Both the position numbers and the translations under genes were made by a program. The notes beneath the pieces are model-generated. The model had not been told where the DNA came from. It saw only the letters and a program-made list of their open reading frames with translations, and searched no databases. A stretch of 64,000 bases of DNA, from assembly GCA_015698285.1 (NCBI GenBank), contig CP048685.1:2480001-2544000 (forward strand). Direction: 5' to 3'. Source of the DNA: Candidatus Nitronauta litoralis. GTDB lineage: Bacteria; Nitrospinota; Nitrospinia; Nitrospinales; Nitrospinaceae. Of this stretch, positions 1 through 64,000 are shown in pieces (position 1 is the stretch's first letter; the number at the start of each line of letters is the position of its first letter).

Positions 1-1
1 C

Positions 2-112
2 GCCTCCGTTTCGCCGGGCACCCGGGTGGCTCTGGAAGTTGTAAGAGAAGGCCGGGTTCAAACGGTGCACGTGACCATTGAGGAACTGGCGCAACCAGAT
101 GCACGCGCATGA
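2..112 (+). CDS. C-terminal end of a DegP/HtrA-like serine protease (partial)
   Basis: Only the last 36 codons and the TGA are in the window; the gene begins upstream. The residues PGTRVALEVVREGRV followed by a beta strand ending in EEL look like the end of a PDZ domain of periplasmic Do-family proteases, which degrade or refold damaged envelope proteins. The protease domain is outside the window, so the assignment rests on the PDZ-like tail alone. A strong terminator follows directly. Confidence 0.6.
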   Translation, partial: ASVSPGTRVALEVVREGRVQTVHVTIEELAQPDARA

Positions 113-137
113 GTTTCTGTCACTGGATCCTTCAAAG

Positions 138-175
138 GGGCTGTGGAAGTAACCTTCCACAGCTCTTTTTAATTT
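138..175 (+). terminator. Rho-independent terminator after the protease gene
   Basis: A perfect 10-bp stem (GCTGTGGAAG at 140-149 with CTTCCACAGC at 154-163) closes a 4-nt loop and is followed by a T-rich tail. It lies 25 bp after the stop of the DegP-like gene and fits its transcription terminator. Confidence 0.8.
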
Positions 176-245
176 TATAGAAGGTAAGAACTGGCAAAGT
201 TTGGGCTTTGGGAAGTGCTCCTCTGTAAGGCCCGGCTCTTGCCGT

Positions 246-287
246 AAAGGGGCTGCAGCTTCCACCCATCTGCAGCCCCTTTTTTTA
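246..287 (+). terminator. Second strong rho-independent terminator
   Basis: A perfect 13-bp stem (AAAGGGGCTGCAG at 246-258 with CTGCAGCCCCTTT at 270-282) runs straight into a run of T on the plus strand. On the minus strand the T run is short, so it mainly acts on plus-strand transcripts. No coding gene lies between it and the terminator at 138-175, so it is either a back-up terminator or the 3' end of a short RNA. Confidence 0.75.
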
Positions 288-312
288 TCTGGAATTTTGT
301 TGCAGGAATTAT

Positions 313-432
313 CTATTGTGTCCTGATTTTCAATAGCTCTATCATTCGATCTTCGTAGCGATAATATTCCCTATCCATCTTTGTCAACACTTCCTCCAGT
401 ACTTCCGGTTTAGCCGCCCGACGTTTGACCAT
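313..432 (-). CDS. Small hypothetical protein or gene remnant
   Basis: A 39-residue reading frame begins MVKRRAAKPEVLEEVLTKMD and ends in RTQ. It is highly charged and helical. The same frame stays open upstream without another ATG as far as the end of the DoxX-like gene (residues such as GNYEYARLDKIAAFNESM), so the piece could be the 3' remnant of a longer decayed gene or use a non-ATG start. No ribosome binding site was recognised. I know no family for it. Confidence 0.25.
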   Translation of the reverse strand: MVKRRAAKPEVLEEVLTKMDREYYRYEDRMIELLKIRTQ

Positions 433-518
433 CGACTCATTAAAGGCTGCTATTTTATCCAGACGAGCGTATTCATAATTTCCATTAATCGCTAAGGTTC
501 CAGAATATGTGGGTTTTT

Positions 519-866
519 TTATATTTTTAAAAAATGGTAATAAAAAATGAATGAACTGATTGTAAGTAAACAGATTGCGGGGATCATTTTTTTAAATGGA
601 TTGCTCACTCTCCAATGGGTTATTAATGCCGATGCCATTAGGATTACAAGTCCCGAAGAACCTACCAAGTTAACGTGAAGGTTTGTACTGTGCAACATGA
701 GAGCAAAGGAGAGTTTGAGAATGCCTACGAGGTCCCTCAGCCAATCCGGTAACTTGTAAAGTCTAAATTCTTCAATAATATTCTGGTACCTAACCACCCA
801 TACAAAAAATATGGAGCCGAAGACCAAAGCGTTTAAAACCAGGATGCTACTTTGGATGGAAACCAT
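519..866 (-). CDS. DoxX-like small integral membrane protein
   Basis: 115 residues with about four hydrophobic segments. The central part (LPDWLRDLVGILKLSFAL, then a glycine-containing helix, then HWR and a hydrophobic end) has the layout of DoxX-like membrane proteins (DoxX_2 type), a family with no settled biochemical role. It is the most downstream full-length gene of the minus-strand run and starts only 10 bp after the stop of the Sel1-repeat gene, so co-transcription is likely. The family call is by pattern and the function is unknown. Confidence 0.55.
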   Translation of the reverse strand: MVSIQSSILVLNALVFGSIFFVWVVRYQNIIEEFRLYKLPDWLRDLVGILKLSFALMLHSTNLHVNLVGSSGLVILMASALITHWRVSNPFKKMIPAICLLTISSFIFYYHFLKI

Positions 867-875
867 ATGATCCCT

Positions 876-1499
876 CTACCTTTCTTCCAGTTGCAACCAC
901 AATTTATGGGCTAATTGACTGGCTTTTGTTAATTGTTCAGGCGTTAACTGTTTTTTAACCGCATTTATTTTTGGTCTGGCAGTTTGAATTCCGTTCGCCT
1001 CTGCCAGAGAAAGCCAGACATAGGACAGAACGAAATCCTGCTTTGCGCCATTGATTTTTGAGTACCACCGGCCCAGGTGATATTGGGCGTCGGGATAACC
1101 CTGCTTTGCCGCTTTCTTAAACCAGTAGCCTGCCTGATGGAGATCCCGTGGATATCCTTTGCCTGTTTCAAAGAATATTCCCAGCTGATACTGCGCGCCT
1201 ACATCACCCTGATCAGCACTTTTTTGGAACCATTTTCCTGCTTCTTTGAAATTGACCGGAACACCTAGGCCCTTGGAGAAAAATATCCCCACAAAGTATT
1301 GGGCGTCAGGGTTACCTCTTTCAGCAAGTGGCAACCACGTTTTTAAAGCCAAATCAAAATTTTTATTCTCGTATTCCGACCAACCCTTCAAAAATGGATC
1401 TTGCAAGGATTCTCCATAAACTCTGGACGGCCCATGCCCAATTAAAATAATGAGAATTGCAACTATGTTTAATGTTCTAGAAAATCCTTTGATATTCAT
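876..1499 (-). CDS. Exported Sel1-repeat (TPR-like) protein
   Basis: The start MNIKGFSR is preferred over an ATG 11 codons upstream because AGGA lies 8 nt before it and it gives a clean signal peptide ending near RVYGES. The mature protein has at least three Sel1-like repeats with the typical G-x-x-x-AQYxLGxxF and A-x-x-WFxKAA pattern, plus a degenerate last one (VLSYVWLSLAEANG). Sel1 repeats form alpha-solenoids that bind other proteins, here probably in the periplasm. It lies in a minus-strand run of small exported proteins. The partner is unknown. Confidence 0.8.
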   Translation of the reverse strand: MNIKGFSRTLNIVAILIILIGHGPSRVYGESLQDPFLKGWSEYENKNFDLALKTWLPLAERGNPDAQYFVGIFFSKGLGVPVNFKEAGKWFQKSADQGDVGAQYQLGIFFETGKGYPRDLHQAGYWFKKAAKQGYPDAQYHLGRWYSKINGAKQDFVLSYVWLSLAEANGIQTARPKINAVKKQLTPEQLTKASQLAHKLWLQLEER

Positions 1500-1515
1500 G
1501 GTGAATTTTCCTGTA

Positions 1516-2016
1516 TTAGTTTGAACCTTCAATGGTCATGTCTGCAGAAGGAAGGTTTTTGCATTCGATGCTGGGGTTAAACCCGCATTCATGTTTTTTG
1601 AGTAGCGCAGAATCCAGAATTACTTTGTTTCCTCTGGCGTACTTTCTAGCTTCAGTGAAGTAAGGGGTAGCGGTCTCATGCCGCCCGGACTTGTGAAGGG
1701 ATAAAGCAAGGTTGTAATTTAAAATACCAAGACTGGGATCTCTGAGTTGTCTGGCAAGGTTCAATCCTTTTCTGAAATTTCTTTCCGCTTCAATAAAACT
1801 TTCATTCTGGAAGTGCTTTATTCCCGCGTTATTAAATTGATCGATTTCCATATCAAAACTTTTTGAGCCTTCAACTTTAGGCAGATTTAAAGGGAACTCA
1901 TTAGAACCCCAAGCCGTGGCCTGGGAAGAGATGACAATCATGAAGGAAATAACAACCAGGTATTGAATGCCTGTGTGAAAAACATTATTTGTTGTAAAGC
2001 ATACGTTGGTTTTCAT
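1516..2016 (-). CDS. Exported TPR-repeat protein
   Basis: The protein starts at MKTNVCFT; its ATG overlaps the stop of the upstream lipoprotein gene as ATGA, a sign of translational coupling. A signal peptide (hydrophobic stretch LVVISFMIVISS, cleavage near ATAWG) precedes two TPR-like helical hairpins (NNAGIKHFQNESFIEAERNF; NYNLALSLHKSGRHETATPY). The C-terminus carries two Cys residues (HECGF and IECKN) that may form a disulfide. It is probably a periplasmic scaffold protein; its partner is not evident. Confidence 0.7.
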   Translation of the reverse strand: MKTNVCFTTNNVFHTGIQYLVVISFMIVISSQATAWGSNEFPLNLPKVEGSKSFDMEIDQFNNAGIKHFQNESFIEAERNFRKGLNLARQLRDPSLGILNYNLALSLHKSGRHETATPYFTEARKYARGNKVILDSALLKKHECGFNPSIECKNLPSADMTIEGSN

Positions 2017-2273
2017 GGGTTTAGTCTCCATCCCTCTTTTTCCATACAACGGAGAAAGAGGCGTTGTTTTCTGTCCCGTAATTCTCCGGCACCTTCGCTG
2101 CCTTCGCTTGGTTTCATTAATTGACTGGTATAGGTCCTGCACGTCTTCCAATGCTTCGCAAAAAGAATTTCCCCCTTGTTGTCAGGATCGGCAAACGTTT
2201 CGTAGCCGTAATTTTCCACACAAGCTGGAAACAAAACTAAACTGAGACAGATGATCGTTAACGTATTCTTCAT
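2013..2273 (-). CDS. Small predicted lipoprotein
   Basis: 86 residues from MKNTLTIICLSLVLFPAC. A short charged N-terminus, a hydrophobic run and the lipobox LFPAC predict lipidation of the Cys and anchoring in the envelope. The mature part is short and charged with two more Cys (KTCRTY, LRCMEKEG). No known domain was recognised. It lies 44 bp downstream of the WESFRGWS protein gene and overlaps the TPR gene by 4 bp, so all three probably share a transcript. Confidence 0.6.
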   Translation of the reverse strand: MKNTLTIICLSLVLFPACVENYGYETFADPDNKGEILFAKHWKTCRTYTSQLMKPSEGSEGAGELRDRKQRLFLRCMEKEGWRLNP

Positions 2274-2317
2274 ATCATTCTCTTTGTTGAAGCCGGATTG
2301 AACTACGGTTGTTTGTT

Positions 2318-2728
2318 TCAATAATTCCGGTTGTATGGGACTTCTCGACTCCATCCGCGGAAGCTTTCCCAGGGTTTGACATCATCCCGAATAATTGGAG
2401 ATGAAGTGCTGTTTTCCCTTTTAACCGCTCCGTCGTTTTCCTGTTTTGAAGTCTTGGTTTCCTTTTCAGCTTTTAAATTTTCAGACTGGGTGGCTGTTGA
2501 TCGGGATGGGTTTGAAGATGAACCATAGGGAACACGAGGGCTCCACCCTCTGAAACTTTCCCAGCTTTTAACATCGGTCCCAGTTGAAATTTCTACTTGC
2601 TCGCCAGCCCAGGCCAGATTTTCCGAAAAAGTAGAGGACACATTTATTGAGGGGGCTTGTGTAAGAGCTTCTCCAAACAGGAATAAAAATGCGGTTGTTG
2701 AAATTAGAAATGTTTTTGTTTTTTTCAT
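2318..2728 (-). CDS. Exported protein with a duplicated WESFRGWS motif
   Basis: 136 residues with an N-terminal signal peptide (MKKTKTFLISTTAFLFLFGE). The mature protein carries two near-identical blocks, VKSWESFRGWSPRVPY (about residues 53-68) and VKPWESFRGWSREVPY (about 117-132), separated by a Ser/Lys/Glu-rich, probably disordered linker. I know no family with this motif. Two copies of a Trp/Arg/Tyr-rich box on a flexible linker suggest a short binding or assembly element. GGGTG lies just before the ATG. Confidence 0.6.
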   Translation of the reverse strand: MKKTKTFLISTTAFLFLFGEALTQAPSINVSSTFSENLAWAGEQVEISTGTDVKSWESFRGWSPRVPYGSSSNPSRSTATQSENLKAEKETKTSKQENDGAVKRENSTSSPIIRDDVKPWESFRGWSREVPYNRNY

Positions 2729-2769
2729 TTTTCACCCGCTATGTTTGAAATTATTAACAAAGTTGGAAA

Positions 2770-3234
2770 TTATGAATCTAATGCTGAAAGGGAACGAATG
2801 TAGTGAATGAGTTGCCAGATTTTTTCATCGGATAAGTAGGAATAAGAGGGCATTGCGGTCCCCTTTGATCCATTTTTAATGATCCAGTAAAGCTGGCCGT
2901 CTGAAATGGAATCCATTGTCTGGTTGCAAGTGAAATTTCTGGGTTTGGGGTTCATGTTAAATGCCATGGCCCCTTGTCCATCACCCTTCATGCCATGACA
3001 TTGCTTGCAGGCAATGGGTTTTGCTTTTATATGTGCGAGAACCTTCCCCTTTTTTAAATGACCTGGTTCTTTCCTGAGAGGATTTGTTTTTTTCTGGAAA
3101 GAGCTGGGTGCAACCTGTGTTTTTCGCTGTTGTGGACATTCCCTGGCCCAGATATTGTTGGCAGAAAACAAAAATATTATTAAGAAAATGCAAAATAAGT
3201 TTTTGGAGTTACCTGTTGGCTTTAGTAGATTCAT
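2770..3234 (-). CDS. Exported monohaem c-type cytochrome
   Basis: 154 residues. A signal peptide (KNLFCIFLIIFLFSANNIWA) precedes a class I cytochrome c fold: haem motif CKQCH at residues 76-80, the sequence GDGQGAMAFN, and a C-terminal MPSYSYL segment whose Met is the likely sixth haem ligand, ending in the helix WQLIHYIRSL. A GAGGG ribosome site precedes the ATG. It is a periplasmic electron carrier of unknown partner, in the same orientation as the FGE-fold genes upstream. Confidence 0.85.
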   Translation of the reverse strand: MNLLKPTGNSKNLFCIFLIIFLFSANNIWARECPQQRKTQVAPSSFQKKTNPLRKEPGHLKKGKVLAHIKAKPIACKQCHGMKGDGQGAMAFNMNPKPRNFTCNQTMDSISDGQLYWIIKNGSKGTAMPSYSYLSDEKIWQLIHYIRSLSALDS

Positions 3235-3378
3235 TTTTCCCTCATGGAGATTTGGTCGTTATTATTGAAACCCATAATTCCCTGGGAATGCCTTATGTGA
3301 ATGTTTATTTGCCAAAATTCCAGCAGTACCGTTCCTGATGGTTTCAATATCTTCGCCTGACTTTGTTTTCACGATAAT

Positions 3379-4437
3379 TCAAAGACCTTGTCGCTTTTCA
3401 ATCATTTGCTTTAAATTCTGGTATTCATTGTTCTCAGGGCTGATTAGCAGCGCTTTGTTAATTGCAGTTAAAGCGTTTTTAAATTTTTCAGCACCTAACT
3501 TAATAAGGGCATCCATATAGAATGATCGTGCTTCCATCTCTGGATCTGTATTGCCATCCCGTGCGCAGCGAAATCCAAGTCCAACCCCGTAGGAATTGTT
3601 CATGGGATCATTCCAGAAACGGTGAGTGGTGGTGATGCTTTGTGCCGGTGCAAACCAGGAACCTCCCCGGATTACCTTTTTGTTTCCATGTGAAAAATTA
3701 TTGAAATTGTTATCGGAAACTTTAAGGGGCAATGCCAATTGAGGGCCTTTCGGATTTCTTACTTCTTTTGAGGTTTTGTAATAATTTGGGTCATACCAGT
3801 CCTGCACCCATTCAAAAACGTTTCCCGCCATGTTAAAGAGACCGTAGTAGCTTTTCCCTTCAGGATGAGAGTCGACATTGGATGTAACGTGTTTTTTCCC
3901 AGAACTGCCTTTGCCAAAATTAGCCTTGCTGGAATCCAGTTTATTTCCCCAGGGGTACACATAGCCCCCCGGGCCACGTGCGGCTTTTTCCCATTCGGCT
4001 TCCGTTGGCAAACGTTTATTGGCCCAATGGCAATAGGCGTTGGCGTCGTACCAATTCACTCCGGTTACAGGCAGGTTGGGTTGATTAAGTTTGTGATGAT
4101 CCCAATAGGCTGGAGCAGGATAATCGGTTGCTTTAATAAACTCTGTGTAGTGGGTATTCGATACCTCGTATATGTCTATATAATAAGCACCCAAATAAAT
4201 TTGCCTTGCCGGGCTTTCATCTTTGAATGCTTGAGTTGAGTCTGATGGAGGGCCTGTGGTAGATTCCGGTTTATCCACCCCGCGGATAAATCCACCCGGG
4301 TTTATCAGAACCATGTTTTCAGGAGCAACTGGATTTCCTGCCCAGGCTGTTGACAACGTTGCTGAAAGAAAGCATCCCTGAAGAAACAGGCTGATCAATC
4401 TATTTTTTATTTTTGCTATGTCCTTAACATGTCTCAT
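3379..4437 (-). CDS. Exported FGE/SUMF1-fold protein with C-terminal TPR
   Basis: The chosen start MRHVKDIAK has AGGAG 8 nt upstream and gives a signal peptide ending near TAWAG. The body is an FGE-sulfatase (SUMF1) domain: MVLINPGGFIRG, VNWYDANAYCHWANKRLPTEAEWEKAARG, NVFEWVQDWYD and IRGGSWFAP ending GFRCARDG. The paired cysteines of genuine formylglycine-generating enzymes near RGGSW are absent, so classical copper oxidase activity is doubtful. A single TPR-like hairpin follows (ALTAINKALLISPENNEYQN). It is very similar to the protein at 5745-6791, a recent paralogue. Confidence 0.85.
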   Translation of the reverse strand: MRHVKDIAKIKNRLISLFLQGCFLSATLSTAWAGNPVAPENMVLINPGGFIRGVDKPESTTGPPSDSTQAFKDESPARQIYLGAYYIDIYEVSNTHYTEFIKATDYPAPAYWDHHKLNQPNLPVTGVNWYDANAYCHWANKRLPTEAEWEKAARGPGGYVYPWGNKLDSSKANFGKGSSGKKHVTSNVDSHPEGKSYYGLFNMAGNVFEWVQDWYDPNYYKTSKEVRNPKGPQLALPLKVSDNNFNNFSHGNKKVIRGGSWFAPAQSITTTHRFWNDPMNNSYGVGLGFRCARDGNTDPEMEARSFYMDALIKLGAEKFKNALTAINKALLISPENNEYQNLKQMIEKRQGL

Positions 4438-4474
4438 GGCTTGCTCCTGAAATTGAAAAAGTGACTTTAGAAAA

Positions 4475-5278
4475 TTATTTTGCGCAGCGAAACCCAATGC
4501 CATCTGTCTTTAAGGCAAAACCTCCTTTTCCTCTTGATGCGGCACGGATATCAGCCTTGAAGCTGTGCCAGGAGCCTCCTTTAATTACTTTCAATATTCC
4601 CGTATTGGGGCCTTGAGGGTTATGATTTGGGGCGTTTGCAAAATATGTTGGTTCGTACCAATCTTTTACCCACTCCCGCGCATTACCTGCCAGATCATGA
4701 ACTCCATAAGGAGAAGAGGTGTCCGGACGGGTCCCCACAGGAAAAAGTGTTTTGGTTCCATTCCAATTTCTTTCAAAATTCACAGGCCTGGTACGAGGAG
4801 AATCGGATCCCCAGGGGAAAATGGATCCATTTTCTCCGCGAGCTGCTTTCTCCCACTCAGCTTCAGTAGGCAAGCGCTTGCCCGCCCAGCGGCAGTAATC
4901 CACTGCGTCGTACCAGGTGACCTGAACCACCGGCATCAAAGCCACTTCCGTCTGCTGGGACAACAAACCCTCACCGTAGGGGTTTGGGGGTTCTTTTCTT
5001 CCCGTACGATGAATAAAATTCAGGTAGCGTTCGTTGGTTACTTCCTCAACATCAATTGAGAACTCATCAAGATAGACTTTCCGTTGCGGCCTTTCGTCTG
5101 CCCTGCCTTCTCCAGACAGACTCCCCATTAAAAAATTACCTGCGGGTATCTCAATCATTTCAACCGGGTCCTTTTCTTCCCCAAATGCTTTTTGCAGGTT
5201 TATAGGAGTCAGGCAAAAAAGAATTGCTGTAATTCCTGCGAGGATCTTTTTATGTTTTATTGTTTTGAAGAAGTTCAT
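4475..5278 (-). CDS. Exported FGE/SUMF1-fold protein
   Basis: 267 residues with a signal peptide (KKILAGITAILFCLTPIN). The FGE domain is complete: EMIEIPAGNFLMGS, DERPQRKVYLDEFSIDVEEV, VTWYDAVDYCRWAGKRLPTE, NAREWVKDWYEP and IKGGSWHSF ending GIGFRCAK. The CxxxxC copper-binding pair of catalytic FGEs is missing. Unlike its two neighbours it has no TPR tail. Its ATG overlaps the stop of the preceding gene (ATGA), and it ends 37 bp before the start of the next FGE gene, so the genes form one operon. Confidence 0.85.
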   Translation of the reverse strand: MNFFKTIKHKKILAGITAILFCLTPINLQKAFGEEKDPVEMIEIPAGNFLMGSLSGEGRADERPQRKVYLDEFSIDVEEVTNERYLNFIHRTGRKEPPNPYGEGLLSQQTEVALMPVVQVTWYDAVDYCRWAGKRLPTEAEWEKAARGENGSIFPWGSDSPRTRPVNFERNWNGTKTLFPVGTRPDTSSPYGVHDLAGNAREWVKDWYEPTYFANAPNHNPQGPNTGILKVIKGGSWHSFKADIRAASRGKGGFALKTDGIGFRCAK

Positions 5279-5652
5279 TTTTTAGGCTCCTGACTTCCCG
5301 CGATGACCGTGTTGGTAATTTTCATAATTCTGCGAATCAATGTTTCAGTTGTCTGTTGTTCACCGCGCTCCTCAGCCTCGTACGCTTCTGCAAGCAAGGC
5401 TCTTGATTTATGAAGTTTCGCCTCCATTTGAGACTGTACAGTTGGTGATGCGAGGGTTCCGCCCAGGGCAGCGTGGTGATAAACTTCCCACGCTTTTTCA
5501 ACCGCCCGCCTGGCATCTGATGTTGTTTCTACCTGCGATACTTTAATGACCTCTCCAGTAAAGGCCGAAGAGGGCACCGCTAACAAAAGAATTGCTAAAA
5601 TTCCCAGCAGACCTTTTCTTGTTGAGGTTTTTAATTGGAAGCCGGTTTTCAT
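5275..5652 (-). CDS. Small exported alpha-helical protein of unknown function
   Basis: 125 residues: a signal peptide (LLGILAILLLAVPSSAF) then a charged, mostly helical mature domain (DARRAVEKAWEVYHHAALGG, MEAKLHKSRALLAEAYEAEE). A strong TAAGGAG ribosome site lies 7 nt before the ATG. It is translationally coupled to the downstream FGE-fold gene. No domain recognised; the position between FGE genes suggests a structural partner in the periplasm. Confidence 0.65.
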   Translation of the reverse strand: MKTGFQLKTSTRKGLLGILAILLLAVPSSAFTGEVIKVSQVETTSDARRAVEKAWEVYHHAALGGTLASPTVQSQMEAKLHKSRALLAEAYEAEERGEQQTTETLIRRIMKITNTVIAGSQEPKK

Positions 5653-5685
5653 TGTTCAATCTCCTTATTTTCCTTTTGTATATTC

Positions 5686-5730
5686 CAGGTTTTAAGAGGA
5701 GGGGAAAATCCCCTCCTCTGTGAAAACCTG
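5686..5730 (-). other. Nested bipartite hairpin between FGE operon genes
   Basis: Two perfect nested stems: CAGGTTTT (5686-5693) with AAAACCTG (5723-5730), and AGAGGAGGGG (5695-5704) with CCCCTCCTCT (5710-5719), around a 5-nt loop. There is no long T run on the minus strand after it. It lies 15 bp after the stop of the first FGE gene and could be a transcript-stabilising or attenuating hairpin that sets the ratio of this gene to the downstream ones. Confidence 0.6.
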
Positions 5731-5744
5731 ATACTGGAAATACC

Positions 5745-6791
5745 TTATCGAACCTGTTTCTGAATCATTTCTTTCAACTTCAGGTATTCCGCGTTACTGG
5801 AATCCAGTTTCAGTGCCTTCTCAATTGACTTCAAAGCCTGCTTATTTTTTTCCGCACCCATGTTGATCAGCGCGTCCATATAGAAAGTGCGAGCTTGAAG
5901 CATGGAGTCATTATCAACCGACCGGGCACATCGGAAGCCAAGACCAACGCCGTAACTGTTGTTCATTGGATCATTCCAGAAACGATGTGTGTTGGTTACA
6001 CTTGCTTCCGGGGCGTACCAGGAACCCCCACGGATTACCCGCTTTTTGCCGGTTGCAATTCGATCCACAAAGGTTCCTGTGCTGCTAAGGAAAACCCCTT
6101 GTTTCGGGCCGGTCGGATTTACTGTGTCCTGGGTGTTTTTGTAATAGTTCGGGTCATACCAGTCATGAACCCACTCAAAAACATTCCCAGCCATGTTGTG
6201 GAGGCCGTAAGGACTCTTTCCTTCCGGATAGGAATCTACGTTTGCAGTGAATTCCTGCTTGCGACCATAATTGGCTTTACTGGAATCCAGGTCATTTCCC
6301 CAGGGATATTTAAAACCCTCGGGACCACGTGCTGCCTTTTCCCATTCCGCTTCGGTGGGCAGACGCTTGTTTGCCCAATGGCAATAAGCATTGGCATCGT
6401 GCCAGTTAACGCCACTGACCGGTTGCTCTGGTTTGTTGCGGCGATGGTCATCCCAGTAGGCCGGGGCCGGATGACCGGTGGCTTTGATAAAATCTGCGTA
6501 CTGGCTGTTGGACACTTCCATCTTGTCCATGTAATAGGGATCAAGAATCACCATATGGGCGGGTCCTTCATCGTGAAACGCTTCACGGGAAACCGCATAT
6601 TTAAGGCGCTCTCTCTGCGTCATCTTTTGCGTGTCCACAACCACGGATTTATCCACGCCCATCAGAAAGGAACCGCCGGGAATAAAGGACATATTTTCCG
6701 GGGATTCCTGTGCCAGCCCGGCTTGCGGGCTAATGAACATTGCCAATGCCAATCCACAAAAAGCTGTTTTCAGGTACTTTTTTGTTTTCAT
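5745..6791 (-). CDS. Exported FGE/SUMF1-fold protein with C-terminal TPR
   Basis: 348 residues, first gene of the minus-strand run. A signal peptide (LALAMFISPQAGLAQ) is followed by an FGE domain (MSFIPGGSFLMGVDKS, VNWHDANAYCHWANKRLPTE, NVFEWVHDWYDPNYY, IRGGSWYAPEASVT, GVGLGFRCARS) and one TPR hairpin at the end. The Cys pair of catalytic FGEs is absent. GAGG precedes the ATG. Its promoter region is shared with the divergent MerR-type B12-binding regulator and holds TTTGTCAAA repeats, so it may be under that regulator. Confidence 0.85.
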   Translation of the reverse strand: MKTKKYLKTAFCGLALAMFISPQAGLAQESPENMSFIPGGSFLMGVDKSVVVDTQKMTQRERLKYAVSREAFHDEGPAHMVILDPYYMDKMEVSNSQYADFIKATGHPAPAYWDDHRRNKPEQPVSGVNWHDANAYCHWANKRLPTEAEWEKAARGPEGFKYPWGNDLDSSKANYGRKQEFTANVDSYPEGKSPYGLHNMAGNVFEWVHDWYDPNYYKNTQDTVNPTGPKQGVFLSSTGTFVDRIATGKKRVIRGGSWYAPEASVTNTHRFWNDPMNNSYGVGLGFRCARSVDNDSMLQARTFYMDALINMGAEKNKQALKSIEKALKLDSSNAEYLKLKEMIQKQVR

Positions 6792-6823
6792 TTGGATAAC
6801 CTCTCATTTTTTATTTTTTAAGG

Positions 6824-6901
6824 TTTGTCAAAGCTTATTTCAAAACTTTATCCAATGTTTAGCTGTTTGTCAAATGTTTTTTATAAAAATGTTTTGACAA
6901 A
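6824..6901. promoter_or_regulatory. TTTGTCAAA operator-like repeats in a divergent promoter region
   Basis: Three copies of the 9-mer TTTGTCAAA lie between the FGE operon and the regulator: plus orientation at 6824-6832 and 6866-6874, and as its complement TTTGACAAA at 6893-6901. The last two form an inverted repeat (GTTTGTCAAA / TTTGACAAAC). Each copy overlaps a TTGACA -35 box: the first two read toward the FGE genes, the third toward the regulator. This is the arrangement expected for autoregulated CarH/LitR-type repressors; binding by the adjacent regulator is inferred. Confidence 0.55.
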
Positions 6902-6922
6902 CATGAAAACTCTTGATAATGT
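6894..6922 (+). promoter_or_regulatory. Sigma-70-type promoter of the B12-binding regulator, probably leaderless
   Basis: A perfect -35 TTGACA (6894-6899), a 17-bp spacer and TAATGT (6917-6922) place the predicted transcript start at or within a few bases of the ATG at 6929. No Shine-Dalgarno sequence precedes that ATG, so the mRNA may be leaderless. The -35 box lies inside an operator-like repeat. Confidence 0.5.
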
Positions 6923-6928
6923 TTAGTT

Positions 6929-7846
6929 ATGGATACTTATAAAATTGACCATGTAGCTAGAATGACGGGTTTAAGCAAACACGTAATCCGGTCCTGGGAA
7001 AGGCGATTTGATTTAATAAAGCCCGTCAGGGGAGGCAACCGGTACCGGATGTATTCCCAAGAGGATGTCGAACTCCTGATTTACTTAAAGGATCAATTGG
7101 AGGAAGGATTCGCCATTGGAGAGCTGGCAAGTCTGGGAAGGGATGAGTTAATCGCCCGAATCCAGAGGACAGACGATAATGAAGGTAAGGAAGCCGGAAA
7201 CTCGCTTGATCGTATACTGGAGTCCTTGCTTTCTTCTATTTCACCTTTAGATCGAAACAAGTTTGTGCGTCTTTTTAATGAATACAGCGCATTACTGCCA
7301 TTTGATGAAGTGTTTTACAAGATTTTCATTCCCCTTCAGCGAAAAATAGGCGACCTTTGGCATGAGGGTAAAATTGGTGTTGGTGAAGAGCATTTTGTGA
7401 GCAATCATATCCGTCAAAAATTTCTTTCAGTTTTAAATCAAATACCATCCTCCAGTCAGGGGCCAAAAGTGGTAATCGCCTGCCTGCCAGACGAGCAACA
7501 TGAGCTGGCCATCTGGATAGCGGCCTACCAGTGTGCGAGGAATGGGTGTCAGGTGTTTTACCTGGGAGCCAGCATGCCTGTTAAAGAACTGGCTGCATTT
7601 TGTACATTGACCCGACCAAACCTGGTTTTACTTTCATGGACAACCTCATTAACTGAGCCCGAAGCCAAATCTCTGGTCGAGGACTATGTGCAAATGGTTT
7701 TGCCAATTTGTCCGATTTGGGCAGGGGGGGCAGGTGCGTATATGATGAGAGAGTATTTTAAAGAAAGTGGAATAGAGGTTTTGGAATCGTTGCACGTTTT
7801 GGAGGATAGGTTGAAACGCTTGTCTCAGTTTTTACCCAACAAATAA
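6929..7846 (+). CDS. MerR-family B12-binding photoreceptor-type regulator (CarH/LitR-like)
   Basis: 305 residues. An N-terminal MerR helix-turn-helix (residues 4-70; IDHVARMTGLSKHVIRSWER) precedes a four-helix B12-binding cap and a Rossmann cobalamin domain. The light-sensor signature W-x9-EH is intact (W144, E154, H155), and the cobalt-ligand histidine is H191 in DEQHELA. In CarH, adenosylcobalamin keeps the tetrameric repressor on DNA in the dark and light breaks it. The gene is divergent from the FGE operon and 18 bp upstream of a YbgA-type gene, a common LitR/CarH regulon member. Light control here is inferred. Confidence 0.85.
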   Translation: MDTYKIDHVARMTGLSKHVIRSWERRFDLIKPVRGGNRYRMYSQEDVELLIYLKDQLEEGFAIGELASLGRDELIARIQRTDDNEGKEAGNSLDRILESLLSSISPLDRNKFVRLFNEYSALLPFDEVFYKIFIPLQRKIGDLWHEGKIGVGEEHFVSNHIRQKFLSVLNQIPSSSQGPKVVIACLPDEQHELAIWIAAYQCARNGCQVFYLGASMPVKELAAFCTLTRPNLVLLSWTTSLTEPEAKSLVEDYVQMVLPICPIWAGGAGAYMMREYFKESGIEVLESLHVLEDRLKRLSQFLPNK

Positions 7847-7864
7847 ACCGGGAAGCTCACGGAT

Positions 7865-8821
7865 ATGAAAGAAAAAATAAAAATTGGGGTCAGCAGTTGT
7901 TTGATTGGAGAGAAAGTCCGTTGGAATGGAGACCATAAGCAGGACCGTTATGTACGTGAGGTTTTGGAACAGTACTTCCAATACCTTCCTGTTTGTCCAG
8001 AAATGGAAGTCGGGATGGGGGTTCCCAGAGAAACCGTTGCTCTTTATGGTGATCTTAAAAAGCCAAAAATGCTGGGTCGAAAAAGCCGGACCGACTGGAC
8101 GGGTAAGATGAATCGATTTGTAAAAGGCAGGATCAAACAACTCAATCACGATGATCTGTGCGGCTTTATTTTTAAAAGTAAATCTCCTTCATGTGGTCTC
8201 GGTCGGATCCCGGTGTATTCTGAAACGGAGCAAGGTAAAGCGAGGCATGGAGCGGGGATGTTCGCCAAAGCATTCACAGAGACCTTTCCACTGACCCCGG
8301 TCGAGGATGAAGGGAGATTGAACGATCCAAGGATCCGGGAAAATTTTATTGTCCGGGTGTTCAGTTTTTCAAGGTTGAAAAATGAATTGCTCAGCAGCCG
8401 GGCCAGGCCGGGCACCCTGGTAAAATTTCATACGAAAAATAAATTCCTGCTTCTTTCCCACAGCCGGAAACATTACACAGCTCTGGGGAAAATTGTGGCG
8501 GAGGTAAAAAAGGATCCCTGGAATAAAGTGATTGCATCCTATGCGTTTATTTTTATGGAGGCGTTGGCGCTTAAATCAACCACCAAAAAACATACAGATG
8601 TTCTCATGCATATGATGGGGTTTTTTAAAAAGATGCTTTCAAAAGACGAAAAGGCGGACATACTGGAAGCAGTCGAAGATTACCGGAAGGAACTGCTCCC
8701 CTTGATTGTCCCGGTCACTTTAATCCGCAACTATGTAAAAAAACATCAGGTGGACTATTTGCAGGATCAGGTTTATCTGAACCCGCATCCAAAAGAACTC
8801 ATGCTGAGAAACCACGTTTGA
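7865..8821 (+). CDS. DUF523 and DUF1722 (YbgA-like) fusion protein
   Basis: 318 residues. The N-terminal DUF523 part has IGVSSCLIGEKVRWNGDHK and a later SPSCGLGRIPVY, whose cysteines could bind a metal. The C-terminal DUF1722 (YbgA) part covers about residues 190-310 (LSHSRKHYTALGKIVAEV, KKMLSKDEKADILEAVEDYR). The biochemical role of the family is unsettled, but it is often next to photolyases and B12-binding MerR regulators. It follows the regulator by 18 bp and is likely co-transcribed. No photolyase gene lies nearby. Confidence 0.85.
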   Translation: MKEKIKIGVSSCLIGEKVRWNGDHKQDRYVREVLEQYFQYLPVCPEMEVGMGVPRETVALYGDLKKPKMLGRKSRTDWTGKMNRFVKGRIKQLNHDDLCGFIFKSKSPSCGLGRIPVYSETEQGKARHGAGMFAKAFTETFPLTPVEDEGRLNDPRIRENFIVRVFSFSRLKNELLSSRARPGTLVKFHTKNKFLLLSHSRKHYTALGKIVAEVKKDPWNKVIASYAFIFMEALALKSTTKKHTDVLMHMMGFFKKMLSKDEKADILEAVEDYRKELLPLIVPVTLIRNYVKKHQVDYLQDQVYLNPHPKELMLRNHV

Positions 8822-8869
8822 TTTACTTTCAGTCCGAGCCGGATTTATCCTGCATCTAGCATAAAAAGA

Positions 8870-9814
8870 TCAGTTCAAATTCAAAAGTTTCAGATTTGGC
8901 AGCTTGGCCTGTTTTATCAGCTCCTGTGACTGTTCAAAAGTCACTGAATTGAGTGTCAGGTCGAGATGTTCCAGGTTTTTGAGGTTGGGCGATTGCAACA
9001 ATGCCTTGATTCCTTCCGGACCGATTTTATTTTTATAGAGGTCCATCCGTTTTACGTTGCCCAGATGGGGGGAAGCCGCCAATGCTTTTGCGCCGGCATC
9101 GGTCAAACCCGCCTGACTCAGGTCGAGAAATGTAACTTTTGAAAGTTTTTTTGATTTTGCCAGTGCTGCAGCCCCTGCATCACCTACCTGGTTTTTCATC
9201 AGGTTCAGTTCCGTCAGGTTGTTGAAGTTTTGAGAAGTAAGAAGCATGTCCACCCCATCACCGGTAATCCCGTTGTCCCACAACGAAAGTTTTTCGACAT
9301 GGCGGAAGTTTTTAGAATCACACAATAGCTTGAGGCCTGCATCCCCGATTTTATTCGTTTTGAGAGCAAGACTACGGACCTGATTTAATTCAGGTGAGGA
9401 TGCCAGCACTTCCGCGCCTTTTAGGCCGATTTGCGAGTTGTTCAGGTTGAGGCCGTGGCCATCCTCGCTCGTGCGTGATTTCACGTGTGCCGGGATATCT
9501 TTTGGGGGACCGCTCCGACGGTAGTAATGGGAATGTCCGCCCTTACCCGGTTTGCCACCTGGGTGACCGCCTTTTGCATGCGGGCTGTGTGGGTTCCCAC
9601 CATGTGGGTTATGTGGATTGGCAGCATGTGGATTATCTCCACCACCGTGTGGATTGTCTCCAACGCCATGCGGACTTGCCGCATGGGGGTTTTCAGCTCC
9701 CGCATGCGGATTCCCACCATGTGGGTTCGCACTGTATTCGTCGTTTGCAAAAACCGGTTGCACGCTAAACAGCAGGGCGATCACGCCAATTCCCAAAGTC
9801 AATTTACCATTCAT
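8870..9814 (-). CDS. Exported leucine-rich-repeat protein with His/Asn/Gly-rich N-terminus
   Basis: 314 residues. A signal peptide (LTLGIGVIALLFSVQPVFA) is followed by about 70 residues of tandem N-P-H-x(0-6) units (NPHGG, NPHAG, NPHAA, NPHSPHAKGGHPGGK), a likely low-affinity metal-binding tract. The rest is a ribonuclease-inhibitor-type LRR array of about seven repeats (NKIGDAGLKLL, NGITGDGVDMLL, NQVGDAGAAALA, AGLTDAGAKALA, NKIGPEGIKALL). It lies 47 bp downstream of a membrane FGE-fold gene, with GGAG before its ATG. It is probably a periplasmic or surface protein-binding module; the ligand is unknown. Confidence 0.8.
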   Translation of the reverse strand: MNGKLTLGIGVIALLFSVQPVFANDEYSANPHGGNPHAGAENPHAASPHGVGDNPHGGGDNPHAANPHNPHGGNPHSPHAKGGHPGGKPGKGGHSHYYRRSGPPKDIPAHVKSRTSEDGHGLNLNNSQIGLKGAEVLASSPELNQVRSLALKTNKIGDAGLKLLCDSKNFRHVEKLSLWDNGITGDGVDMLLTSQNFNNLTELNLMKNQVGDAGAAALAKSKKLSKVTFLDLSQAGLTDAGAKALAASPHLGNVKRMDLYKNKIGPEGIKALLQSPNLKNLEHLDLTLNSVTFEQSQELIKQAKLPNLKLLNLN

Positions 9815-9861
9815 TTCGTCACTCCAAATGTTTCAATGTGTTCGTTACGAAGCCAGTAGTT

Positions 9862-10884
9862 TTAATTTTTAGCCGCCGCTTTTTCAGATAAAGACTGGGC
9901 GCACCGGAACCCGATGTAATTCATTTTTTGGGTAGGCAGGGCTTTGCCGCGGACGGTTATGCGTGCAAGGTCCAAATTGGAAAACCATGAGCCGCCTTTC
10001 ATCACTTTAAATTTTTTTCCGTAGAAATCGTTTTCCGTTGTATTGCCTGGATGAGGCCCATACCAGGAATCGGTCCATTCCCAGACATTGCCAGCAAGGT
10101 CCAGGACTCCGTACGGACTTTTATTTTCCGGAAACGATCCGACTGGTGCGACATAGCGAAAGCCGTCTTTTTTACCGCGGAAATTCCCGCGCTTTTCTTC
10201 CGGTTTCTTGCCCCAGGGATACATTCGCGCATCCGTTCCACGCGCGGCCTTCTCCCATTCCGCTTCCGTCGGCAGGCGCTTACCGGCCCACTTGCAAAAA
10301 CTGGCAGCCTGTTGCCAGGTGACCCCGACCACTGGTTGAGTGACGGCCTTGAAGTTTTCACTGTCGAAATATCGGGGCGGTTCCTGTCCCGTTTCCGCCA
10401 TGAAGTCTTTAAAGTCGCCGACCGTCACCTCGGTCTTGTCGATAAAAAATGCATCCAGGTTGACCGGGTGCGCGGGGGTTTCATCCCGGTAATATTCGAG
10501 CGACTCAGAAAGGAACGTTTCTGCGGCCCACAAGATTTCTTCATCGGAGGACCCCATAATGAAAGTCCCCTCCGGGATCAACACCATTCCCTTGGGAGCC
10601 GTCTTGGCTTGCGAAAAACCGCGCAAACCGAACAACAACATCAGGCTGAGTAGAATAAATAAAATAGCCTGCATCCAGAATTGTTTGAATACGTTGTTGG
10701 TCATTGTGTTGTTTTCAGAAGTAACCGAAACAGGGGACTCCGGTTTTCTTACCGGGGGAGCGATGAGTCCTGCCTTGTAGAGAAAGGTCATGATGCCAAA
10801 CACCAGAAGGGGTATCCCAAATAAAATTGCTATTACACCAAGGAGAATATCCTGCAGGCTTATGTTGTGAAGAAATTCTGCCAT
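9862..10884 (-). CDS. Membrane-anchored FGE/SUMF1-fold protein
   Basis: 340 residues with two N-terminal membrane helices (LLGVIAILFGIPLLVFGIMT and MQAILFILLSLMLLFGL) in place of a cleaved signal. The FGE domain faces the periplasm: MVLIPEGTFIMGSSDEEI, VTWQQAASFCKWAGKRLPTE, NVWEWTDSWYGP, MKGGSWFSN and YIGFRCAQ. As in the other three copies, the copper-site Cys pair is missing. It starts 13 bp after leuD, so it probably shares the leuCD transcript, an odd pairing. Confidence 0.85.
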   Translation of the reverse strand: MAEFLHNISLQDILLGVIAILFGIPLLVFGIMTFLYKAGLIAPPVRKPESPVSVTSENNTMTNNVFKQFWMQAILFILLSLMLLFGLRGFSQAKTAPKGMVLIPEGTFIMGSSDEEILWAAETFLSESLEYYRDETPAHPVNLDAFFIDKTEVTVGDFKDFMAETGQEPPRYFDSENFKAVTQPVVGVTWQQAASFCKWAGKRLPTEAEWEKAARGTDARMYPWGKKPEEKRGNFRGKKDGFRYVAPVGSFPENKSPYGVLDLAGNVWEWTDSWYGPHPGNTTENDFYGKKFKVMKGGSWFSNLDLARITVRGKALPTQKMNYIGFRCAQSLSEKAAAKN

Positions 10885-10897
10885 GTGAAAAGCCGGA

Positions 10898-11464
10898 TCA
10901 CGCCGGCATCAGGCCGGCTTTCTTGGCGTATTCGAAGATGTTTCCCGCCTCAATGATATCCTTCACATCCCCCAGCGGCTTTAGCTTATACGTTTTGTTC
11001 TGAGTCTTGTTGGTCAGCGTGTTTTCTTTCATATCAATTGCAAGCTCGTCCCCTGTGTTGATCTCGTCCGTCAACAGCTTTTCGCTTTCAAAGGGGGTGA
11101 AGAATCCGCCGTCGACTGAGTTGCGGTAGAAAATCCGCGCGTAGGATTCTGCGATGACCGCCTGCACACCTGCGATTTCCATACAGGCCGGTGCGTGTTC
11201 ACGTGAAGAGCCGCAGCCGAAATTTTTGCCGCCAATGATGATACTGTATTTCGACTGCCATTCACCTTCCTCTACAAAAGGGGTGTTGCCCTTAGGCAGT
11301 CCTGCGCCTTCTGAAGGAACACCAGAAAGTGAATACTGACCGTATTTTTTACGTTCTTCCGGGTCGCTCAGGCTGTACACCAGATGTGCCGCCGGAATGA
11401 TCTGATCGGTGTCGATATTATTGCCAAGCACATAAGCCCGGCCTTCAAACTGTTCTTTCATCAA
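10898..11464 (-). CDS. leuD: 3-isopropylmalate dehydratase small subunit
   Basis: 188 residues, typical LeuD/aconitase swivel domain: GRAYVLGNNIDTDQIIPAAH, GKNFGCGSSREHAPACMEIAG, ESYARIFYRNSVDGG. With LeuC it isomerises 2-isopropylmalate to 3-isopropylmalate in leucine synthesis, in the cytoplasm. The pair is of the short archaeal/bacterial type also used for homoaconitate-like substrates, so substrate specificity is not certain. It follows leuC by 54 bp. Confidence 0.9.
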   Translation of the reverse strand: MMKEQFEGRAYVLGNNIDTDQIIPAAHLVYSLSDPEERKKYGQYSLSGVPSEGAGLPKGNTPFVEEGEWQSKYSIIIGGKNFGCGSSREHAPACMEIAGVQAVIAESYARIFYRNSVDGGFFTPFESEKLLTDEINTGDELAIDMKENTLTNKTQNKTYKLKPLGDVKDIIEAGNIFEYAKKAGLMPA

Positions 11465-11518
11465 TAAACTCCTGATAACCGCAGACGCGTTGTCGGCATC
11501 GCGGGTGGTGTGTTCAGT

Positions 11519-12826
11519 TTAAACGTTTGCGGACATGACCTCGCGCGGATCCGTAACGTGCCCGGTAAGAGCAGAAGCCGCTGCGGTGTAGGGTGATGCG
11601 AGATACACAGCTGATTGCTTCGAACCCATACGTCCTGGAAAATTGCGGTTGGTGGTCGAGACCACCACTTCCGTCCCGTGGGTTCGACCAAACGTGTCTT
11701 TAGGTCCGCCGAGACAGGCCGCGCAGGAGGGCTCGCCGATGTGACAACCGGCTTCCTCGAATATCGTCTGCAGGGTCTTGCCCTCGATTTTGTATTCGCG
11801 GATGCCATTCTCGACTTCACGGGTCGCCGGTACGATGTAGGTCTCAATCTTAACCTTCTCACCGTTCAGGATTTCAGCCGCTGCGATGAAGTCAGTCAGC
11901 TTGCCACCGGTGCAGGATCCGATATACGAACGGTCCAGTTTGACGTCGGTACATTCCCGTGCCAGAGCGCGGTTGTCCGGTGAGTGCGGTTTCGCGACCA
12001 CGGGTTCCATTTTGGAAGCGTCGTAACTTTTGCGGAAGAAGTATTTTGCATCCGCATCCGAACGTTCAATGGAGTACGATTTCCTGGTGCGTTGCTTGAC
12101 GTATTCTTCGGTCACACTATCGGCTTCGATCACGGAGTTTTTACCGCCCGCTTCAATGGCCATGTTGCACAGGGTCATGCGCTCTTCCATAGAGAACTGC
12201 ATGACCGCGTCGCCCGCCCATTCCATCGTGCGGTAGGTCGCGCCGTCACAGCCAATATCACCGATCACCTGTAAGAGAATATCCTTAGCCATGATGTAAG
12301 GCGGGAAGGTGCCGTGGAATTCGAAACGCATCGTTTCCGGAACCTTCACCCACAATTTGCCGGTCCCCATAATGAACGCTGCATCTGTGTTACCAATACC
12401 TGTCGAAAACATACCGAACGCACCGGAGGTGCAGGTGTGTGAGTCGGTACCGAACAACACTTCACCCGGACGATTGTGGCCTTCCTGCGCCAGAGCCACA
12501 TGGCACACACCCTTGTAATCATCGGTGCCCGGATCGTAGTAGTAGGGCAGATTCTGTTCCTTGACGAAGTCACGCAGGATGTCGACATTGCGCAGGGCAT
12601 GAGGGTCTTCGGTGAAAATATAGTGATCCGGAATGATGACCAGTTTTTCGGGATCCCACACCTTGGCGTTCTGTCCAAAGTGTTTTTTGAATATGGAAAT
12701 GGCACCAGGTCCGCAAACGTCGTGCGTCATGAGAACATCGACATCGACCCAGATGTTATCGCCCGGCTGGGCGGAGGTTTTACCGGCGTGGGCCGCCAGG
12801 ATTTTTTCAGTAATGGTCATGGCCAT
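11519..12826 (-). CDS. leuC: 3-isopropylmalate dehydratase large subunit
   Basis: 435 residues of the aconitase superfamily. Substrate and cluster motifs are present: VDVLMTHDVCGPGAISIF, FGTDSHTCTSGAFGMFSTG, YIGSCTGGKLTDF and EPSCAACLGG, giving the three cysteines that hold the [4Fe-4S] cluster. The length and motifs match the roughly 420-residue LeuC/HacA type rather than the longer E. coli LeuC. It is the first gene of a minus-strand set leuC, leuD, FGE-fold, LRR. Confidence 0.9.
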   Translation of the reverse strand: MAMTITEKILAAHAGKTSAQPGDNIWVDVDVLMTHDVCGPGAISIFKKHFGQNAKVWDPEKLVIIPDHYIFTEDPHALRNVDILRDFVKEQNLPYYYDPGTDDYKGVCHVALAQEGHNRPGEVLFGTDSHTCTSGAFGMFSTGIGNTDAAFIMGTGKLWVKVPETMRFEFHGTFPPYIMAKDILLQVIGDIGCDGATYRTMEWAGDAVMQFSMEERMTLCNMAIEAGGKNSVIEADSVTEEYVKQRTRKSYSIERSDADAKYFFRKSYDASKMEPVVAKPHSPDNRALARECTDVKLDRSYIGSCTGGKLTDFIAAAEILNGEKVKIETYIVPATREVENGIREYKIEGKTLQTIFEEAGCHIGEPSCAACLGGPKDTFGRTHGTEVVVSTTNRNFPGRMGSKQSAVYLASPYTAAASALTGHVTDPREVMSANV

Positions 12827-13034
12827 GAGGATTTTCCTATCTTATGAATTCAGTTGAGTTTATTCAGTATTATGCCGATCAATATTTCAACGGGGACAAT
12901 CTTGTTAAGATACCATTTTAACCCCTCAACTGTAATAAAAACCATGATTTTAAGGGCCTTCACGGTTAAAATATTTTCATGTGACAACTGTGATGCCGGG
13001 TTTCATGTGAGGCGACTTGCACCCAAAATCGGGT

Positions 13035-13058
13035 GGCTCGCGGCCTGAGCCCTTTTTT
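13035..13058 (+). terminator. Weak terminator-like hairpin upstream of the radical SAM gene
   Basis: GGCTC (13035-13039) can pair with GAGCC (13047-13051), followed by six T. The rest of 12827-13094, between leuC and the divergent radical SAM gene, is AT-rich and should hold both promoters, but no convincing -35/-10 pair was picked out. Confidence 0.3.
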
Positions 13059-13094
13059 CACTATTTTCTGACTGAATAACCACCGAACCCAATC

Positions 13095-14114
13095 ATGCTC
13101 AATCTCATTCTTGATACCTTCAACCGCTTGAATTACCGGATTCCCGGACGGCCGAGACAGGTCCAGCTGGAGGTCACCAACCGGTGCAATCTCGATTGTC
13201 CGATGTGCCCGAGGGAAGTGATGGACATTGAGCTGGAGCATATGGAATGGGACACTTTCAGGCAGGTGGTCGACAAGCTGCACGGCGATGAGGACATCAC
13301 GCTCACCGGTTGGGGCGAACCCTTCCTGCATCCCCGGATTTTTGACATGATTCGCTATTGCAAACAGCGTGGGCATACGGTGCGAATCACCTCCAATGGC
13401 CTGTTCGCAAGGACGGATATCGCTGAAGAAATTATCGAGTCCGGACTCGACGCGCTGACTTTCAGTATCGACAGTGTGGAAGGGGAGGTGGACTCCGGTC
13501 ACGCCAGCCACAAGGCCCTGAAAAATATTGAACGGATACCCACTCTTCGTAAGCAGGGAAAACCCTGGCTGCGCCTGCAGGCCACCTTGCATGCGGGTGG
13601 TGGCGATGCTCTGTGCGCTGTGATCGAATATGGTGCGCGGCATGGCTATGATGCGGTCAATGTCGGTCGGGTGGACCGCAAGTACGATCCATCGCTGACC
13701 CGACCGGGTCCGTTGGAAGAAGAACGGATATTTGAAAAGGCCGACCGGGTGGCAAGTAAGAATGGAATCCAGCTCGACTGGCTGCAATATGGTGTTTCAC
13801 GCGGGCTGGTCCGGTTTTTCTACCGACTTCTACGCAAAAAATTGCATCGTTCAGGTCGCTATTGCCTGAAAACCTTCGACTACACTTACGTGACCCGCGA
13901 GGGGAACGTCACTCCATGCTGTCTCCTGCCTGAGAAAAAAATAGGCAGCGCGTTGACCGGGGACCTCAACACCATCTGGAACAGCGGCGATTACAACCAC
14001 TTCCGTGAAAATTACCGGGACACCTGTGGCAAATGCGACCTCTGGACCGTCGACATGGTCGACCAGCCTTCACCTGAAACACCGACACCCAGGCCCGAAC
14101 CTGTTCTTTCCTAA
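13095..14114 (+). CDS. Radical SAM/SPASM-domain enzyme
   Basis: 339 residues. The radical SAM cluster motif CNLDCPMC lies near residue 33 after QVQLEVTN, followed by TLTGWGEPFLHP and ITSNGLF, typical of the TIM-barrel core. A SPASM-like C-terminus supplies further cysteines (TPCCLLPEKK, DTCGKCDLW). Such enzymes modify peptides or small molecules through a 5'-deoxyadenosyl radical. No precursor peptide gene was found beside it, so the substrate is unknown. No clear ribosome site precedes the ATG. Confidence 0.85.
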   Translation: MLNLILDTFNRLNYRIPGRPRQVQLEVTNRCNLDCPMCPREVMDIELEHMEWDTFRQVVDKLHGDEDITLTGWGEPFLHPRIFDMIRYCKQRGHTVRITSNGLFARTDIAEEIIESGLDALTFSIDSVEGEVDSGHASHKALKNIERIPTLRKQGKPWLRLQATLHAGGGDALCAVIEYGARHGYDAVNVGRVDRKYDPSLTRPGPLEEERIFEKADRVASKNGIQLDWLQYGVSRGLVRFFYRLLRKKLHRSGRYCLKTFDYTYVTREGNVTPCCLLPEKKIGSALTGDLNTIWNSGDYNHFRENYRDTCGKCDLWTVDMVDQPSPETPTPRPEPVLS

Positions 14115-14470
14115 CCTGTAAGATCGGAGAACCTTGATGGCCCAGGCACTGGATTGCCGCTGCCGCCCTTCGACTGGTTCAGGGTGACAGCGGAAAGGCT
14201 CACTTCTCTTTATCTGGATTGCTTCGTCGCAAAGGCTTCTCGCCATGAGGTACAAACCGTCATCGCTAGCGACTGAAAGGAGCGTGGCGATCCAGAAGGT
14301 ATGAGTTGTAAGGCCTTCCCTTTGCTGATGAGTTTAGGGTGACAGAAGAAAGAACGGACTCTGTTTTTCTAAAAGTCTCTTTCCGGAGTGGAAATTTACT
14401 CTAAGCTATTTAAAAACAGAGGCTTTTTAGCTTCAGGCCGTGGGAAAAACGGCCTTCATCTGGTATTATC
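14115..14470. other. Intergenic region with dispersed repeat
   Basis: 356 bp between the radical SAM gene and the DASS transporter. It holds a palindromic repeat element (14213-14296) and stretches such as CCTTCGACTGGTTCAGGGTGAC and TGAGTTTAGGGTGACAG that recur in related form elsewhere in the window (18480-18620, 20220-20320). No gene or clear promoter is visible. Confidence 0.6.
14213..14296. repeat. Palindromic MITE/REP-like element
   Basis: An 84-bp element bounded by TCTGGATTGC and its near-complement GCGATCCAGA, with further inner pairing (TTCGTCGC with GCGACTGAA). A diverged relative lies at about 18164-18220 (TGCATCGTCGC ... CGACTGAAAGGAGCG). This resembles the ATTGCTTCGTCGC...GCGTGGCAATCCAG short inverted elements scattered between genes in many Proteobacteria and Nitrospirota-type genomes. 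No coding capacity. Confidence 0.55.
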
Positions 14471-14476
14471 GTGGCC

Positions 14477-15934
14477 ATGATCGAACAACAAACTGCCATT
14501 CCGAAGATCGTCATCGATCGCCGTCCCATGTGGATTGTGGTGTTTGACCGTATGCGCCGCGGGATTTTCCTGGCGGTGATCTTCCTGTTGTTTTTCGTCG
14601 CCCTCGGGTTTGACGGTCCATCGGACCTCTCTCCGGAAGCGTATAAGGTCATTTGTCTGTTCGGACTCTGCGTCACCCTTTGGTCGACCAACCTGATTCC
14701 GCTTTCAGCAACCAGCCTGCTCGCTATCGGGATGGTGCCGCTGCTCGGCATCATGGAATCGGGGCAGGTGTACCAGTTTTTCGGCAACAAGGCGGTGTTC
14801 TTCATCCTCGGTGCCTTTATTTTGTCGGGAGCGATGATCGCCTGCGGACTGAGTGTGCGCCTGTCGATGTGGATCATGGAAAATTTTGGACAGAGTCCGT
14901 TACGACTCTGGGGTTCTATATATTTTTTTGGTGCGATCAGTTCCTGCTTCATGTCCGAGCATGCTGTGGCGGCGATGCTGTTTCCCATCGTTTCGGAAAT
15001 CGTGCGGACGCTCAATCTGACTCCTGGCAAATCGGTATTCGCCAAAGGACTGTACTTCGCCATGGCCTGGGGCTGCATCATTGGCGGTGCGGCAACGGTT
15101 CTGGGTGGTGGACGCGTGCCACTTGCAGTCGAGATTCTTGAGAAGAGTACGCAAAAGGTGGCTACCCTCGGAGTCTGGGAGTATTCAGCCCTGTCGTTTC
15201 CTTTGTTTCTCATCATGTTGCCTGCGGGCTGGCTGGTGCTGACGACCCTGTTCAAGCCGGAGATCCAGGATGTGTCTCCGGCATTGAAAGTCCTGCACAA
15301 AAAGCGCGAGGCTCTGGGCAAAATAAGTTTTCACGAAATGGGGGTCGGTGGTGTGATGCTGATCACCCTGTTCTTCTGGTTTGTCTTTGGCGAACACTAC
15401 GGAATCGCCAACATTGCGATCATTGCAATCGTGGTGTTGTTTCTGTTTCGGCTGATCACATGGGAAAAAGTTCAGGAGCACGTCAACTGGGCAGTGATCC
15501 TGATGTACGGCGGCGCTATCTGTCTCGGTGAAGTGATGGCCGATACCGGTGCGGCGTTGTGGCTGGCACAGAAAGTCTTCTCCGGAATTATTGAGATGCC
15601 GGTGATGTTTCTGATAACCGTGGCGGTGCTGTCGGCGGCATTCACCACAGTGATGAACAATTCAGCCGTGATCGCTGTTCTCCTGCCGCCGGTGCTGTCT
15701 CTCTGCGGGGATTACGGGATCAGTCCCCTGGTGGCGGCGATGACAGTTATTCTGCCATCCAACTTTGCCTTTATTTTGCCAATTGCAACACCTGCATCGG
15801 CGCTGGCGTACAGTTCCCGTTGTTTCCAGTTGCGCGAGATGGTGATTACAGGATTCATCCTGGCTGCGATTGGCTTTATCGCGTATCTATTGCTACTTAA
15901 AGTTTACTGGCCGCTGATCGGCCTGGTAGGTTAG
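14477..15934 (+). CDS. DASS/SLC13-family anion or dicarboxylate transporter
   Basis: About 485 residues with a dozen hydrophobic segments. The ATG at 14477 is preferred over a GTG two codons upstream; neither has a good ribosome site. The repeats typical of the divalent anion:Na+ symporter family are visible: WSTNLIPLSATSLLAIGMVPLLGI and the pair SSCFMSEHAVAAMLFPIV and TTVMNNSAVIAVLLPPVL, which match the two substrate/sodium-binding SNT-like loops. The substrate could be C4-dicarboxylates, sulfate or a related anion; the sequence does not decide. Confidence 0.85.
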   Translation: MIEQQTAIPKIVIDRRPMWIVVFDRMRRGIFLAVIFLLFFVALGFDGPSDLSPEAYKVICLFGLCVTLWSTNLIPLSATSLLAIGMVPLLGIMESGQVYQFFGNKAVFFILGAFILSGAMIACGLSVRLSMWIMENFGQSPLRLWGSIYFFGAISSCFMSEHAVAAMLFPIVSEIVRTLNLTPGKSVFAKGLYFAMAWGCIIGGAATVLGGGRVPLAVEILEKSTQKVATLGVWEYSALSFPLFLIMLPAGWLVLTTLFKPEIQDVSPALKVLHKKREALGKISFHEMGVGGVMLITLFFWFVFGEHYGIANIAIIAIVVLFLFRLITWEKVQEHVNWAVILMYGGAICLGEVMADTGAALWLAQKVFSGIIEMPVMFLITVAVLSAAFTTVMNNSAVIAVLLPPVLSLCGDYGISPLVAAMTVILPSNFAFILPIATPASALAYSSRCFQLREMVITGFILAAIGFIAYLLLLKVYWPLIGLVG

Positions 15935-15940
15935 GAGACC

Positions 15941-16279
15941 ATGCCAACAATTGACAACATCGATCCGATCGAACTGAAGCGGCAACTGGATGCCGGTGAA
16001 GTGGAGTGTCTGCTCGACGTGCGCGATGAGTGGGAACACTCCCTTGTTGCACTGCCGGATTCGATACACATCCCGCTGAACGAGTTGGTCGATCGCATGA
16101 TGGAACTGGCGTTCGAAGAAGAGATCGTTGTGTATTGCCACGTCGGGCAACGCTCGCGGCGGGCCGCCGATATATTGATTGAAGCCGGAGTGAAGACGGT
16201 GCACAACCTCGCCGGCGGCATCGATGCCTATTCCCAGGTCGCGGATGCTTCTGTTCCGCGTTACCGCGCGGCGATGTGA
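15941..16279 (+). CDS. Single-domain rhodanese-like sulfurtransferase
   Basis: 112 residues covering one rhodanese domain: LLDVRDEWEHSLVALPDSIHIPL and the active-site loop VVYCHVGQRSRRAADIL with catalytic Cys66. Such proteins carry persulfide sulfur in the cytoplasm. It begins 6 bp after the DASS transporter, and its stop overlaps the next start (TGATG), so the three genes form an operon. Confidence 0.9.
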   Translation: MPTIDNIDPIELKRQLDAGEVECLLDVRDEWEHSLVALPDSIHIPLNELVDRMMELAFEEEIVVYCHVGQRSRRAADILIEAGVKTVHNLAGGIDAYSQVADASVPRYRAAM

Positions 16280-16551
16280 TGTCGGAAACCATAATGTTTA
16301 ACGGCGATGGAATGCCTGTGCCCGGTTCGCCGCTTGAAATCGAAAAAGAATTGTTGAACGGGACGGGGAACGTGATGGCGGATGGTGTGGCCATATACGT
16401 CGAGCACCTGAACGTCAGTGAAAATCAATATGTTGTTGTGAAGTCACCCGTTAAAGATGATCCACCCGAGATCAAGCGCTTCCCCTCCCACGCTTTTGAC
16501 AGTGCATGGCGACAGTTTCTCGAGTGGATGGCTCCTGAGCGCAAGTCCTAG
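16279..16551 (+). CDS. Small protein of unknown function
   Basis: 90 residues from the ATG that overlaps the rhodanese stop codon (TGATG); a GTG one codon earlier is also possible. Sequence features are LEIEKELLNGTGNVMADGVA and a C-terminal WRQFLEWMAPERKS. No signal peptide or membrane helix. No family recognised. Coupling to the rhodanese gene suggests a linked cytoplasmic role. Confidence 0.6.
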   Translation: MSETIMFNGDGMPVPGSPLEIEKELLNGTGNVMADGVAIYVEHLNVSENQYVVVKSPVKDDPPEIKRFPSHAFDSAWRQFLEWMAPERKS

Positions 16552-16614
16552 CCTGATGGGCGACTGGAACCTGAGAGTAGAATTGCCGAGAGAGTTCCTG
16601 GAGTTTTTATGTTA

Positions 16615-16756
16615 GCCGTGCGCCAGCACTTCCCCCTTGTAAAGGGGGTTGGGGGGATTATTTCTTGAATGTTATTTCAAAATAGTTTGATTGATTTTGT
16701 TGGCCGGGCACCGAGCACCCCTGGCTTTGCCTTCCTCTTTCGGAGAAGGGGGAATA
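16615..16756. repeat. Intergenic dispersed repeats, copy A
   Basis: Two short elements. At 16615-16659 GCCGTGCGCCAGCAC leads into a hairpin (TCCCCCTTGTAAAGGGGGTT) and a G run. At 16718-16756 CCCCTGGCTTTGCC leads into CTTTCGGAGAAGGGGGAATAT. Both recur almost unchanged and in the same order at 18306-18349 and 18420-18459. They look like extragenic repeat elements of the chromosome, not genes. Confidence 0.7.
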
Positions 16757-16798
16757 TTAAATCAAAAGCAAAGACAGGATAGGCAAGGCACTCAGCTG

Positions 16799-17353
16799 TT
16801 ATTTTTTCTCGGGAGCTTTTGTCTCGGCGCCGATGCTTTTTAAACCGGCTTCAGCGCAGGCAGCATCGAGATGGCCACCAGGTGCTCCGCCGACTCCTAT
16901 TCCCCCTACCACTTCGCCGTCAATCTTAATGGGCAGTCCGCCACCCAGAAGCAACATATGGTCGTTCATGTGTTGCAGGCCCTGGACCGCAGGCATTTTG
17001 ACAACCAGGGCCGCCAGATCTGCGGTAGAACGTTTCATGCTGGCCGACGTGTAGGCTTTTTTGCTGCTGCTTTGAACCGTATGCGGACCCGCTCCATCCT
17101 GACGCAACAGGGCACGTACGTTTCCTCCCCTGTCGACGACAGCGGCGCTGACGGTGTAGCCATCGGCTTTGCATTGATCGACCGCTGCCTGCGCGGCCTT
17201 CGCTGCCAGGGCAAGAGGAAGTACACTTTCTTTTGGTAGTTCAGCGGCTGCAACGTTTGCAGTTAGCAAACTTGCGAAACACAGAGCTGTCATTATTGTT
17301 ATCGATTTAATCCGAGACCGTTTTATTGAAATAATATTGGTATTGATCATCAT
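16799..17353 (-). CDS. Exported HbpS/GlcG-family (DUF336) protein
   Basis: 184 residues with a signal peptide (SITIMTALCFASLLTANVAAA). The mature part is the GlcG/HbpS domain: ALAAKAAQAAVDQCKADGYT, VSAAVVDRGGNVRALLRQDG, KKAYTSASMKRSTADLA and GGGLPIKIDGEVVGGIGVGG with a late CAEAGL. Members bind haem or small ligands and serve as accessory sensors or cofactor carriers. A GAGGGGG site precedes tandem ATGs. It is not near a sensor kinase, so the role here is open. Confidence 0.85.
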   Translation of the reverse strand: MMINTNIISIKRSRIKSITIMTALCFASLLTANVAAAELPKESVLPLALAAKAAQAAVDQCKADGYTVSAAVVDRGGNVRALLRQDGAGPHTVQSSSKKAYTSASMKRSTADLAALVVKMPAVQGLQHMNDHMLLLGGGLPIKIDGEVVGGIGVGGAPGGHLDAACAEAGLKSIGAETKAPEKK

Positions 17354-17395
17354 GCCCCCTCGGGTTTGTTTTGGAGTTTATTTATTGAGAAAAAA

Positions 17396-18073
17396 TTAAC
17401 GTGTCTTCGCGGTTGCCAGAATCTTCACAATTTCGGTGAATCCTTTTTGCTGTGCGTGTTGCAATGGGGTGATTCCATCGTTGTCTGCAATCGTAATATC
17501 GGCTCCGGCATCGACCAGCATCTGGACAATCTGTTGATGCCTTGGGCCGCCATCGCTCAGGACAATGGCTTCCATCAAGGCAGTCCAACCCAGATAGTTC
17601 ACATGGTTGATGTCTGTTTTGGTTTGGAGCAATGCTTTGACGACCTTGACATGACCACGCTCACAGGCGGGTATCAAGGCCGTGCCGCCGTAACGGTTAT
17701 ACAGGCCGAAATCGGGATTGGCCTGCAGGATCATGTTTAATATTTCAAGCGTTCCTTCGGCTCCCGCCAGCAAGAGCGGGCTGTCCTGAATGCGGTCCTG
17801 CAGGTTCACATCAGCACCCGCTTCAATTAACAGCCGCGCGGTTTCAATATGGTTTTTATCGACAGCTATCAGCAGAGCAGAGCGTCCACGTAAATCCTGA
17901 CTGTCAACGTTGGCACCCTGCTGCAGAAGTTGTTTGATCTTGTCAGCTTCATTATTTTCTGCCGCATCGATTAGTTGCCTGTCTATTCGATTCACCGGAA
18001 TTCCCTGGTTTGCGATACCCAGCACAATGGCGAAAGCAACCAGGGCAATCAAAAGTTTTTTAACGGCTTTCAT
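17396..18073 (-). CDS. Ankyrin-repeat protein with N-terminal signal/anchor
   Basis: 225 residues. A hydrophobic N-terminus (LLIALVAFAIVLGIANQG) serves as signal or anchor. Five ankyrin repeats follow (DKIKQLLQQGANVDSQDLRG, HIETARLLIEAGADVNLQD, ILNMILQANPDFGLYNRYGG, VKVVKALLQTKTDINHVNYL, IVQMLVDAGADITIADNDG), covering nearly the whole mature protein. It probably mediates protein contacts in the periplasm. It lies 42 bp upstream of the HbpS-like gene in the same orientation, so the two may be co-expressed. Confidence 0.85.
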   Translation of the reverse strand: MKAVKKLLIALVAFAIVLGIANQGIPVNRIDRQLIDAAENNEADKIKQLLQQGANVDSQDLRGRSALLIAVDKNHIETARLLIEAGADVNLQDRIQDSPLLLAGAEGTLEILNMILQANPDFGLYNRYGGTALIPACERGHVKVVKALLQTKTDINHVNYLGWTALMEAIVLSDGGPRHQQIVQMLVDAGADITIADNDGITPLQHAQQKGFTEIVKILATAKTR

Positions 18074-18655
18074 GAGGACAGTGTATCAAACTGCCTCGGG
18101 GAAATATCCAGCGAAAACCATGCAGGGAAAAGGCTGGCGCGTGAATGGAGAGTCTGGGTTGCATCGTCGCGGAGTAGTTCAACGCGAACGACTGAAAGGA
18201 GCGGCGCGGCTCCGGAAGAGTTTGCTTTTACTCCCCCTTCTCCGAAGGGGGCTGGGGGGCTTCTTCCTTTTTACTTTTTTCAAAATAGCTTAAATGGTTT
18301 TGTTGGCCGTGCGCCAGCACCTCCCCCTTGTAAAGGGGTTTGGGGGGATCGTTTTTTAATTTCTTTTTTAATGTTTCTTTTTGTGGGTGAGGTTTTTTAG
18401 GTGGCAACAGCTTAAAAGCCCCCTGGCTTCGCCTTCCCCCTTCGGAGAAGGGGGAATATCATTACCTCCAAACTCCAAAGCAAAGCCGAGATTCTTCACT
18501 TCACGGCGTTTTGTTCGGAATGACAACTCGGAGCTTTATGTCTTTTTATCTGACAGGTAAAACTCACGTATGTCATTCTGAGGACCAAAGGGACCCTTCG
18601 ATAAACTCAGAATCTCGCATTTGCTTTTATGGAGTTTGCGAAACTGAAAAGCGGC
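18074..18655. repeat. 582-bp intergenic region filled with dispersed repeats, copy B
   Basis: It contains a diverged relative of the palindromic element (18164-18220), second copies of the 16615 and 16718 repeats (18306-18349, 18420-18459), and AT/GC blocks of the type GAGATTCTTCACTTC...GGAATGACA (18489-18527) and GTCATTCTGAGG...CTCAGAATCTCGC (18570-18617), which are complementary in part. No gene is visible. Confidence 0.6.
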
Positions 18656-20125
18656 TTAGTTCTCTTTAAGCTTATCCAGTACCACTTGTCGCATGGCGTC
18701 GATGGGGGCGGTTGTGCCGGTCCATAGTTCGAATTGTTCCACGGCTTGATTGACAAACAGTTCAATGCCGGGGATGGCAGTGCAGCCGGCGGCTTTGGCT
18801 TCGGTGATCAGCCGGGTTTCCAGGGGATTGTACACGGAGTCGAATACGATCATGCCGGGTTTAAGGCAACTGGCAGGGCAGGGGGTCTGCTTCACATTCG
18901 GATTCATCCCGACCGGCGAACAGTTGATGAGGATGTCCGGTGTTTCATTGGCAACCGAGTCAATGTGGATCAGTCGCGCTCCGAGCTGGTTCGCTAACTC
19001 TTCTCCGCGTTCTTTGTTACGGTGATAGGTGAGAGTCAGTTTTGCACCGGCGTCTTTCAATGTGTGCCCGATGGCTTTGGCCGTTCCACCTGCACCGATG
19101 ATGACCACGTTTTTTCCGGCGACCTCGCCTTTAGCCTTTAGCGCACGCAGGGCACCGGTACCGTCGGTGTTGTGTCCCGCCCAGGCCTTGTTTTCGTTCA
19201 CCACCGTGTTGACCGCACCAATTTTTTTCGCTTGTGCGGAGATGGAACCGAGGTAACGTCCGATTTCCTCCTTGTGCGGCATGGTGACGCTGAGTCCACC
19301 GAGGTACGGTTCGAATGCGGAGAAAAATCGCTGTACGTTCTGAACAGGAAACGGGACGTATACGTGAGGCAGGTCGGTCAGTTGAAACGCCTTGTTGTGG
19401 ATGAGGTAGCCCATGCTTTTGTTGACCGGATCACCGATGACACCGAAGATTTTTGCATCCGATGGAATTTCGTTAACGCGGTAAACTTCTTTGAGGATGC
19501 GGGCCGGTATTTGCCCGGGTGCGCTTTCCTTACCCGTTTCAAGAGAGCCAAAGGTTAGCCAGCTTCCAAAGTGGACTGACAGGATGCGGCTTACTTCTCC
19601 TTTTTCTCCCATGCAGAAGCCGATCATCTTTTTTTCATTCTTGCGCGCCCGGTAAAGCAGTTTGAACATTGCCAGGTTGTCGGTGATGTCCTGAGCATAG
19701 GTGATGAGCTTGATGATATCCGCTGGCATTTCGCACATGATTTCGTAAAACTTGTCGATGCGTTCATCGGTGCGGGTGAAATCGTGATGCGACAGAATGA
19801 TCTGGCTTTCACCCTTGTTCTCCAACACGGATTTAAGCAGCGGGCCGGGAGTAGACGTTTCGATGTCGACATAAGGCGCGCCCAGATCGATGGCTTTTCG
19901 AATGGATGCCACGCGGTCTTCGTCCGAGCCACGGTATTGACCGCCGTCCATTTTCGACCGGTAGGTGACGATGACCTTGTTGTCAGCCGTCTGCATCAGG
20001 TCTTTGAGGTCCCCGTCCGGGATGAGGTCCATGCGCAGTTCAACGATGTCCGCCAGGTTGCGGCAGCGTTCGATGTCTTTTAATGCCTGTTGGTGCGATG
20101 GACCGACTATGGGAATACAGATCAT
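18656..20125 (-). CDS. aroDE: Bifunctional 3-dehydroquinate dehydratase / shikimate dehydrogenase
   Basis: 489 residues. The N-terminal half (1-220) is a type I dehydroquinase: CIPIVGPSHQQAL, VELRMDLIPDGDL, IILSHHDFTRT with the catalytic His, and DIIKLITYAQDI with the Schiff-base Lys. The C-terminal half is a shikimate dehydrogenase: FGVIGDPVNKSMGYLIHN, LGGLSVTMPHKEEI with the catalytic Lys, GHNTDGTG and the NADP-binding GAGGTAKAI. It does steps three and four of the shikimate pathway. Fused AroDE occurs in plants, planctomycetes, chlamydiae and some other bacteria. Confidence 0.9.
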   Translation of the reverse strand: MICIPIVGPSHQQALKDIERCRNLADIVELRMDLIPDGDLKDLMQTADNKVIVTYRSKMDGGQYRGSDEDRVASIRKAIDLGAPYVDIETSTPGPLLKSVLENKGESQIILSHHDFTRTDERIDKFYEIMCEMPADIIKLITYAQDITDNLAMFKLLYRARKNEKKMIGFCMGEKGEVSRILSVHFGSWLTFGSLETGKESAPGQIPARILKEVYRVNEIPSDAKIFGVIGDPVNKSMGYLIHNKAFQLTDLPHVYVPFPVQNVQRFFSAFEPYLGGLSVTMPHKEEIGRYLGSISAQAKKIGAVNTVVNENKAWAGHNTDGTGALRALKAKGEVAGKNVVIIGAGGTAKAIGHTLKDAGAKLTLTYHRNKERGEELANQLGARLIHIDSVANETPDILINCSPVGMNPNVKQTPCPASCLKPGMIVFDSVYNPLETRLITEAKAAGCTAIPGIELFVNQAVEQFELWTGTTAPIDAMRQVVLDKLKEN

Positions 20126-20354
20126 GGGTTTCGGTATTTTACAGTTAGTAATAGGGAAGGGAGATTATGCACGTTTTCGATGGATGTGTGCAACCCACCT
20201 GGGGAGTTTGGTGTAGATTGCTTCACTTCGACAGGCTCGGTGTGACAATCTGGAGGGCTAGCAATAAATAAAAGGCGAGATATTTCACTTCATTCTGCTT
20301 TGTTCAAAATGACATTTTTATCCAATAGACAAGAACGTTAGCCATGCTCCGGCA
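20126..20354. repeat. Intergenic region with repeat-like blocks
   Basis: 229 bp. It holds TTGCTTCACTTCGACAGGCTCGG-type and TTCACTTCATTCTGC...AAAATGAC-type blocks related to those at 14170 and 18490-18610. No gene or clear terminator seen. Confidence 0.4.
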
Positions 20355-21026
20355 TCAATTCCAGCGGGAGTCAAGACCTTCGCGGGCGAAGCGGGAGGAT
20401 TGCTGGACGATGCGGGTTTTGAGTTCGAGGGTTTCCAGCAGGGCGGCCACCCGTTTTTCGACATTGAGTTCTTCAAGGAAGAAACGTTGTTGGTCGAGAG
20501 TGAAATCCAGCAGGTGGGCCATACGATCGGTAGCATCACCCAGGCTTCGGCAATTGTCGAGATCCAGTTCCAGCTCCCCGCGTTTTTCTTCCGGCAGCAG
20601 TTCCCTGAAGTTCCAGAAACGGGAAGCAAGATTGTAAAAGGGAGAGCCTTCTGTTTTATTTATGGGAGAGTCCTCAATATTGGTGAGGAGTTCCACATTG
20701 GCTTGCCTGAATGGTCGGTCACCAAATTCGTCGAGCACGCGGAAACGGGTTTGCCCGGATATCACGATGTTGTATTTGCCATCTTCTTGTTGGGTATGTT
20801 TTTTGATGGGGCCTGCGCAACCGATGGAATCAATGGGAGGTGACTCGTAATACTGCTCTTCCCAGCCCGATTGCAGCAACACCATGCCAATCCATTGCCC
20901 GGTTTCGATGGAATGCGCGACCATCTCTCTGTATCTCATTTCGAAGATATGAAGAGGCAGCAGGGTATTTGGATAAAATACTGTTGAAGGTAATGGAAAC
21001 AGGGAAATTTGACGTTTTTCAGTCAT
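20355..21026 (-). CDS. LON substrate-binding-domain protein
   Basis: 223 residues. The N-terminal domain matches the Lon protease N-terminal fold (LFPLPSTVFYPNTLLPLHIFEMRYREMV, then GQTRFRVLDEF), followed by a helical part (ELLPEEKRGELELDLDNCRS, MAHLLDFTLDQQRFFLEELN). No AAA+ or protease domain is attached. Stand-alone LON-domain proteins are common; their function, perhaps as an adaptor, is not established. Cytoplasmic. Confidence 0.9.
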   Translation of the reverse strand: MTEKRQISLFPLPSTVFYPNTLLPLHIFEMRYREMVAHSIETGQWIGMVLLQSGWEEQYYESPPIDSIGCAGPIKKHTQQEDGKYNIVISGQTRFRVLDEFGDRPFRQANVELLTNIEDSPINKTEGSPFYNLASRFWNFRELLPEEKRGELELDLDNCRSLGDATDRMAHLLDFTLDQQRFFLEELNVEKRVAALLETLELKTRIVQQSSRFAREGLDSRWN

Positions 21027-21211
21027 GAGGGCCTTTCAGTTCGGTGCATTACAATTTCGAAGGCTATTGTAGCATTTCTTTTCAAATACCCCTTTGTGGG
21101 GGTTTTGCCCCTTTATATTCAACGTTTTTTTCGATAATCTGCATCAAAGACACAAAATTGTGCATCTAATCTGGTAACGATGTATTTCCCCCTTTTAAGG
21201 ACTGTGATTTA

Positions 21212-22621
21212 GTGAAAACTGCTATAGCCGACCCGATAGACCGTTGTGAACATATAAAACAGGAACTGACCGACTGGGGCCTATATGGCGAAATGGAGGA
21301 AGCGCCCGGAGAAGTCTGGCGTATTTCTCCTGAACCCTTCCCATTATCCCGAAAGGATGTCGAGTATCTGGAAAACCTGGGTTCCCACCTGCTGACTTTT
21401 TACCAGGGCCTGAACCAGCTTTATTTCGATAGCATCAAGGGCAGGGCTCCAGTCTGGATATCGGAGTACCTGGATGAGGGGAAACCTTCCGATTTATTGA
21501 CATTATCACGGATGAAGCGTTTCAAAACGCATCTTCCCCGGATAATCCGGCCCGATATTATGGTAACGGAGTCCGGGTATTCCATTACGGAGTTGGACTC
21601 GGTTCCTGGAGGATTTGGGCGCACATCAGGATTGATGTCTCTGTATGGGGAGCAGCATGAACTGGTTGGTCAAAAGGAAGGTGGCATCCCCAGGCTGTTT
21701 TGGGAAATGATGGAAGCGTTATCTGGTAAGGAAAATTGCCGGGTTGCCATTGTGGTTTCTGATGAGGCCAAAGACTACCGGTCAGAAATGGATTATCTTT
21801 GCGGCATTTTACAGGAACAGGGGGCGCAGGTTACCGTTTGTCATCCAAAGGAAATTCTGTTTCAGGAAACTGGACTATATATAGATAATGGCAAAGGACC
21901 CCAGGAACTTGATGCGGTATATCGCTTTTTTGAGTTATTTGACCTCCTCAACATACCCAAAGCGGAATTGATCAGTTATTCGGTCAAAAAGGGCAAGGTT
22001 GCGGTCACCCCTCCCTATAAACCGCAGTTGGAAGAAAAGCTCAGTTTTGGCCTGTTTCATCACCCCTCATTGGCTGATTGGTGGGAAAAGTATCTCGGAA
22101 GTGAAACCTTTAGCCTGTTATCCCATCTAATTCCAAGAACCTGGATTCTCGATAACCGGCCATTACCGCCTCAGGCAGTAATTCCTGGATTGAAGATTCA
22201 GGGGCGGGCGGTGTCCGACTGGAGTGAACTTCTCCCACTGACCCAAAAGGAAAGAGAATTGGTGGTGAAAACCTCCGGTTTTTCTCCTTTATCCTGGGGA
22301 AGCCGGGGAGTGGTAGTCGGGCACGATGTTTCGTCTGAAGACTGGCAGGCGACGCTCCATGAGCGGCTGGACAGGTTCCCGAATGAGCCAAGCATTTTGC
22401 AGGAGTTTCACAAGGGCAAACGTTTTGTCATCTCCTACCTGGATGAAGAACGACAGGTTTTGCGTGAGATGCAAAGCCGGGTTCGGCTCACACCGTATTA
22501 TTTTGTGGTGAAGGGCAAAACCCGTTTAGGTGGCATTCTGGCAACGCTTTGCCCGCAAGATAAAAAGAAGATTCACGGAATGACTGATGCGGTGATGGTT
22601 CCTTGTTGCATCGCGGATTGA
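21212..22621 (+). CDS. Unknown 469-residue protein, possibly ATP-grasp-like
   Basis: It starts at a GTG with AAGGA 11 nt upstream. There is no signal peptide. Regions of note: ITELDSVPGGFGRTSGLMSL near residue 130, RVAIVVSDEAKDYRSEMDYL near 180 (a Rossmann-like strand-helix), and VVKTSGFSPLSWGSRGVVVG near 350, followed by an ILQEF strand. That order recalls ATP-grasp enzymes of the glutathionylspermidine-synthase or circularly permuted type, but the resemblance is weak. It is followed by glutaredoxin and KamA-type genes in the same orientation. Confidence 0.6.
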   Translation: MKTAIADPIDRCEHIKQELTDWGLYGEMEEAPGEVWRISPEPFPLSRKDVEYLENLGSHLLTFYQGLNQLYFDSIKGRAPVWISEYLDEGKPSDLLTLSRMKRFKTHLPRIIRPDIMVTESGYSITELDSVPGGFGRTSGLMSLYGEQHELVGQKEGGIPRLFWEMMEALSGKENCRVAIVVSDEAKDYRSEMDYLCGILQEQGAQVTVCHPKEILFQETGLYIDNGKGPQELDAVYRFFELFDLLNIPKAELISYSVKKGKVAVTPPYKPQLEEKLSFGLFHHPSLADWWEKYLGSETFSLLSHLIPRTWILDNRPLPPQAVIPGLKIQGRAVSDWSELLPLTQKERELVVKTSGFSPLSWGSRGVVVGHDVSSEDWQATLHERLDRFPNEPSILQEFHKGKRFVISYLDEERQVLREMQSRVRLTPYYFVVKGKTRLGGILATLCPQDKKKIHGMTDAVMVPCCIAD

Positions 22622-22647
22622 AAACGAAACATAAGGAAGCAAGGGAT

Positions 22648-22890
22648 ATGGAACTGATTCGACTTTACAACATAGATGGCTGTGGTTATTGTGCGATGGT
22701 TCGGTCACATCTGGACCGGATGGGAATCGAATATGAAAAAATTGATGTTCCATGGCCGCATCACCTGCGTAAGCAAGTCATGGAGATATCTGGACAGACT
22801 ACAGTTCCTGTCCTGGTGGATGACGATGTCGTGTTGAGCGATGAAAATGACATCATCGAATACCTCAATAAGACTTACGCCAACTCCTGA
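22648..22890 (+). CDS. Glutaredoxin-like protein
   Basis: 80 residues from the ATG preceded by AAGGG. Thioredoxin fold with the redox motif CGYC (C12, C15), the cis-proline loop QTTVPVLVDDDVV and a final helix IIEYLNKTY. It is a small cytoplasmic thiol-disulfide or glutathione-dependent reductant. It lies 27 bp after the 469-residue protein and 33 bp before the KamA-like gene. Confidence 0.9.
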   Translation: MELIRLYNIDGCGYCAMVRSHLDRMGIEYEKIDVPWPHHLRKQVMEISGQTTVPVLVDDDVVLSDENDIIEYLNKTYANS

Positions 22891-22923
22891 TTTAACTCTC
22901 CCCGAAATTTAACAAGGCGAAAT

Positions 22924-24060
22924 ATGGAAACCTGGCAGCGGCAGTTGAGCGGCAGCATTACTAAAGTAGAACAGCTTCCTTTTATCCCCCAGGACCCATC
23001 CTACCGGGAAAAATTGAATAAGGTTGCGGAAGTCTTTCCTATAAGGATCAACTCTTATTTTGCTGACAAGATTAAATCTGCAAACGATCCTTTGTGGCGC
23101 CAGGTGGTGCCAACGGAAGAAGAGCTGGACGATTTTCTAAGTACGGAAGAGGCACTGGAGTCGGACCCTCTCAAGGAAGAGCGTGACATGCCGGTGCCGG
23201 AGTTGGTGCACCGATACCCGGACCGGGTTCTGTTGATGATCAACAACCATTGTCCGATTATCTGCCGCTTCTGCACACGCAAACGCAAGATCGGTTTTCC
23301 TGGACTGGTCACTCGAGAGACACTCAGCAAGGGAATTGATTATATTTCCCGACATCCTGAGGTGCGGGATGTGATCATGTCTGGTGGAGATCCGCTTCTG
23401 GTGCCCGATCGGGAATTAGAGCGCATTCTCACCGCGCTACGCGAAATCAAGCACCTTGAGATTATTCGTCTTGGTACCCGTGTTCCGGGGACCTTGCCGG
23501 ATCGCATCACGCCTAAATTGTGCGAAATGTTGAAGAAGTTTCATCCCTTATACGCCAATCTCCACTTTAATCATCCGGATGAAATTACCCCGGAAGTAGA
23601 ACGTGCCTGCAATATGCTGGCAGACACCGGGATTCCGCTGGGTAGCCAGACGGTGTTGCTCAAGGATGTGAATGACTCGGTTGAAGTGATGCGCGAGCTG
23701 GTTCACAAGCTTCTCAAGATTCGAGTCAAACCCTACTATATATATCAGGCTGATATGACCATGGGAACAGACCACTTTCGGACCACGGTTGAAACAGGAT
23801 TGAATATCATCAAAGGCCTGATGGGGCACACCTCTGGAATGGGTGTCCCCTATTATGTGATCGACACACCTGGTGGCGGCGGCAAAGTGCGCTTGTTGCC
23901 CGACACGGTCGTCCGTTATTCCGAGGAAGAGGTTGTCGTTACCAACTTTGAAGGCAATACCTACCGCTATCCCCAGCCCACTGAACAATCCCGGAAAAAA
24001 GAAAATCCTGCCGATAAGACAGAAATCTCTGCTGAACAAAATCTCTGCGGCCTGACCTGA
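22924..24060 (+). CDS. KamA-family radical SAM lysine 2,3-aminomutase
   Basis: 378 residues. The radical SAM cluster motif CPIICRFC (C110, C114, C117) lies after DRVLLMINNHC. The PLP-binding lysine is K321 in the glycine-rich PGGGGK motif, and VIMSGGDPLLV and IRLGTRVPGTLP are typical of the family. These enzymes move the alpha-amino group of lysine to give beta-lysine using SAM and PLP. No beta-lysine acetyltransferase (AblB) and no EF-P/EpmA gene lies nearby, so whether it acts on free lysine or on EF-P is open. Confidence 0.9.
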   Translation: METWQRQLSGSITKVEQLPFIPQDPSYREKLNKVAEVFPIRINSYFADKIKSANDPLWRQVVPTEEELDDFLSTEEALESDPLKEERDMPVPELVHRYPDRVLLMINNHCPIICRFCTRKRKIGFPGLVTRETLSKGIDYISRHPEVRDVIMSGGDPLLVPDRELERILTALREIKHLEIIRLGTRVPGTLPDRITPKLCEMLKKFHPLYANLHFNHPDEITPEVERACNMLADTGIPLGSQTVLLKDVNDSVEVMRELVHKLLKIRVKPYYIYQADMTMGTDHFRTTVETGLNIIKGLMGHTSGMGVPYYVIDTPGGGGKVRLLPDTVVRYSEEEVVVTNFEGNTYRYPQPTEQSRKKENPADKTEISAEQNLCGLT

Positions 24061-24299
24061 CCACCATCTTGCGGTGGGGCAGATGGCCGAACATTTGTGA
24101 GCGCATCGCAATATCATTTGTGCTCGCCGTGCACTTAGCACCACCTTGCGGTGGGGCTGGCGTACTTCCCTTCTAATTCCCTAAAATTTTGAGTTCTAGA
24201 ACCATTTTAAAATGTGTTCTTTTTTATTCGTTATATGTGGTAATATATATCGAAAATAAATAGAGATTAACTCCCTGTTACTGAGTAATCAGATTCAAG
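24061..24299. repeat. Intergenic region with two TTGCGGTGGGGC hairpin repeats
   Basis: CCACCATCTTGCGGTGGGGC (24061-24080) and CCACCTTGCGGTGGGGC (24141-24157) share their core; each can fold as CCACC with GGTGG. The first abuts the stop of the KamA-like gene. No T run follows, so these are extragenic repeats more than terminators. The remaining AT-rich part before 24300 probably holds the promoter for the ModA-like gene. Confidence 0.45.
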
Positions 24300-25079
24300 A
24301 TGCGCTCTTTTTTTACGTTTGCCTTCAGTTTAATGATTTTGTCTTTGGCTCTCTGTTTTATGAATTCCAAAACAGCGGGAGCAGAAGAAGTGCGTGTTGC
24401 GGTGGCATCAAATTTTCACAATCCCCTGAAAGTCATTGCAGGAAAGTTTGAAAAACAGTCGGGGCATAAGATCCGTGCCATTACCGGATCGACTGGTAAG
24501 TTGTACGCGCAAATTCTCCATGGTGCCCCTTTCGATTTGTTCCTGGCGGCCGATAGCAAGCGACCTCTATTACTGGAAAAGAATGGGCAAGCAAAAATGG
24601 GTTCCCGGTTAACTTATGCCCAGGGCAGGCTTGCTTTGTGGAGTGTGAACCCCGATGCTTTTTCGGTGGATGGAATTTTATCCTTGGACAAGATGAATAT
24701 TAAAAGGCTGGCCTTAGCCAACCCAAAAACGGCTCCTTATGGTTTGGCTGCAAGGCAGACCCTGGAAAAACTGGACCTTTGGAAAAAACTGGGAGCGCGT
24801 GCTGTGCGTGGAGAAAATATCGGACAAACATTTCAATTTGTACTCTCCGGAAATGTGCAACTGGGATTTGTGGCTTTATCACAGGTATTGGACCCAAAGA
24901 ATAAATCGAAAGGAAAGTATTGGAAAGTTCCATCGGATTTCCATGACCCTCTTAACCAGGATGCCGTGTTGTTGGAAAGAGGGAATGGGAACCCTGCGGC
25001 AAAGGACTTTCTCGAATTTCTAAAAAGCGAGCTGGCCAGAAAAGTGATCATATCCTATGGTTATGACCTTCCTGAATAA
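24300..25079 (+). CDS. ModA-like periplasmic molybdate/tungstate-binding protein
   Basis: 259 residues with a signal peptide (FSLMILSLALCFMNSKTAGA). The solute-binding fold is clear: VRVAVASNFHNPLKVIAGKF, HKIRAITGSTGKLYAQI, APFDLFLAADSKRPLLLEKN, and LALANPKTAPYGLAARQTLE. Oxyanion ligands would come from the SNF and GSTGK turns. No ModB permease or ModC ATPase follows; the next gene is an outer membrane barrel. The permease may lie elsewhere, or this is an orphan binding protein paired with the porin. Confidence 0.85.
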   Translation: MRSFFTFAFSLMILSLALCFMNSKTAGAEEVRVAVASNFHNPLKVIAGKFEKQSGHKIRAITGSTGKLYAQILHGAPFDLFLAADSKRPLLLEKNGQAKMGSRLTYAQGRLALWSVNPDAFSVDGILSLDKMNIKRLALANPKTAPYGLAARQTLEKLDLWKKLGARAVRGENIGQTFQFVLSGNVQLGFVALSQVLDPKNKSKGKYWKVPSDFHDPLNQDAVLLERGNGNPAAKDFLEFLKSELARKVIISYGYDLPE

Positions 25080-26499
25080 CCTGAAGCCGAAGGCTTTTCT
25101 TGTCCTTTGGTTGCCCCCTATGGCTTTGTTTTTCGTTCTCTTTTTTATTCCTACGGCATTTCCTGCATTTGCTCAGAATTCCTCTCCCTGGAAAATAGAG
25201 GACGCACTGCATTTGCCTGAATGGTTTTCTGTTTCGGGGGAGCATCGGGCACGATATGAAACTTTATCTGAGCAGTTCCGGCTGGGTAGCAACGGCAGCG
25301 ACCAGATTTTATCTTTCAGGACACTGGCGCAAGCGAGAATTAAATTCAATGACGAGTTTCAATTGAAACTGGAATTGCAGGATGCGCGTGCCGAGCTTGC
25401 AGACAGTGGCTCGAGGATAAACAATTCCATTGTCAATGCAGCCGAACTTCTTGAAGCGAATCTTGTCTGGAAAACAGGAGACCTTTTCCTGGAGGGCAGT
25501 GAAAGTATTTTGAGAGCGGGCCGTTTCACTCTGGACCTGGGCAAGCGGAGGTTTGTTGCGCGTAACCGGTTTCGAAATGTGATACAGGGATATTCCGGTT
25601 TGGATTGGCTATGGACCGCACAACAGGGAGTTAAGGTCCGTACTTTGCTTACGTTGCCCGTGAACCGTCAACCGACTGTACCCACCCAGCTTTTAAATAA
25701 CGATACTGAATTCGATGAAGAGTCTCTTCATCAAATTTTCTGGGGGATATTCATCAGTGCTCCAGATTTACCAGCTGGCCATGCAGGAGAGATATCGTTT
25801 TTTGCTTTGCATGAAGACGATGCCAATAAATTTCAGACGCGGAATCGGGAAATTTACACCCCGGGTTTTAGGTTTTATCGTCCCGAAAAAGCCGGCAATC
25901 TGGATTATGAACTCGAAACCATGCTGCAGTTCGGGAGTGTAAGGGCAACCCCCGCATTGCAGGACACCCGAGACCTCGATCACTTTGCACATTTTCATCA
26001 TGCAGAAGTGGGGTATACCGTGAAGTCCTGTTGGCGCTGGCGGTTTTTTCTTGAATACGATTATGCCAGCGGTGACGCTGATCCTGCTGATGGAAAAAGC
26101 GGTCGGTTTGAAAGGTTGTTTGGTCCAAACATTACTGACTTCGGGCCTACCAGTATCCACACTGCATTTGTCCGTGCCAATATCAGCTCTCCGGGAGCAC
26201 GACTACAGGTTCAGCCTCACAAAAAAGTATCCGGGTACATTTCCTACCGGGCCTTTTGGTTGGCATCCAACAAAGATGGTTGGCAGGGGGCATCCGGTTT
26301 ACGGGATGTGACAGGTAACTCGGAACATTTCCTTGGGCACCAGTTGTTTCTTCGTGGGAAGTGGAAGGCGCACCCTAATTTAAAACTGGAAGGGGGAGTG
26401 GTCTATCGGATTGATGGGGATTTTCAGCAAGGCGCGCCCGGTGCGCCAGGGCAGGGGAATTCCCTCTATTCCTATATTTCGACCACGTTATCTTTTTAA
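25057..26499 (+). CDS. Alginate-export-type outer membrane beta-barrel protein
   Basis: 480 residues, or 478 from the second ATG. The start lies inside the end of the ModA-like gene, so the two are coupled. A signal peptide (LFFVLFFIPTAFPAFAQ) precedes an AlgE/alginate-export barrel of alternating strands: WFSVSGEHRARYETL, LRAGRFTLDLGKRRFVARNR, and the C-terminal strand ending YISTTLSF with a terminal Phe. It probably forms a substrate-specific outer membrane pore. The substrate is not shown; coupling to a ModA-like protein suggests an oxyanion, but that is inference. Confidence 0.75.
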   Translation: MVMTFLNNLKPKAFLVLWLPPMALFFVLFFIPTAFPAFAQNSSPWKIEDALHLPEWFSVSGEHRARYETLSEQFRLGSNGSDQILSFRTLAQARIKFNDEFQLKLELQDARAELADSGSRINNSIVNAAELLEANLVWKTGDLFLEGSESILRAGRFTLDLGKRRFVARNRFRNVIQGYSGLDWLWTAQQGVKVRTLLTLPVNRQPTVPTQLLNNDTEFDEESLHQIFWGIFISAPDLPAGHAGEISFFALHEDDANKFQTRNREIYTPGFRFYRPEKAGNLDYELETMLQFGSVRATPALQDTRDLDHFAHFHHAEVGYTVKSCWRWRFFLEYDYASGDADPADGKSGRFERLFGPNITDFGPTSIHTAFVRANISSPGARLQVQPHKKVSGYISYRAFWLASNKDGWQGASGLRDVTGNSEHFLGHQLFLRGKWKAHPNLKLEGGVVYRIDGDFQQGAPGAPGQGNSLYSYISTTLSF

Positions 26500-26501
26500 A
26501 T

Positions 26502-27995
26502 TTATTCTGGCTTTCGAATGGACAAGACTTTCATTTTGGAAGCCAGAGTGGTGGGGTTCATGTGAAGTATTTCAGCCGCACCTCCAGGTCCGGACACCTT
26601 CCCTTTGCAATGTTCAAGAGCTCTGCAGATATTCTGGCGTTCCAATTCCTTAAATTTTTCCGCGGTAAAAATTTCGGGATTAGATTCGTTGTTTTTATCA
26701 ATGGGAAAACTTTCTTTTTCCCTCTCAGCCCTGCTGACAGGTGCTGGCAAATCCAGATTCAATTTTCCGTTTCTGGATAGTATAACCGCGCGTTCAATTA
26801 CATTTTGAAGTTCCCGGACATTTCCAGGCCAGTCGTATTGTTTCAGTTTTACAACATGGGCACGCGTCAGTCGAGGGACAGGGCGATTCATTTTTCCAGC
26901 AACACTTTCAAGAAAACTCTCAGCCAGAATAGGGAGATCATCTTTTCGGTCGCGAAGGGGTGGAACTTCAACCGGAAACACGTTCAACCTGAAATAAAGG
27001 TCTTCCCGGAACTGTTTTTCCCGAACTGAGGTTTTCAAATCCCGGTTGGTTGCGGCAATGAGACGTACATCGACTTCGCGGGTTTTCTCATCACCAACAC
27101 GTTCGTAAACCCCTTCCTGCAAAACCCGGAGCAGCTTGCTTTGAAGGTCGAGTGGTATTTCTCCCACCTCATCAAGGAACAGAGTGCCTCCATGCGCCAG
27201 CTCGAAACGTCCGGCCCGATCCCGCAGAGCCCCGGTGAAGCTGCCTTTGACATGCCCGAAGAATTCGCTTTCGTACAATTCTCTTGGAATGGAAGCGCAA
27301 TTTACTTTAATGATGGGGCCGTTTTTTCTTGAACTGCGATTATGGATCTCCCTGGCCACCAGTTCCTTTCCGGTTCCGGATTCCCCGGTAATCAGCACAC
27401 TGGCATCAGTGGGGGCGACCATTTCAATCTGGGTGATGATGTGGGCGAGGGCTGGGCTGTTGCCCAGGATGTCTCCATAAGAAGTGGTCTCTTGAAACTC
27501 TTCTCTCAGGTATTCGTTTTCCATTTCCAGTCGTTGTCGGAGATTCTGGATTTCCTCCTCCGCCCGTTTGCGTTCAGTGATGTCGCGGAATACCACCACG
27601 GCACCCAATAGTTTCATGTTCTCGAGGATGGGGGTGCTCACGTATTCCACTGGAAAAGGAGTTCCATCCTTTCTCCAGAAAACTTCGTCCGATACCTCAT
27701 ATTTTTTCCCCTCAGTAAAAGCTGCGTAGATTGGACACGTTTCTACGGGAAAAGGGGTACCGTCCGGGTGGGAGTGGTGGCAAAGTTCATGCTGGCATTT
27801 CCCAATCATCTCTTCCGCTGTATACCCCGTCATTTTTTCAGCAGCTCTATTCACGAAGGTGGTTTTCCCCTCGGCATCTAAACCGTAAATGCCCTCGCCA
27901 GCCGAGTTGAGGATGAGGTTGTTTAGATACTCGATCTCTTTGAGTGCTTTTTGAAAGGATTGTGCTGAAGCTTTTGGATCTTTGCGACTGGTCAT
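26502..27995 (-). CDS. PAS-domain sigma-54-dependent transcriptional activator
   Basis: 497 residues. A PAS domain (about 15-145) has [20 protein letters not shown] and the Cys/His-rich insert [13 protein letters not shown]...CP, which could bind a cofactor. A coiled linker leads to the AAA+ domain (about 170-410): Walker A GESGTGKE, the sigma-54 contact loop written GSFTGA instead of the usual GAFTGA, and the Walker [12 protein letters not shown] Fis-type helix-turn-helix ends the protein. It is divergent from a DsrE/PPOX gene pair with a sigma-54 promoter, its likely target. Confidence 0.9.
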
Positions 27996-28026
27996 GATTT
28001 TGCCTGTTAAGAAAAGCCTCTTGATA

Positions 28027-28085
28027 ATGAAATTTCATGGTTTTCCGACTAATCTATCATGAAAAATCATGTTTTATGAAATTTA
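28027..28085. promoter_or_regulatory. Palindromic candidate enhancer sites (UAS)
   Basis: A perfect 12-bp palindrome ATGAAATTTCAT (28027-28038) is followed by CATGA-AAAA-TCATG (28058-28071) and ATGAAATTT (28076-28084), which repeats the palindrome's half. They lie about 75-130 bp upstream of the sigma-54 promoter, the usual distance for activator binding sites. Binding by the adjacent activator is inferred. Confidence 0.45.
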
Positions 28086-28155
28086 ATAAAAATTGTTCGC
28101 TGGGTAAACTTGTTTAACTCGTTTTAAATTAAAGGTCTTTGTGCTTTTTTTGTGT

Positions 28156-28172
28156 TTGGCACAGATGCTGCT
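28156..28172 (+). promoter_or_regulatory. Sigma-54 (-24/-12) promoter
   Basis: The sequence TTGGCACAGATGCTGCT has the invariant GG (28158-28159) and GC (28170-28171) separated by exactly 10 bp, and matches most of the RpoN consensus. The expected transcript start is near 28183, giving a leader of about 77 nt before the DsrE-like gene. The divergent sigma-54 activator supports the call. Confidence 0.75.
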
Positions 28173-28259
28173 TTATAGGGGAGACATCTGGGTGAACCTG
28201 GAAAAAATATTTAACTTTATTTGAAAAGTTTCCTGTTAAGGAAAAGAAAGGGACCGAAC

Positions 28260-28622
28260 ATGAAAAACGCAATCATTGTGTTATCCGATCCAAAGAACGA
28301 ATCCGAAGAATCCCTGGGGAGAGTTTTTAACGCATTGGCAACAGCCTATGATTTAAAAAATGCAGGAAAAGACGTGTCGATAATTTTTCAGGGCACTGGG
28401 ACCCGGTGGCCCGAGGTACTTCAAAACGAAGACCACCCCGCACATGAATTGTTTGAGGCCGTTGCAGACAAGGTTGAAGGTATTTCGTGTGCCTGCGCTG
28501 ATGTGTTCGGTGCAGATACATCCGGATACGACCTCATCAAGGACAATGCTGTTCCCAAAACAACCGGGCTTCCCAGTCTGAGTCGATTGCAGGATGAGGG
28601 ATCGAATGTTTACACGTTCTAA
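28260..28622 (+). CDS. DsrE-like sulfur-relay or signalling protein
   Basis: 120 residues from MKNAIIVLSDPKN, with AAAGGGA as ribosome site. The fold is DsrE/YchN-like: a first strand IIVLSD, the helix LGRVFNALATAYDLKNAGK, DVSIIFQGTGTRWP and a Cys-containing loop GISCACADVFGAD. Members transfer sulfur or act as small trimers of unclear role. It is the first gene behind the sigma-54 promoter at 28156, so it is expressed on a signal sensed by the divergent PAS activator. Confidence 0.8.
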   Translation: MKNAIIVLSDPKNESEESLGRVFNALATAYDLKNAGKDVSIIFQGTGTRWPEVLQNEDHPAHELFEAVADKVEGISCACADVFGADTSGYDLIKDNAVPKTTGLPSLSRLQDEGSNVYTF

Positions 28623-28629
28623 AAATAAA

Positions 28630-28658
28630 AAGCCCCGGAATACCGGGGCTTGAATTTT
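28630..28658 (+). terminator. Terminator/attenuator between DsrE-like and PPOX genes
   Basis: A perfect 9-bp GC-rich stem (AAGCCCCGG at 28630-28638 with CCGGGGCTT at 28643-28651) and a 4-nt loop, followed by GAATTTTT. It lies 8 bp after the DsrE-like stop and could reduce read-through into the next gene. Confidence 0.7.
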
Positions 28659-28680
28659 TCCAACCGAAAGAGGGTAGAAA

Positions 28681-29274
28681 ATGGCACATAACTTTATGGA
28701 GTTTGCTTTCACAGAGCCCGTACGAAAAGAGCAGGAAAGCTACGGCACTCGAGCTGCCTATGAGCGTATGGAAAAAAAAGAGGCGTTTCGAAATACACTT
28801 ACATGGCAGGAGAAGTCCTATATTAAGGGAAGAGACAGCTTTTACGTCGCTTCAGTCGGGGAAAACGGCTGGCCTTATATGCAGTACCGTGGTGGCCCGA
28901 AAGGTTTCCTGAAGGTGCTTAATGAGAATCGACTGGCCTATGCAGACTTCAGGGGTAACGGACAGTACATCAGTGCAGGCAACTTAAAGGCCAGTAAAAA
29001 GGCCGTCCTCTTCCTTATGGACTATACCCGGCAACAGCGCTTGAAAATCTGGGTTGAGGCACAAGTGTTGGGGGGCAGGGAAGTGCCTGATCTGCTGGAG
29101 AAGGTTATTTCTCCAGATTATGATGCGATTGTTGAGCGCATCATTGTGTTTCAGGTTTTGGCTTTTGACTGGAATTGCCCACAGCACATCACTCCCCGTT
29201 TCACCCTTGAAGAAATGCAGGGCGCAGGTCCCCCATCAAAGGATCCAGTAAAGGGTTCCCTTCAGGAAATATGA
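28681..29274 (+). CDS. Pyridoxamine-5'-phosphate-oxidase-like flavin split-barrel protein
   Basis: 197 residues. The split-barrel domain is shown by YIKGRDSFYVASVGENGWPY, MQYRGGPKGFLKVLNENRLA, FRGNGQYISAGNL and KAVLFLMDYTRQQRLKIWV, a typical FMN- or F420-binding layout. The C-terminus is IFQVLAFDWNCPQHITPRF-like, a feature of the larger PPOX group implicated in redox or detoxification. It is preceded by GAAAGAGGG and follows the DsrE-like gene across a terminator-type hairpin, in the same sigma-54 unit. Confidence 0.85.
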   Translation: MAHNFMEFAFTEPVRKEQESYGTRAAYERMEKKEAFRNTLTWQEKSYIKGRDSFYVASVGENGWPYMQYRGGPKGFLKVLNENRLAYADFRGNGQYISAGNLKASKKAVLFLMDYTRQQRLKIWVEAQVLGGREVPDLLEKVISPDYDAIVERIIVFQVLAFDWNCPQHITPRFTLEEMQGAGPPSKDPVKGSLQEI

Positions 29275-29294
29275 TGGAATGGAAAGATTAGCGG

Positions 29295-29471
29295 TTACAG
29301 GCTGTTCTTTTTTTCCTGAATTTCGGCGCGACGTGTTTTGCTCAGTTTCCCAAGCTCTCCAAGTGCCTTGCGGGCGCGGGCTGCTGCAGCTTTGATGTTT
29401 TTGGTTTCAAAACTTTCGTTCTCGGCGAGGTAGGCTTCGTAAGCGGCTACTATTTGATCGTGGGTTGACAT
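29295..29471 (-). CDS. Small basic helical protein (58 residues), histone-H1-like character
   Basis: A short minus-strand gene with a GGGAG ribosome site before its ATG. The protein begins MSTHDQIVAAYEAYLAENES and continues with an Ala/Lys/Arg-rich helix (KAAAARARKALGELGKLSK) and ends KKNSL. The composition and periodicity are like the small, helical, possibly DNA-binding proteins sometimes labelled histone H1-like in bacteria. No signal peptide. The coding call rests on the ribosome site and the coherent composition; the function is not shown. Confidence 0.6.
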   Translation of the reverse strand: MSTHDQIVAAYEAYLAENESFETKNIKAAAARARKALGELGKLSKTRRAEIQEKKNSL

Positions 29472-29706
29472 GCGTTACTCCCATTTGAAGGATGGCTGAA
29501 TGTACACTGAGTGCTCGTATAGAATACACAATGATTAACAAATTTTGTTCTATTTATCCTAAATATTTGGGGAATACCATAAAAATATGGGGTATCCGGT
29601 ATATCTGGGTGATTCCTTCATTTACGGGTTGGCTTAAAACTCGTTTTCTCAACGGAAATTCTGGTGGATCAACTGCTTCTCGCGAGCTAGTATAGATCTT
29701 TTCAAA

Positions 29707-29756
29707 GGAGGACGACCTCCCCCATCTTGGGCAGTAATGACCAGGACGACCTGGTC
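29707..29756 (+). ncRNA. Guanidine-II (mini-ykkC) riboswitch
   Basis: Two consecutive stem-loops with identical ACGA tetraloops: GGAGG-ACGA-CCTCC (29707-29720) and GACCAGG-ACGA-CCTGGTC (29739-29756), joined by an 18-nt linker. This is the defining structure of the mini-ykkC/guanidine-II class, in which guanidinium binds the ACGR loops. It sits 22 bp before a gdx/sugE exporter gene, whose ribosome site GGAGGGG lies just after the second stem, so guanidine probably frees translation. Confidence 0.9.
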
Positions 29757-29778
29757 CCGTTAGATTCCGGAGGGGTCA

Positions 29779-30096
29779 ATGCCTTGGTTCTATCTTCTCG
29801 TTGCCGGTGTTCTTGAAGTTGTATGGGCTTATACAATGAAGCAATCTCATGGCTTCAGTCGGCTCATACCATCACTCATCACAATCTCTGCGATGGTGGC
29901 CAGCTTCTGGCTGTTAGCCGTTGCCATGCGAACTATTCCGCTCGGAACTGCCTATACGATCTGGACTGGAATAGGAGCTGTAGGGTCGTTTCTTGTCGGA
30001 ATTGCCTTTTTGGCTGAGCCGGTCAGTGCATCGAGAATCGTTGCTATGATTCTCATTGTTTCAGGGTTGGTGTTGATGAAGCTATCAAGCGCCTGA
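29779..30096 (+). CDS. gdx: Guanidinium exporter of the SMR family
   Basis: 105 residues, four membrane helices. The first helix has the conserved Glu for proton/guanidinium exchange in GVLEVVWAYTMK, and SGLVLMKLSS closes the protein; TIPLGTAYTIWTGIGAVGSF is the family signature in helix 3. It matches the Gdx (formerly SugE) subclass, which exports guanidinium in exchange for protons as antiparallel dimers. The upstream guanidine-II riboswitch confirms the substrate. Confidence 0.95.
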   Translation: MPWFYLLVAGVLEVVWAYTMKQSHGFSRLIPSLITISAMVASFWLLAVAMRTIPLGTAYTIWTGIGAVGSFLVGIAFLAEPVSASRIVAMILIVSGLVLMKLSSA

Positions 30097-30790
30097 CACT
30101 GAGGTTTTTAACGATGGATCTCGCTTAAATTCGTATACCAAAAATATGATACCCGGCATTACTTTTTTCCATGTATCGAGTTGGTTGTTTCGGTAGGTAA
30201 GGAGCGCCAAAAGTGAAAAAGGCAGGATTCTGATTCTCCTTTACAAAATAAACAACACGCTCTGACTCTTTGGACTTTTGAATCCTGATTCTTTTTGGAT
30301 TTGGAGTCTTTGGAGAAGGTAATCTCTGGTTTGTTTTTGAAGCTTACGGGATATTTTGAGGTCTTGGTTGTTTGCCCTACGGGTTGTTATCGGTAACCAT
30401 TTGGTTTTTATTCATTTGACTATATGTAAACTTTTCAAGTCATTCCTTTTTGTTTGATAGGTAAATAGCCTGAACTACATTTGATGAATTGCAATGTAAA
30501 AAATGTAATTACCAACCTGGAAAATCTATGTAGGTAAATTACATGTTGTTTGATCAATGTGATTAAACAAAACTGAAATTTGTTGATTTCCCCCTTCAAG
30601 AAAACCTTCCCTCTGTAAATCACAAACTATGGCAAGCGGTTTGCTTGTTTATAGTATTGAATTTTTTGCATTAATCCAACATTTAGAAATGTTCGAACAG
30701 GCACCGGTGTGTTTCGGGGATATGCAATAGGGATAACAGGGACAAAATTTTCGAGTGTAAAAGTTTTTTTAACTCTTGTCAGGGGGGAGC
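30097..30790. other. AT-rich intergenic region
   Basis: About 690 bp between gdx and the first HzsA-like gene. No convincing gene, tRNA or terminator was found. Short open frames on the minus strand have no ribosome site or family look. Promoters for the downstream operon are expected in the last 150 bp, which end with the ribosome site AGGGGGGAG before 30791. Confidence 0.5.
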
Positions 30791-33763
30791 ATGGTATCGA
30801 CGTTGGATAAAAATTGTTTTTCAAGGTTGTGGCCTTTCGGGCTCATTATTTGTAGCCTGATTTTTGTTTTGAGTGCTGCCGAGGCGTTGGCGCAGACCAC
30901 AGTCAATTACGATATCGTTTACGTAAAAGCTCCCAGGTTTGGAGACGAGCAAAACACACGGGTCCCTGAAGTTTTTGATCCTATCAGAGTGGAGCCTGGT
31001 GCCGACCTTGTGTTGCTGCACCCCGATGGATCTGAGGAAGTGCTGGTTGCTGGCGGGAATGGAGTGGTGATGGACCCATATGTTTCCTTCGACGGTAAGT
31101 GGGTTTATTACGCAAAGATTCATGATCAGACGAACCTGAACTCCCAAAGAAGAAAAGCGGCACGCAGCGGTGCAGATATTTTTAAAATCAATCTTGAGAC
31201 CAGAGAAATAGTTCAGCTCACTTTTCAGGAGTGGACTCCAAACACAGGTGTGGCGAACTGGTCGTCTTCCCCCATTAATGCCAACAGTGGTGAAAATTAC
31301 CTGGGCTATGGAATTTACAATCTGGCTCCCTGCCCACTTCCAGGTGGGAAGATCATGTTCTCCTCCAGCCGCAACGGATTTTTACCGAACAAAAGTTTTA
31401 CTTTCCCCAACCTTCAACTTTACGTAATGGATGAGGATGGAAAAAATGTTGAATTGATTGGACACCTGAACCTCGGCAGTGCCCTCCACCCGACCGTATT
31501 AAAAGACGGTCGTGTGATGTTTTCCAGTTATGAAGCTCAGGGAAATCGCAGTCGCCGCCTTTGGGGAATATGGGCAATTTGGCCTGACGGTCGGCATTGG
31601 GAACCATTGATGAGCGCTTTTAATTCTCCCGGAGGAGCGTTCCATTGGCAGACGCAATTGTCAGATGGTTCAATCGTTGTTACTGAATATTACAATTTGA
31701 ACAACAACGGTTTCGGAAGTTTCTTTAAGTTCCCGGCTACGGTTCCTCCAGGTGAGATCCCGTTTGGTGATCCCATTCCTTCAAATAACGCCTCTGTCCA
31801 GGTGGGGTATTTCAGTAATGGAAAACCTCAAAATGCGCATTATTCCTTTCCACCATTTGGGGTGGATACGATCACAAAATTTGCAAATGTAGGCGATAGC
31901 GCTTCTCCCTATATTTTTGGCGACGAATCCCTGGGGCGAGCGGGCAAGGTGACCCAGCCCAGTGGCGCTCCCAACAATGATTTACTGCTGGTCTATTCTC
32001 CAGGACCTGCCAACAGTTTGAATCGTCCCACCAACAAACCGTTTTACGATATGGGGTTGTATATCCAGACCGGTGGACAGGCGATCAATGATCCACGCGA
32101 TCTGGTTTTAATAAAAAATGATCCGAACTTTAACGAGCAGCAACCGCGTGCCGTAGTTCCTTACCGTGACATCTATGGCGTTGATGAGCCGGTTGAGCTT
32201 CCCTGGCTTCCAAACGATGGATCGTTGTCAACTGAATTACCTGCTGGAACGCCTTTTGGGCTTATCGGTACATCCTCTTTTTACAAGCGGGACACCAAGC
32301 CCGGCAAGGGGCAGACGGCTTTCGATGGGCTTGATCCCTTCAATACCTATCAGAACGGTGCCAGTTCCAATTGGGGGATACAGGGTTCTGATGCTGGTAA
32401 GTACAGCAACAGTGATATTCACGCGGTTCGAATTCTTTCTTTGGAACCGACCTCGCATTTGAGTTACGGCCCAAATAACATTGGCGGGGGAGGGCGCAAT
32501 TTTAAAAATACAGCAGACGAACGCATGCGAATTCTTGGAGAGATTCCTCTCAGGAAATTTGATGCGCAGGGGAATCCTATTCTCGATCCGGAAGGAAACC
32601 CGGACACCAGTTTTCTCGCCAAGATTCCTGCAGACACCCCGTTTACTTTTCAGACTATTGATAAAAACGGAACCGCGTTAAATACAGCTCAAACCTGGCA
32701 CCAGGTGAGACCCGGGGAAGTCCGGACCGACTGTGGAGGATGCCATGCGCATTCCCAGCAGCCTCTCGATTTTTCACAAACAGCCGCCGCACAGCCGGGA
32801 TATGCGGTTCACGATCTTGCACACGCAACTCCTCTAATAGCGAAGGATTCAAATGGCGATCCCATAGTCTGGACCGTGGACAGTGGCGCAGTCGATGTCG
32901 AATATTATCGTGACATCAAACCTATTCTGCAGCGTTCCTGTGTGCAGTGCCATTCCATCAATGGTCCGGCAGAAGCGGGACTGGTTTTGGATGATGAATC
33001 CCTCGTTGGGGGATACGAAAATACTTACAACCGGTTGGCTGATGATTCCGGCGGGCAATACGGTATCCCTTCTTTGGTTACTCCATACGGTTGGAGACAG
33101 ACCAATCAGTCCCGCTATATCCGTTCGTTGCAATCTCGGAGAAGTCTTCTCACCTGGAAGGTGTTTGGAGAACGGCTCGATGGTTGGACGAATGAAGATC
33201 ATCCTTCGGCAGCGGTTCCGGGAGATGCCAGCACATTGCCGGGGGGGGGAAGCAACAGCGAAATCAACCGTTCAGACATCGACTTTACTGGAACAATCAT
33301 GCCACCCCCTGGCTCGGGTGTGCCTCCTTTGAGTGAAGTTGAAAAAATGTTCATCGCAAGGTGGATCGATCTTGGAACCCCCATCACGAGACCGGAACCG
33401 GGACGGCAAAAATCGGGTTGGTTTGGCGATGACTTGAGGCCAACCCTGGTGTTGTCGAGCCCAAGGGCAGGAGTCAACCCTTCGGGGTTCGACACCATTC
33501 GTGTTTCTGCTTTTGATTACTATTCGGGAATCAATGGCGATTCAGTTGGCGTTTTTGCCACCTTTCCAATTCCGGAGTATGGGCGTGCCCCCGGAGACAA
33601 CCTTGTGGATTTATTCCAGAACGTGGAGGGGCAGGTATGGGAAATAAAGTTACCAACACCGATTGATGATCTCCCTTACGGGGAGGTTATCGTTCAGATA
33701 TCCGACATTGAGGGCAATGTGACGAAAGTCAGAAGGTCTTTTTCAGTCGCAGGGGGTTCTTAG
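30791..33763 (+). CDS. HzsA-related exported dihaem cytochrome-like protein, copy 1
   Basis: 990 residues from the ATG behind AGGGGGGAG, with a signal peptide (LIICSLIFVLSAAEALAQ). The N-terminal part has TolB/PD40-like propeller strands (VDPYVSFDGKWVYYAKIHDQ-type, NIYNL, GRVMFSSYEAQG). Two c-haem motifs lie in the C-terminal half: CGGCH at 648-652 and CVQCH at 717-721, followed by TIMPPPGSGVPPLSE and a cytochrome-like ARWIDLG. The order resembles hydrazine synthase alpha subunit homologues found outside anammox bacteria. Substrate unknown; no beta/gamma Hzs subunits are here. Confidence 0.8.
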   Translation: MVSTLDKNCFSRLWPFGLIICSLIFVLSAAEALAQTTVNYDIVYVKAPRFGDEQNTRVPEVFDPIRVEPGADLVLLHPDGSEEVLVAGGNGVVMDPYVSFDGKWVYYAKIHDQTNLNSQRRKAARSGADIFKINLETREIVQLTFQEWTPNTGVANWSSSPINANSGENYLGYGIYNLAPCPLPGGKIMFSSSRNGFLPNKSFTFPNLQLYVMDEDGKNVELIGHLNLGSALHPTVLKDGRVMFSSYEAQGNRSRRLWGIWAIWPDGRHWEPLMSAFNSPGGAFHWQTQLSDGSIVVTEYYNLNNNGFGSFFKFPATVPPGEIPFGDPIPSNNASVQVGYFSNGKPQNAHYSFPPFGVDTITKFANVGDSASPYIFGDESLGRAGKVTQPSGAPNNDLLLVYSPGPANSLNRPTNKPFYDMGLYIQTGGQAINDPRDLVLIKNDPNFNEQQPRAVVPYRDIYGVDEPVELPWLPNDGSLSTELPAGTPFGLIGTSSFYKRDTKPGKGQTAFDGLDPFNTYQNGASSNWGIQGSDAGKYSNSDIHAVRILSLEPTSHLSYGPNNIGGGGRNFKNTADERMRILGEIPLRKFDAQGNPILDPEGNPDTSFLAKIPADTPFTFQTIDKNGTALNTAQTWHQVRPGEVRTDCGGCHAHSQQPLDFSQTAAAQPGYAVHDLAHATPLIAKDSNGDPIVWTVDSGAVDVEYYRDIKPILQRSCVQCHSINGPAEAGLVLDDESLVGGYENTYNRLADDSGGQYGIPSLVTPYGWRQTNQSRYIRSLQSRRSLLTWKVFGERLDGWTNEDHPSAAVPGDASTLPGGGSNSEINRSDIDFTGTIMPPPGSGVPPLSEVEKMFIARWIDLGTPITRPEPGRQKSGWFGDDLRPTLVLSSPRAGVNPSGFDTIRVSAFDYYSGINGDSVGVFATFPIPEYGRAPGDNLVDLFQNVEGQVWEIKLPTPIDDLPYGEVIVQISDIEGNVTKVRRSFSVAGGS

Positions 33764-33836
33764 ATTTCAATAGAACGTTTCCAGCTAATTAAGAATTTGA
33801 GTGGAGGGTAAAGAAAAAACTATAAAGGGGTTATAC

Positions 33837-36800
33837 ATGAGAAACCTGATTTTCTTCAAACCAGCAACATTTTCCGGATGGGGTATCAAGATCCTCATCT
33901 TTTTAATTACTGCATTGATTGCCGGTGAATCTCTGGCATTGGCAGCTCCCCTTCCCGTTAATTACGACATTGTTTACGTGCGTGCCCCACGTGCAGGAAA
34001 CCTTGTTCTCACGCGGATTCCCGAGGTGTTCAGTCCTATAGATGCAGAACCGGGAACCGACCTGATGCTTTTGCATCAGGACGGAACGGAAGAAGTCCTG
34101 GTGCCCGGAGGCAATGGCGCGGTCCTGGACCCATATGTTTCCTTTGATGGTCAATGGGTTTATTACGCAAAAATCCACGACCAGACCGACCTGAACACCG
34201 AACGGCGCGACGGGGCCCGGAGCGGGTCTGATATTTTTAAAATTAACCTTCAAACGCGGCAGATCGTCCAACTGACCTTTCAGGAGTTCACACCCAATAC
34301 AGGCGTGGCCAACTGGTCGTCCAACCCGGTTTCGGGTGCAGGCAATGAGAATTACCTGGGATATGGTATTTACAATCTGGGACCGTGTCCACTGCCCGGG
34401 GGAAAAGTTATTTTCACTTCCAGTCGAAATGCTTTTATGCCAAACAAGCTCTTGTTGTTCCCCAACACGCAATTGTTTGTTATGGACGATGATGGAAAGA
34501 ATGTGACGCAGGTCGGGCATCACAATCTGGGAGGGGCCTTACACCCTACGATCCTCAAGGATGGCAGGGTGATGTTTTCGAGTTATGAAGCCCAGGGGCT
34601 TCGGCATGTCAGGCTTTGGTCTTTGCTCAGTATCTACCCGGATGGACGCAACACCTCTCCCTTGATGAGTTCATTTCCAGGTCAAAGTAATACGGCCCTT
34701 CACTTTCAAACTCAATTGTCGGATGGTTCCATAGTTGTAACTGAATACTACAGTCAGTTTAATAATGGATTTGGGACTCTCCTGAAATTTCCTGTAGAGA
34801 TTCCACAAGGGGCGGTTCGTTTTGGCAGTCCCAATTCTGAAGACAACCCCTATATTCAGATGGGTTGGTTTCCCACTGGAGATTTTGCCTACAACCGCTA
34901 TCCGTTCATGCCTTATGGTCTGGAATCGTTGACCCGCTTTACCTGGCCGCATGACGAGGCTTCTCCTTTTATCGATGGAGTTTCTTCTGTAAGGGCGGGT
35001 AAAGTGACGCAACCGAGCGGTGCTTCCAACAACGATTTGCTTTTGGTCTGGACACCGGGGCCGGCGAATGAAAAAAACCGACCAATCAACACGCCTTATT
35101 ACGACGCAGGTTTGTATGTGATTACCGGTGGTGGTCCGGTTAATTATCCCAATGAGATGTTACTGATTAAAAACGATCCTGCTTATAATGAGCAGCAACC
35201 CCGCGCGGTCCAGACTTACCAGGAGATTTATGGGGTCAATGAACCGACAGAGATTCCGTGGTTACCAAACGATGGCACCTTGTCCGCAGAATTACCCGAA
35301 GGCACTCCCTACGGTTTGGTGGGGACCTCTTCTCTCTACAAGCGTGATACCAAGCCGGGCAATGGCAATCCGAATTTTGACGGGCTGGATGCCTTTAATA
35401 CTTTCTCTGACCAGACAACTCGTAACTGGATTCGACAGGGAGCCGATGCGGGTAAATACGACAATAGTGATATTTTTGCAGTGCGCCTGGTCACCATAGA
35501 TCCCACCTCACACATCAGTTACGGTCCGAATCACGTTGGGCACTTCAGTCGGAACTACATCAGTGTGGGTGCGGAACGGATGCGGATTCTTGGAGAAATT
35601 GCGTTAAGAAAATTTGATGCCCAGGGTAATCTTATTTTTGATCCGGAAGGAAACCCGGATACCAGTTTTCTCGCTAAAGTTCCTGCCGACACTCCGTTTA
35701 CTTTTCAAACGATAGACAAAAACGGAATGGTCTTAAACATGTCCCAGACCTGGCATCAGGTGAGGCCGGGAGAAATTCTCACAAGCTGCGGCGGATGCCA
35801 CGCCCATTCGCAGGAGCCGTTGGATTTTTCGCAGACGGCGGCCGCAAAACCGGAATATGTGATACCCGATCTGGCTAACAACACACCTTTTATTTTCAGC
35901 GATGGCAACGGGAACAGTTTTGAGTTTCCCATTCCTGCCCCGGTGATTGATCTTGAATATTACCGAAATATAAAACCGATCCTGGAACGGTCCTGTGTGC
36001 AATGCCACTCAGTCAATGGTCCAGCGGAAGCGGGGTTAGTGCTTGATGATGTATTCCTGGTGAATGGTGTCGATAACACATACCACCGGTTAGCAAACGA
36101 TTATCAGGGAATTTATGGATTTCCGCCTCTCACCTACCCCTTTGGATGGAACCAGGGTAATCAATCCAGGTACATTCGGTCCTTCCAGTCACGGCGCAGC
36201 CTGCTCATGTGGAAACTCTATGGGCAAAGATTGGATGGGTGGACAAACGCGGACCATCCATCAGCTTCGGCACCAGGCGATCCTTCGACGTTGCCTAATG
36301 GTGGAACGACAGTTGAGGAGATCGAACAGGCAGATATCGACTATCAGGGAACCATCATGCCGCCACCGGGTTCGGGTGTACCGCCTTTGACGGAAACTGA
36401 AAAGATGATCATCGCGCGCTGGATTGATCTGGGGTCACCCGTCACCATGGCAGATCCTTATTTTGCGCAATCCGGCTTTTTTGCGGATGAGCTCAGGCCA
36501 ACCCTTTTTCTGTCAACTCCAAGGGGCCGGCAGAATTCTGGAGCGATGACCCGTATCCGGTTCTCTGCGTTCGATTACTATTCTCAACTCGATCCGAACT
36601 TTTCCGTCACCCTGAATTTTGTTGTTCCCGGATCGGGGCGTCCCGCAGGGGCTAACCTTGCAGATCTGTTTGTTGAGGTGGACGACCATATCTGGGAGTA
36701 TCAATTCCCCTCTTCAATAGCTAATGTGCCGGATGGTGAAATAGTAATTGAGGTTCAGGACTTATATGGAAACAAGACTAAGATAAAAAGGAATTTCTCG

Positions 36801-36869
36801 TTTGGCGGTGGAGGGGGAGCAGACCTGGATAGGGTGCATGGCTGGAGGGATTTAAATCAAGATCCTTGA
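33837..36869 (+). CDS. HzsA-related exported dihaem cytochrome-like protein, copy 2
   Basis: 1010 residues from the ATG preceded by AAGGGG; a GTG 12 codons upstream is less likely. A signal peptide (IKILIFLITALIAGESLALA) is present. It is collinear with the protein upstream over its whole length (YDIVYVRAPR, DPYVSFDGQWVYYAKIHDQ, GRVMFSSYEAQG), with haem motifs CGGCH at 651-655 and CVQCH at 720-724. The tandem pair must come from duplication, with clear divergence since. The C-terminus carries an extra tail after FSFGGGGG. Probably periplasmic, acting in an electron-transfer reaction not known to me. Confidence 0.8.
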   Translation: MRNLIFFKPATFSGWGIKILIFLITALIAGESLALAAPLPVNYDIVYVRAPRAGNLVLTRIPEVFSPIDAEPGTDLMLLHQDGTEEVLVPGGNGAVLDPYVSFDGQWVYYAKIHDQTDLNTERRDGARSGSDIFKINLQTRQIVQLTFQEFTPNTGVANWSSNPVSGAGNENYLGYGIYNLGPCPLPGGKVIFTSSRNAFMPNKLLLFPNTQLFVMDDDGKNVTQVGHHNLGGALHPTILKDGRVMFSSYEAQGLRHVRLWSLLSIYPDGRNTSPLMSSFPGQSNTALHFQTQLSDGSIVVTEYYSQFNNGFGTLLKFPVEIPQGAVRFGSPNSEDNPYIQMGWFPTGDFAYNRYPFMPYGLESLTRFTWPHDEASPFIDGVSSVRAGKVTQPSGASNNDLLLVWTPGPANEKNRPINTPYYDAGLYVITGGGPVNYPNEMLLIKNDPAYNEQQPRAVQTYQEIYGVNEPTEIPWLPNDGTLSAELPEGTPYGLVGTSSLYKRDTKPGNGNPNFDGLDAFNTFSDQTTRNWIRQGADAGKYDNSDIFAVRLVTIDPTSHISYGPNHVGHFSRNYISVGAERMRILGEIALRKFDAQGNLIFDPEGNPDTSFLAKVPADTPFTFQTIDKNGMVLNMSQTWHQVRPGEILTSCGGCHAHSQEPLDFSQTAAAKPEYVIPDLANNTPFIFSDGNGNSFEFPIPAPVIDLEYYRNIKPILERSCVQCHSVNGPAEAGLVLDDVFLVNGVDNTYHRLANDYQGIYGFPPLTYPFGWNQGNQSRYIRSFQSRRSLLMWKLYGQRLDGWTNADHPSASAPGDPSTLPNGGTTVEEIEQADIDYQGTIMPPPGSGVPPLTETEKMIIARWIDLGSPVTMADPYFAQSGFFADELRPTLFLSTPRGRQNSGAMTRIRFSAFDYYSQLDPNFSVTLNFVVPGSGRPAGANLADLFVEVDDHIWEYQFPSSIANVPDGEIVIEVQDLYGNKTKIKRNFSFGGGGGADLDRVHGWRDLNQDP

Positions 36870-36904
36870 GTGTGTGCCTTAAAATATTCTTTGAACGGAC
36901 GGGA

Positions 36905-37345
36905 CTAGTCAGAAATATTGCATTCAGGGCAAATGCCAAAAAATTCAAGACTGTGTGTGATATTGGTGTAACCCTTGTCTTGTATCATTTTTTCAACTTC
37001 AGAAATCAGGCAATAATCCATTGGGGTTACATTCTTACAGTTCCGGCAGATAATATGATGATGGTGGTGAGATTCATCCCTGAATTCATAACGAAGCGTC
37101 TCATCTCCTAAAAAACGTTTTTCGACCAGCTCTTCCTTTTCAAATTGTCCCATACAGCGGTATACCGTCGCCAGGTCGCAGGCACTTTCGCCAATCCTCT
37201 GGTGAATCTCCTCAATAGAAAAAGGACCGTGGTTTTCCAGCAGAAACTCGAGAATAGTTTTTCGAGGCTGAGTTATGCTCAATCCCTTCTCTTTAAGAAG
37301 AGCTTTCGTTTTGTCTGTGAGAAGCGGTGAGGATGATTTTTTCAT
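36905..37345 (-). CDS. Fur-family metalloregulator (Fur/PerR/Zur type)
   Basis: 146 residues. N-terminal winged helix (LSITQPRKTILEFLLENHGPF, CDLATVYRCMGQFEKEELV), then the metal-sensing half with HHHHHIICRNCKNVT and the structural zinc pair CPEC near the end. It is shorter than many Fur proteins but complete. Which metal or peroxide it senses cannot be read from sequence. It is convergent with the HzsA-like genes and upstream of an 820-bp gene-free region on its other side. Confidence 0.85.
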   Translation of the reverse strand: MKKSSSPLLTDKTKALLKEKGLSITQPRKTILEFLLENHGPFSIEEIHQRIGESACDLATVYRCMGQFEKEELVEKRFLGDETLRYEFRDESHHHHHIICRNCKNVTPMDYCLISEVEKMIQDKGYTNITHSLEFFGICPECNISD

Positions 37346-38165
37346 CTGGTTAAGCTGGATGGCCCGAATAAGTGGATAATTCTCAAATTCTTATGAAGGG
37401 AGGTTATCAAAAATAATATGAGAGTACAATCTGGAGCTTTTCGGCTTTTTAATGTTGGGTAATCGATGTACTGGCACCTCCCCCCTCCCCCGTATTTTAA
37501 ATCACGTATTTTGCGATCATTCAATTTGAAATCAATAAGGCGTTGGAGAAGAGGTTCTAAGGTGGCTGCTCACTAGTTCGGCAGGGACTGTATTGTGAAA
37601 ATTTTCAGGTTGGAACAAAATCAAACTGACGGAAAATAAAATCAGAACTATTATACGCGGCATTGCTGCCCCGCAGTTTCAAAATTTATTTTCAGTTAAA
37701 GGGATTTGGTTTATCCGAACAGACCCCTCGTCGTAAAATTGGATAAGCAAAACTAAGGTTTTGTTTAGAGAAAAACTATAGCATAAAGGATATGCAGGAA
37801 GGACGGATAGGAGGGGGTTTGAAGATTGAGGGAAGTGTAAATCTAAGTTTTTTATTTTTGTGGGTGACGCGTATATGGGTTATTAAAGTGCCTTTTGAAA
37901 GGGTTTTCATCCGATCGGAGTCCTTTTTAGTGAACTACTCCATTGTTTTTATTGGAGAACGGGCTCTCTAACCAGTAAAAAATGGTATAATTTTCCACAT
38001 CCAAAACAAGGCAGATAGGGTCCGGGGATAAGTATCAATTATTGATTTTTATATCCAAATGGTCGATACCCGAGGAAGTGCGGTAGATTGCCTGATTAAT
38101 GCCATTGATTCACTGCAGGATGATTGGGTCATTAACTGAATTATGACGATACCTTTGGGATTTGA
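37346..38165. other. 820-bp region without a convincing gene
   Basis: AT-rich sequence between the fur-like gene and the TpsB gene. No tRNA, terminator or family-like frame was found. The first 60 bp should carry the fur promoter and the last 150 bp the promoter of the TpsB operon. A short frame at about 38057-38137 (MVDTRGSAVDCLINAIDSLQ) has a protein-like look but no ribosome site and only about 26 codons, so it may be a gene remnant. Confidence 0.5.
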
Positions 38166-39911
38166 ATGTTTTCGTATCTTTTAGATGGAAAATTTAAGGG
38201 GGGCTTTTTTTTTCAAGCGCTTTTAATCACCTTGTTCCTCCAATCCATTGTTCATGCACAACAAAATATCATTCCTCCTGCGGGAGAATCCGGAATTATT
38301 CAAAAGTCTCTGGAAAATACCCGGCCCGAACGGGGTCGTCCTCCAACAGTAATTCCTGAAATAAAAATCCAAGATAGTCGAAAACTCAAGGACCCTGGTA
38401 CAGGACCTTCCTTTTTTGTCAGACACATCCAGGTGGAGGGGAACCGTCTGGTTAAATATGAAGAACTGGCTCCTATCATTGCCCTCGATGAAGGGTTGGA
38501 AGTGACTCTGGGTATTCTTGACCTCATCGGTCAGGAAATCACTGCTCTATATTTTAGAAAAGGATACATTCTGGCCCGCACTTATATCCCTGCGCAAAAG
38601 ATTCAGGATGGTGTTGTTACTTTCCAGGTAGTGGAAGGTCGACTTGGCCGGATAGAGGTAACAGGTAACCAGCGATTTTTAGCCAGTCTGATAAGGGAGC
38701 GATTTAAACCGTTGTTGGGTCGACCCGACTTAAAAGAAAAGGATCTCGAACGTCCTATTCTGGAATTAAACGATCTGATCGGTCTCAGAGTTTCTTCTGT
38801 TTTGCGACCGGGTAAAGAATTCGGTACATCAGATTTGGTAATTGAAGTTAAGGAATCTTTGCCCTTCAGGTTTTCCCTGGATGCAGATAACTTCGGTTCT
38901 GTTTTCACCGGCCAAAACCGTGTGGGAATTACAGCGGCAACTGGAAGTCTGTTTACATTTGGGGATATGTTCAAGTTGCGCGCTCTCCGTACAGGACTGG
39001 GACAGGATTTTGTCAGTCCCAGTTACATGATGCCGCTGAATGATAACGGTGCCAGCCTGGAGTTGTCTTATATATATTCTGACCATCAACTGGGCGGAGC
39101 CCTGTCTGTGCTGAATGCTGGAGGAAGCTCACACCTTTTCACTACAGACATTCTACAGACACTGTACCGCAGTCGAATGAGGACAATTTATGTGGGAGGA
39201 GGGCTGGACTTTCGTTTCTTTGAAAACTCCATTCAGAATATTATTACAACCAGTGACGACCTTTTTAATGTTCACCTGTTTGCGGGGTTGGAGTTTAGAG
39301 ACTCGCTGAAGGCGCAAACTTTTGTGCAGGGCCGCATGCAATTTGGTTATACAGAGACAGATGCAACAGACCCTTTGAATTCCAGATTCCTTGGTCAGGG
39401 CAATGAAATCATCACCTCCCTTAGCGTTACCCGGTATCAATCAGCATTTTTTTTCGACAGTTATTTGACGATGAAATTCAGTGGTCAAATCACCCACGAG
39501 CGCGTTCTCTCGCCAGATCAGTTTGTATTAGGCGGAGTTGGAACGGTAAGGGGGTACCCACTTGCCGATGCTTCGGGTGACAAGGGTTACCTGGCCTCGG
39601 TTGAATATGTAATTCCACTCCCGATAAACATTCCCGTTACTACAAACCCCGTGTATACTTTTAAAGATCTGTTTTCACTATTCGCGTTTATCGACCACGG
39701 TCGTATATTTATAGAAGACCCTCAATCGGGGGAAAGAAACACTTCTCTTACCAGCGCAGGAGGCGGTATCCGGTTGTCGGTGCCCAAGGGAAAGGGTCAT
39801 TTGCCGGGAGCAGATTTTTCACTGACTTATGGACTCCCGGTTCTGGGTGACCAAAATCCATCAGACGGGAGTCTGGGAATAATTCATATTGGAGGCAGGC
39901 TGAATTTTTAG
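38166..39911 (+). CDS. TpsB-type outer membrane translocator (ShlB/FhaC/HecB family)
   Basis: 581 residues. A signal sequence (FFFQALLITLFLQSIVHAQ) and a proline-rich linker precede a POTRA domain (FFVRHIQVEGNRLVKYEEL, then YFRKGYILARTYIPAQKIQDG), a second POTRA (GRLGRIEVTGNQRFLASLI) and a 16-strand barrel region with VRGYPLADASGDKG, the conserved VRGY loop, ending in a terminal Phe. It exports a TpsA passenger across the outer membrane. The FHA-type protein at 40841 is the likely substrate. Confidence 0.9.
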   Translation: MFSYLLDGKFKGGFFFQALLITLFLQSIVHAQQNIIPPAGESGIIQKSLENTRPERGRPPTVIPEIKIQDSRKLKDPGTGPSFFVRHIQVEGNRLVKYEELAPIIALDEGLEVTLGILDLIGQEITALYFRKGYILARTYIPAQKIQDGVVTFQVVEGRLGRIEVTGNQRFLASLIRERFKPLLGRPDLKEKDLERPILELNDLIGLRVSSVLRPGKEFGTSDLVIEVKESLPFRFSLDADNFGSVFTGQNRVGITAATGSLFTFGDMFKLRALRTGLGQDFVSPSYMMPLNDNGASLELSYIYSDHQLGGALSVLNAGGSSHLFTTDILQTLYRSRMRTIYVGGGLDFRFFENSIQNIITTSDDLFNVHLFAGLEFRDSLKAQTFVQGRMQFGYTETDATDPLNSRFLGQGNEIITSLSVTRYQSAFFFDSYLTMKFSGQITHERVLSPDQFVLGGVGTVRGYPLADASGDKGYLASVEYVIPLPINIPVTTNPVYTFKDLFSLFAFIDHGRIFIEDPQSGERNTSLTSAGGGIRLSVPKGKGHLPGADFSLTYGLPVLGDQNPSDGSLGIIHIGGRLNF

Positions 39912-39926
39912 CTTGAGCATGCGGGC

Positions 39927-40790
39927 ATGAATTCAACAATTCAAAACTCATTTTTTCTTCGTTTTAAAAAGCCGGGTGTATTTTTTATCGCCCTAATAGG
40001 CACTTTATTTTTCGGCCAATGGGTTGAGGCCCAGGAAGATGTGTTGGGTCGTATTATTTCAATCCGGGGGACAGTCGAGTTTCAATCTCCTCAGGGCGGT
40101 TCGGCAGCTAACACAGCCGGGCAGGTAAAACCGGTTTCTTTTGGTCCCTGGCAAAAAGTTCAACCGAAACAGGAGATTCATGTCAACGATCGAATCCGCA
40201 CCTCCCGAAAGAGCCGGTTGAAAATTCTATTTAAAGACAAAAGTTTGTTCGCTATGGGACCCAAAACAGAAATCACTCTGGAAAAATACCTGTTCCAGCC
40301 CGATAACAAATTGCGACAAAGTGTAGTCAATATCGCGCATGGGTTGTCTATGTACATTATCAATAAAGAGTCGATTAACCCTGACTCCAAGTTTGAGATC
40401 AAGACACCAACGGCGATTCTGGCAGCCCGGGGTACCAAAGGTTTTTTCAGTGCCACATCGGGTCGAACGCTTCTTGCTAATCAGGCAGGGGCAATGAATG
40501 CCAGGAACGTCGATCCACAAGTCGTTGGAAATGTAAATGTAGGAATAATGATGAAGAGTATTATTGAAGCCGGGAAGCCTCCCACCACACCGGCTCCGTT
40601 GCTCCCTGGAGAGCGCATACTTATTAATCGGATTGTCAACGGTTTTCCAGCCTCAAGTTTTTCAGGCGAAGCGAAGTCTGGAGATGTAGTCGTAGAACTT
40701 GGCTCTGATAGCTCGGGAACTCAGGAGGATTTTACTGAATTCTATGAATTCTTTGATGATTCCGATGCGGAATCCTGTAGTATGAACTAG
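39927..40790 (+). CDS. Exported FecR-domain protein
   Basis: 287 residues with a signal peptide (PGVFFIALIGTLFFGQWVEAQ). The FecR domain covers about residues 35-175 (RIISIRGTVEFQ, KQEIHVNDRIRTSRKSRLKI, FKDKSLFAMGPKTEITLEKY, FEIKTPTAILAARGTKGFFS). FecR domains in the periplasm bind other proteins or peptidoglycan; here it is not beside a sigma factor. FecR genes are often joined to TPS and CHASE2-cyclase genes, as here, so it may be a structural or sensory partner of the secreted adhesin. Confidence 0.85.
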   Translation: MNSTIQNSFFLRFKKPGVFFIALIGTLFFGQWVEAQEDVLGRIISIRGTVEFQSPQGGSAANTAGQVKPVSFGPWQKVQPKQEIHVNDRIRTSRKSRLKILFKDKSLFAMGPKTEITLEKYLFQPDNKLRQSVVNIAHGLSMYIINKESINPDSKFEIKTPTAILAARGTKGFFSATSGRTLLANQAGAMNARNVDPQVVGNVNVGIMMKSIIEAGKPPTTPAPLLPGERILINRIVNGFPASSFSGEAKSGDVVVELGSDSSGTQEDFTEFYEFFDDSDAESCSMN

Positions 40791-40840
40791 TACATTTTGG
40801 GTAGATATAATTTTTGACTGGTACGAAAAGGTGGTTGGTC

Positions 40841-43780
40841 ATGAAAACTAAATGCCTGTTGATCATAATGTGGACAGTATGGTTTGCAGTAGCCCCTGTT
40901 TGGGTTTCTGCGCTTCCATCTGGTGGAAATATTACCACTGGAAACGGATCCATCCAGACGTCTGGTGGAAACATGACCATCCAGCAGAATACGCAACAGA
41001 TCATTACCAACTGGCAGAGTTTTTCTATTGGTGCAGCAGAGTCTGTAACCTTTCAACAACCCAACTCCTCATCAACCGCTCTTAATCGTGTCATAGGAAC
41101 CGATCCCAGCAAAATCATGGGTCGACTTTCCGCAAACGGCCAGGTGTTCCTGAGTAATCCGTCAGGTGTGCTGTTTGGAGCAGGTGCGATTGTTGACGTG
41201 CATGGTCTGATCGCCACCACACTCTCTATCTCTGATCAGGATTTCCTGGATGGCAACTACCGGTTTTTTCAGGACCCGACACGGTCTCTTGCTTCTGTTA
41301 TTAATGAAGGAAGGATTACAGCAGAAGGATTTGTCGGTCTGTTCGGCCCTGGTGTGGAAAACAGGGGAATGATTATGGCTAACCTGGGCTCGGTAGTAAT
41401 GGCTTCCGGGGAAGCGGGGACTTTGGATTTTGTTGGTGATGACCTCATCCGGTTTGCCGTCACTCAGGCAGTTTCCGGGGACGTAAAAGACACCGAGGGA
41501 AGTTTATTGAATGACCGCGTGCGTAACTCAGGCACTATTAAAGCCGATGGCGGTATGGTCGCCATGTCAGCCTGGGATGCGGGTCAGGTGATCAATAATG
41601 TAATCAATAACGAAGGCCTGGTTCAGGCGCGTTCGGTTGAAAAGATAAATGGCGAAGTGTTTTTGCATGGCGGTCCTTCGGGTATTGTAATGAATACCGG
41701 CACCATTGATGTTACTGGGAATGATGATGGGGAAACCGGCGGTACTGCAATCATGCTTGGAGAATTTGTAGGGCTGGACCAGACAGCCGTTGTTGACGCA
41801 TCCGGTAAGGCAGGAGGCGGTGGAATCCTGGTCGGTGGAATAATTCAAAACGAAAATCCTGATTTGCAAATTGCAAAAGGGACCTATATAGGTGATGAAG
41901 TAACGGTTAAAGCAGACGCTACAGACGATGGTGACGGGGGCGGAATTATTATTTCCTCGGAAGGGCAGGCTCGCGTTTACGGATTAATCAGTGCGCGCGG
42001 TGGCCAACAGGGAGGCGATGGCGGAGCAGTTCAAACTGCAGGTTTACAGTTCATGGAGCTGGGACAAGGACCTGACCTCTCGGCACCAAATGGTAATGGA
42101 GGGACCTGGTTGATTGGTCCTGCGAACATAGATCTGGTCGAGGGTGGCGGTGCGACAAATAACAGTTCCGGGCCTAATTTCCAATCAACTCGCCAAACTT
42201 CCAAGCTTGGGGTGGATCTGATTGCAGGTGCGTTGAGTGATGGCGTTGACGTTATTGTCCTTTCTCATAAAGAGAAAACAGTTCAGGCCCCTGCAAGTGG
42301 TGACGTCATTAGTGAAAACCCGCCATCGGAAGCACTAAATATAGATGGCGATATAGACTTTGATGGAGCCAATAACGGGTCTCTACTTCTGTATGCCAAC
42401 AACGATATCAATGTCAATGCAGATATCTTTGATAGCGCAACAGGTGATGGCGACCTTTTGAACCTTACAATGACAGCCGATTCTGATACCAATGGCGTAG
42501 GCAATGTGAACATTGCATCGGGAGCCATTGTGAATGTAGGGGGAGGCGACCTGGGGATTGTTGCGGATGATGTCGATATTCAGGGACAGCTTCATTCTAC
42601 AAACAGGGTTTATGTTACACCACGAGACAATGGAACCATCGGTGTGGATGGTGATGCCGGAACAGGGGAGGTATCCAACATCTGCGACGGTCCTTGTGGT
42701 TTGACCTTGAGTGGTACTGAACTTCAGAACGTTCACGCACCGAGCGGCCAATCAATGGTTATTGGAAACGGATTCAATGACGATGTTTATGTTTCAGGGT
42801 TGCAAGCACCCCACACATCCAATCAGGCAATAACCGATTTCCGCTCTGCCGGTGATTTGCGCTTTGTCAATGCGCCTTCAGTTTTTTCTTCGACTCTCCA
42901 GGCATTGCCCTTTGGCGGAATCTATGTGAACACAGCGGTTTCCGGAAATAATGTCAACTTCTCTTCACTTGGAAACGTGGTGGTAAATGCAAATGTCAGT
43001 GCGGTAAATGACTTTTACTCTTTCCTCCCTTCCGGGTTCTTTGATGTGAAGGATGGGAATACGATTACAGCCGGAAATGATATCTTACTAAGTGCAAATG
43101 ATATCAATTTGTCAGGTGATCTGGTTGCGGGTGAGACCGTCCATATCAATAACAGTAAACAATCTAAGACTATTGGTCTTGGAAATGCCGCCGGGGACCT
43201 GACGGTGGACAACGATGAGCTTGCTAATATTTCCGCTAATGAACTGAGGATTGGCGATTCGACTTTGGATACACCAGAGGTAACTGTCGACGGTGCAGAC
43301 GCAGAGCACATTGCCAATGTCGCCATTCAATCTGTGGCTCCTGAAGGTTTTAAAGGACAGATCACCTTTGTGGGTTCATCAAAGTTTAACAACCTCACTC
43401 TGAATGCCGGAGACAAGATCCTGGTGGATGGTAATATTTCCACTCTTGGTGATTTTCTGGCCAGCGTAGAACAGCCCGTCCTGTTGGGTGGCCAAAGCTT
43501 CTCTTTCACGCTTGATGGTGTGGGGACTTTTGAAGTGACTGCAGATTCCAATATCACCTCGGGTGGTTCAATCACAATATTTGCTAATGAGCTGATCCTG
43601 GATGGCAACCTGGATGGTAGCCCCGTAACTTGTAACGGCTCCACCAGTTGTGTGGTTCCTCTTGAAGTTTCAACTCCTGCTGAAGTGGAAGTTTCTCCGA
43701 AAAATAATCCTTTTGTTCAGCAAGGCACTCAAAGTACGTTCCTCAATTATTTTATAGAAGACTCCCAGACCAACTGCTAG
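40841..43780 (+). CDS. TpsA-type secreted filamentous-haemagglutinin-like protein
   Basis: 979 residues from the ATG behind AAGGTGG; a signal peptide precedes the TPS secretion domain: MTIQQNTQQIITNWQSFSIG, VTFQQPNSSSTALNRVIG, SKIMGRLSANGQVFLSNPSG and VLFGAGAIVDVHGLIAT. The rest is a right-handed beta-helix-like region of low complexity, rich in G, N, D. It is short for this family. The last residues include a Cys (EDSQTNC) that could anchor it in the way of Cys-tailed adhesins. It is exported by the TpsB two genes upstream and probably sits on the cell surface. Confidence 0.85.
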   Translation: MKTKCLLIIMWTVWFAVAPVWVSALPSGGNITTGNGSIQTSGGNMTIQQNTQQIITNWQSFSIGAAESVTFQQPNSSSTALNRVIGTDPSKIMGRLSANGQVFLSNPSGVLFGAGAIVDVHGLIATTLSISDQDFLDGNYRFFQDPTRSLASVINEGRITAEGFVGLFGPGVENRGMIMANLGSVVMASGEAGTLDFVGDDLIRFAVTQAVSGDVKDTEGSLLNDRVRNSGTIKADGGMVAMSAWDAGQVINNVINNEGLVQARSVEKINGEVFLHGGPSGIVMNTGTIDVTGNDDGETGGTAIMLGEFVGLDQTAVVDASGKAGGGGILVGGIIQNENPDLQIAKGTYIGDEVTVKADATDDGDGGGIIISSEGQARVYGLISARGGQQGGDGGAVQTAGLQFMELGQGPDLSAPNGNGGTWLIGPANIDLVEGGGATNNSSGPNFQSTRQTSKLGVDLIAGALSDGVDVIVLSHKEKTVQAPASGDVISENPPSEALNIDGDIDFDGANNGSLLLYANNDINVNADIFDSATGDGDLLNLTMTADSDTNGVGNVNIASGAIVNVGGGDLGIVADDVDIQGQLHSTNRVYVTPRDNGTIGVDGDAGTGEVSNICDGPCGLTLSGTELQNVHAPSGQSMVIGNGFNDDVYVSGLQAPHTSNQAITDFRSAGDLRFVNAPSVFSSTLQALPFGGIYVNTAVSGNNVNFSSLGNVVVNANVSAVNDFYSFLPSGFFDVKDGNTITAGNDILLSANDINLSGDLVAGETVHINNSKQSKTIGLGNAAGDLTVDNDELANISANELRIGDSTLDTPEVTVDGADAEHIANVAIQSVAPEGFKGQITFVGSSKFNNLTLNAGDKILVDGNISTLGDFLASVEQPVLLGGQSFSFTLDGVGTFEVTADSNITSGGSITIFANELILDGNLDGSPVTCNGSTSCVVPLEVSTPAEVEVSPKNNPFVQQGTQSTFLNYFIEDSQTNC

Positions 43781-43882
43781 ACTGATTTCTGGTGATTGAC
43801 CTGAGTCGGGCGGTATCATCATTCCCGGAAAATAAATGATGTTATGGGGGACCTCCCCGGGGTATCGGGGTGGCTATGAATT

Positions 43883-46150
43883 GTGAAACGTTTTTTGCTC
43901 AATAATTTCACTATTGCTTTTCTGCTCACTCTAGTATCCATTTCAATCTATTCGTTTGACCTCCCTTTTTTAAAGTTACTCGAACTCAAAGCCTATGATG
44001 TCAAGTTGACCGCCCGGGGTATCCGGAATGTGAGCGACCAGGTGGTCATTGTTGCTATTGATGAGAAAAGTCTTGAACAGGAAGGTCGTTGGCCCTGGCC
44101 CCGATCCAAACATGCAAAAATTATCGATCAGCTTTCAGCCTCCGGTGCTGCGGTAATCGGGGTAGATATCTTTTTCCCAGAACCAGATGTTTACGTTCCT
44201 TTCGAAACCCTCGACAAGGCTCTGGCGGAGCAGGAAATACAGGGTTGGGACAGTGCAAAAACAGCCGACTGGCTTCGACAAGTGGGGGATTCCGACCGGC
44301 TGTTTGCCCAGTCGATAATTAAATCAGATAGAACTGTATTGGGCTATCTGGTCATTCCAAAAAATAAACAGGGCAAAGCAAACGCCGAGCGGTTGAATCA
44401 AAAGCATCTAGATTTGTTGGATTTTTCCCAATATGGGCTGGTGCACCGCACAGACAAGCCTGAAGACAAGGTCAGAATTCCGGAAATTGACGAAGTGAGC
44501 ATGAGTTTATCTGAATTTATGGAAGCTTCCAATAATGCCGGGTTTGTCCATTACCTGCCAGACAGGGATGGTGTTGTGCGGCGAATTCCTCTTGTTATGA
44601 GTTATGGTGGCGAGTACCTGTTTCCTCCTCTCAGTCTGCAGGTGTTGCAGGAGGCTCAAAAAACTCCATTGATGGTCAATATTGTTCCGTATGGAGTCGA
44701 TAAGGTGACTTTTAACAAGGTCGAAATACCGACAACAGAATTTGGAGAATATTTTGTTAATTACTATGGTCCGTCTTATACTTTTCGCCATATTTCAGCG
44801 ACTGATGTGCTTGCAGGGCGAGTGCCTGAAAAAGAATTAAAAGGGAAAATAATATTACTGGGTGCCACAGCTGCGGCTACTTATGACACCAAAATCACTC
44901 CTTTTGATCCACTGTATCCCGGTGTTGAAGCCCACGCGACAGTTATAGAAAACATACTTCAAAATGATTATATCCAGCGACCTCCCTGGATTGGCCTTCT
45001 GGATATATCTATAATGCTGGCCTCCGGAATCATTCTCGGTATTATTTCCCACTTTTTCAAAGCGATTGCGTCAGGTGTTTTAGCCCTGATGGGTATTGGT
45101 ATGTTTCTGGGGCTGGACTTTTTCCTTTTAAAAGAAAAAGGACTGTTGATTCATACCGTTTACCCGGTGTTCACCCAGTTGTTTGTCTATACAGGAGTGA
45201 CCATTTATCGGTTTGCATTCGAGGAACGAAAGAAACGTTTCGTTCAGGATGCCTTCAGCCAGTATCTTGCACCAGAAGTGGTTCAACAGGTGGTCGACAA
45301 TCCAAATCTCCTGAAGCTTGGTGGAGACCGAAGGATACTCACAGCATTTTTCACCGACGTAAAAGGATTTTCTTCTATTGCCGAATCGCTGACCCCGAAG
45401 CAACTGGTGGAGTTGTTAAACGAATTTCTAACGGAAATGACCGATATTCTAATGACCCATAAAGGAACGGTTGATAAATTTGAGGGAGATTCAATTGTCG
45501 CCTTTTTTGGCGCACCCCTTCCTTACGAGGACCATGCGGCCAAAGCCTGCCTTGCGGCGTTGAGAATGCAAAACCGTCTTGCTGAGATGCGCGAAAAATG
45601 GAAGGAAGAGGAACGGCCTGAATTACATATGCGAATAGGGATCAATACGGGACCCATGGTTGTCGGAAATATGGGCAGTGCCCATCGGATGGATTACACC
45701 ATCATGGGAGACAGTGTCAATTTGGCGTCCAGGCTGGAAGGGGTTAACAAGGTTTATGAGTCCACAATTTTGATCAGCGGGTTTACCTATGATTTTGTAA
45801 AAGGAATTCTGGAATGTCGCGAGCTGGATCGTATTCGTGTTTTCGGTAAAGATCAGCCTGTCGCGATTTACGAAGTCCTGTGCGAAAAGAGCAAGCTGGA
45901 TTCTGTATTGCAGGATGCATTTACAGTTTATGCGGAGGCTTTAAGCCTGTACCGAAAAAAGCAGTGGCAGGAAGCCATCGGTAGGTTTGAGGAATGTATT
46001 GAGATCAAAAATGGGGATGGCCCATCCGCTACCTTTATTAAAAGATGCCAGTTATACCAGCAAATTCAAAAAAGAGGCCGGCGAGGAAGCGATAAAGGTA
46101 ACATCCTTCCTGATGATTGGGATGGCGTGTATACGATGCAGTCTAAATAG
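43883..46150 (+). CDS. CHASE2-domain adenylate cyclase (class III)
   Basis: 755 residues starting at GTG behind a GGGGTGG site; an out-of-frame ATG lies 8 bp before. An N-terminal helix and a periplasmic CHASE2 domain (VVIVAIDEKSLEQEGRWPWP, VIGVDIFFPEPD, GVEAHATVIENILQND) lead to three membrane helices, then the catalytic domain with metal-binding D492 (FTDVKGFS) and D536 (FEGDSIVAFFGAP), and YTIMGDSVNLASRLEG with the adenine-selecting Asp. It should make cAMP. A TPR-like tail follows. It closes the TpsB-FecR-TpsA set and may sense the envelope state set by it. Confidence 0.9.
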   Translation: MKRFLLNNFTIAFLLTLVSISIYSFDLPFLKLLELKAYDVKLTARGIRNVSDQVVIVAIDEKSLEQEGRWPWPRSKHAKIIDQLSASGAAVIGVDIFFPEPDVYVPFETLDKALAEQEIQGWDSAKTADWLRQVGDSDRLFAQSIIKSDRTVLGYLVIPKNKQGKANAERLNQKHLDLLDFSQYGLVHRTDKPEDKVRIPEIDEVSMSLSEFMEASNNAGFVHYLPDRDGVVRRIPLVMSYGGEYLFPPLSLQVLQEAQKTPLMVNIVPYGVDKVTFNKVEIPTTEFGEYFVNYYGPSYTFRHISATDVLAGRVPEKELKGKIILLGATAAATYDTKITPFDPLYPGVEAHATVIENILQNDYIQRPPWIGLLDISIMLASGIILGIISHFFKAIASGVLALMGIGMFLGLDFFLLKEKGLLIHTVYPVFTQLFVYTGVTIYRFAFEERKKRFVQDAFSQYLAPEVVQQVVDNPNLLKLGGDRRILTAFFTDVKGFSSIAESLTPKQLVELLNEFLTEMTDILMTHKGTVDKFEGDSIVAFFGAPLPYEDHAAKACLAALRMQNRLAEMREKWKEEERPELHMRIGINTGPMVVGNMGSAHRMDYTIMGDSVNLASRLEGVNKVYESTILISGFTYDFVKGILECRELDRIRVFGKDQPVAIYEVLCEKSKLDSVLQDAFTVYAEALSLYRKKQWQEAIGRFEECIEIKNGDGPSATFIKRCQLYQQIQKRGRRGSDKGNILPDDWDGVYTMQSK

Positions 46151-46565
46151 ATTCAGTAGAACTTGGTTGAATATTGATATGTTGATAGGGCGCGAAGTTT
46201 TATTCCTGATAAAAATATCCAAAGTGGTTGACGACAATTTTCCTTGAGGAATCCCATCAATTCGACCTCTTTGGGAATACATTAAACATCACTTGACCTG
46301 CCTGAAAATCTTGATATAAATAATAAAAGGTACTGTTTTTTTGTGGTTCAAAACCCGTTTTTTCTTCCTTTTATTTTCATTTAAAGGAAGTGGGTAAATA
46401 GTGGGTGGGATTCACTGTTTGACAAAAACAGTGCGGTGTTTGGCCGGTTCAGTTGGTAAAATCAACTCTGGCTCAAGCCGACCGTGTGGTTAACCATTTT
46501 ATTGAAGATGTGGAGAGGCGACCGGCTTTTCTTTGTTTCTGAGAGAAGAATAGGTCGCTCTATTT
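46151..46565. other. Intergenic region before the DabA operon
   Basis: 415 bp. A perfect 8-bp hairpin CACTGTTT-gacaa-AAACAGTG (46413-46433) lies about 130 bp upstream of the DabA start and could be an operator or part of a leader. A GGTCG-type weak ribosome site precedes 46566. No gene was found. The promoter of the long carbon-uptake operon is expected here. Confidence 0.5.
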
Positions 46566-49500
46566 ATGAAGACGATTTCAGTGAAGCCGCTCGCACCGGA
46601 AGACCGTGATCAGGTTCGACAAACTGTATTAAACGCCAGTGAGCCCATTGCACCGTTTTGGCCCATGCGAACTATGGTTGCGCAGAATCCGATTCATGGA
46701 TTGGAATATCTGCCGTTTGATGAGGCTGTTAGAAAAGGTAAAGATCTCCTTGGAGGAAATGGATATCTTGCAAATGAGGAATACCGTCAGTTCTATCAAA
46801 AGGGCCGTATCACAAAAGAAAGTTTTGAACGGGCTTTTTCCCGGGTTGGGCCTCAACAAGACAAACAAATTTCTATTGATGTTGGAAATCGAAAAATTAC
46901 TCCCAAAGATGTCTGGCGATTGCATATTCTTTTTGGCTTCGAAGAATTACCCCTGCCCCTCCTGGAGTGGGAGTTTAGTGGTGGCGGAGCTTTACAGCAG
47001 TTCCGGCAGGACCTCCCACAGGAATCCCTGAAAAAAATAATTGATCGAACCATCAACGAGTTCCAACAGTATCGGGATCATCCAAAATGGGCTTACCTGA
47101 CCCATTTGTGGAAAAATGTGGTGGCCGCCCTGGGTAAACCAGGTTTTATAACTTCTTCCGCAAAATCAAAAGGCTCACAAAAGGCTGCGATTATTTCTCT
47201 GCCGCTTCAGCGGACTCTCAGTGATTGGATTGATGAATTAACTGAGGGTGGGTTGGTTGAACAAGTCAATGATCAGCTCATTAAATGGTTGACTGCGTTT
47301 CTTGACGAAGGTTTGGCCGGCTGGAAAATGCCAGGCCGGGAAGAGGGTTTTTATCAGGCCTGGAGGGATCTGGCAGAGAAAGACTTTTCGGGACAGCTGC
47401 TTGGGATAACAGGTTTTTCCCAAAAAGTTCATAACCTTCCCTCAACACCAGAAGATGCCATCCATTCCAGTTTGCAACAACTCGAAATTCCCCGGGAACA
47501 ATGGAAAGATTATCTTTCGCGGCAACTGTCATTGTTGCCAGGCTGGACGCGATACATTAGATGGCTTGGGGAACATCCTGCATACCATGCTCAACAAAAA
47601 CATCCTATTGATGCAACACAATATCTGGCCGTGCGTCTGTTTTACGAGGTGGAGTTGGCGAAGGTTAAGTGCCAACAGGAATGGGGAATTGACGCAACGG
47701 TTCCCAGCCTGACAACCTATTGGAACGACCGATCTGAAGAATACGGTCAACGAATTGGGCATGTTAGGTTGTCTGGAGACCCAATCAAACAGATAAAGTG
47801 TAAACATGCCTGGCGATTATTCCATTTGGCACAGTTTCTTGAGTTGTCTCCGAAAGAAGTCTCAGAGCTTTCGCCTGACGATGCGCAGGTTCTACTGGAA
47901 TGGCTGGATCAGTTTCCTGCTGATCAACATGGGCGGGTTTGGATTGAAGCGTACGAAGATTCTTTTCGAGATAATGTACTGAGAAAAATTTCCGAACATC
48001 GCGGAATGGCGCCAGAAAAGGAAACTCGTCCCAATGCACAACTGGTTTTTTGTATCGATGTGAGGTCTGAATCATTTCGTCGTCATATTGAGGCTCAAGG
48101 TCCTTATGAGACTTTTGGATTTGCCGGGTTTTTTGGCGTTCCCATTAACCATCAGCCTTTTGATAGTGCCCAACGCTCCTTATTATGCCCGGTGTTGTTG
48201 ACCCCTGGCCATGCCGTGAGGGAAACCCCCCGGTCGGGAGAAGGAGCGGCGTTAGGGAAATATTCTTCAGGAACCCGCTGGAGCCAAATGGGGCATCATC
48301 TTTTTCACGACATGAAGCATCACCCTATTGGATCGATGATGGTGATTGATGTATTGGGGTTTTTCTTCAGTCTGGGATTGGTGGGCAAAACTTTATTCCA
48401 AAAAACTTTTCGTTCCATGATCTCTATTGTTCGGAGAGGGCTGACCTGTAAGGTTCCAACCCGGGTTTCGATTGCCAAACCTGCCGATCCGGAAAACCCT
48501 GGAATTGGAGAGGTGAATGGGGAAGAGATCCCTGATGGGCTTTCTCTTGGGTTTTCTCTTTCGGAAAGAGCGACATTTATCGAAAACGGTTTGCGTGCTA
48601 TGGGGCTCACCAAAAACTTTGCGCGGTTGGTATGCCTCTGCGGACATGGGAGTGAGACAGATAACAACCCTTATTATGGTGCATTGGATTGCGGAGCTTG
48701 TGGTGGAAAACCGGGCGATGCCAATGCGCGGGTTTTTGCTGCGATGGCAAATGAACCCGAAGTTCGTAGCATTCTGAAGGAAAATGGATTGCCGATTCCC
48801 GATGACACCTGGTTTCTTCCAGGAAAACACAACACGACTACTGATCGGGTTGAATTTTATGATCTGGAGGAATTGCCGGAATCGCATAAGGAAGATTTGC
48901 AGGCGTTGAATAAGGATCTCGAACAAGCGGGTGCAGAGCAGGCCCTGGAACGGTGCCATCGTATTCCCGGTGCTCCAGCCGATATTTCTTCAGAGCAGGC
49001 TTTTGCTCATGTAGATGAACGCAGTTGTGATTGGGCGAATACCCGGCCAGAATGGGGGTTGGCGGGCAATGGAGCATTCCTGATTGCCAGACGAAGACTG
49101 ACTAAAGGAATGGATCTGGGGGGCAGGGTTTTTCTGCACTCTTATGATCCTATTGCGGACCCGGAAGGGGCAATCCTCGAAAAAATCATGACCGCGCCAT
49201 TAATTGTCGGCGAGTGGATTAATACCGGTTATTATTTCTCTGCAGTCGATCCATGGGCGTATGGAAGTGGGAGCAAGGTATTGCACAATGTCGTTGGTGG
49301 TGTTGGTATGATGCTGGGAACCCAAAGTGATTTGCAAATGGGGTTTCCCCTGCAAACTGTCAACAACGGGGACATTCACTATCATGAACCCATGCGTCTG
49401 CTGGCTGTTATTGAGCATACCCCCAGTGTTATTTCATCGATCATTCAAAAACACACGATCCTTCAGCAGTTGTTTCATAATCAATGGCTTAATCTTGTGG

Positions 49501-49574
49501 CCCTTGATCCTCATAAGTTTGAATTTCATCGGTATAATCCGAACGCAACATGGGAAATACTTCATGCTCCGTGA
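46566..49574 (+). CDS. dabA: Inorganic carbon transporter subunit DabA (DUF2309)
   Basis: 1002 residues, the long form of the family. The beta-carbonic-anhydrase-like zinc site is intact: C496 and D498 in LVFCIDVRSE, H694 in CLCGHGSETD and C709 in LDCGACGG; the H-to-C spacing of 15 agrees with that recalled for Halothiobacillus DabA. DabA sits on the cytoplasmic face and, with a NuoL/M-like partner, couples CO2 hydration to an ion gradient so bicarbonate accumulates inside. Mrp-type subunits follow. It supports an autotrophic lifestyle. Confidence 0.9.
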   Translation: MKTISVKPLAPEDRDQVRQTVLNASEPIAPFWPMRTMVAQNPIHGLEYLPFDEAVRKGKDLLGGNGYLANEEYRQFYQKGRITKESFERAFSRVGPQQDKQISIDVGNRKITPKDVWRLHILFGFEELPLPLLEWEFSGGGALQQFRQDLPQESLKKIIDRTINEFQQYRDHPKWAYLTHLWKNVVAALGKPGFITSSAKSKGSQKAAIISLPLQRTLSDWIDELTEGGLVEQVNDQLIKWLTAFLDEGLAGWKMPGREEGFYQAWRDLAEKDFSGQLLGITGFSQKVHNLPSTPEDAIHSSLQQLEIPREQWKDYLSRQLSLLPGWTRYIRWLGEHPAYHAQQKHPIDATQYLAVRLFYEVELAKVKCQQEWGIDATVPSLTTYWNDRSEEYGQRIGHVRLSGDPIKQIKCKHAWRLFHLAQFLELSPKEVSELSPDDAQVLLEWLDQFPADQHGRVWIEAYEDSFRDNVLRKISEHRGMAPEKETRPNAQLVFCIDVRSESFRRHIEAQGPYETFGFAGFFGVPINHQPFDSAQRSLLCPVLLTPGHAVRETPRSGEGAALGKYSSGTRWSQMGHHLFHDMKHHPIGSMMVIDVLGFFFSLGLVGKTLFQKTFRSMISIVRRGLTCKVPTRVSIAKPADPENPGIGEVNGEEIPDGLSLGFSLSERATFIENGLRAMGLTKNFARLVCLCGHGSETDNNPYYGALDCGACGGKPGDANARVFAAMANEPEVRSILKENGLPIPDDTWFLPGKHNTTTDRVEFYDLEELPESHKEDLQALNKDLEQAGAEQALERCHRIPGAPADISSEQAFAHVDERSCDWANTRPEWGLAGNGAFLIARRRLTKGMDLGGRVFLHSYDPIADPEGAILEKIMTAPLIVGEWINTGYYFSAVDPWAYGSGSKVLHNVVGGVGMMLGTQSDLQMGFPLQTVNNGDIHYHEPMRLLAVIEHTPSVISSIIQKHTILQQLFHNQWLNLVALDPHKFEFHRYNPNATWEILHAP

Positions 49575-49711
49575 GCTGGTTTTTGATTGAGGATGAGGGT
49601 GCCGGGTTTTTAAAGGAATGCAGAAGTTTTATAAAAAATATCCGGTTGGTTTTCTTAGGTAAACACCAATAACACTGATACTCTGCCGTTAAACTCGTAT
49701 CGGGCAATTTC

Positions 49712-50218
49712 ATGGTAAATCGATCCAGGCCAATATCATCTGAGTTCCTGTTTTTTAAAGCAATGACCCTGTTCGTATTTTGGATTTTATTATCTGCCAG
49801 CTTTGAATGGGTTCATCTTGCTTTGGGGCTTTTCTTTTCCTTTGTTGTGGCATGGCTTAACTCTGGACACTCACCTTTTGTTCCAAAGTTTCGTTTGTGG
49901 CTTAGAATTTTCCTTTATGTTCCCTGGCTTTTTTATAAAATCGTCCAGAGCAGTGTTCATTTATCCAAGCTTATTTTGCATCCAGAACTCCCTATTTCTC
50001 CTCATTTGATTTCTGTGGAATCAAAACTGAATCACCACGCAGCGGTTGTTCTTCTTGGAAATTCCATAACGTTAACCCCGGGAACGATTACAGCCGAGGT
50101 CGATCGTAATAAGTTGATTGTTCACGCGATGGATAAGGTCTTAGGTGAAGACGTGGTGAATAAGGAGATTGAATTAAAAATCGCCGACATTTTTAAGGAT
50201 GAAAAGCCTGATTTATGA
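49712..50218 (+). CDS. mnhE: Mrp-type antiporter subunit E (MnhE/MrpE)
   Basis: 168 residues, two to three N-terminal membrane helices (ALFVFWILLSASFEWVHLALG-like) and a cytoplasmic part with SITLTPGTITAEVDRNKLIVHAM, the MnhE signature. Its stop overlaps the start of the next gene by 4 bp. Part of the multi-subunit cation/proton antiporter module downstream of DabA. Confidence 0.9.
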   Translation: MVNRSRPISSEFLFFKAMTLFVFWILLSASFEWVHLALGLFFSFVVAWLNSGHSPFVPKFRLWLRIFLYVPWLFYKIVQSSVHLSKLILHPELPISPHLISVESKLNHHAAVVLLGNSITLTPGTITAEVDRNKLIVHAMDKVLGEDVVNKEIELKIADIFKDEKPDL

Positions 50219-50481
50219 CAGCTTTCCTTTTCTTCGTTTTAGTGTTGCTGGCTTTCCTTATTGGTGCGTATTTGTACCGCGTCCTGCAGGGGCCTACAAT
50301 TTTTGATCGCGTGTTGGGACTAAATGGTATTTCCACCAAGGCGATAATTTTGCTTATTGTCATTGGCGTTTATTTTGAACGGGAAGATATGTTTATTGAT
50401 ATTTCGACTGGATATGCTCTGCTAAATTTGGTTGGAGCACTTGCGGTGGCGAAATATCTGGAACAAAAGGGGCTCCCATAA
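50215..50481 (+). CDS. mnhF: Mrp-type antiporter subunit F (MnhF/MrpF)
   Basis: 88 residues, three membrane helices. Signature residues YRVLQGPTIFDRVLGLNGIS and a conserved Asp/Glu pattern (FEREDMFIDISTGYALLN) identify MnhF. Overlaps mnhE by 4 bp and is followed 1 bp later by mnhG. It is a structural subunit of the Mrp complex in the inner membrane. Confidence 0.9.
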   Translation: MTAFLFFVLVLLAFLIGAYLYRVLQGPTIFDRVLGLNGISTKAIILLIVIGVYFEREDMFIDISTGYALLNLVGALAVAKYLEQKGLP

Positions 50482-50482
50482 C

Positions 50483-50782
50483 ATGGATACGCTTTCCGTA
50501 ATATTCTTATCAGTGGGGTTGTTTTTTCTGGTTGTGGCTGCGATTGGCGTGATTCGATTGCCTGATGTTTTCAGTCGTGCCCATGCCGTATCACTGACAG
50601 ACTCTTTGGGAGCCTTTTTGATGTTAGCTGGAATCGCCATGCACGAAGGATTGGATAAAAATACGTTAAAAATTCTAGTGGTGTTGGCCTTGCTCTATAT
50701 TCAAAACCCGGTCATCGCACATGCCACGGTTCGCGCAGCCCTCCGGTCTGGTCTGAAACCCTGGAAAAAGGAGACCCCTTGA
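50483..50782 (+). CDS. mnhG: Mrp-type antiporter subunit G (MnhG/MrpG)
   Basis: 99 residues from the ATG 1 bp after mnhF. Three helices with the family core IGVIRLPDVFSRAHAVSLTD and PVIAHATVRAALRSG. Its last codons overlap the TTG start of the next gene. Inner membrane subunit of the Mrp module. Confidence 0.9.
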   Translation: MDTLSVIFLSVGLFFLVVAAIGVIRLPDVFSRAHAVSLTDSLGAFLMLAGIAMHEGLDKNTLKILVVLALLYIQNPVIAHATVRAALRSGLKPWKKETP

Positions 50783-51306
50783 TTTTTTCATTTGAAATTC
50801 TTTTGCTTCTTTTGCTGCTTGTTACCGCCGCAGGAGCAATCATGGTCAAGGATTTGATGAGTTCCGTCCTGCTCCTGGGATCTTATAGCTTTTTCCTTGC
50901 GTTGGTATGGGCATGGTTCGGGGCTGTTGATGTCGCCTTTGTGGAAGCAGTTGTAGGGGCTGGGTTGGGAACAGTTCTCTTCCTGTTAACCTTATTCGGC
51001 ACCGCTCCCAAAGACACTCGGCTTAGACGTCCTCCTCCCACTTTGTCGACGTTAATTGTTTTCCCTTTATTGGGAGTTCTTTTGCTCTATGCCGCAAATG
51101 ACCTTCCTGGATTTGGGGACCCGAATTCTCCTGCGAGTGTCCATATCTCGCCGACTTATCTGGAGCGGAGCTATCAGGATACCCACACCCCGAATGTTGT
51201 GACTTCGGTGCTGATGGACTACCGATCGCTTGATACGATGGTCGAAACCGTGGTGATTTTTACTGCGGGTATTGCGTGTGCTTTATTGCTCAGGAGGCAT
51301 GTTTAA
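50779..51306 (+). CDS. MbhD/MbhE-like subunit (detached C-terminus of MrpA)
   Basis: 175 residues starting at TTG within the stop of mnhG (GGAG 6 nt before). The first half is a DUF4040/MbhD domain (MVKDLMSSVLLLGSYSFFLA, DVAFVEAVVGAGLGTVLFLL); the second half ends in VTSVLMDYRSLDTMVETVVI, the MbhE-like end of MrpA. In classical Mrp, MbhD and MbhE are fused to the C-terminus of MrpA; here they are separate, as in Mbh-type complexes. Part of the same operon, stop overlapping the next start (TAATG). Confidence 0.85.
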   Translation: MIFSFEILLLLLLLVTAAGAIMVKDLMSSVLLLGSYSFFLALVWAWFGAVDVAFVEAVVGAGLGTVLFLLTLFGTAPKDTRLRRPPPTLSTLIVFPLLGVLLLYAANDLPGFGDPNSPASVHISPTYLERSYQDTHTPNVVTSVLMDYRSLDTMVETVVIFTAGIACALLLRRHV

Positions 51307-51758
51307 TGATACGTCCACACGACAGCATTATCGTACAGACGTTAGGACGGTTCCTCGTTCCTGTCGTCCAGATATTTGGCTTGTATGTTCTGTTTTTTGG
51401 GCAATACGGACCAGGGGGAGGATTTGTGGGCGGGGTAATTCTGGGTACTGGGATGATCTTGTCGGTTTTGATATTTGGTCACGATGCTTCCCGGAGTCAA
51501 ATTGCAAAAAAGATTTTACATGGTGATGGGGTCGGGATGCTGATCTATGCGGGAGTAGGCGGCCTGTGTATGATTGGAGGTGGAGAGTTTCTGAATTATG
51601 CGAATCTGGAAATTCCAGGGCTTGAAGAGGCTTCCAGAAGGTCTTTGGGGATCGTGCTCACGCAAGTTGGTGTGGCCGTGGATGTAGCGGTAACAGCCGT
51701 TTCCATTGTGTTCAGCTTGTCTGCTGAAGAGATTATGGAGGATTCCATAAATGGCTGA
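51306..51758 (+). CDS. mnhB: Mrp-type antiporter subunit B (MnhB/MrpB)
   Basis: 150 residues from the ATG overlapping the previous stop, with AGGAGG upstream. Four helices with VQTLGRFLVPVVQIFGLYVL, GPGGGFVGGVILGTGMILSV (the MnhB core) and an acidic loop GGGEFLNYANLEIPGLEE. Inner membrane subunit; overlaps mnhC by 8 bp. Confidence 0.9.
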   Translation: MIRPHDSIIVQTLGRFLVPVVQIFGLYVLFFGQYGPGGGFVGGVILGTGMILSVLIFGHDASRSQIAKKILHGDGVGMLIYAGVGGLCMIGGGEFLNYANLEIPGLEEASRRSLGIVLTQVGVAVDVAVTAVSIVFSLSAEEIMEDSING

Positions 51759-52128
51759 TGCAATTCTCGCAGTTTTCCAGCGACCCAATTTTCTGGTTTT
51801 CGTCATCATATTTCTTTGGGGTTTTTATATCATGGTCACCCGATACAATCTCGTGAAGAAACTCATCGGGATGTATCTGGTGCAAACCAGCGTGATATTT
51901 TTTCTGGTATCTATTAGTGCGAAGAGGGGCGCTACGGTTCCTGTGCTCGTGTCAACCACTGAACCGGTGCAAGCCGCCAGTTACGCGAATCCGTTGCCTC
52001 ATGTATTAACGCTGACAGCCATTGTGGTCGGTGTAGCGACTACAGGAGTGGGGTTAGCCTTGTGCGCGGCGATCTATAGAAGATATGGAAGCCTTGACGA
52101 ACAAAAAATCCTCGAAAAACTAGAATGA
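51751..52128 (+). CDS. mnhC: Mrp-type antiporter subunit C (MnhC, NuoK-like)
   Basis: 125 residues, three helices: FLWGFYIMVTRYNLVKKLIG, NuoK/MnhC-like, then MYLVQTSVIFFLVSISAKRG and LPHVLTLTAIVVGVATTGVG, the family's conserved end. NuoK-type subunits carry proton-path residues in Complex I and Mrp. Overlaps the next gene by 4 bp. Confidence 0.9.
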   Translation: MADAILAVFQRPNFLVFVIIFLWGFYIMVTRYNLVKKLIGMYLVQTSVIFFLVSISAKRGATVPVLVSTTEPVQAASYANPLPHVLTLTAIVVGVATTGVGLALCAAIYRRYGSLDEQKILEKLE

Positions 52129-53594
52129 TTCACCAACTTCCCGTAGTCCTGTTCCTCCTCCCATTGTTTGCCGCTATCTCCATGCCGGTGGTTTGTCTGA
52201 AACACCGACATTGGAGTCAGCCAATTTCCATGGCAATTCTTTCTGCAATGGTGCTGGTCTCGATCTTAAATCTGTTATACGTCATTGAACATGGGGAGAT
52301 GAGGTATGTGTTTGGCGGGTGGGCTGCGCCCTTTGGCATTGAATGGGTGGCTGATGGATTAGCAAGTGTGATCATGGTGGTATTGAGTGCCCTGGGCTTG
52401 TTGGGGGTGGTGTTTACGGTATCAACAGTCCCGAAGGATCTGGGTGGACGAATCGTCCACTATTATACGTTGGTGCTGCTATTGATTTCAGCCATGACGG
52501 GTATTGTGTTTGCCGGGGACTTATTCAATCTGTTCGTGTTTTTAGAGGTTGCTGCTATTTCGAGTTACGCTCTTATTGGTTTAGCAGGAGGAAGAGCCCT
52601 GTTTGCAGCTTTTCGATATCTTGTTTTGGGGACTCTGGGTGCCTCCCTTTATCTTTTAGGGGTGAGTTATCTTTATGCGGTGAGTGGCACACTGAATATG
52701 TCGGATTTGGCTGTCATAATTCCCTCCTTACTCAGTTCTAAAGCTTTGGTGGGTGGACTGCTTTTTATGTTTATTGGTCTGGGAATCAAAATGGCCCTGG
52801 TTCCATTCCATTCATGGATGCCGGAAGCCTACTCCTATGCACCCGAGTCCGTTTCTCCAATTCTGGCTTCACTCGTCACTAAAGTAGCGCTTTTGGCGTG
52901 GATCAGGGTGATTTACTGGGTCTTTAACGCTTCAATTGTTATTTATAATATTCCGATTTTGTTATTGGTAGAAGTTCTTGGCGCATTGGCGGCGATCATA
53001 GGGGCGAGTCTGGCTCTGGCTCAGAAGGATATTAAAATGATGTTTGCCTATGGAGGGATTTCCCACATCGGCATTATTCTTATTGGAATCGGCCAGGGCA
53101 ACGCAACGGGTTTTGCGGGAGGTATTTTTTATTTACTGAATGATGCTGTTATGCAGGCTGCCTTGTTCTTTTTAGCAGGCGTGGCGTTTTGTCAATATGG
53201 GGTCAGAACTGTTGAAGACATTGGCCGTGTTGGGAAGCACGCTCCGTGGCTTACGGGATCGTTAATTGTTGTGGCTATGGGCATGATTGGCCTGCCTCCG
53301 ACAGGTGGGTTTTTTGGAAAGTGGTACATCATTCTTGGGGCGTTGGATGCGGGCAATTATGTTTCGGTAGCTGCGGTTTTACTCTCTACGCTCTTGACAC
53401 TTGCTTATTTCGTTAAACTGTTCGAGGGAATTTTCCGAAAAACCTCAACTCCATCAGACATTCCATCGAGTGAAATTCCCTTTTCCTTTAAACTGACCCT
53501 GGGTATCACATCTGCGGCAGTTGTGATTCTTGGATTATTGAGCGCTCCCATTGTTGAGCTCTTGCTGAGCCGGACTCTGCCACCAGGTCTCTAA
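52125..53594 (+). CDS. mnhD: Mrp-type antiporter subunit D (NuoN/M-like proton-translocating subunit)
   Basis: 489 residues, about 14 helices of the proton-conducting antiporter-like family. Key segments: LFNLFVFLEVAAISSYALIG with the conserved Glu, KMALVPFHSWMPEAYSYAPE with the channel Lys and His, ALAQKDIKMMFAYGGISHIG, and GLPPTGGFFGKWYI. It should form one ion channel of the complex. It is 8 bp from the next gene. Confidence 0.9.
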   Translation: MIHQLPVVLFLLPLFAAISMPVVCLKHRHWSQPISMAILSAMVLVSILNLLYVIEHGEMRYVFGGWAAPFGIEWVADGLASVIMVVLSALGLLGVVFTVSTVPKDLGGRIVHYYTLVLLLISAMTGIVFAGDLFNLFVFLEVAAISSYALIGLAGGRALFAAFRYLVLGTLGASLYLLGVSYLYAVSGTLNMSDLAVIIPSLLSSKALVGGLLFMFIGLGIKMALVPFHSWMPEAYSYAPESVSPILASLVTKVALLAWIRVIYWVFNASIVIYNIPILLLVEVLGALAAIIGASLALAQKDIKMMFAYGGISHIGIILIGIGQGNATGFAGGIFYLLNDAVMQAALFFLAGVAFCQYGVRTVEDIGRVGKHAPWLTGSLIVVAMGMIGLPPTGGFFGKWYIILGALDAGNYVSVAAVLLSTLLTLAYFVKLFEGIFRKTSTPSDIPSSEIPFSFKLTLGITSAAVVILGLLSAPIVELLLSRTLPPGL

Positions 53595-53602
53595 GGGAAA
53601 TC

Positions 53603-55702
53603 ATGGCCATTTTCATCCTCATTCCTTTGCTTCCGCTCCTCGCTTCCATACTTCTTTTTACTGGTGGGCGACGCTGGGGTGAGAACGGTCACCGGATCGG
53701 GATTCCTGCAATCGGCCTTTCCTTTGCGCTATCCGTGGCCGCTTTTGTTGAGGTGTTGGGAAATGGTCCATTTTCTGTTTCTCTTTATCGTCTCTTTCAA
53801 TCGGGCTCATTAACCATAGACATTTCGTTGTACGTCGACCAACTGACGGTTCTGCTTTTGCTCCTTGTCACAGGCGTCAGTGGAGTGGTGCATGTTTACT
53901 CTTCTCGTTACATGATAGGAGAGCCTCGCTACAATCGATTTTTCGCCGTCATAGCCCTGTTTACTTTTTCAATGATTTTGCTGGTCATGAGCGGTAACCT
54001 CCTGATGTTGTTGATCAGTTGGGAAGTCATGGGGATCTGTTCCTATTTGTTAATCTCTCATGCAGCCGAGCGGCCATCAGCAGGGAAGGCGGCCACCAAA
54101 GCTTTTCTGGTCAACGCTGTTGCAGATATCGGACTGAGCTTCGGCATCATACTTACCTTTTTTACCTTCGGCACACTCGATATCCAGACTATTCTGGCTC
54201 AGGCAGAGGGTATGCAGGACCATACCATCAATATCCTGGGATGGATGGGAATGGAGCTCTTTATCCATCCCGTCACCGTCATTCCCTTTTTCCTCTTTAT
54301 GGGGGCTATGGGAAAATCAGCACAAATGCCATTTCATGTATGGTTGCCCTTCGCGATGGAAGCCCCGACTCCGGTTTCGGCACTCATTCATGCAGCCACT
54401 ATGGTGAATGCAGGTCCCTTTTTGCTGGTGCGACTGAGTCCGTTGTTTGTCCTTTCTCCCTGCGCCATGACGTTTATTTTTATTGTCGGAGCTGCAACCG
54501 CAGTATTTGCCGGGATAGTTTCGCTGACTCAGTCGGACATCAAAAAGATTTTGGCCTATTCGACAATCAGTCAAATTGGATTCATGGTCATGGCATGTGG
54601 TTTAGGCGCGTTTGCAGTGGCAATTTTCCATCTTCTTGCACATGGATGTTACAAAGCCTTCTTTTTTCTATCCACCGGCAATTCGTTGAGGTCAGTGGAG
54701 CAGGATCTTGAACACGCTGACCATGAACATCACAATTCCGATGGCATGGGGGTTTTATATGGCGGGGCCTTGTTGCTGGCGCTGCTCCCTCCATTTGTGT
54801 TGTTCTCTGGGTCCTATGAAAATTTGTGGAAAGTCACAGGATTTGCTTCTGCTTCTCTCGGATTCAAAGTCATTGGCCTGATCACGGTATTTGTGGCGTC
54901 CCAGTATTTATTTAAGGGAGTGACATCGATTTTTGCTCACGGTCCAAAAACGTATTGGCCGGCTTCCGGTGAATATGGCCAGGAGGCCCAATTTGCCAGG
55001 CCGAAGCTTTTTAATAGCTCCATATTAACTGGTCTGGTTCTGGCATTGGTTCTGGTGGGTGGGTTAATGACTCTGTTTTGGAATTGGTTCGCAAACTTTC
55101 TTGCTCCGGTTTTTATTTTTCAAAAAGTCTTGTTGGGTGCCGGTGAAGTTGAACAGGGAGTTTCAGTATGGCTTGTGGTTTCCCTTGGTGTCGCTGCAGT
55201 TGGGTGGGCCTATGCTTACCTGAATCAGAACCGTTCTCAACATCAGCTTTCCAGATCCATTTGGAAAAGCAATCGTTTTTATGTTCTTTTTTGGAATAAG
55301 GGTTATTTTGATGAAATCTATGATGTATATCTGATAAAACCAACCATTCGATTTGCACACTGGATGTGGCAGAGGATTGACATAAAGGTAATAGATCGGT
55401 TCATTCATTCTATAGCTAACTATTCAGTGAATTTTGCCAGATGGCTGTGGCGAATAATGGATGTCAGCATTATTGACCGGTTCATTCATTTTATTGCGTC
55501 TTATTCTGTAAAGTTTGCCGGGCGGTTGTGGCGGATTGTGGATATTCGCTGGTTGGAGAAAAATGTGGGTGAAATGGCGGAGCAGGTAAATGATGCGGGA
55601 CAAATTCTGCAAGAGATGGAATCCCGCACCATTCAACATCAACTACTAGTAATGATTTTCTGGTTGGTGGCAATGACCGGCCTCCTGTATTTCCTGGTTT
55701 AG
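53603..55702 (+). CDS. NuoL/MrpA-N-terminal-like subunit with triplicated C-terminal repeat
   Basis: 699 residues. The first 500 are a NuoL-type antiporter-like channel: ISWEVMGICSYLLISHAAER, KSAQMPFHVWLPFAMEAPTP and ALTQSDIKKILAYSTISQIG-like core. The C-terminus (about 590-680) holds three related amphipathic blocks around HWMWQRIDIKVIDRFIHSIA, ARWLWRIMDVSIIDRFIHFI and AGRLWRIVDIRWLEKN, then a final helix. The repeat is not a standard NuoL or MrpA feature that I know. A candidate DabB-type partner for DabA. Confidence 0.85.
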   Translation: MAIFILIPLLPLLASILLFTGGRRWGENGHRIGIPAIGLSFALSVAAFVEVLGNGPFSVSLYRLFQSGSLTIDISLYVDQLTVLLLLLVTGVSGVVHVYSSRYMIGEPRYNRFFAVIALFTFSMILLVMSGNLLMLLISWEVMGICSYLLISHAAERPSAGKAATKAFLVNAVADIGLSFGIILTFFTFGTLDIQTILAQAEGMQDHTINILGWMGMELFIHPVTVIPFFLFMGAMGKSAQMPFHVWLPFAMEAPTPVSALIHAATMVNAGPFLLVRLSPLFVLSPCAMTFIFIVGAATAVFAGIVSLTQSDIKKILAYSTISQIGFMVMACGLGAFAVAIFHLLAHGCYKAFFFLSTGNSLRSVEQDLEHADHEHHNSDGMGVLYGGALLLALLPPFVLFSGSYENLWKVTGFASASLGFKVIGLITVFVASQYLFKGVTSIFAHGPKTYWPASGEYGQEAQFARPKLFNSSILTGLVLALVLVGGLMTLFWNWFANFLAPVFIFQKVLLGAGEVEQGVSVWLVVSLGVAAVGWAYAYLNQNRSQHQLSRSIWKSNRFYVLFWNKGYFDEIYDVYLIKPTIRFAHWMWQRIDIKVIDRFIHSIANYSVNFARWLWRIMDVSIIDRFIHFIASYSVKFAGRLWRIVDIRWLEKNVGEMAEQVNDAGQILQEMESRTIQHQLLVMIFWLVAMTGLLYFLV

Positions 55703-55826
55703 GAGGTTTGCGGTTTGTATTGCTATAATTACGAATGGGTCTGATTGTAAAACGCCAAATGTCATTTTTTCCTGCGCCGTTGAGTCGTCGGGAATTTGCT
55801 TCATTTTGAGGTAGGGGGTATTTTTA

Positions 55827-57335
55827 ATGGCTATGTTGATGGATCATCTGATTAGTTGGATGATTGCTGTTCCTTTTTTAGGAATCGTCATTCTGGCTTT
55901 TGTGCGTAAAGTTGAATCGATTCGAAGAATAGCTTTTATCATCACCTTGGTGGAGTTTTTTCTTTCGCTGATTCTCTGGGGAGGATTTGACCCCACCCAG
56001 CATGAAATGCAGTTCGTGGAACGCGTGATGTGGATGTCCACGTTCAATATTCAGTATGCAGTTGGTGTTGACGGCATCAGCATACTTCTGGTGCTTCTCA
56101 CCGCTTTTCTTTGCCCGCTTTGCATTCTTTGTTCCTGGACCGGAATCACAACACGGGTAAGAGCCTACCTGTCGTTAATCCTGCTGGTTGAAGGCGCGAT
56201 GATCGTGGTCTTCACTGCCCTCGACCTTTTCCTGTTTTTCATGCTTTGGGAAGTCACGATGATTCCCATGTATTTCATGATCATTCTATGGGGAGGTCCC
56301 AATCGTATTGCCGCCGGGCTTAAATTTGTGTTGTACAGCCTGACAGGAAGCCTGCTCCTGCTGGTGGGAATATTGGGTATTTATCTCAACGGTGGGCATA
56401 CCTACGACCTGTTGGTGTTGTCTGAACAAACTTATTCTTCCAGCACTCAATTCTGGTTATTCCTGGCATTCTTCCTGGCCTTTGCCATAAAAATGCCAAT
56501 GGTTCCTTTTCATACCTGGCTGCCGGACGCTCACTCTGAAGCCCCTACCGCTGGCAGTGTGATTCTGGCCGGGGTGTTATTGAAAATGGGAGGATACGGG
56601 TTCCTGCGGTTTTGTCTGCCGATGTTTCCGGAGGCTTCAGCGAATTTTGCTCCTTTTATTTTATGGTTGTCTGTCATTGCGATTATCTATGGCGGGTATC
56701 TCGCGCTGGCGCAATCGGATTTGAAAAAACTCGTAGCCTATTCCTCGGTCTCTCACATGGGGTTTGTTACCCTCGGGATTTTTGTATTCAATAGCCAGGG
56801 TATTCAGGGAGCAGTATTGCAAATGTTTAATCATGGGATCACAACTGCCGCCTTGTTTATTGCTGTGGGACAATTATACGACCGCACTCACAGTCGTGCG
56901 ATATCGGACTACGGTGGTTTGCATAAGCCCATGCCAAGGTTTGTGGCGTTTTTCTTTTTGTTTTCCGTCGCCGCCTTTGGGTTGCCGGGCACCTGTAATT
57001 TTATTGGTGAGTTTTTAGTTCTGGTAGGAACATCCTATGTCAGTTTTGCCATGGTGCTTATTTCCATGGGCGGTATTCTATTGGCGGCCTCTTATATGTT
57101 GTGGATGCTCCAGAGGCTGGTGTTGGGAGAGCCAAAAACCGAAGCCGCTAAAGTTCTCCCGGATTTGTCGAACCGGGAACTGGCTACCCTGATTCCATTA
57201 GCCATTATGATATTGGGAATTGGTTTGTACCCAGGTCCTTTAATGGAGGCGATGGACACGAGTGTGCTTCAACTCATTGAAGAAACTACTGGATCCCAGT
57301 TAGATGAGGTGACTCAGCTTCCGGTTGTGAAGTAA
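55827..57335 (+). CDS. NuoM-like proton-translocating subunit
   Basis: 502 residues, about 14 helices; GAGGTAGGGGG ribosome site before the ATG. NuoM-type signature: LFFMLWEVTMIPMYFMIILW with Glu, KMPMVPFHTWLPDAHSEAPT, GSVILAGVLLKMGGYGFLRF and SDLKKLVAYSSVSHMGFV. A NuoM after Mrp subunits and a NuoL-like protein makes an assembly with three channel-type subunits (D, L, M). It is separated from the NuoL-like gene by 124 bp, so it may have its own promoter. Confidence 0.9.
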   Translation: MAMLMDHLISWMIAVPFLGIVILAFVRKVESIRRIAFIITLVEFFLSLILWGGFDPTQHEMQFVERVMWMSTFNIQYAVGVDGISILLVLLTAFLCPLCILCSWTGITTRVRAYLSLILLVEGAMIVVFTALDLFLFFMLWEVTMIPMYFMIILWGGPNRIAAGLKFVLYSLTGSLLLLVGILGIYLNGGHTYDLLVLSEQTYSSSTQFWLFLAFFLAFAIKMPMVPFHTWLPDAHSEAPTAGSVILAGVLLKMGGYGFLRFCLPMFPEASANFAPFILWLSVIAIIYGGYLALAQSDLKKLVAYSSVSHMGFVTLGIFVFNSQGIQGAVLQMFNHGITTAALFIAVGQLYDRTHSRAISDYGGLHKPMPRFVAFFFLFSVAAFGLPGTCNFIGEFLVLVGTSYVSFAMVLISMGGILLAASYMLWMLQRLVLGEPKTEAAKVLPDLSNRELATLIPLAIMILGIGLYPGPLMEAMDTSVLQLIEETTGSQLDEVTQLPVVK

Positions 57336-57390
57336 AAACTTTTCTTTATGTTCGAGTAAGCCCTTCTCCAAGGATTTTATTGAGCATATT

Positions 57391-57729
57391 TTGGTATTTT
57401 ATGACAAAGATGGTTTTGCACTAACAAAGAGCCAATTTGCGTCCATTTGTAAAGCCATGCAGGTGGTCGATGAAAACACATTCCTTTTTTCAATCACGGA
57501 GGGTTCTGATCCATCATACAAAATGATCCTGGAAAATTGTGGTTTTCCCATTGGCGATGATTTGTATAAAGAATATTTAGGCCTTAAAAATTATGCTTTG
57601 GAAAATGCTTTGTTTTCTACCAATTTATTTCTTTTGATGGTTGTTTCAGTTACGGAGGACGTGGCGATTACAATAAAACGATCCCTTGCATTGTCTGTTT
57701 TAAATACCCAAAGTATTTTGAGATCCTGA
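57391..57729 (+). CDS. Small protein of unknown function
   Basis: 112 residues from a TTG. The frame is open a little further upstream, where AAGGA lies 5 nt before an ATT codon (57379), so the real start may be a rare ATT giving FIEHILVF-like residues. The body reads DKDGFALTKSQFASICKAMQ and SYKMILENCGFPIGDDLYKE, then a hydrophobic helix. No family recognised and no signal peptide. Only the coherent composition supports the call. Confidence 0.4.
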   Translation: MVFYDKDGFALTKSQFASICKAMQVVDENTFLFSITEGSDPSYKMILENCGFPIGDDLYKEYLGLKNYALENALFSTNLFLLMVVSVTEDVAITIKRSLALSVLNTQSILRS

Positions 57730-57759
57730 CGATATTTAGTTTAATTAAGGTTGGTTTTT

Positions 57760-58554
57760 ATGTGGCAATGGCTTCGCAATACTCAGCGAAAAAAAATACT
57801 GTCTGCTTCTTTTCCAGAAGAGTGGGAGAGGTGTATTCAAAGTAACATCCAAAACTACCATCACCTCAATGCTGAAGAAAAACAGCGCCTACGGAACCTT
57901 GTTCAGGTCTTTATTGCTGAAAAGGATTGGGTGGGATGCAATGGCCTGGAAATGACCGATGAGATTCGCGTGATTATCGCGGCCCATGCCTGCTTGTTGA
58001 TCCTGGCGTTGCCAAATGACTATTACCGAAAAGTGGAATCTATATATGTTTATCCAACAACCGTTCTTTCTCCCGAAAATTCCATAGGATTTTTCGAAGT
58101 TCGTACGACACCTGTATCCGGTCCGATGCCAATTCTGGGGGAAGCCCATCGACGCGGTCCGGTGATTCTCGTCTGGGATGCAGTGAAAAGGGAAACCCGC
58201 CATCCGGAACACGGCCATAATGTTGTTTATCACGAATTCGCTCATAAACTGGATATGCTCGATGACAGTGCTGACGGTACTCCACCCCTGGCAACTCCTG
58301 AGGAATATCAGCGATGGGTTGAAGTCTGTTCCAAAGAATATCTGAAGTTATGTGACCAGGTGGAACAGGGCAGGCCTACTTTCCTGGACAGTTATGCGGC
58401 AACCAATGAAGCGGAGTTTTTCGCGGTGGCGACCGAATATTTTTTCAGTAAGCCTGAAACCATGAAAGACCATCATCCAATACTTTATCAGGTGTTACAG
58501 GGTTTTTATCGGCAGGATCCAGCAAATAGAGCCGTTGCCCACCGACTTTTTTAG
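57760..58554 (+). CDS. mtfA: MtfA-like zinc metallopeptidase (M90 family)
   Basis: 264 residues from the ATG behind TTAAGG. The zinc-binding HEFAH motif is at 158-162 (VVYHEFAHKLDMLDD). Other family blocks: VFIAEKDWVGCNGLEMTDEIR near the start, GPVILVWDAVKRETRHPEHGHN before the motif, and SYAATNEAEFFAVATEYFFS with the third-ligand Glu. In E. coli MtfA titrates the Mlc repressor and has peptidase activity. No glucose PTS gene lies nearby. A terminator follows. Confidence 0.9.
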   Translation: MWQWLRNTQRKKILSASFPEEWERCIQSNIQNYHHLNAEEKQRLRNLVQVFIAEKDWVGCNGLEMTDEIRVIIAAHACLLILALPNDYYRKVESIYVYPTTVLSPENSIGFFEVRTTPVSGPMPILGEAHRRGPVILVWDAVKRETRHPEHGHNVVYHEFAHKLDMLDDSADGTPPLATPEEYQRWVEVCSKEYLKLCDQVEQGRPTFLDSYAATNEAEFFAVATEYFFSKPETMKDHHPILYQVLQGFYRQDPANRAVAHRLF

Positions 58555-58594
58555 AATAGAATGAGCATTCGCTATCCTGCCCTTGTTGTTAGCC

Positions 58595-58630
58595 AAAAAA
58601 GACTTGACGAAAATCCACCAGGTCTTTTTT
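58595..58630. terminator. Rho-independent terminator after mtfA
   Basis: A 12-bp stem with one G-T pair (AAAAAAGACTTG at 58595-58606 with CAGGTCTTTTTT at 58619-58630), loop of 12 nt; the A and T runs at its ends make it usable in both directions. It separates mtfA from the PHP-kinase cluster. Confidence 0.75.
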
Positions 58631-58747
58631 ACCATTTATTAATTTCACAATTGCAAACTATCTAACGTAAACCAAATTTCAATCTAACAGACCTGGTTTA
58701 TCTTTCCAGAGATTGATTGATATACAAAAGTTTATTCAATCCGTGAA

Positions 58748-60025
58748 ATGGGAAGAGTAAAAATTAAACAGTTGCCACCTCCCACCCGGCAAGTATTTAG
58801 AAGCCCTTCCCTGGAGCCAATGATGAAAATCGCAGAAGACAAATCCGAAATACAATACCTTCAAACAGAGGCATCAGCCGACCAAAATATTCGCGCCTTG
58901 GAGGTTCCCCAGATCCTTTCCGAAGAACTCACAGAATGGGATTATGAAACCTACCGTCGCATCACAACTGTTGAGCTGAATGAGATTCAGGAAGAGCGGA
59001 TACGGATACCAAAAAACACCTTTCCAAGGCAAGACACAGTTGTAGCCATGCACTGGCATCCGGAATTTATTCCCATGGAGATGATTCGGGAAAGAGTGTG
59101 TACGATGTTTCCAAATAAATCGCAGGAATTGATAATCCCCACCAACCATAACATTCTGAATAGTTACGATGGGAAATACACCGGTGTAGAGGTTGATTGT
59201 TTTGCGCGGCCATTCAATCGAAAAGTTCAAATACTGCTTCATTTCGAGAATTCCAGGCTTGAAAAAGCCGATGTTCTCAAATCGATGCTCAAGCACACTC
59301 TTAAATATCGCTCCAGCCAGTTGTTTGAATTGATTCATTCCATTGTGGATCCCAATCTTGATCACCGGCTGCAGGCAGCTGGAAAAATGTATGGGGCCGA
59401 TGATGACCTGTTGCGGTTTGTAAAAGTCTATACAAGGAAGCTGGAGCGGTTACTGGTTGAGCATGAATCGGAAACCCCTCAAGATCACATCAAGAATAAA
59501 TTACTGGCAAATTACTTTGACCAGTTACGGGAAATTTATGATGACCGCTTGATTAAGAGGGCGCAGTTCCTGATCCAGAAGGTAAAGAAAATTGTCAAAA
59601 AACATTTTAGTCCGGATTATTTTTACGCAATAGAAGAGTTTATTGAGGAGACCAGAATGTTAGGGGGAGGAATAGTGATTCCCCATCCGGAGCAATTCTG
59701 GCCTATTCTTCTTGCAGAATACGATGTTGATGGGATTGAAGCGTGGAATCCTCAATCTCAGGAATACACTGAATTTTTAATCAATGTAGTGAATTTGAAA
59801 AACAAAACGCAATTGTCGGGCCAGCGTCCTATTTTGATTTTTATGGGTGATGATTGTCATCTAAGCGAAAAAATCAAGGAGCCTCAAAACCAGAATAAGG
59901 AAAAGGTAAAACGGGAAGTAGGTTTCCAACCGGCTTGGGACGATCTTGCCATTCGCAAAAGTCTGATTGTTGCAAACATGGACCGGCAAAAACTGATAGA
60001 AGAATATCTGGCGCGGCTCGGATAA
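58748..60025 (+). CDS. PHP-domain protein, probable phosphoesterase, of the GAK-like cluster
   Basis: 425 residues. Metal-binding PHP motifs are spread along the sequence: HWHPE at 102-106, TNHN, GVEVDCF, HPEQFW with H313, WNPQS and GDDCH with H371. The middle (about 190-300) is a long helical insert. This layout fits the PHP hydrolases (polymerase/histidinol phosphatase type), which cut phosphate esters with two or three metals. There is no clear ribosome site at 58748; an ATG at 58820 behind GGAG is a plausible alternative start. First gene of the cluster with kinases and ATP-grasp. Confidence 0.65.
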   Translation: MGRVKIKQLPPPTRQVFRSPSLEPMMKIAEDKSEIQYLQTEASADQNIRALEVPQILSEELTEWDYETYRRITTVELNEIQEERIRIPKNTFPRQDTVVAMHWHPEFIPMEMIRERVCTMFPNKSQELIIPTNHNILNSYDGKYTGVEVDCFARPFNRKVQILLHFENSRLEKADVLKSMLKHTLKYRSSQLFELIHSIVDPNLDHRLQAAGKMYGADDDLLRFVKVYTRKLERLLVEHESETPQDHIKNKLLANYFDQLREIYDDRLIKRAQFLIQKVKKIVKKHFSPDYFYAIEEFIEETRMLGGGIVIPHPEQFWPILLAEYDVDGIEAWNPQSQEYTEFLINVVNLKNKTQLSGQRPILIFMGDDCHLSEKIKEPQNQNKEKVKREVGFQPAWDDLAIRKSLIVANMDRQKLIEEYLARLG

Positions 60026-60147
60026 GCCCGCTTGGGAAAAAGAAAAGTTCCGTAGATTCTTAATTTGTCAAATAGCTCCGGCTGGAGAAAGGGAGAAGTG
60101 TGTCTTTTCCCTTAAGGGTCGGGGTACGACTTCACAAAGAGGGTTTT

Positions 60148-60441
60148 ATGGCTTCAATGGATGACGAATTTCGTCACGAATCTCTTCAAGATACAGAATC
60201 CATTCGTAACTACCTTCAAGCCCTCCTGGATGGTTTTGAAAATGGACGGATTTTGTTTGGTACCCGCAAAAAAAAATTAATCCTTGAGCCCAACGGGTTG
60301 TTAAACCTTGCCGTTAAGGCACGACGAAAAAATAAGGAAGTAAGGATTTCAGTGAAAATTAACTGGAAAGAAGAAAAAGACGGCAAAGATGCAGGAAAAG
60401 ACCTGCTTGAAATCAAGCCCGGTAAAAAGAAGAACCGGTAA
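60148..60441 (+). CDS. Amphi-Trp domain protein
   Basis: 97 residues from the ATG behind GAGGG. It reads as an amphipathic-Trp (amphi-Trp) domain: RHESLQDTESIRNYLQALLD, then RKKKLILEPNGLLNLAVKAR, RISVKINWKEE. The C-terminus is lysine-rich. Amphi-Trp domain proteins are known mostly from GAK-type cassettes with HprK-like kinases and ATP-grasp enzymes, which is what follows. Molecular role unknown; perhaps the substrate or a scaffold of the cassette. Confidence 0.75.
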   Translation: MASMDDEFRHESLQDTESIRNYLQALLDGFENGRILFGTRKKKLILEPNGLLNLAVKARRKNKEVRISVKINWKEEKDGKDAGKDLLEIKPGKKKNR

Positions 60442-60456
60442 AAATTGAGATAACCT

Positions 60457-62127
60457 ATGCAAAAAACTGAAATTGAAAAAAGCGGCATTTTATCCAATCA
60501 AGGAATTGACCGTAATTTTAAAACATTGATCTTGGAAGTTCAAAAACAGGTCCAAAATACACGCGAGGTTCTTGATCAGCCTGATGGCAAACGGAAAAAT
60601 AAGATTCTTTCCCGCGATGACTATATCGATAATTTAAAAAGCCTGATTGAAAACAAGTGTTTCTACAGCAATCTCAAAGGTAATCTTGAAAAACGGGATG
60701 TTGATCTGATCCGGGCTATTAATATTATTACTTCAAACCTGGAGCATATTGCCGACTATTCGGTCAATATTATTTCACAACTGCATTATTTGGACGATCC
60801 ACTTTTTTTGCATAATTTCGAATACAAGCCTTTGTTCGACGAAGTGACCGGGGCATTGAAGCTTGTTGAAAAATCTCTTCGAAAGCGCGACATAAACCAG
60901 GCCTTTAAAATCTGCAGGTCCGAGCAAACGATCGATAGTCTTTTTGCAATGCAATTTAAAAAAATAATGGATGATCTCCGCAAGGGGCGAAACATTGAAA
61001 ACCTGGTCACAACCCTTTTTATACTGCGTTACCTGGAACGGATGGGAGACCAGATGTTGAATATTGGCGAAGCCATTATCTTCGCAGGTGTCGGTGAAAA
61101 ACTCAAAATCAGCCACATAGAAGCCCTTGAGGATTCCATGGAAGGTATCGATATCCACGGGCCCATCACCAATCTCAGTATTGAATCATTTCTTGAGACC
61201 AAATCTGGTTGCAGAATAAACAGAATTCAGGGGCCGGAAACTGCGGACCAGGAAACAGGGGTTATATTCAAGGAAGGCCAGATCGACAAACTCGAACAGG
61301 AAAACAAAAATATCAGGCTGTGGGAAAAAATCAAACCCGGGTTGCCTCCCCGGGTGTTTGGGTTTAACAAAAATGGGAAATCAGCTTCCATACTTCTTGA
61401 ATTTCTAAACGGGACAACACTTCAAAAAGCACTTTTGGAATCCAATCGTGGATTACTGGACAAAGCCATGAACCAGTTGACAGAGGATCTGGAAGACCTC
61501 TGGTTAAAATCTAAAAACCCCCAACCAGTGCAGGCAAATTTCATAAATCAAACAAGTCAACGAATAGAAGATATTTTCCATACGCACCCGGATTTTAAGC
61601 TGCTTGAAAAACAAATTGGAAGCCACCGCACATTGTCTCTTCCCGCTCTTCTTGAACAAACCCAAAAGATTGAGGAAGAAATTGGAGGGGCTCCATTTTC
61701 CGTATTGATCCACGGTGATTTTAATATAGACAATGTTTTGTTTAATGAGGCCGATAGCACAATTCATTTTATTGACCTTCATCGGTCCAAACCGCAGGAT
61801 TACGTTCAGGATATCTCAGTATTCATTCTGTCAAACTTCAGGTTGCCTGTATTTGTTAACCGAATTCGTAAAAACATTAACAACATGACGTTAAGGATGT
61901 TTTGCTTTGGCAGGAATTTTGCCAAAAAACAGAAAGATCCAACCTATGAGGCCAGGTTGGCACTAGGTTTGATTCGTTCCTTTACAACTTCAACCCGGTT
62001 TGAATTCAATAAGGAATTTGCCTCCACCATGCTGTTAAGAGCAGTGTACTTGATGGAAAAATTAATGGGTTTTAGAGGAAAACCCTGGGCTCAGTTCCGG
62101 CTTCCTCAAGAGGTTCTTTCATATTGA
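60457..62127 (+). CDS. PhoU-like and APH-type kinase fusion protein
   Basis: 556 residues. The N-terminal 210 are all-helical and PhoU-like (NLEKRDVDLIRAINIITSNL, FILRYLERMGDQMLNIGEAI). From about 240 on is an aminoglycoside-phosphotransferase/choline-kinase-like domain: the catalytic loop HGDFNIDN has H419, D421 and N426, with FIDLHRS as the metal-binding segment. It could phosphorylate a small molecule. No resistance function is implied. The PhoU half suggests phosphate-linked or protein-partner control. Overlaps or nearly abuts the next gene. Confidence 0.75.
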   Translation: MQKTEIEKSGILSNQGIDRNFKTLILEVQKQVQNTREVLDQPDGKRKNKILSRDDYIDNLKSLIENKCFYSNLKGNLEKRDVDLIRAINIITSNLEHIADYSVNIISQLHYLDDPLFLHNFEYKPLFDEVTGALKLVEKSLRKRDINQAFKICRSEQTIDSLFAMQFKKIMDDLRKGRNIENLVTTLFILRYLERMGDQMLNIGEAIIFAGVGEKLKISHIEALEDSMEGIDIHGPITNLSIESFLETKSGCRINRIQGPETADQETGVIFKEGQIDKLEQENKNIRLWEKIKPGLPPRVFGFNKNGKSASILLEFLNGTTLQKALLESNRGLLDKAMNQLTEDLEDLWLKSKNPQPVQANFINQTSQRIEDIFHTHPDFKLLEKQIGSHRTLSLPALLEQTQKIEEEIGGAPFSVLIHGDFNIDNVLFNEADSTIHFIDLHRSKPQDYVQDISVFILSNFRLPVFVNRIRKNINNMTLRMFCFGRNFAKKQKDPTYEARLALGLIRSFTTSTRFEFNKEFASTMLLRAVYLMEKLMGFRGKPWAQFRLPQEVLSY

Positions 62128-62141
62128 AGGGAAACAGTATT

Positions 62142-63044
62142 ATGCAAAAAAAATACTCACCCAAAATCGGGGTTATTGGAATTTCGGGGATGTGGTCTTC
62201 TGACCATCTGGCGGATGTAATCCAGGGAAAAACCGGGTTTCGAATGGTAATCAATATGGAAGAGGTTCTTTTCGATATGGAACAGGGCACCGTCACCTTC
62301 CAGGGGCAAAGCCTTCTCGATCTTGATGCTTTAATTATTAAAAAACTTGGAGCTGAATACACACCTGATTTACTTAGCAGGCTTGAAGTCCTGAGATATG
62401 TTGAAGACTGTGGTGTTCAAATTTTCTCCAGACCCGAAAGCATTAATAAGGTACTGGACCGACTCAGTTGCACCAACCAGTTGTTTCGCTCAGATATACC
62501 AATTCCATCTACAGTGGTAACAGAAAGCATGGAATTGGCCGAACAAACTGCCAGAAGCATGGGCAAATGTATTTTGAAGCCCCTTTACACCTCCAAAGCC
62601 AGGGGTATGGTTGTGCTGGATGAAAATAATAATATTCGTGAAAAGCTGGAAGCCTACCGTACTTCAGGAAACAGAACTTTTTATCTGCAAAAGTGGATTC
62701 AGATACCAGGGAAAGATCTGGGAATCGTTTTTCTGGGGGGAAACTATCTGGCAACTTATGCCCGCGTTGCTAATGCGGACTCCTGGAATACGACTACCCG
62801 ATCTGGAGGTCACTATGAACCTTATACACCCAACCCTGAAATAATAGAATTGGCTAAAAAGGCTCAGGAACCGTTCGAACTGGATTTCACTTGTGTTGAT
62901 CTGGTTGAAGCACCTGAAGGGCCCCGTATCTTCGAAGTTTCTGCCTTTGGAGGATTCAAGGGATTAAAAGATGCCCATGGAATTGATGCAGCAGAACTTT
63001 ATGTTGACCATGTCCTGGAGGGTTTGCGTCATGGAAAAAATTGA
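62142..63044 (+). CDS. ATP-grasp enzyme of the GAK-like cluster
   Basis: 300 residues from the ATG preceded by GAAGGG; a TTG at 62124 in frame overlaps the end of the previous gene. The RimK-like ATP-grasp fold shows in KCILKPLYTSKARGMVVLDE, FYLQKWIQIPGKDLGIVFLG, TTTRSGGHYEPYTP and the C-terminal metal-binding FEVSAFGGFKGLKDAHGI. ATP-grasp enzymes make acyl-phosphate-activated carboxylate-amine or thiol bonds. The gene overlaps the HprK-like gene by 14 bp. Confidence 0.8.
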   Translation: MQKKYSPKIGVIGISGMWSSDHLADVIQGKTGFRMVINMEEVLFDMEQGTVTFQGQSLLDLDALIIKKLGAEYTPDLLSRLEVLRYVEDCGVQIFSRPESINKVLDRLSCTNQLFRSDIPIPSTVVTESMELAEQTARSMGKCILKPLYTSKARGMVVLDENNNIREKLEAYRTSGNRTFYLQKWIQIPGKDLGIVFLGGNYLATYARVANADSWNTTTRSGGHYEPYTPNPEIIELAKKAQEPFELDFTCVDLVEAPEGPRIFEVSAFGGFKGLKDAHGIDAAELYVDHVLEGLRHGKN

Positions 63045-64000
63045 GTACACCGCGATGGAAATTGCTGAAATTTACAAGAATATGCATAACTTTCCCCATG
63101 AATTGAACCTTAAATTCGGAGATTGCCGTATTCGGGTAAAAACCAACTCCGAGCCACTTTGCGACCACCTCATTCGCTATTTTCAGGATTTCCAGGCTGA
63201 TGAGCTTTCAACTCCTGATATTGAAATTACTGCAGTAGAGACGGAAATTCAGGGTTTCAATGTTGATTTTGAGACCCGTCAACCCGAACCAGGGAAAAGA
63301 AAAATAAAAGAAGAATATTTTGATTTTATTGATGGACGGATTGTTCGCAAGCGACTGACGGGAATGTGCTTCATTTTTGGGAAAGAGTTGAATCTGGCGG
63401 TAGGTCCTTGCTTTAAAAACGACAATCAGGTGATAAATTTTATAAACAACCGATTTATTGAATGGATGCTCAAAAAGGAAATGCTTCTGGCTCATTGCGC
63501 CGGAGTTTCCAAAAATGGCAAAGGTATCGCAATGGCTGGGTTTTCCGGAATGGGGAAATCCACCCTGGCCCTTCATCTAATGAGCCGAGGATTTAATTTT
63601 ATAAGCAACGACCGGCTCCTGTTGGAGCAAAAGGATGGACGGATTAACATGTGGGGGGTTCCCAAATTACCACGCATAAACCCAGGGACAGCCCTGAACA
63701 ACCCAGACCTGCAAACCATTTTGTCACCCTCTGAAAAAAGCAAAGTGGAAAAAATGGATCCCAATAAACTTTGGCACCTGGAACAGAAATACGATGTTTA
63801 TATCGATCAGTGCTATGGATCCAATCGTTTTGAATTACACGCGCCCATAAACCTGATTGTAATCCTGAACTGGGATCATGAATATAAGGATCCTGTTTTT
63901 AATCGTGTAGATCTTTGGAGTCGACGCGATCTACTACCAGCTTTAATGAAAAGTCCCGGGCTTTTCTTTTTGCCAGATTCTGGAAAAAAATCTGATTTTT
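63031..64000 (+). CDS. HprK-related kinase (type B of GAK cassettes), 3' end outside window
   Basis: Starts at the ATG behind GGAGGG, inside the end of the ATP-grasp gene, and runs off the window end (323 codons seen, no stop). The HprK-like P-loop GFSGMGKS is at 170-177, preceded by HCAGVSKNGKGIAMA and followed by LHLMSRGFNFISNDRLLL with the conserved Asp. Unlike HPr kinase of Firmicutes there is no PTS gene nearby. By position and motif it fits the HprK-related kinase B group of GAK-type cassettes, with unknown target. Confidence 0.75.
   Translation, partial: MEKIEYTAMEIAEIYKNMHNFPHELNLKFGDCRIRVKTNSEPLCDHLIRYFQDFQADELSTPDIEITAVETEIQGFNVDFETRQPEPGKRKIKEEYFDFIDGRIVRKRLTGMCFIFGKELNLAVGPCFKNDNQVINFINNRFIEWMLKKEMLLAHCAGVSKNGKGIAMAGFSGMGKSTLALHLMSRGFNFISNDRLLLEQKDGRINMWGVPKLPRINPGTALNNPDLQTILSPSEKSKVEKMDPNKLWHLEQKYDVYIDQCYGSNRFELHAPINLIVILNWDHEYKDPVFNRVDLWSRRDLLPALMKSPGLFFLPDSGKKSDF

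Follow-up and report, generated by a model that had tools for sequence, protein, structure and literature searches.

The window analysed here is a 64,000-nucleotide stretch of the genome of Candidatus Nitronauta litoralis, a member of the Nitrospinota and a nitrite-oxidiser-type bacterium. Its last part (58748–64000) carries five closely packed plus-strand genes, all of which were confirmed as real by ORF analysis, as an earlier sequence-only reading had proposed. They belong to a cassette of seven genes that runs beyond position 64000 and encodes two kinases, a PHP-fold protein, an ATP-grasp ligase, two amphi-Trp proteins and a phosphohexomutase (PGM) (Table 1). The same reading had recognised a GAK-type cassette, and this is borne out by family HMM searches in which grasp_GAK, HprK_rel_B and both amphi-Trp proteins exceed the curated NCBIfam cut-offs. 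Its expectation for the sequence past 64000 was right in part: the cassette does continue there, with a second amphi-Trp gene and a PGM gene, but the CofD-like or XXXCH proteins that had been anticipated are not there.

Table 1. Genes of the cassette, with coordinates in the window and, past its end, in locus L003
Feature	Position	Strand	Evidence
PHP-fold metal-dependent phosphoesterase-like protein, 425 aa	58748..60025	+	ORF, AlphaFold model, Foldseek, invariant H/E/D motifs
Amphi-Trp protein 1, 97 aa, FxHESLQDxxSI class	60148..60441	+	TIGR04354, 63 bits (NCBIfam cut-off 31)
PhoU-APH fusion: PhoU domains N-terminal, APH-type kinase C-terminal	60457..62127	+	Pfam PhoU and APH
grasp_GAK, GAK-system ATP-grasp ligase	62124..63044	+	TIGR04356, 428.8 bits (NCBIfam cut-off 300)
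HprK-related kinase B (HprK_rel_B)	63031..64113 (window cuts at 64000; L003:7032-8114)	+	TIGR04355, 496 bits (NCBIfam cut-off 200)
Amphi-Trp protein 2, past the window	64122-64442 (L003:8123-8443)		TIGR04354, 47 bits (NCBIfam cut-off 31)
Phosphohexomutase (PGM), past the window, cassette end	64459-65823 (L003:8460-9824)		PgmG-like, 464 bits (below the 600-bit equivalog cut-off)

An alternative start of the PHP gene is possible near 58821–58824, and that of amphi-Trp 1 is more likely at 60148 (MASMDD) than at 60100. The MtfA/M90 peptidase gene lying upstream (57751–58554) was considered as a further member and rejected, as it is not beside the cassette in a genome of the same genus. A role in anti-phage defence was also discarded, PADLOC having given one weak match only (BrxB, 16.5 bits).

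Proteins encoded by the cassette

The PhoU part of the fusion protein scores 87.8 bits against Pfam PhoU (cut-off 23.5) and matches 1t72 and 4q25, while the match of the APH half is weak and above the Pfam cut-off (29.9 vs 23.2 bits); the protein reaches no NCBIfam model at its cut-off. Residues K272, E282, H419, D421, N426 and D440 of the kinase half are invariant in 65 proteins; these catalytic residues are intact in the cassette protein. The PhoU fold and the APH catalytic residues are those of known PhoU phosphate regulators and APH kinases, but the cassette protein joins both in one chain and its likeness to aminoglycoside kinases is weak. Against the APH(3') equivalog it scores 33 bits (cut-off 205) and does not class as a resistance enzyme; the APH half of the GAK fusion should not be annotated as aminoglycoside resistance.

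The second kinase, HprK_rel_B, retains H155, the P-loop pair K176/S177 and D194 (placed by alignment to Lactobacillus casei HprK, 2qmh/1jb1) in 81/81 proteins and, with the active-site His, P-loop Lys/Ser and Asp all kept, is predicted to be kinase-competent. It is an HprK homologue and not HprK itself (34 bits against the hpr-ser equivalog, cut-off 240). The two kinase folds named by the sequence-only reading are thus both real, with the checked catalytic residues intact. HprK is directly fused with amphi-Trp in one genome (G004) and with CofD_rel in one locus (L047), which ties this kinase to both of its proposed partners. The relatives closest to grasp_GAK are MptN (158 bits) and the RimK/CofF ligases.

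The predicted structure of amphi-Trp 1 consists of a helix followed by a four-strand meander, a conserved folded domain modelled with block means of 90–97 pLDDT over residues 11–70, and a structure search of the PDB returned no similar fold. An HPr fold was therefore rejected, the model resembling neither HPr nor any PDB fold, and on this ground amphi-Trp falls outside the HPr/Crh phosphocarriers. When the proteins are classed by gene position relative to PhoU-APH, and not by motif, a conserved Ser motif (SLQDxxSI) occurs in 40/41 amphi-Trp proteins encoded directly 5' of PhoU-APH and in 2/30 of those encoded downstream (amphi-2); in one cassette (L083) the Ser position is occupied by Ala. Two Desulfovibrionia cassettes that lack HprK (L153, L154) still have SxQDxxSI, so the motif does not strictly track the kinase, and the conserved Ser could instead act as a helix cap (SxxD capping box).

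Neither Pfam nor NCBIfam gave a significant match for the PHP protein (best 15.5 bits, cut-off 200). The AlphaFold model of this protein (pLDDT 88, pTM 0.83) gave significant Foldseek matches to PHP enzymes only, the best being RNase AM (9etk, E=1e-5), with phosphoesterase 3e0f/3o0f also matched (E=1e-4). Residues of the metal-ligand type (HxH 102/104, H134, E148, H165, H313, D368/D369, H371) are all present and invariant in 38 homologues, which answers the possible objection that the metal site might be missing. The earlier assignment as a PHP-type hydrolase is therefore upheld at the level of the fold: by modelled fold and metal motifs the protein belongs to the PHP phosphoesterase superfamily and is a predicted hydrolase. 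It shares fold and metal-ligand pattern with RNase AM/YciV and BAD_1165, from which it differs in sequence (about 14% identity) and by a long helical insertion around residues 175–285.

Distribution and exchangeable modules

The co-occurrence of these families across genomes, anticipated by the sequence-only reading, was found in two samples. Among 77 Nitrospinota genomes the same six hold grasp_GAK, full-length PhoU-APH and amphi-Trp; HprK_rel_B is present in all six and absent from the three negative genomes tested. In a Desulfovibrionia-class sample of 120 genomes, PhoU-APH overlaps with the other members in 55/57 (Fisher 2.5e-32). All 49 long GAK loci, which come from many phyla, encode PhoU-APH, the ATP-grasp ligase and the HprK homologue, accompanied in 48 of them by amphi-Trp, and these loci carry one to four copies of the small proteins. 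The fused kinase, which had been thought possibly lineage-specific, is instead a core GAK member, a status newly shown here. It is nearly certain that the cassette is the Nitrospinales variant of GAK, an all-or-none module across many bacterial phyla. With the GAK system as defined in NCBIfam (TIGR04354–TIGR04358) it has in common grasp_GAK, HprK_rel_B and two amphi-Trp proteins, adjacent and in the usual order; it differs from it in a PGM paralogue in a host genome that lacks CofD_rel_GAK and XXXCH, and in PhoU-APH and PHP, which have no NCBIfam model at cut-off and are here shown as parts.

Two positions of the cassette vary between lineages. Among GAK cassettes the unnamed PHP family is confined to one branch, and in Pseudomonadota its place is taken by His-phosphatase, metallophosphoesterase and Nudix genes, an exchange also seen in one Nitrospinota genome. 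By counts over the 49 long loci the hydrolases are mutually exclusive (His-phosphatase in 0/30 loci with PHP vs 17/19 without it), but two changes on the HprK tree suffice to explain the pattern, so that the counts overstate the exclusion.

The other variable position is usually filled by CofD_rel_GAK (40/49 long loci), with XXXCH as an optional protein (17/49). CofD_rel_GAK scores 108–151 bits against YvcK (TIGR01826) but no more than 22 bits against true CofD (TIGR01819), which disfavours F420-type CofD chemistry; CofD-family chemistry is diverse and the GAK protein may act on another nucleotide conjugate. A Firmicutes cassette (L087) has a genuine YvcK/GlmR alongside (364 bits, cut-off 196). 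Searches of the host genome gave no match to CofD_rel_GAK (TIGR04357) even at E 0.001; among the six GAK-positive Nitrospinota genomes none has a CofD_rel above cut-off and none matches XXXCH (TIGR04358), for which the positive control (G077) does match. PGM stands at the cassette end in Nitrospinota, where CofD/XXXCH were expected. The cassette PGM carries the catalytic motifs, and a second, cassette-linked PGM occurs in 6/6 GAK-positive Nitrospinota genomes; a coincidental housekeeping neighbour was rejected, as all six encode their housekeeping PGM separately. A single clean clade of cassette PGMs is not recovered (AU p = 0.017), and one genome (G009) has two PGMs though it lacks the cassette.

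Possible functions of the cassette

The biochemistry of GAK had been called undescribed, and the literature agrees: the family names and accessions led to no paper on the system in the full text of 5.39 million open papers, and neither biochemical nor genetic work on any of its members came to light. A make-and-break phosphorylation cycle, in which kinases are opposed by a phosphohydrolase whose type is swapped between lineages, would be plausible. Chance adjacency of unrelated metabolic genes has a negligible probability, as it found no support and is refuted by the all-or-none co-occurrence and the synteny across many phyla. It is doubtful that the cassette is instead a biosynthetic pathway, in which the kinases, the ATP-grasp ligase and a CofD-like transferase would make a small molecule that is phosphorylated and glutamylated in the manner of the F420 or methanopterin cofactors, with amphi-Trp as carriers or scaffolds and PHP trimming an intermediate. 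The MptN and RimK/CofF kinship of the ligase, the CofD superfamily member in most cassettes and the small molecules on which APH enzymes usually act fit such a pathway; yet this member is YvcK-like, is missing above cut-off from the GAK-positive Nitrospinota and can have a genuine YvcK adjoining, and neither an Fo synthase nor a CofE-type gene could be recognised as recurrent in the neighbourhoods.

Phosphate or polyphosphate homeostasis appears unlikely. The PhoU half would sense phosphate while kinases and hydrolases charge and discharge a storage or signalling polyanion (polyphosphate, a dinucleoside polyphosphate or an inositol-polyphosphate-like compound). It would suit a PhoU domain in a component of every long locus and replaceable hydrolases typical of phosphoanhydride turnover (Nudix, SixA plus Nudix related to MutT1, His-phosphatase, and the metallophosphoesterase, with its weak bis-nucleosyl-tetraphosphatase match). 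One genome (G063) has PstB- and PhoU-like genes upstream, but this setting is an exception, a polyphosphate kinase was not recognised and YvcK/CofD and PGM would have no role. A RiPP-like modification, with amphi-Trp/XXXCH as precursors phosphorylated by the HprK-like kinase and extended with residues by the ATP-grasp ligase, is improbable. HprK homologues act in lasso peptide clusters and the small proteins do accompany such a kinase and an ATP-grasp enzyme; against this, the amphi-Trp domain is folded and has no leader or core region, no recurring protease, transporter or RiPP recognition protein was noticeable among the shared neighbourhood gene families, and PGM and YvcK do not fit.

The reading that we favour, tentatively, is that GAK is a phosphorylation-controlled switch, acting on amphi-Trp, over sugar-nucleotide and cell-envelope precursor metabolism, with a UDP-sugar/hexose-phosphate arm as output. 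HprK phosphorylates HPr/Crh at Ser46, and HprK_rel_B would likewise phosphorylate amphi-Trp 1, most likely at the conserved Ser at the helix start (S-L-Q-D-x-x-S-I). The fusion of PhoU sensor and APH kinase, whose catalytic residues are in place, might supply or gate a second phosphorylation by phosphate or energy state, and the phosphate would be removed by the PHP phosphoesterase or, elsewhere, by the enzymes that replace it. The ATP-grasp ligase may join an amino acid, perhaps glutamate by its MptN/RimK kinship, to a cassette protein or metabolite; this step is the least explained part of the mechanism. The output arm, on hexose-1-phosphate or UDP-sugar, would be served by the slot that most lineages fill with YvcK/GlmR-like CofD_rel_GAK, one with genuine YvcK and the present one with a dedicated PGM. 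The replacements (YvcK, phosphohexomutase, phosphatases) point towards sugar-phosphate control, and with a PhoU-APH core and replaceable hydrolase and CofD modules a cassette that had no label can be approached by a few direct tests.

Synthetic lethality links glmR to the phosphohexomutase gene pgcA in Bacillus subtilis, where glmR is also suppressed by pgcA mutation (PMC6797236), and UDP-GlcNAc is made by GlmR (PMC10128056). The cassette resembles the HprK/HPr-Crh/GlmR(YvcK) system, by which Firmicutes control amino-sugar metabolism, in an HprK-fold kinase, a small protein with a helix-start Ser, a YvcK-like protein or phosphohexomutase and sometimes a Nudix protein. It differs in that amphi-Trp does not have the HPr fold and GAK adds an APH kinase, an ATP-grasp ligase and PHP; the comparison concerns how the systems may work and claims no membership. 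The small proteins are non-homologous. A bold and rather doubtful extension would see in GAK a Ser-phosphorylation switch that has so far gone undescribed and is widespread beyond the Firmicutes. Its HprK homologue and its PhoU-gated APH kinase would both act on amphi-Trp, as a new phosphocarrier class, and thereby govern the flux of hexose-1-phosphate/UDP-sugar, while its phosphatase and sugar-nucleotide modules would be interchangeable. In Bacillus, hprK lies outside the glmR operon.

Gene order and surroundings

Cassette genes were assigned to families by NCBIfam and Pfam profile scores. Because the genes from the first amphi-Trp copy to the phosphohexomutase (PGM) overlap or are separated by gaps of 8-16 bases, this stretch looks like one operon. 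Extension beyond position 64000, a check proposed in the sequence-only reading, completed the HprK-related gene and added a second amphi-Trp gene and the PGM gene. The cassette is preceded by complex I subunits, one of them a NuoL-like protein whose C-terminus carries apparent tandem repeats of ~35 residues each (DRFIHSIANYSV... and DRFIHFIASYSV...), and by an immediately adjacent M90 (MtfA-type) metallopeptidase which is not kept beside the cassette in a same-genus genome; MtfA is PTS-linked in Escherichia coli. On the 3' side of the PGM gene lies a type II secretion/type IV pilus-like cluster encoding several pilin-like proteins (one matching the N-methylation motif) and a T2SSE ATPase.

Positions of the cassette genes and their neighbors in the window (bases 2480001-2544000 of the single 3.92-Mb contig); L003 is a stretch reaching past the window end (window position = L003 + 55999)
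Feature	Position	Strand	Remark
NuoL-like complex I subunit	53603-55702
M90 (MtfA-type) peptidase	57751-58554
PHP protein	58748-60025	+
Amphi-Trp 1	60148-60441	+
PhoU-APH	60457-62127	+
ATP-grasp	62124-63044	+
HprK-related	63031-64113	+	runs beyond window end
Amphi-Trp 2	64122-64442	+	beyond window
Phosphohexomutase (PGM)	64459-65823	+	beyond window
Secretion/pilus-like cluster	L003:11168-19900

Distribution of the cassette

The co-occurrence of these families, which the same reading had put forward for checking, is evident at several taxonomic levels. Among 77 Nitrospinota genomes, grasp_GAK (over cut-off), full-length PhoU-APH and amphi-Trp occur in the identical six; a search of nine genomes for HprK_rel_B recovered it from these six and from none of the remaining three, and five of the six also carry PHP. 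The cassette therefore comes or goes as a whole: of two relatives in the same genus, one that is 94% complete lacks every member. Of 120 genomes in a Desulfovibrionia-type class, 57 have PhoU-APH and 55 have HprK_rel_B, every one of these 55 being among the 57 (Fisher 2.5e-32).

A cross-phylum scan with an HprK alignment as query (one genome per species) retrieved 80 loci from Thermodesulfobacteriota, Pseudomonadota, Nitrospinota, Nitrospirota, Spirochaetota, Zixiibacteriota, Planctomycetota, Myxococcota, Gemmatimonadota, Actinomycetota and Bacillota. Loci of 14 kb or longer (49 in all) contain PhoU-APH (49), grasp (49), amphi-Trp (48), CofD_rel (40), PHP (30) and XXXCH (17), counts free of the bias by which HprK, used to locate the loci, is present in 49 by construction. 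The PhoU-APH fusion, covered by no NCBIfam model, is thus a core cassette member, and the earlier suggestion that the fused kinase is lineage-specific does not hold.

Kinases, amphi-Trp proteins and hydrolases

Both kinases have intact active sites. His155, Lys176, Ser177 and Asp194 of HprK_rel_B are invariant in 81 proteins and align with the active-site His, P-loop and Asp of Lactobacillus casei HprK, whereas a neighboring Asp is replaced by Asn in all 81; in the APH half K272, E282, H419, G420, D421, N426 and D440 are invariant (65 proteins). Natural fusions join HprK_rel_B to amphi-Trp 2 (genome G004; L034:13690-15123, minus strand) and to CofD_rel_GAK (L047:3874-6213).

Amphi-Trp proteins comprise two classes. 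Copies directly 5' of PhoU-APH carry the motif FxHESLQDxxSI: the first Ser is present in 40/41 (locus L083 has Ala at the motif Ser) and the second site is Ser or Thr in 39/41, whereas copies 3' of HprK have Ser in the first column in just 2/30. In the predicted structure a single helix (16-32) precedes four strands, and the motif falls just before and at the helix start. Ser46 of HPr likewise lies at a helix start; as no structure resembling the amphi-Trp model was found in the PDB, the analogy is functional only. Some cassettes (L055, L056, L046, L085) have at least two amphi-Trp genes downstream, some of which encode long N-terminal extensions.

Two Desulfovibrionia cassettes (L153:4587-10507 and L154:4293-10409) contain XXXCH, PHP, amphi-Trp, PhoU-APH, ATP-grasp and CofD_rel without HprK, and HprK_rel_B had no match genome-wide at the cut-off used. 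As both lack HprK yet keep the Ser motif, the cassette can dispense with this kinase, and the more basic of the two kinases may be the APH half. In genome G166 HprK lies on a separate contig from the remaining cassette genes.

The PHP protein matched no model in the NCBIfam or Pfam libraries. Its alignment (38 sequences) contains invariant motifs (HWHPE-type, PT(x)HN, E148, H165, PHPE, GDDxH), and the only significant structural matches of its good AlphaFold model (pLDDT 88, pTM 0.83) are PHP enzymes (Vibrio RNase AM, Bifidobacterium BAD_1165); the PHP call made from sequence was therefore right. On the HprK tree, the distribution of PHP and the other hydrolases comes down mainly to a single deep split and a clear swap. 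PHP-containing loci form one branch, and in Pseudomonadota loci the place of PHP is taken by a Nudix protein, a SixA-Nudix fusion, a His-phosphatase and a metallophosphoesterase; the Nitrospinaceae genome G063 (locus L084; 81% complete, no PHP match found) falls inside the PHP branch yet carries a His-phosphatase and a metallophosphoesterase. The fusion of a SixA-type His-phosphatase to a Nudix domain (L110:11056-12018 and relatives) combines the same two domains as mycobacterial MutT1, in reversed order.

The CofD_rel slot and phosphohexomutases

The CofD_rel slot, occupied by CofD_rel_GAK in most loci, is also replaceable. One Firmicutes MAG encodes a genuine YvcK (L087:6483-7484; 364 bits vs. 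a cut-off of 196), which is the sole CofD/YvcK-family match found in that genome and overlaps the PhoU-APH start. CofD_rel_GAK is absent from the six GAK-positive Nitrospinota genomes (G004 shows just a weak 86-bit match), all of which carry, within the cassette or next to it, a second PGM. This swap parallels a genetic pair of Bacillus subtilis, in which glmR (yvcK), located in the operon yvcI, yvcJ, glmR, yvcL, crh, yvcN (PMC6171935), is synthetic lethal with the phosphohexomutase gene pgcA and its loss is suppressed by a pgcA gain-of-function mutation (PMC6797236); UDP-GlcNAc is the product of GlmR (PMC10128056).

Chemically, the recurring theme is that phosphate groups are transferred and removed in the company of either a YvcK-like protein or a phosphohexomutase. 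Because of this chemistry and the glmR/pgcA parallel, it is proposed that phosphorylation of amphi-Trp would act as a switch controlling sugar-nucleotide supply; the observations cover membership, co-occurrence, the module swaps, the intact active sites and the Ser motif, and as to substrates, the direction of control and the roles of the ATP-grasp protein and the PhoU domain, we infer rather than observe. No experiments on GAK components were found in a full-text search of open-access papers. The PGMs of the cassette retain their catalytic motifs and are deep paralogues; in the PGM tree they stand apart from the housekeeping clade (a housekeeping copy occurs in 14/14 genomes tested), yet do not form one clean clade.
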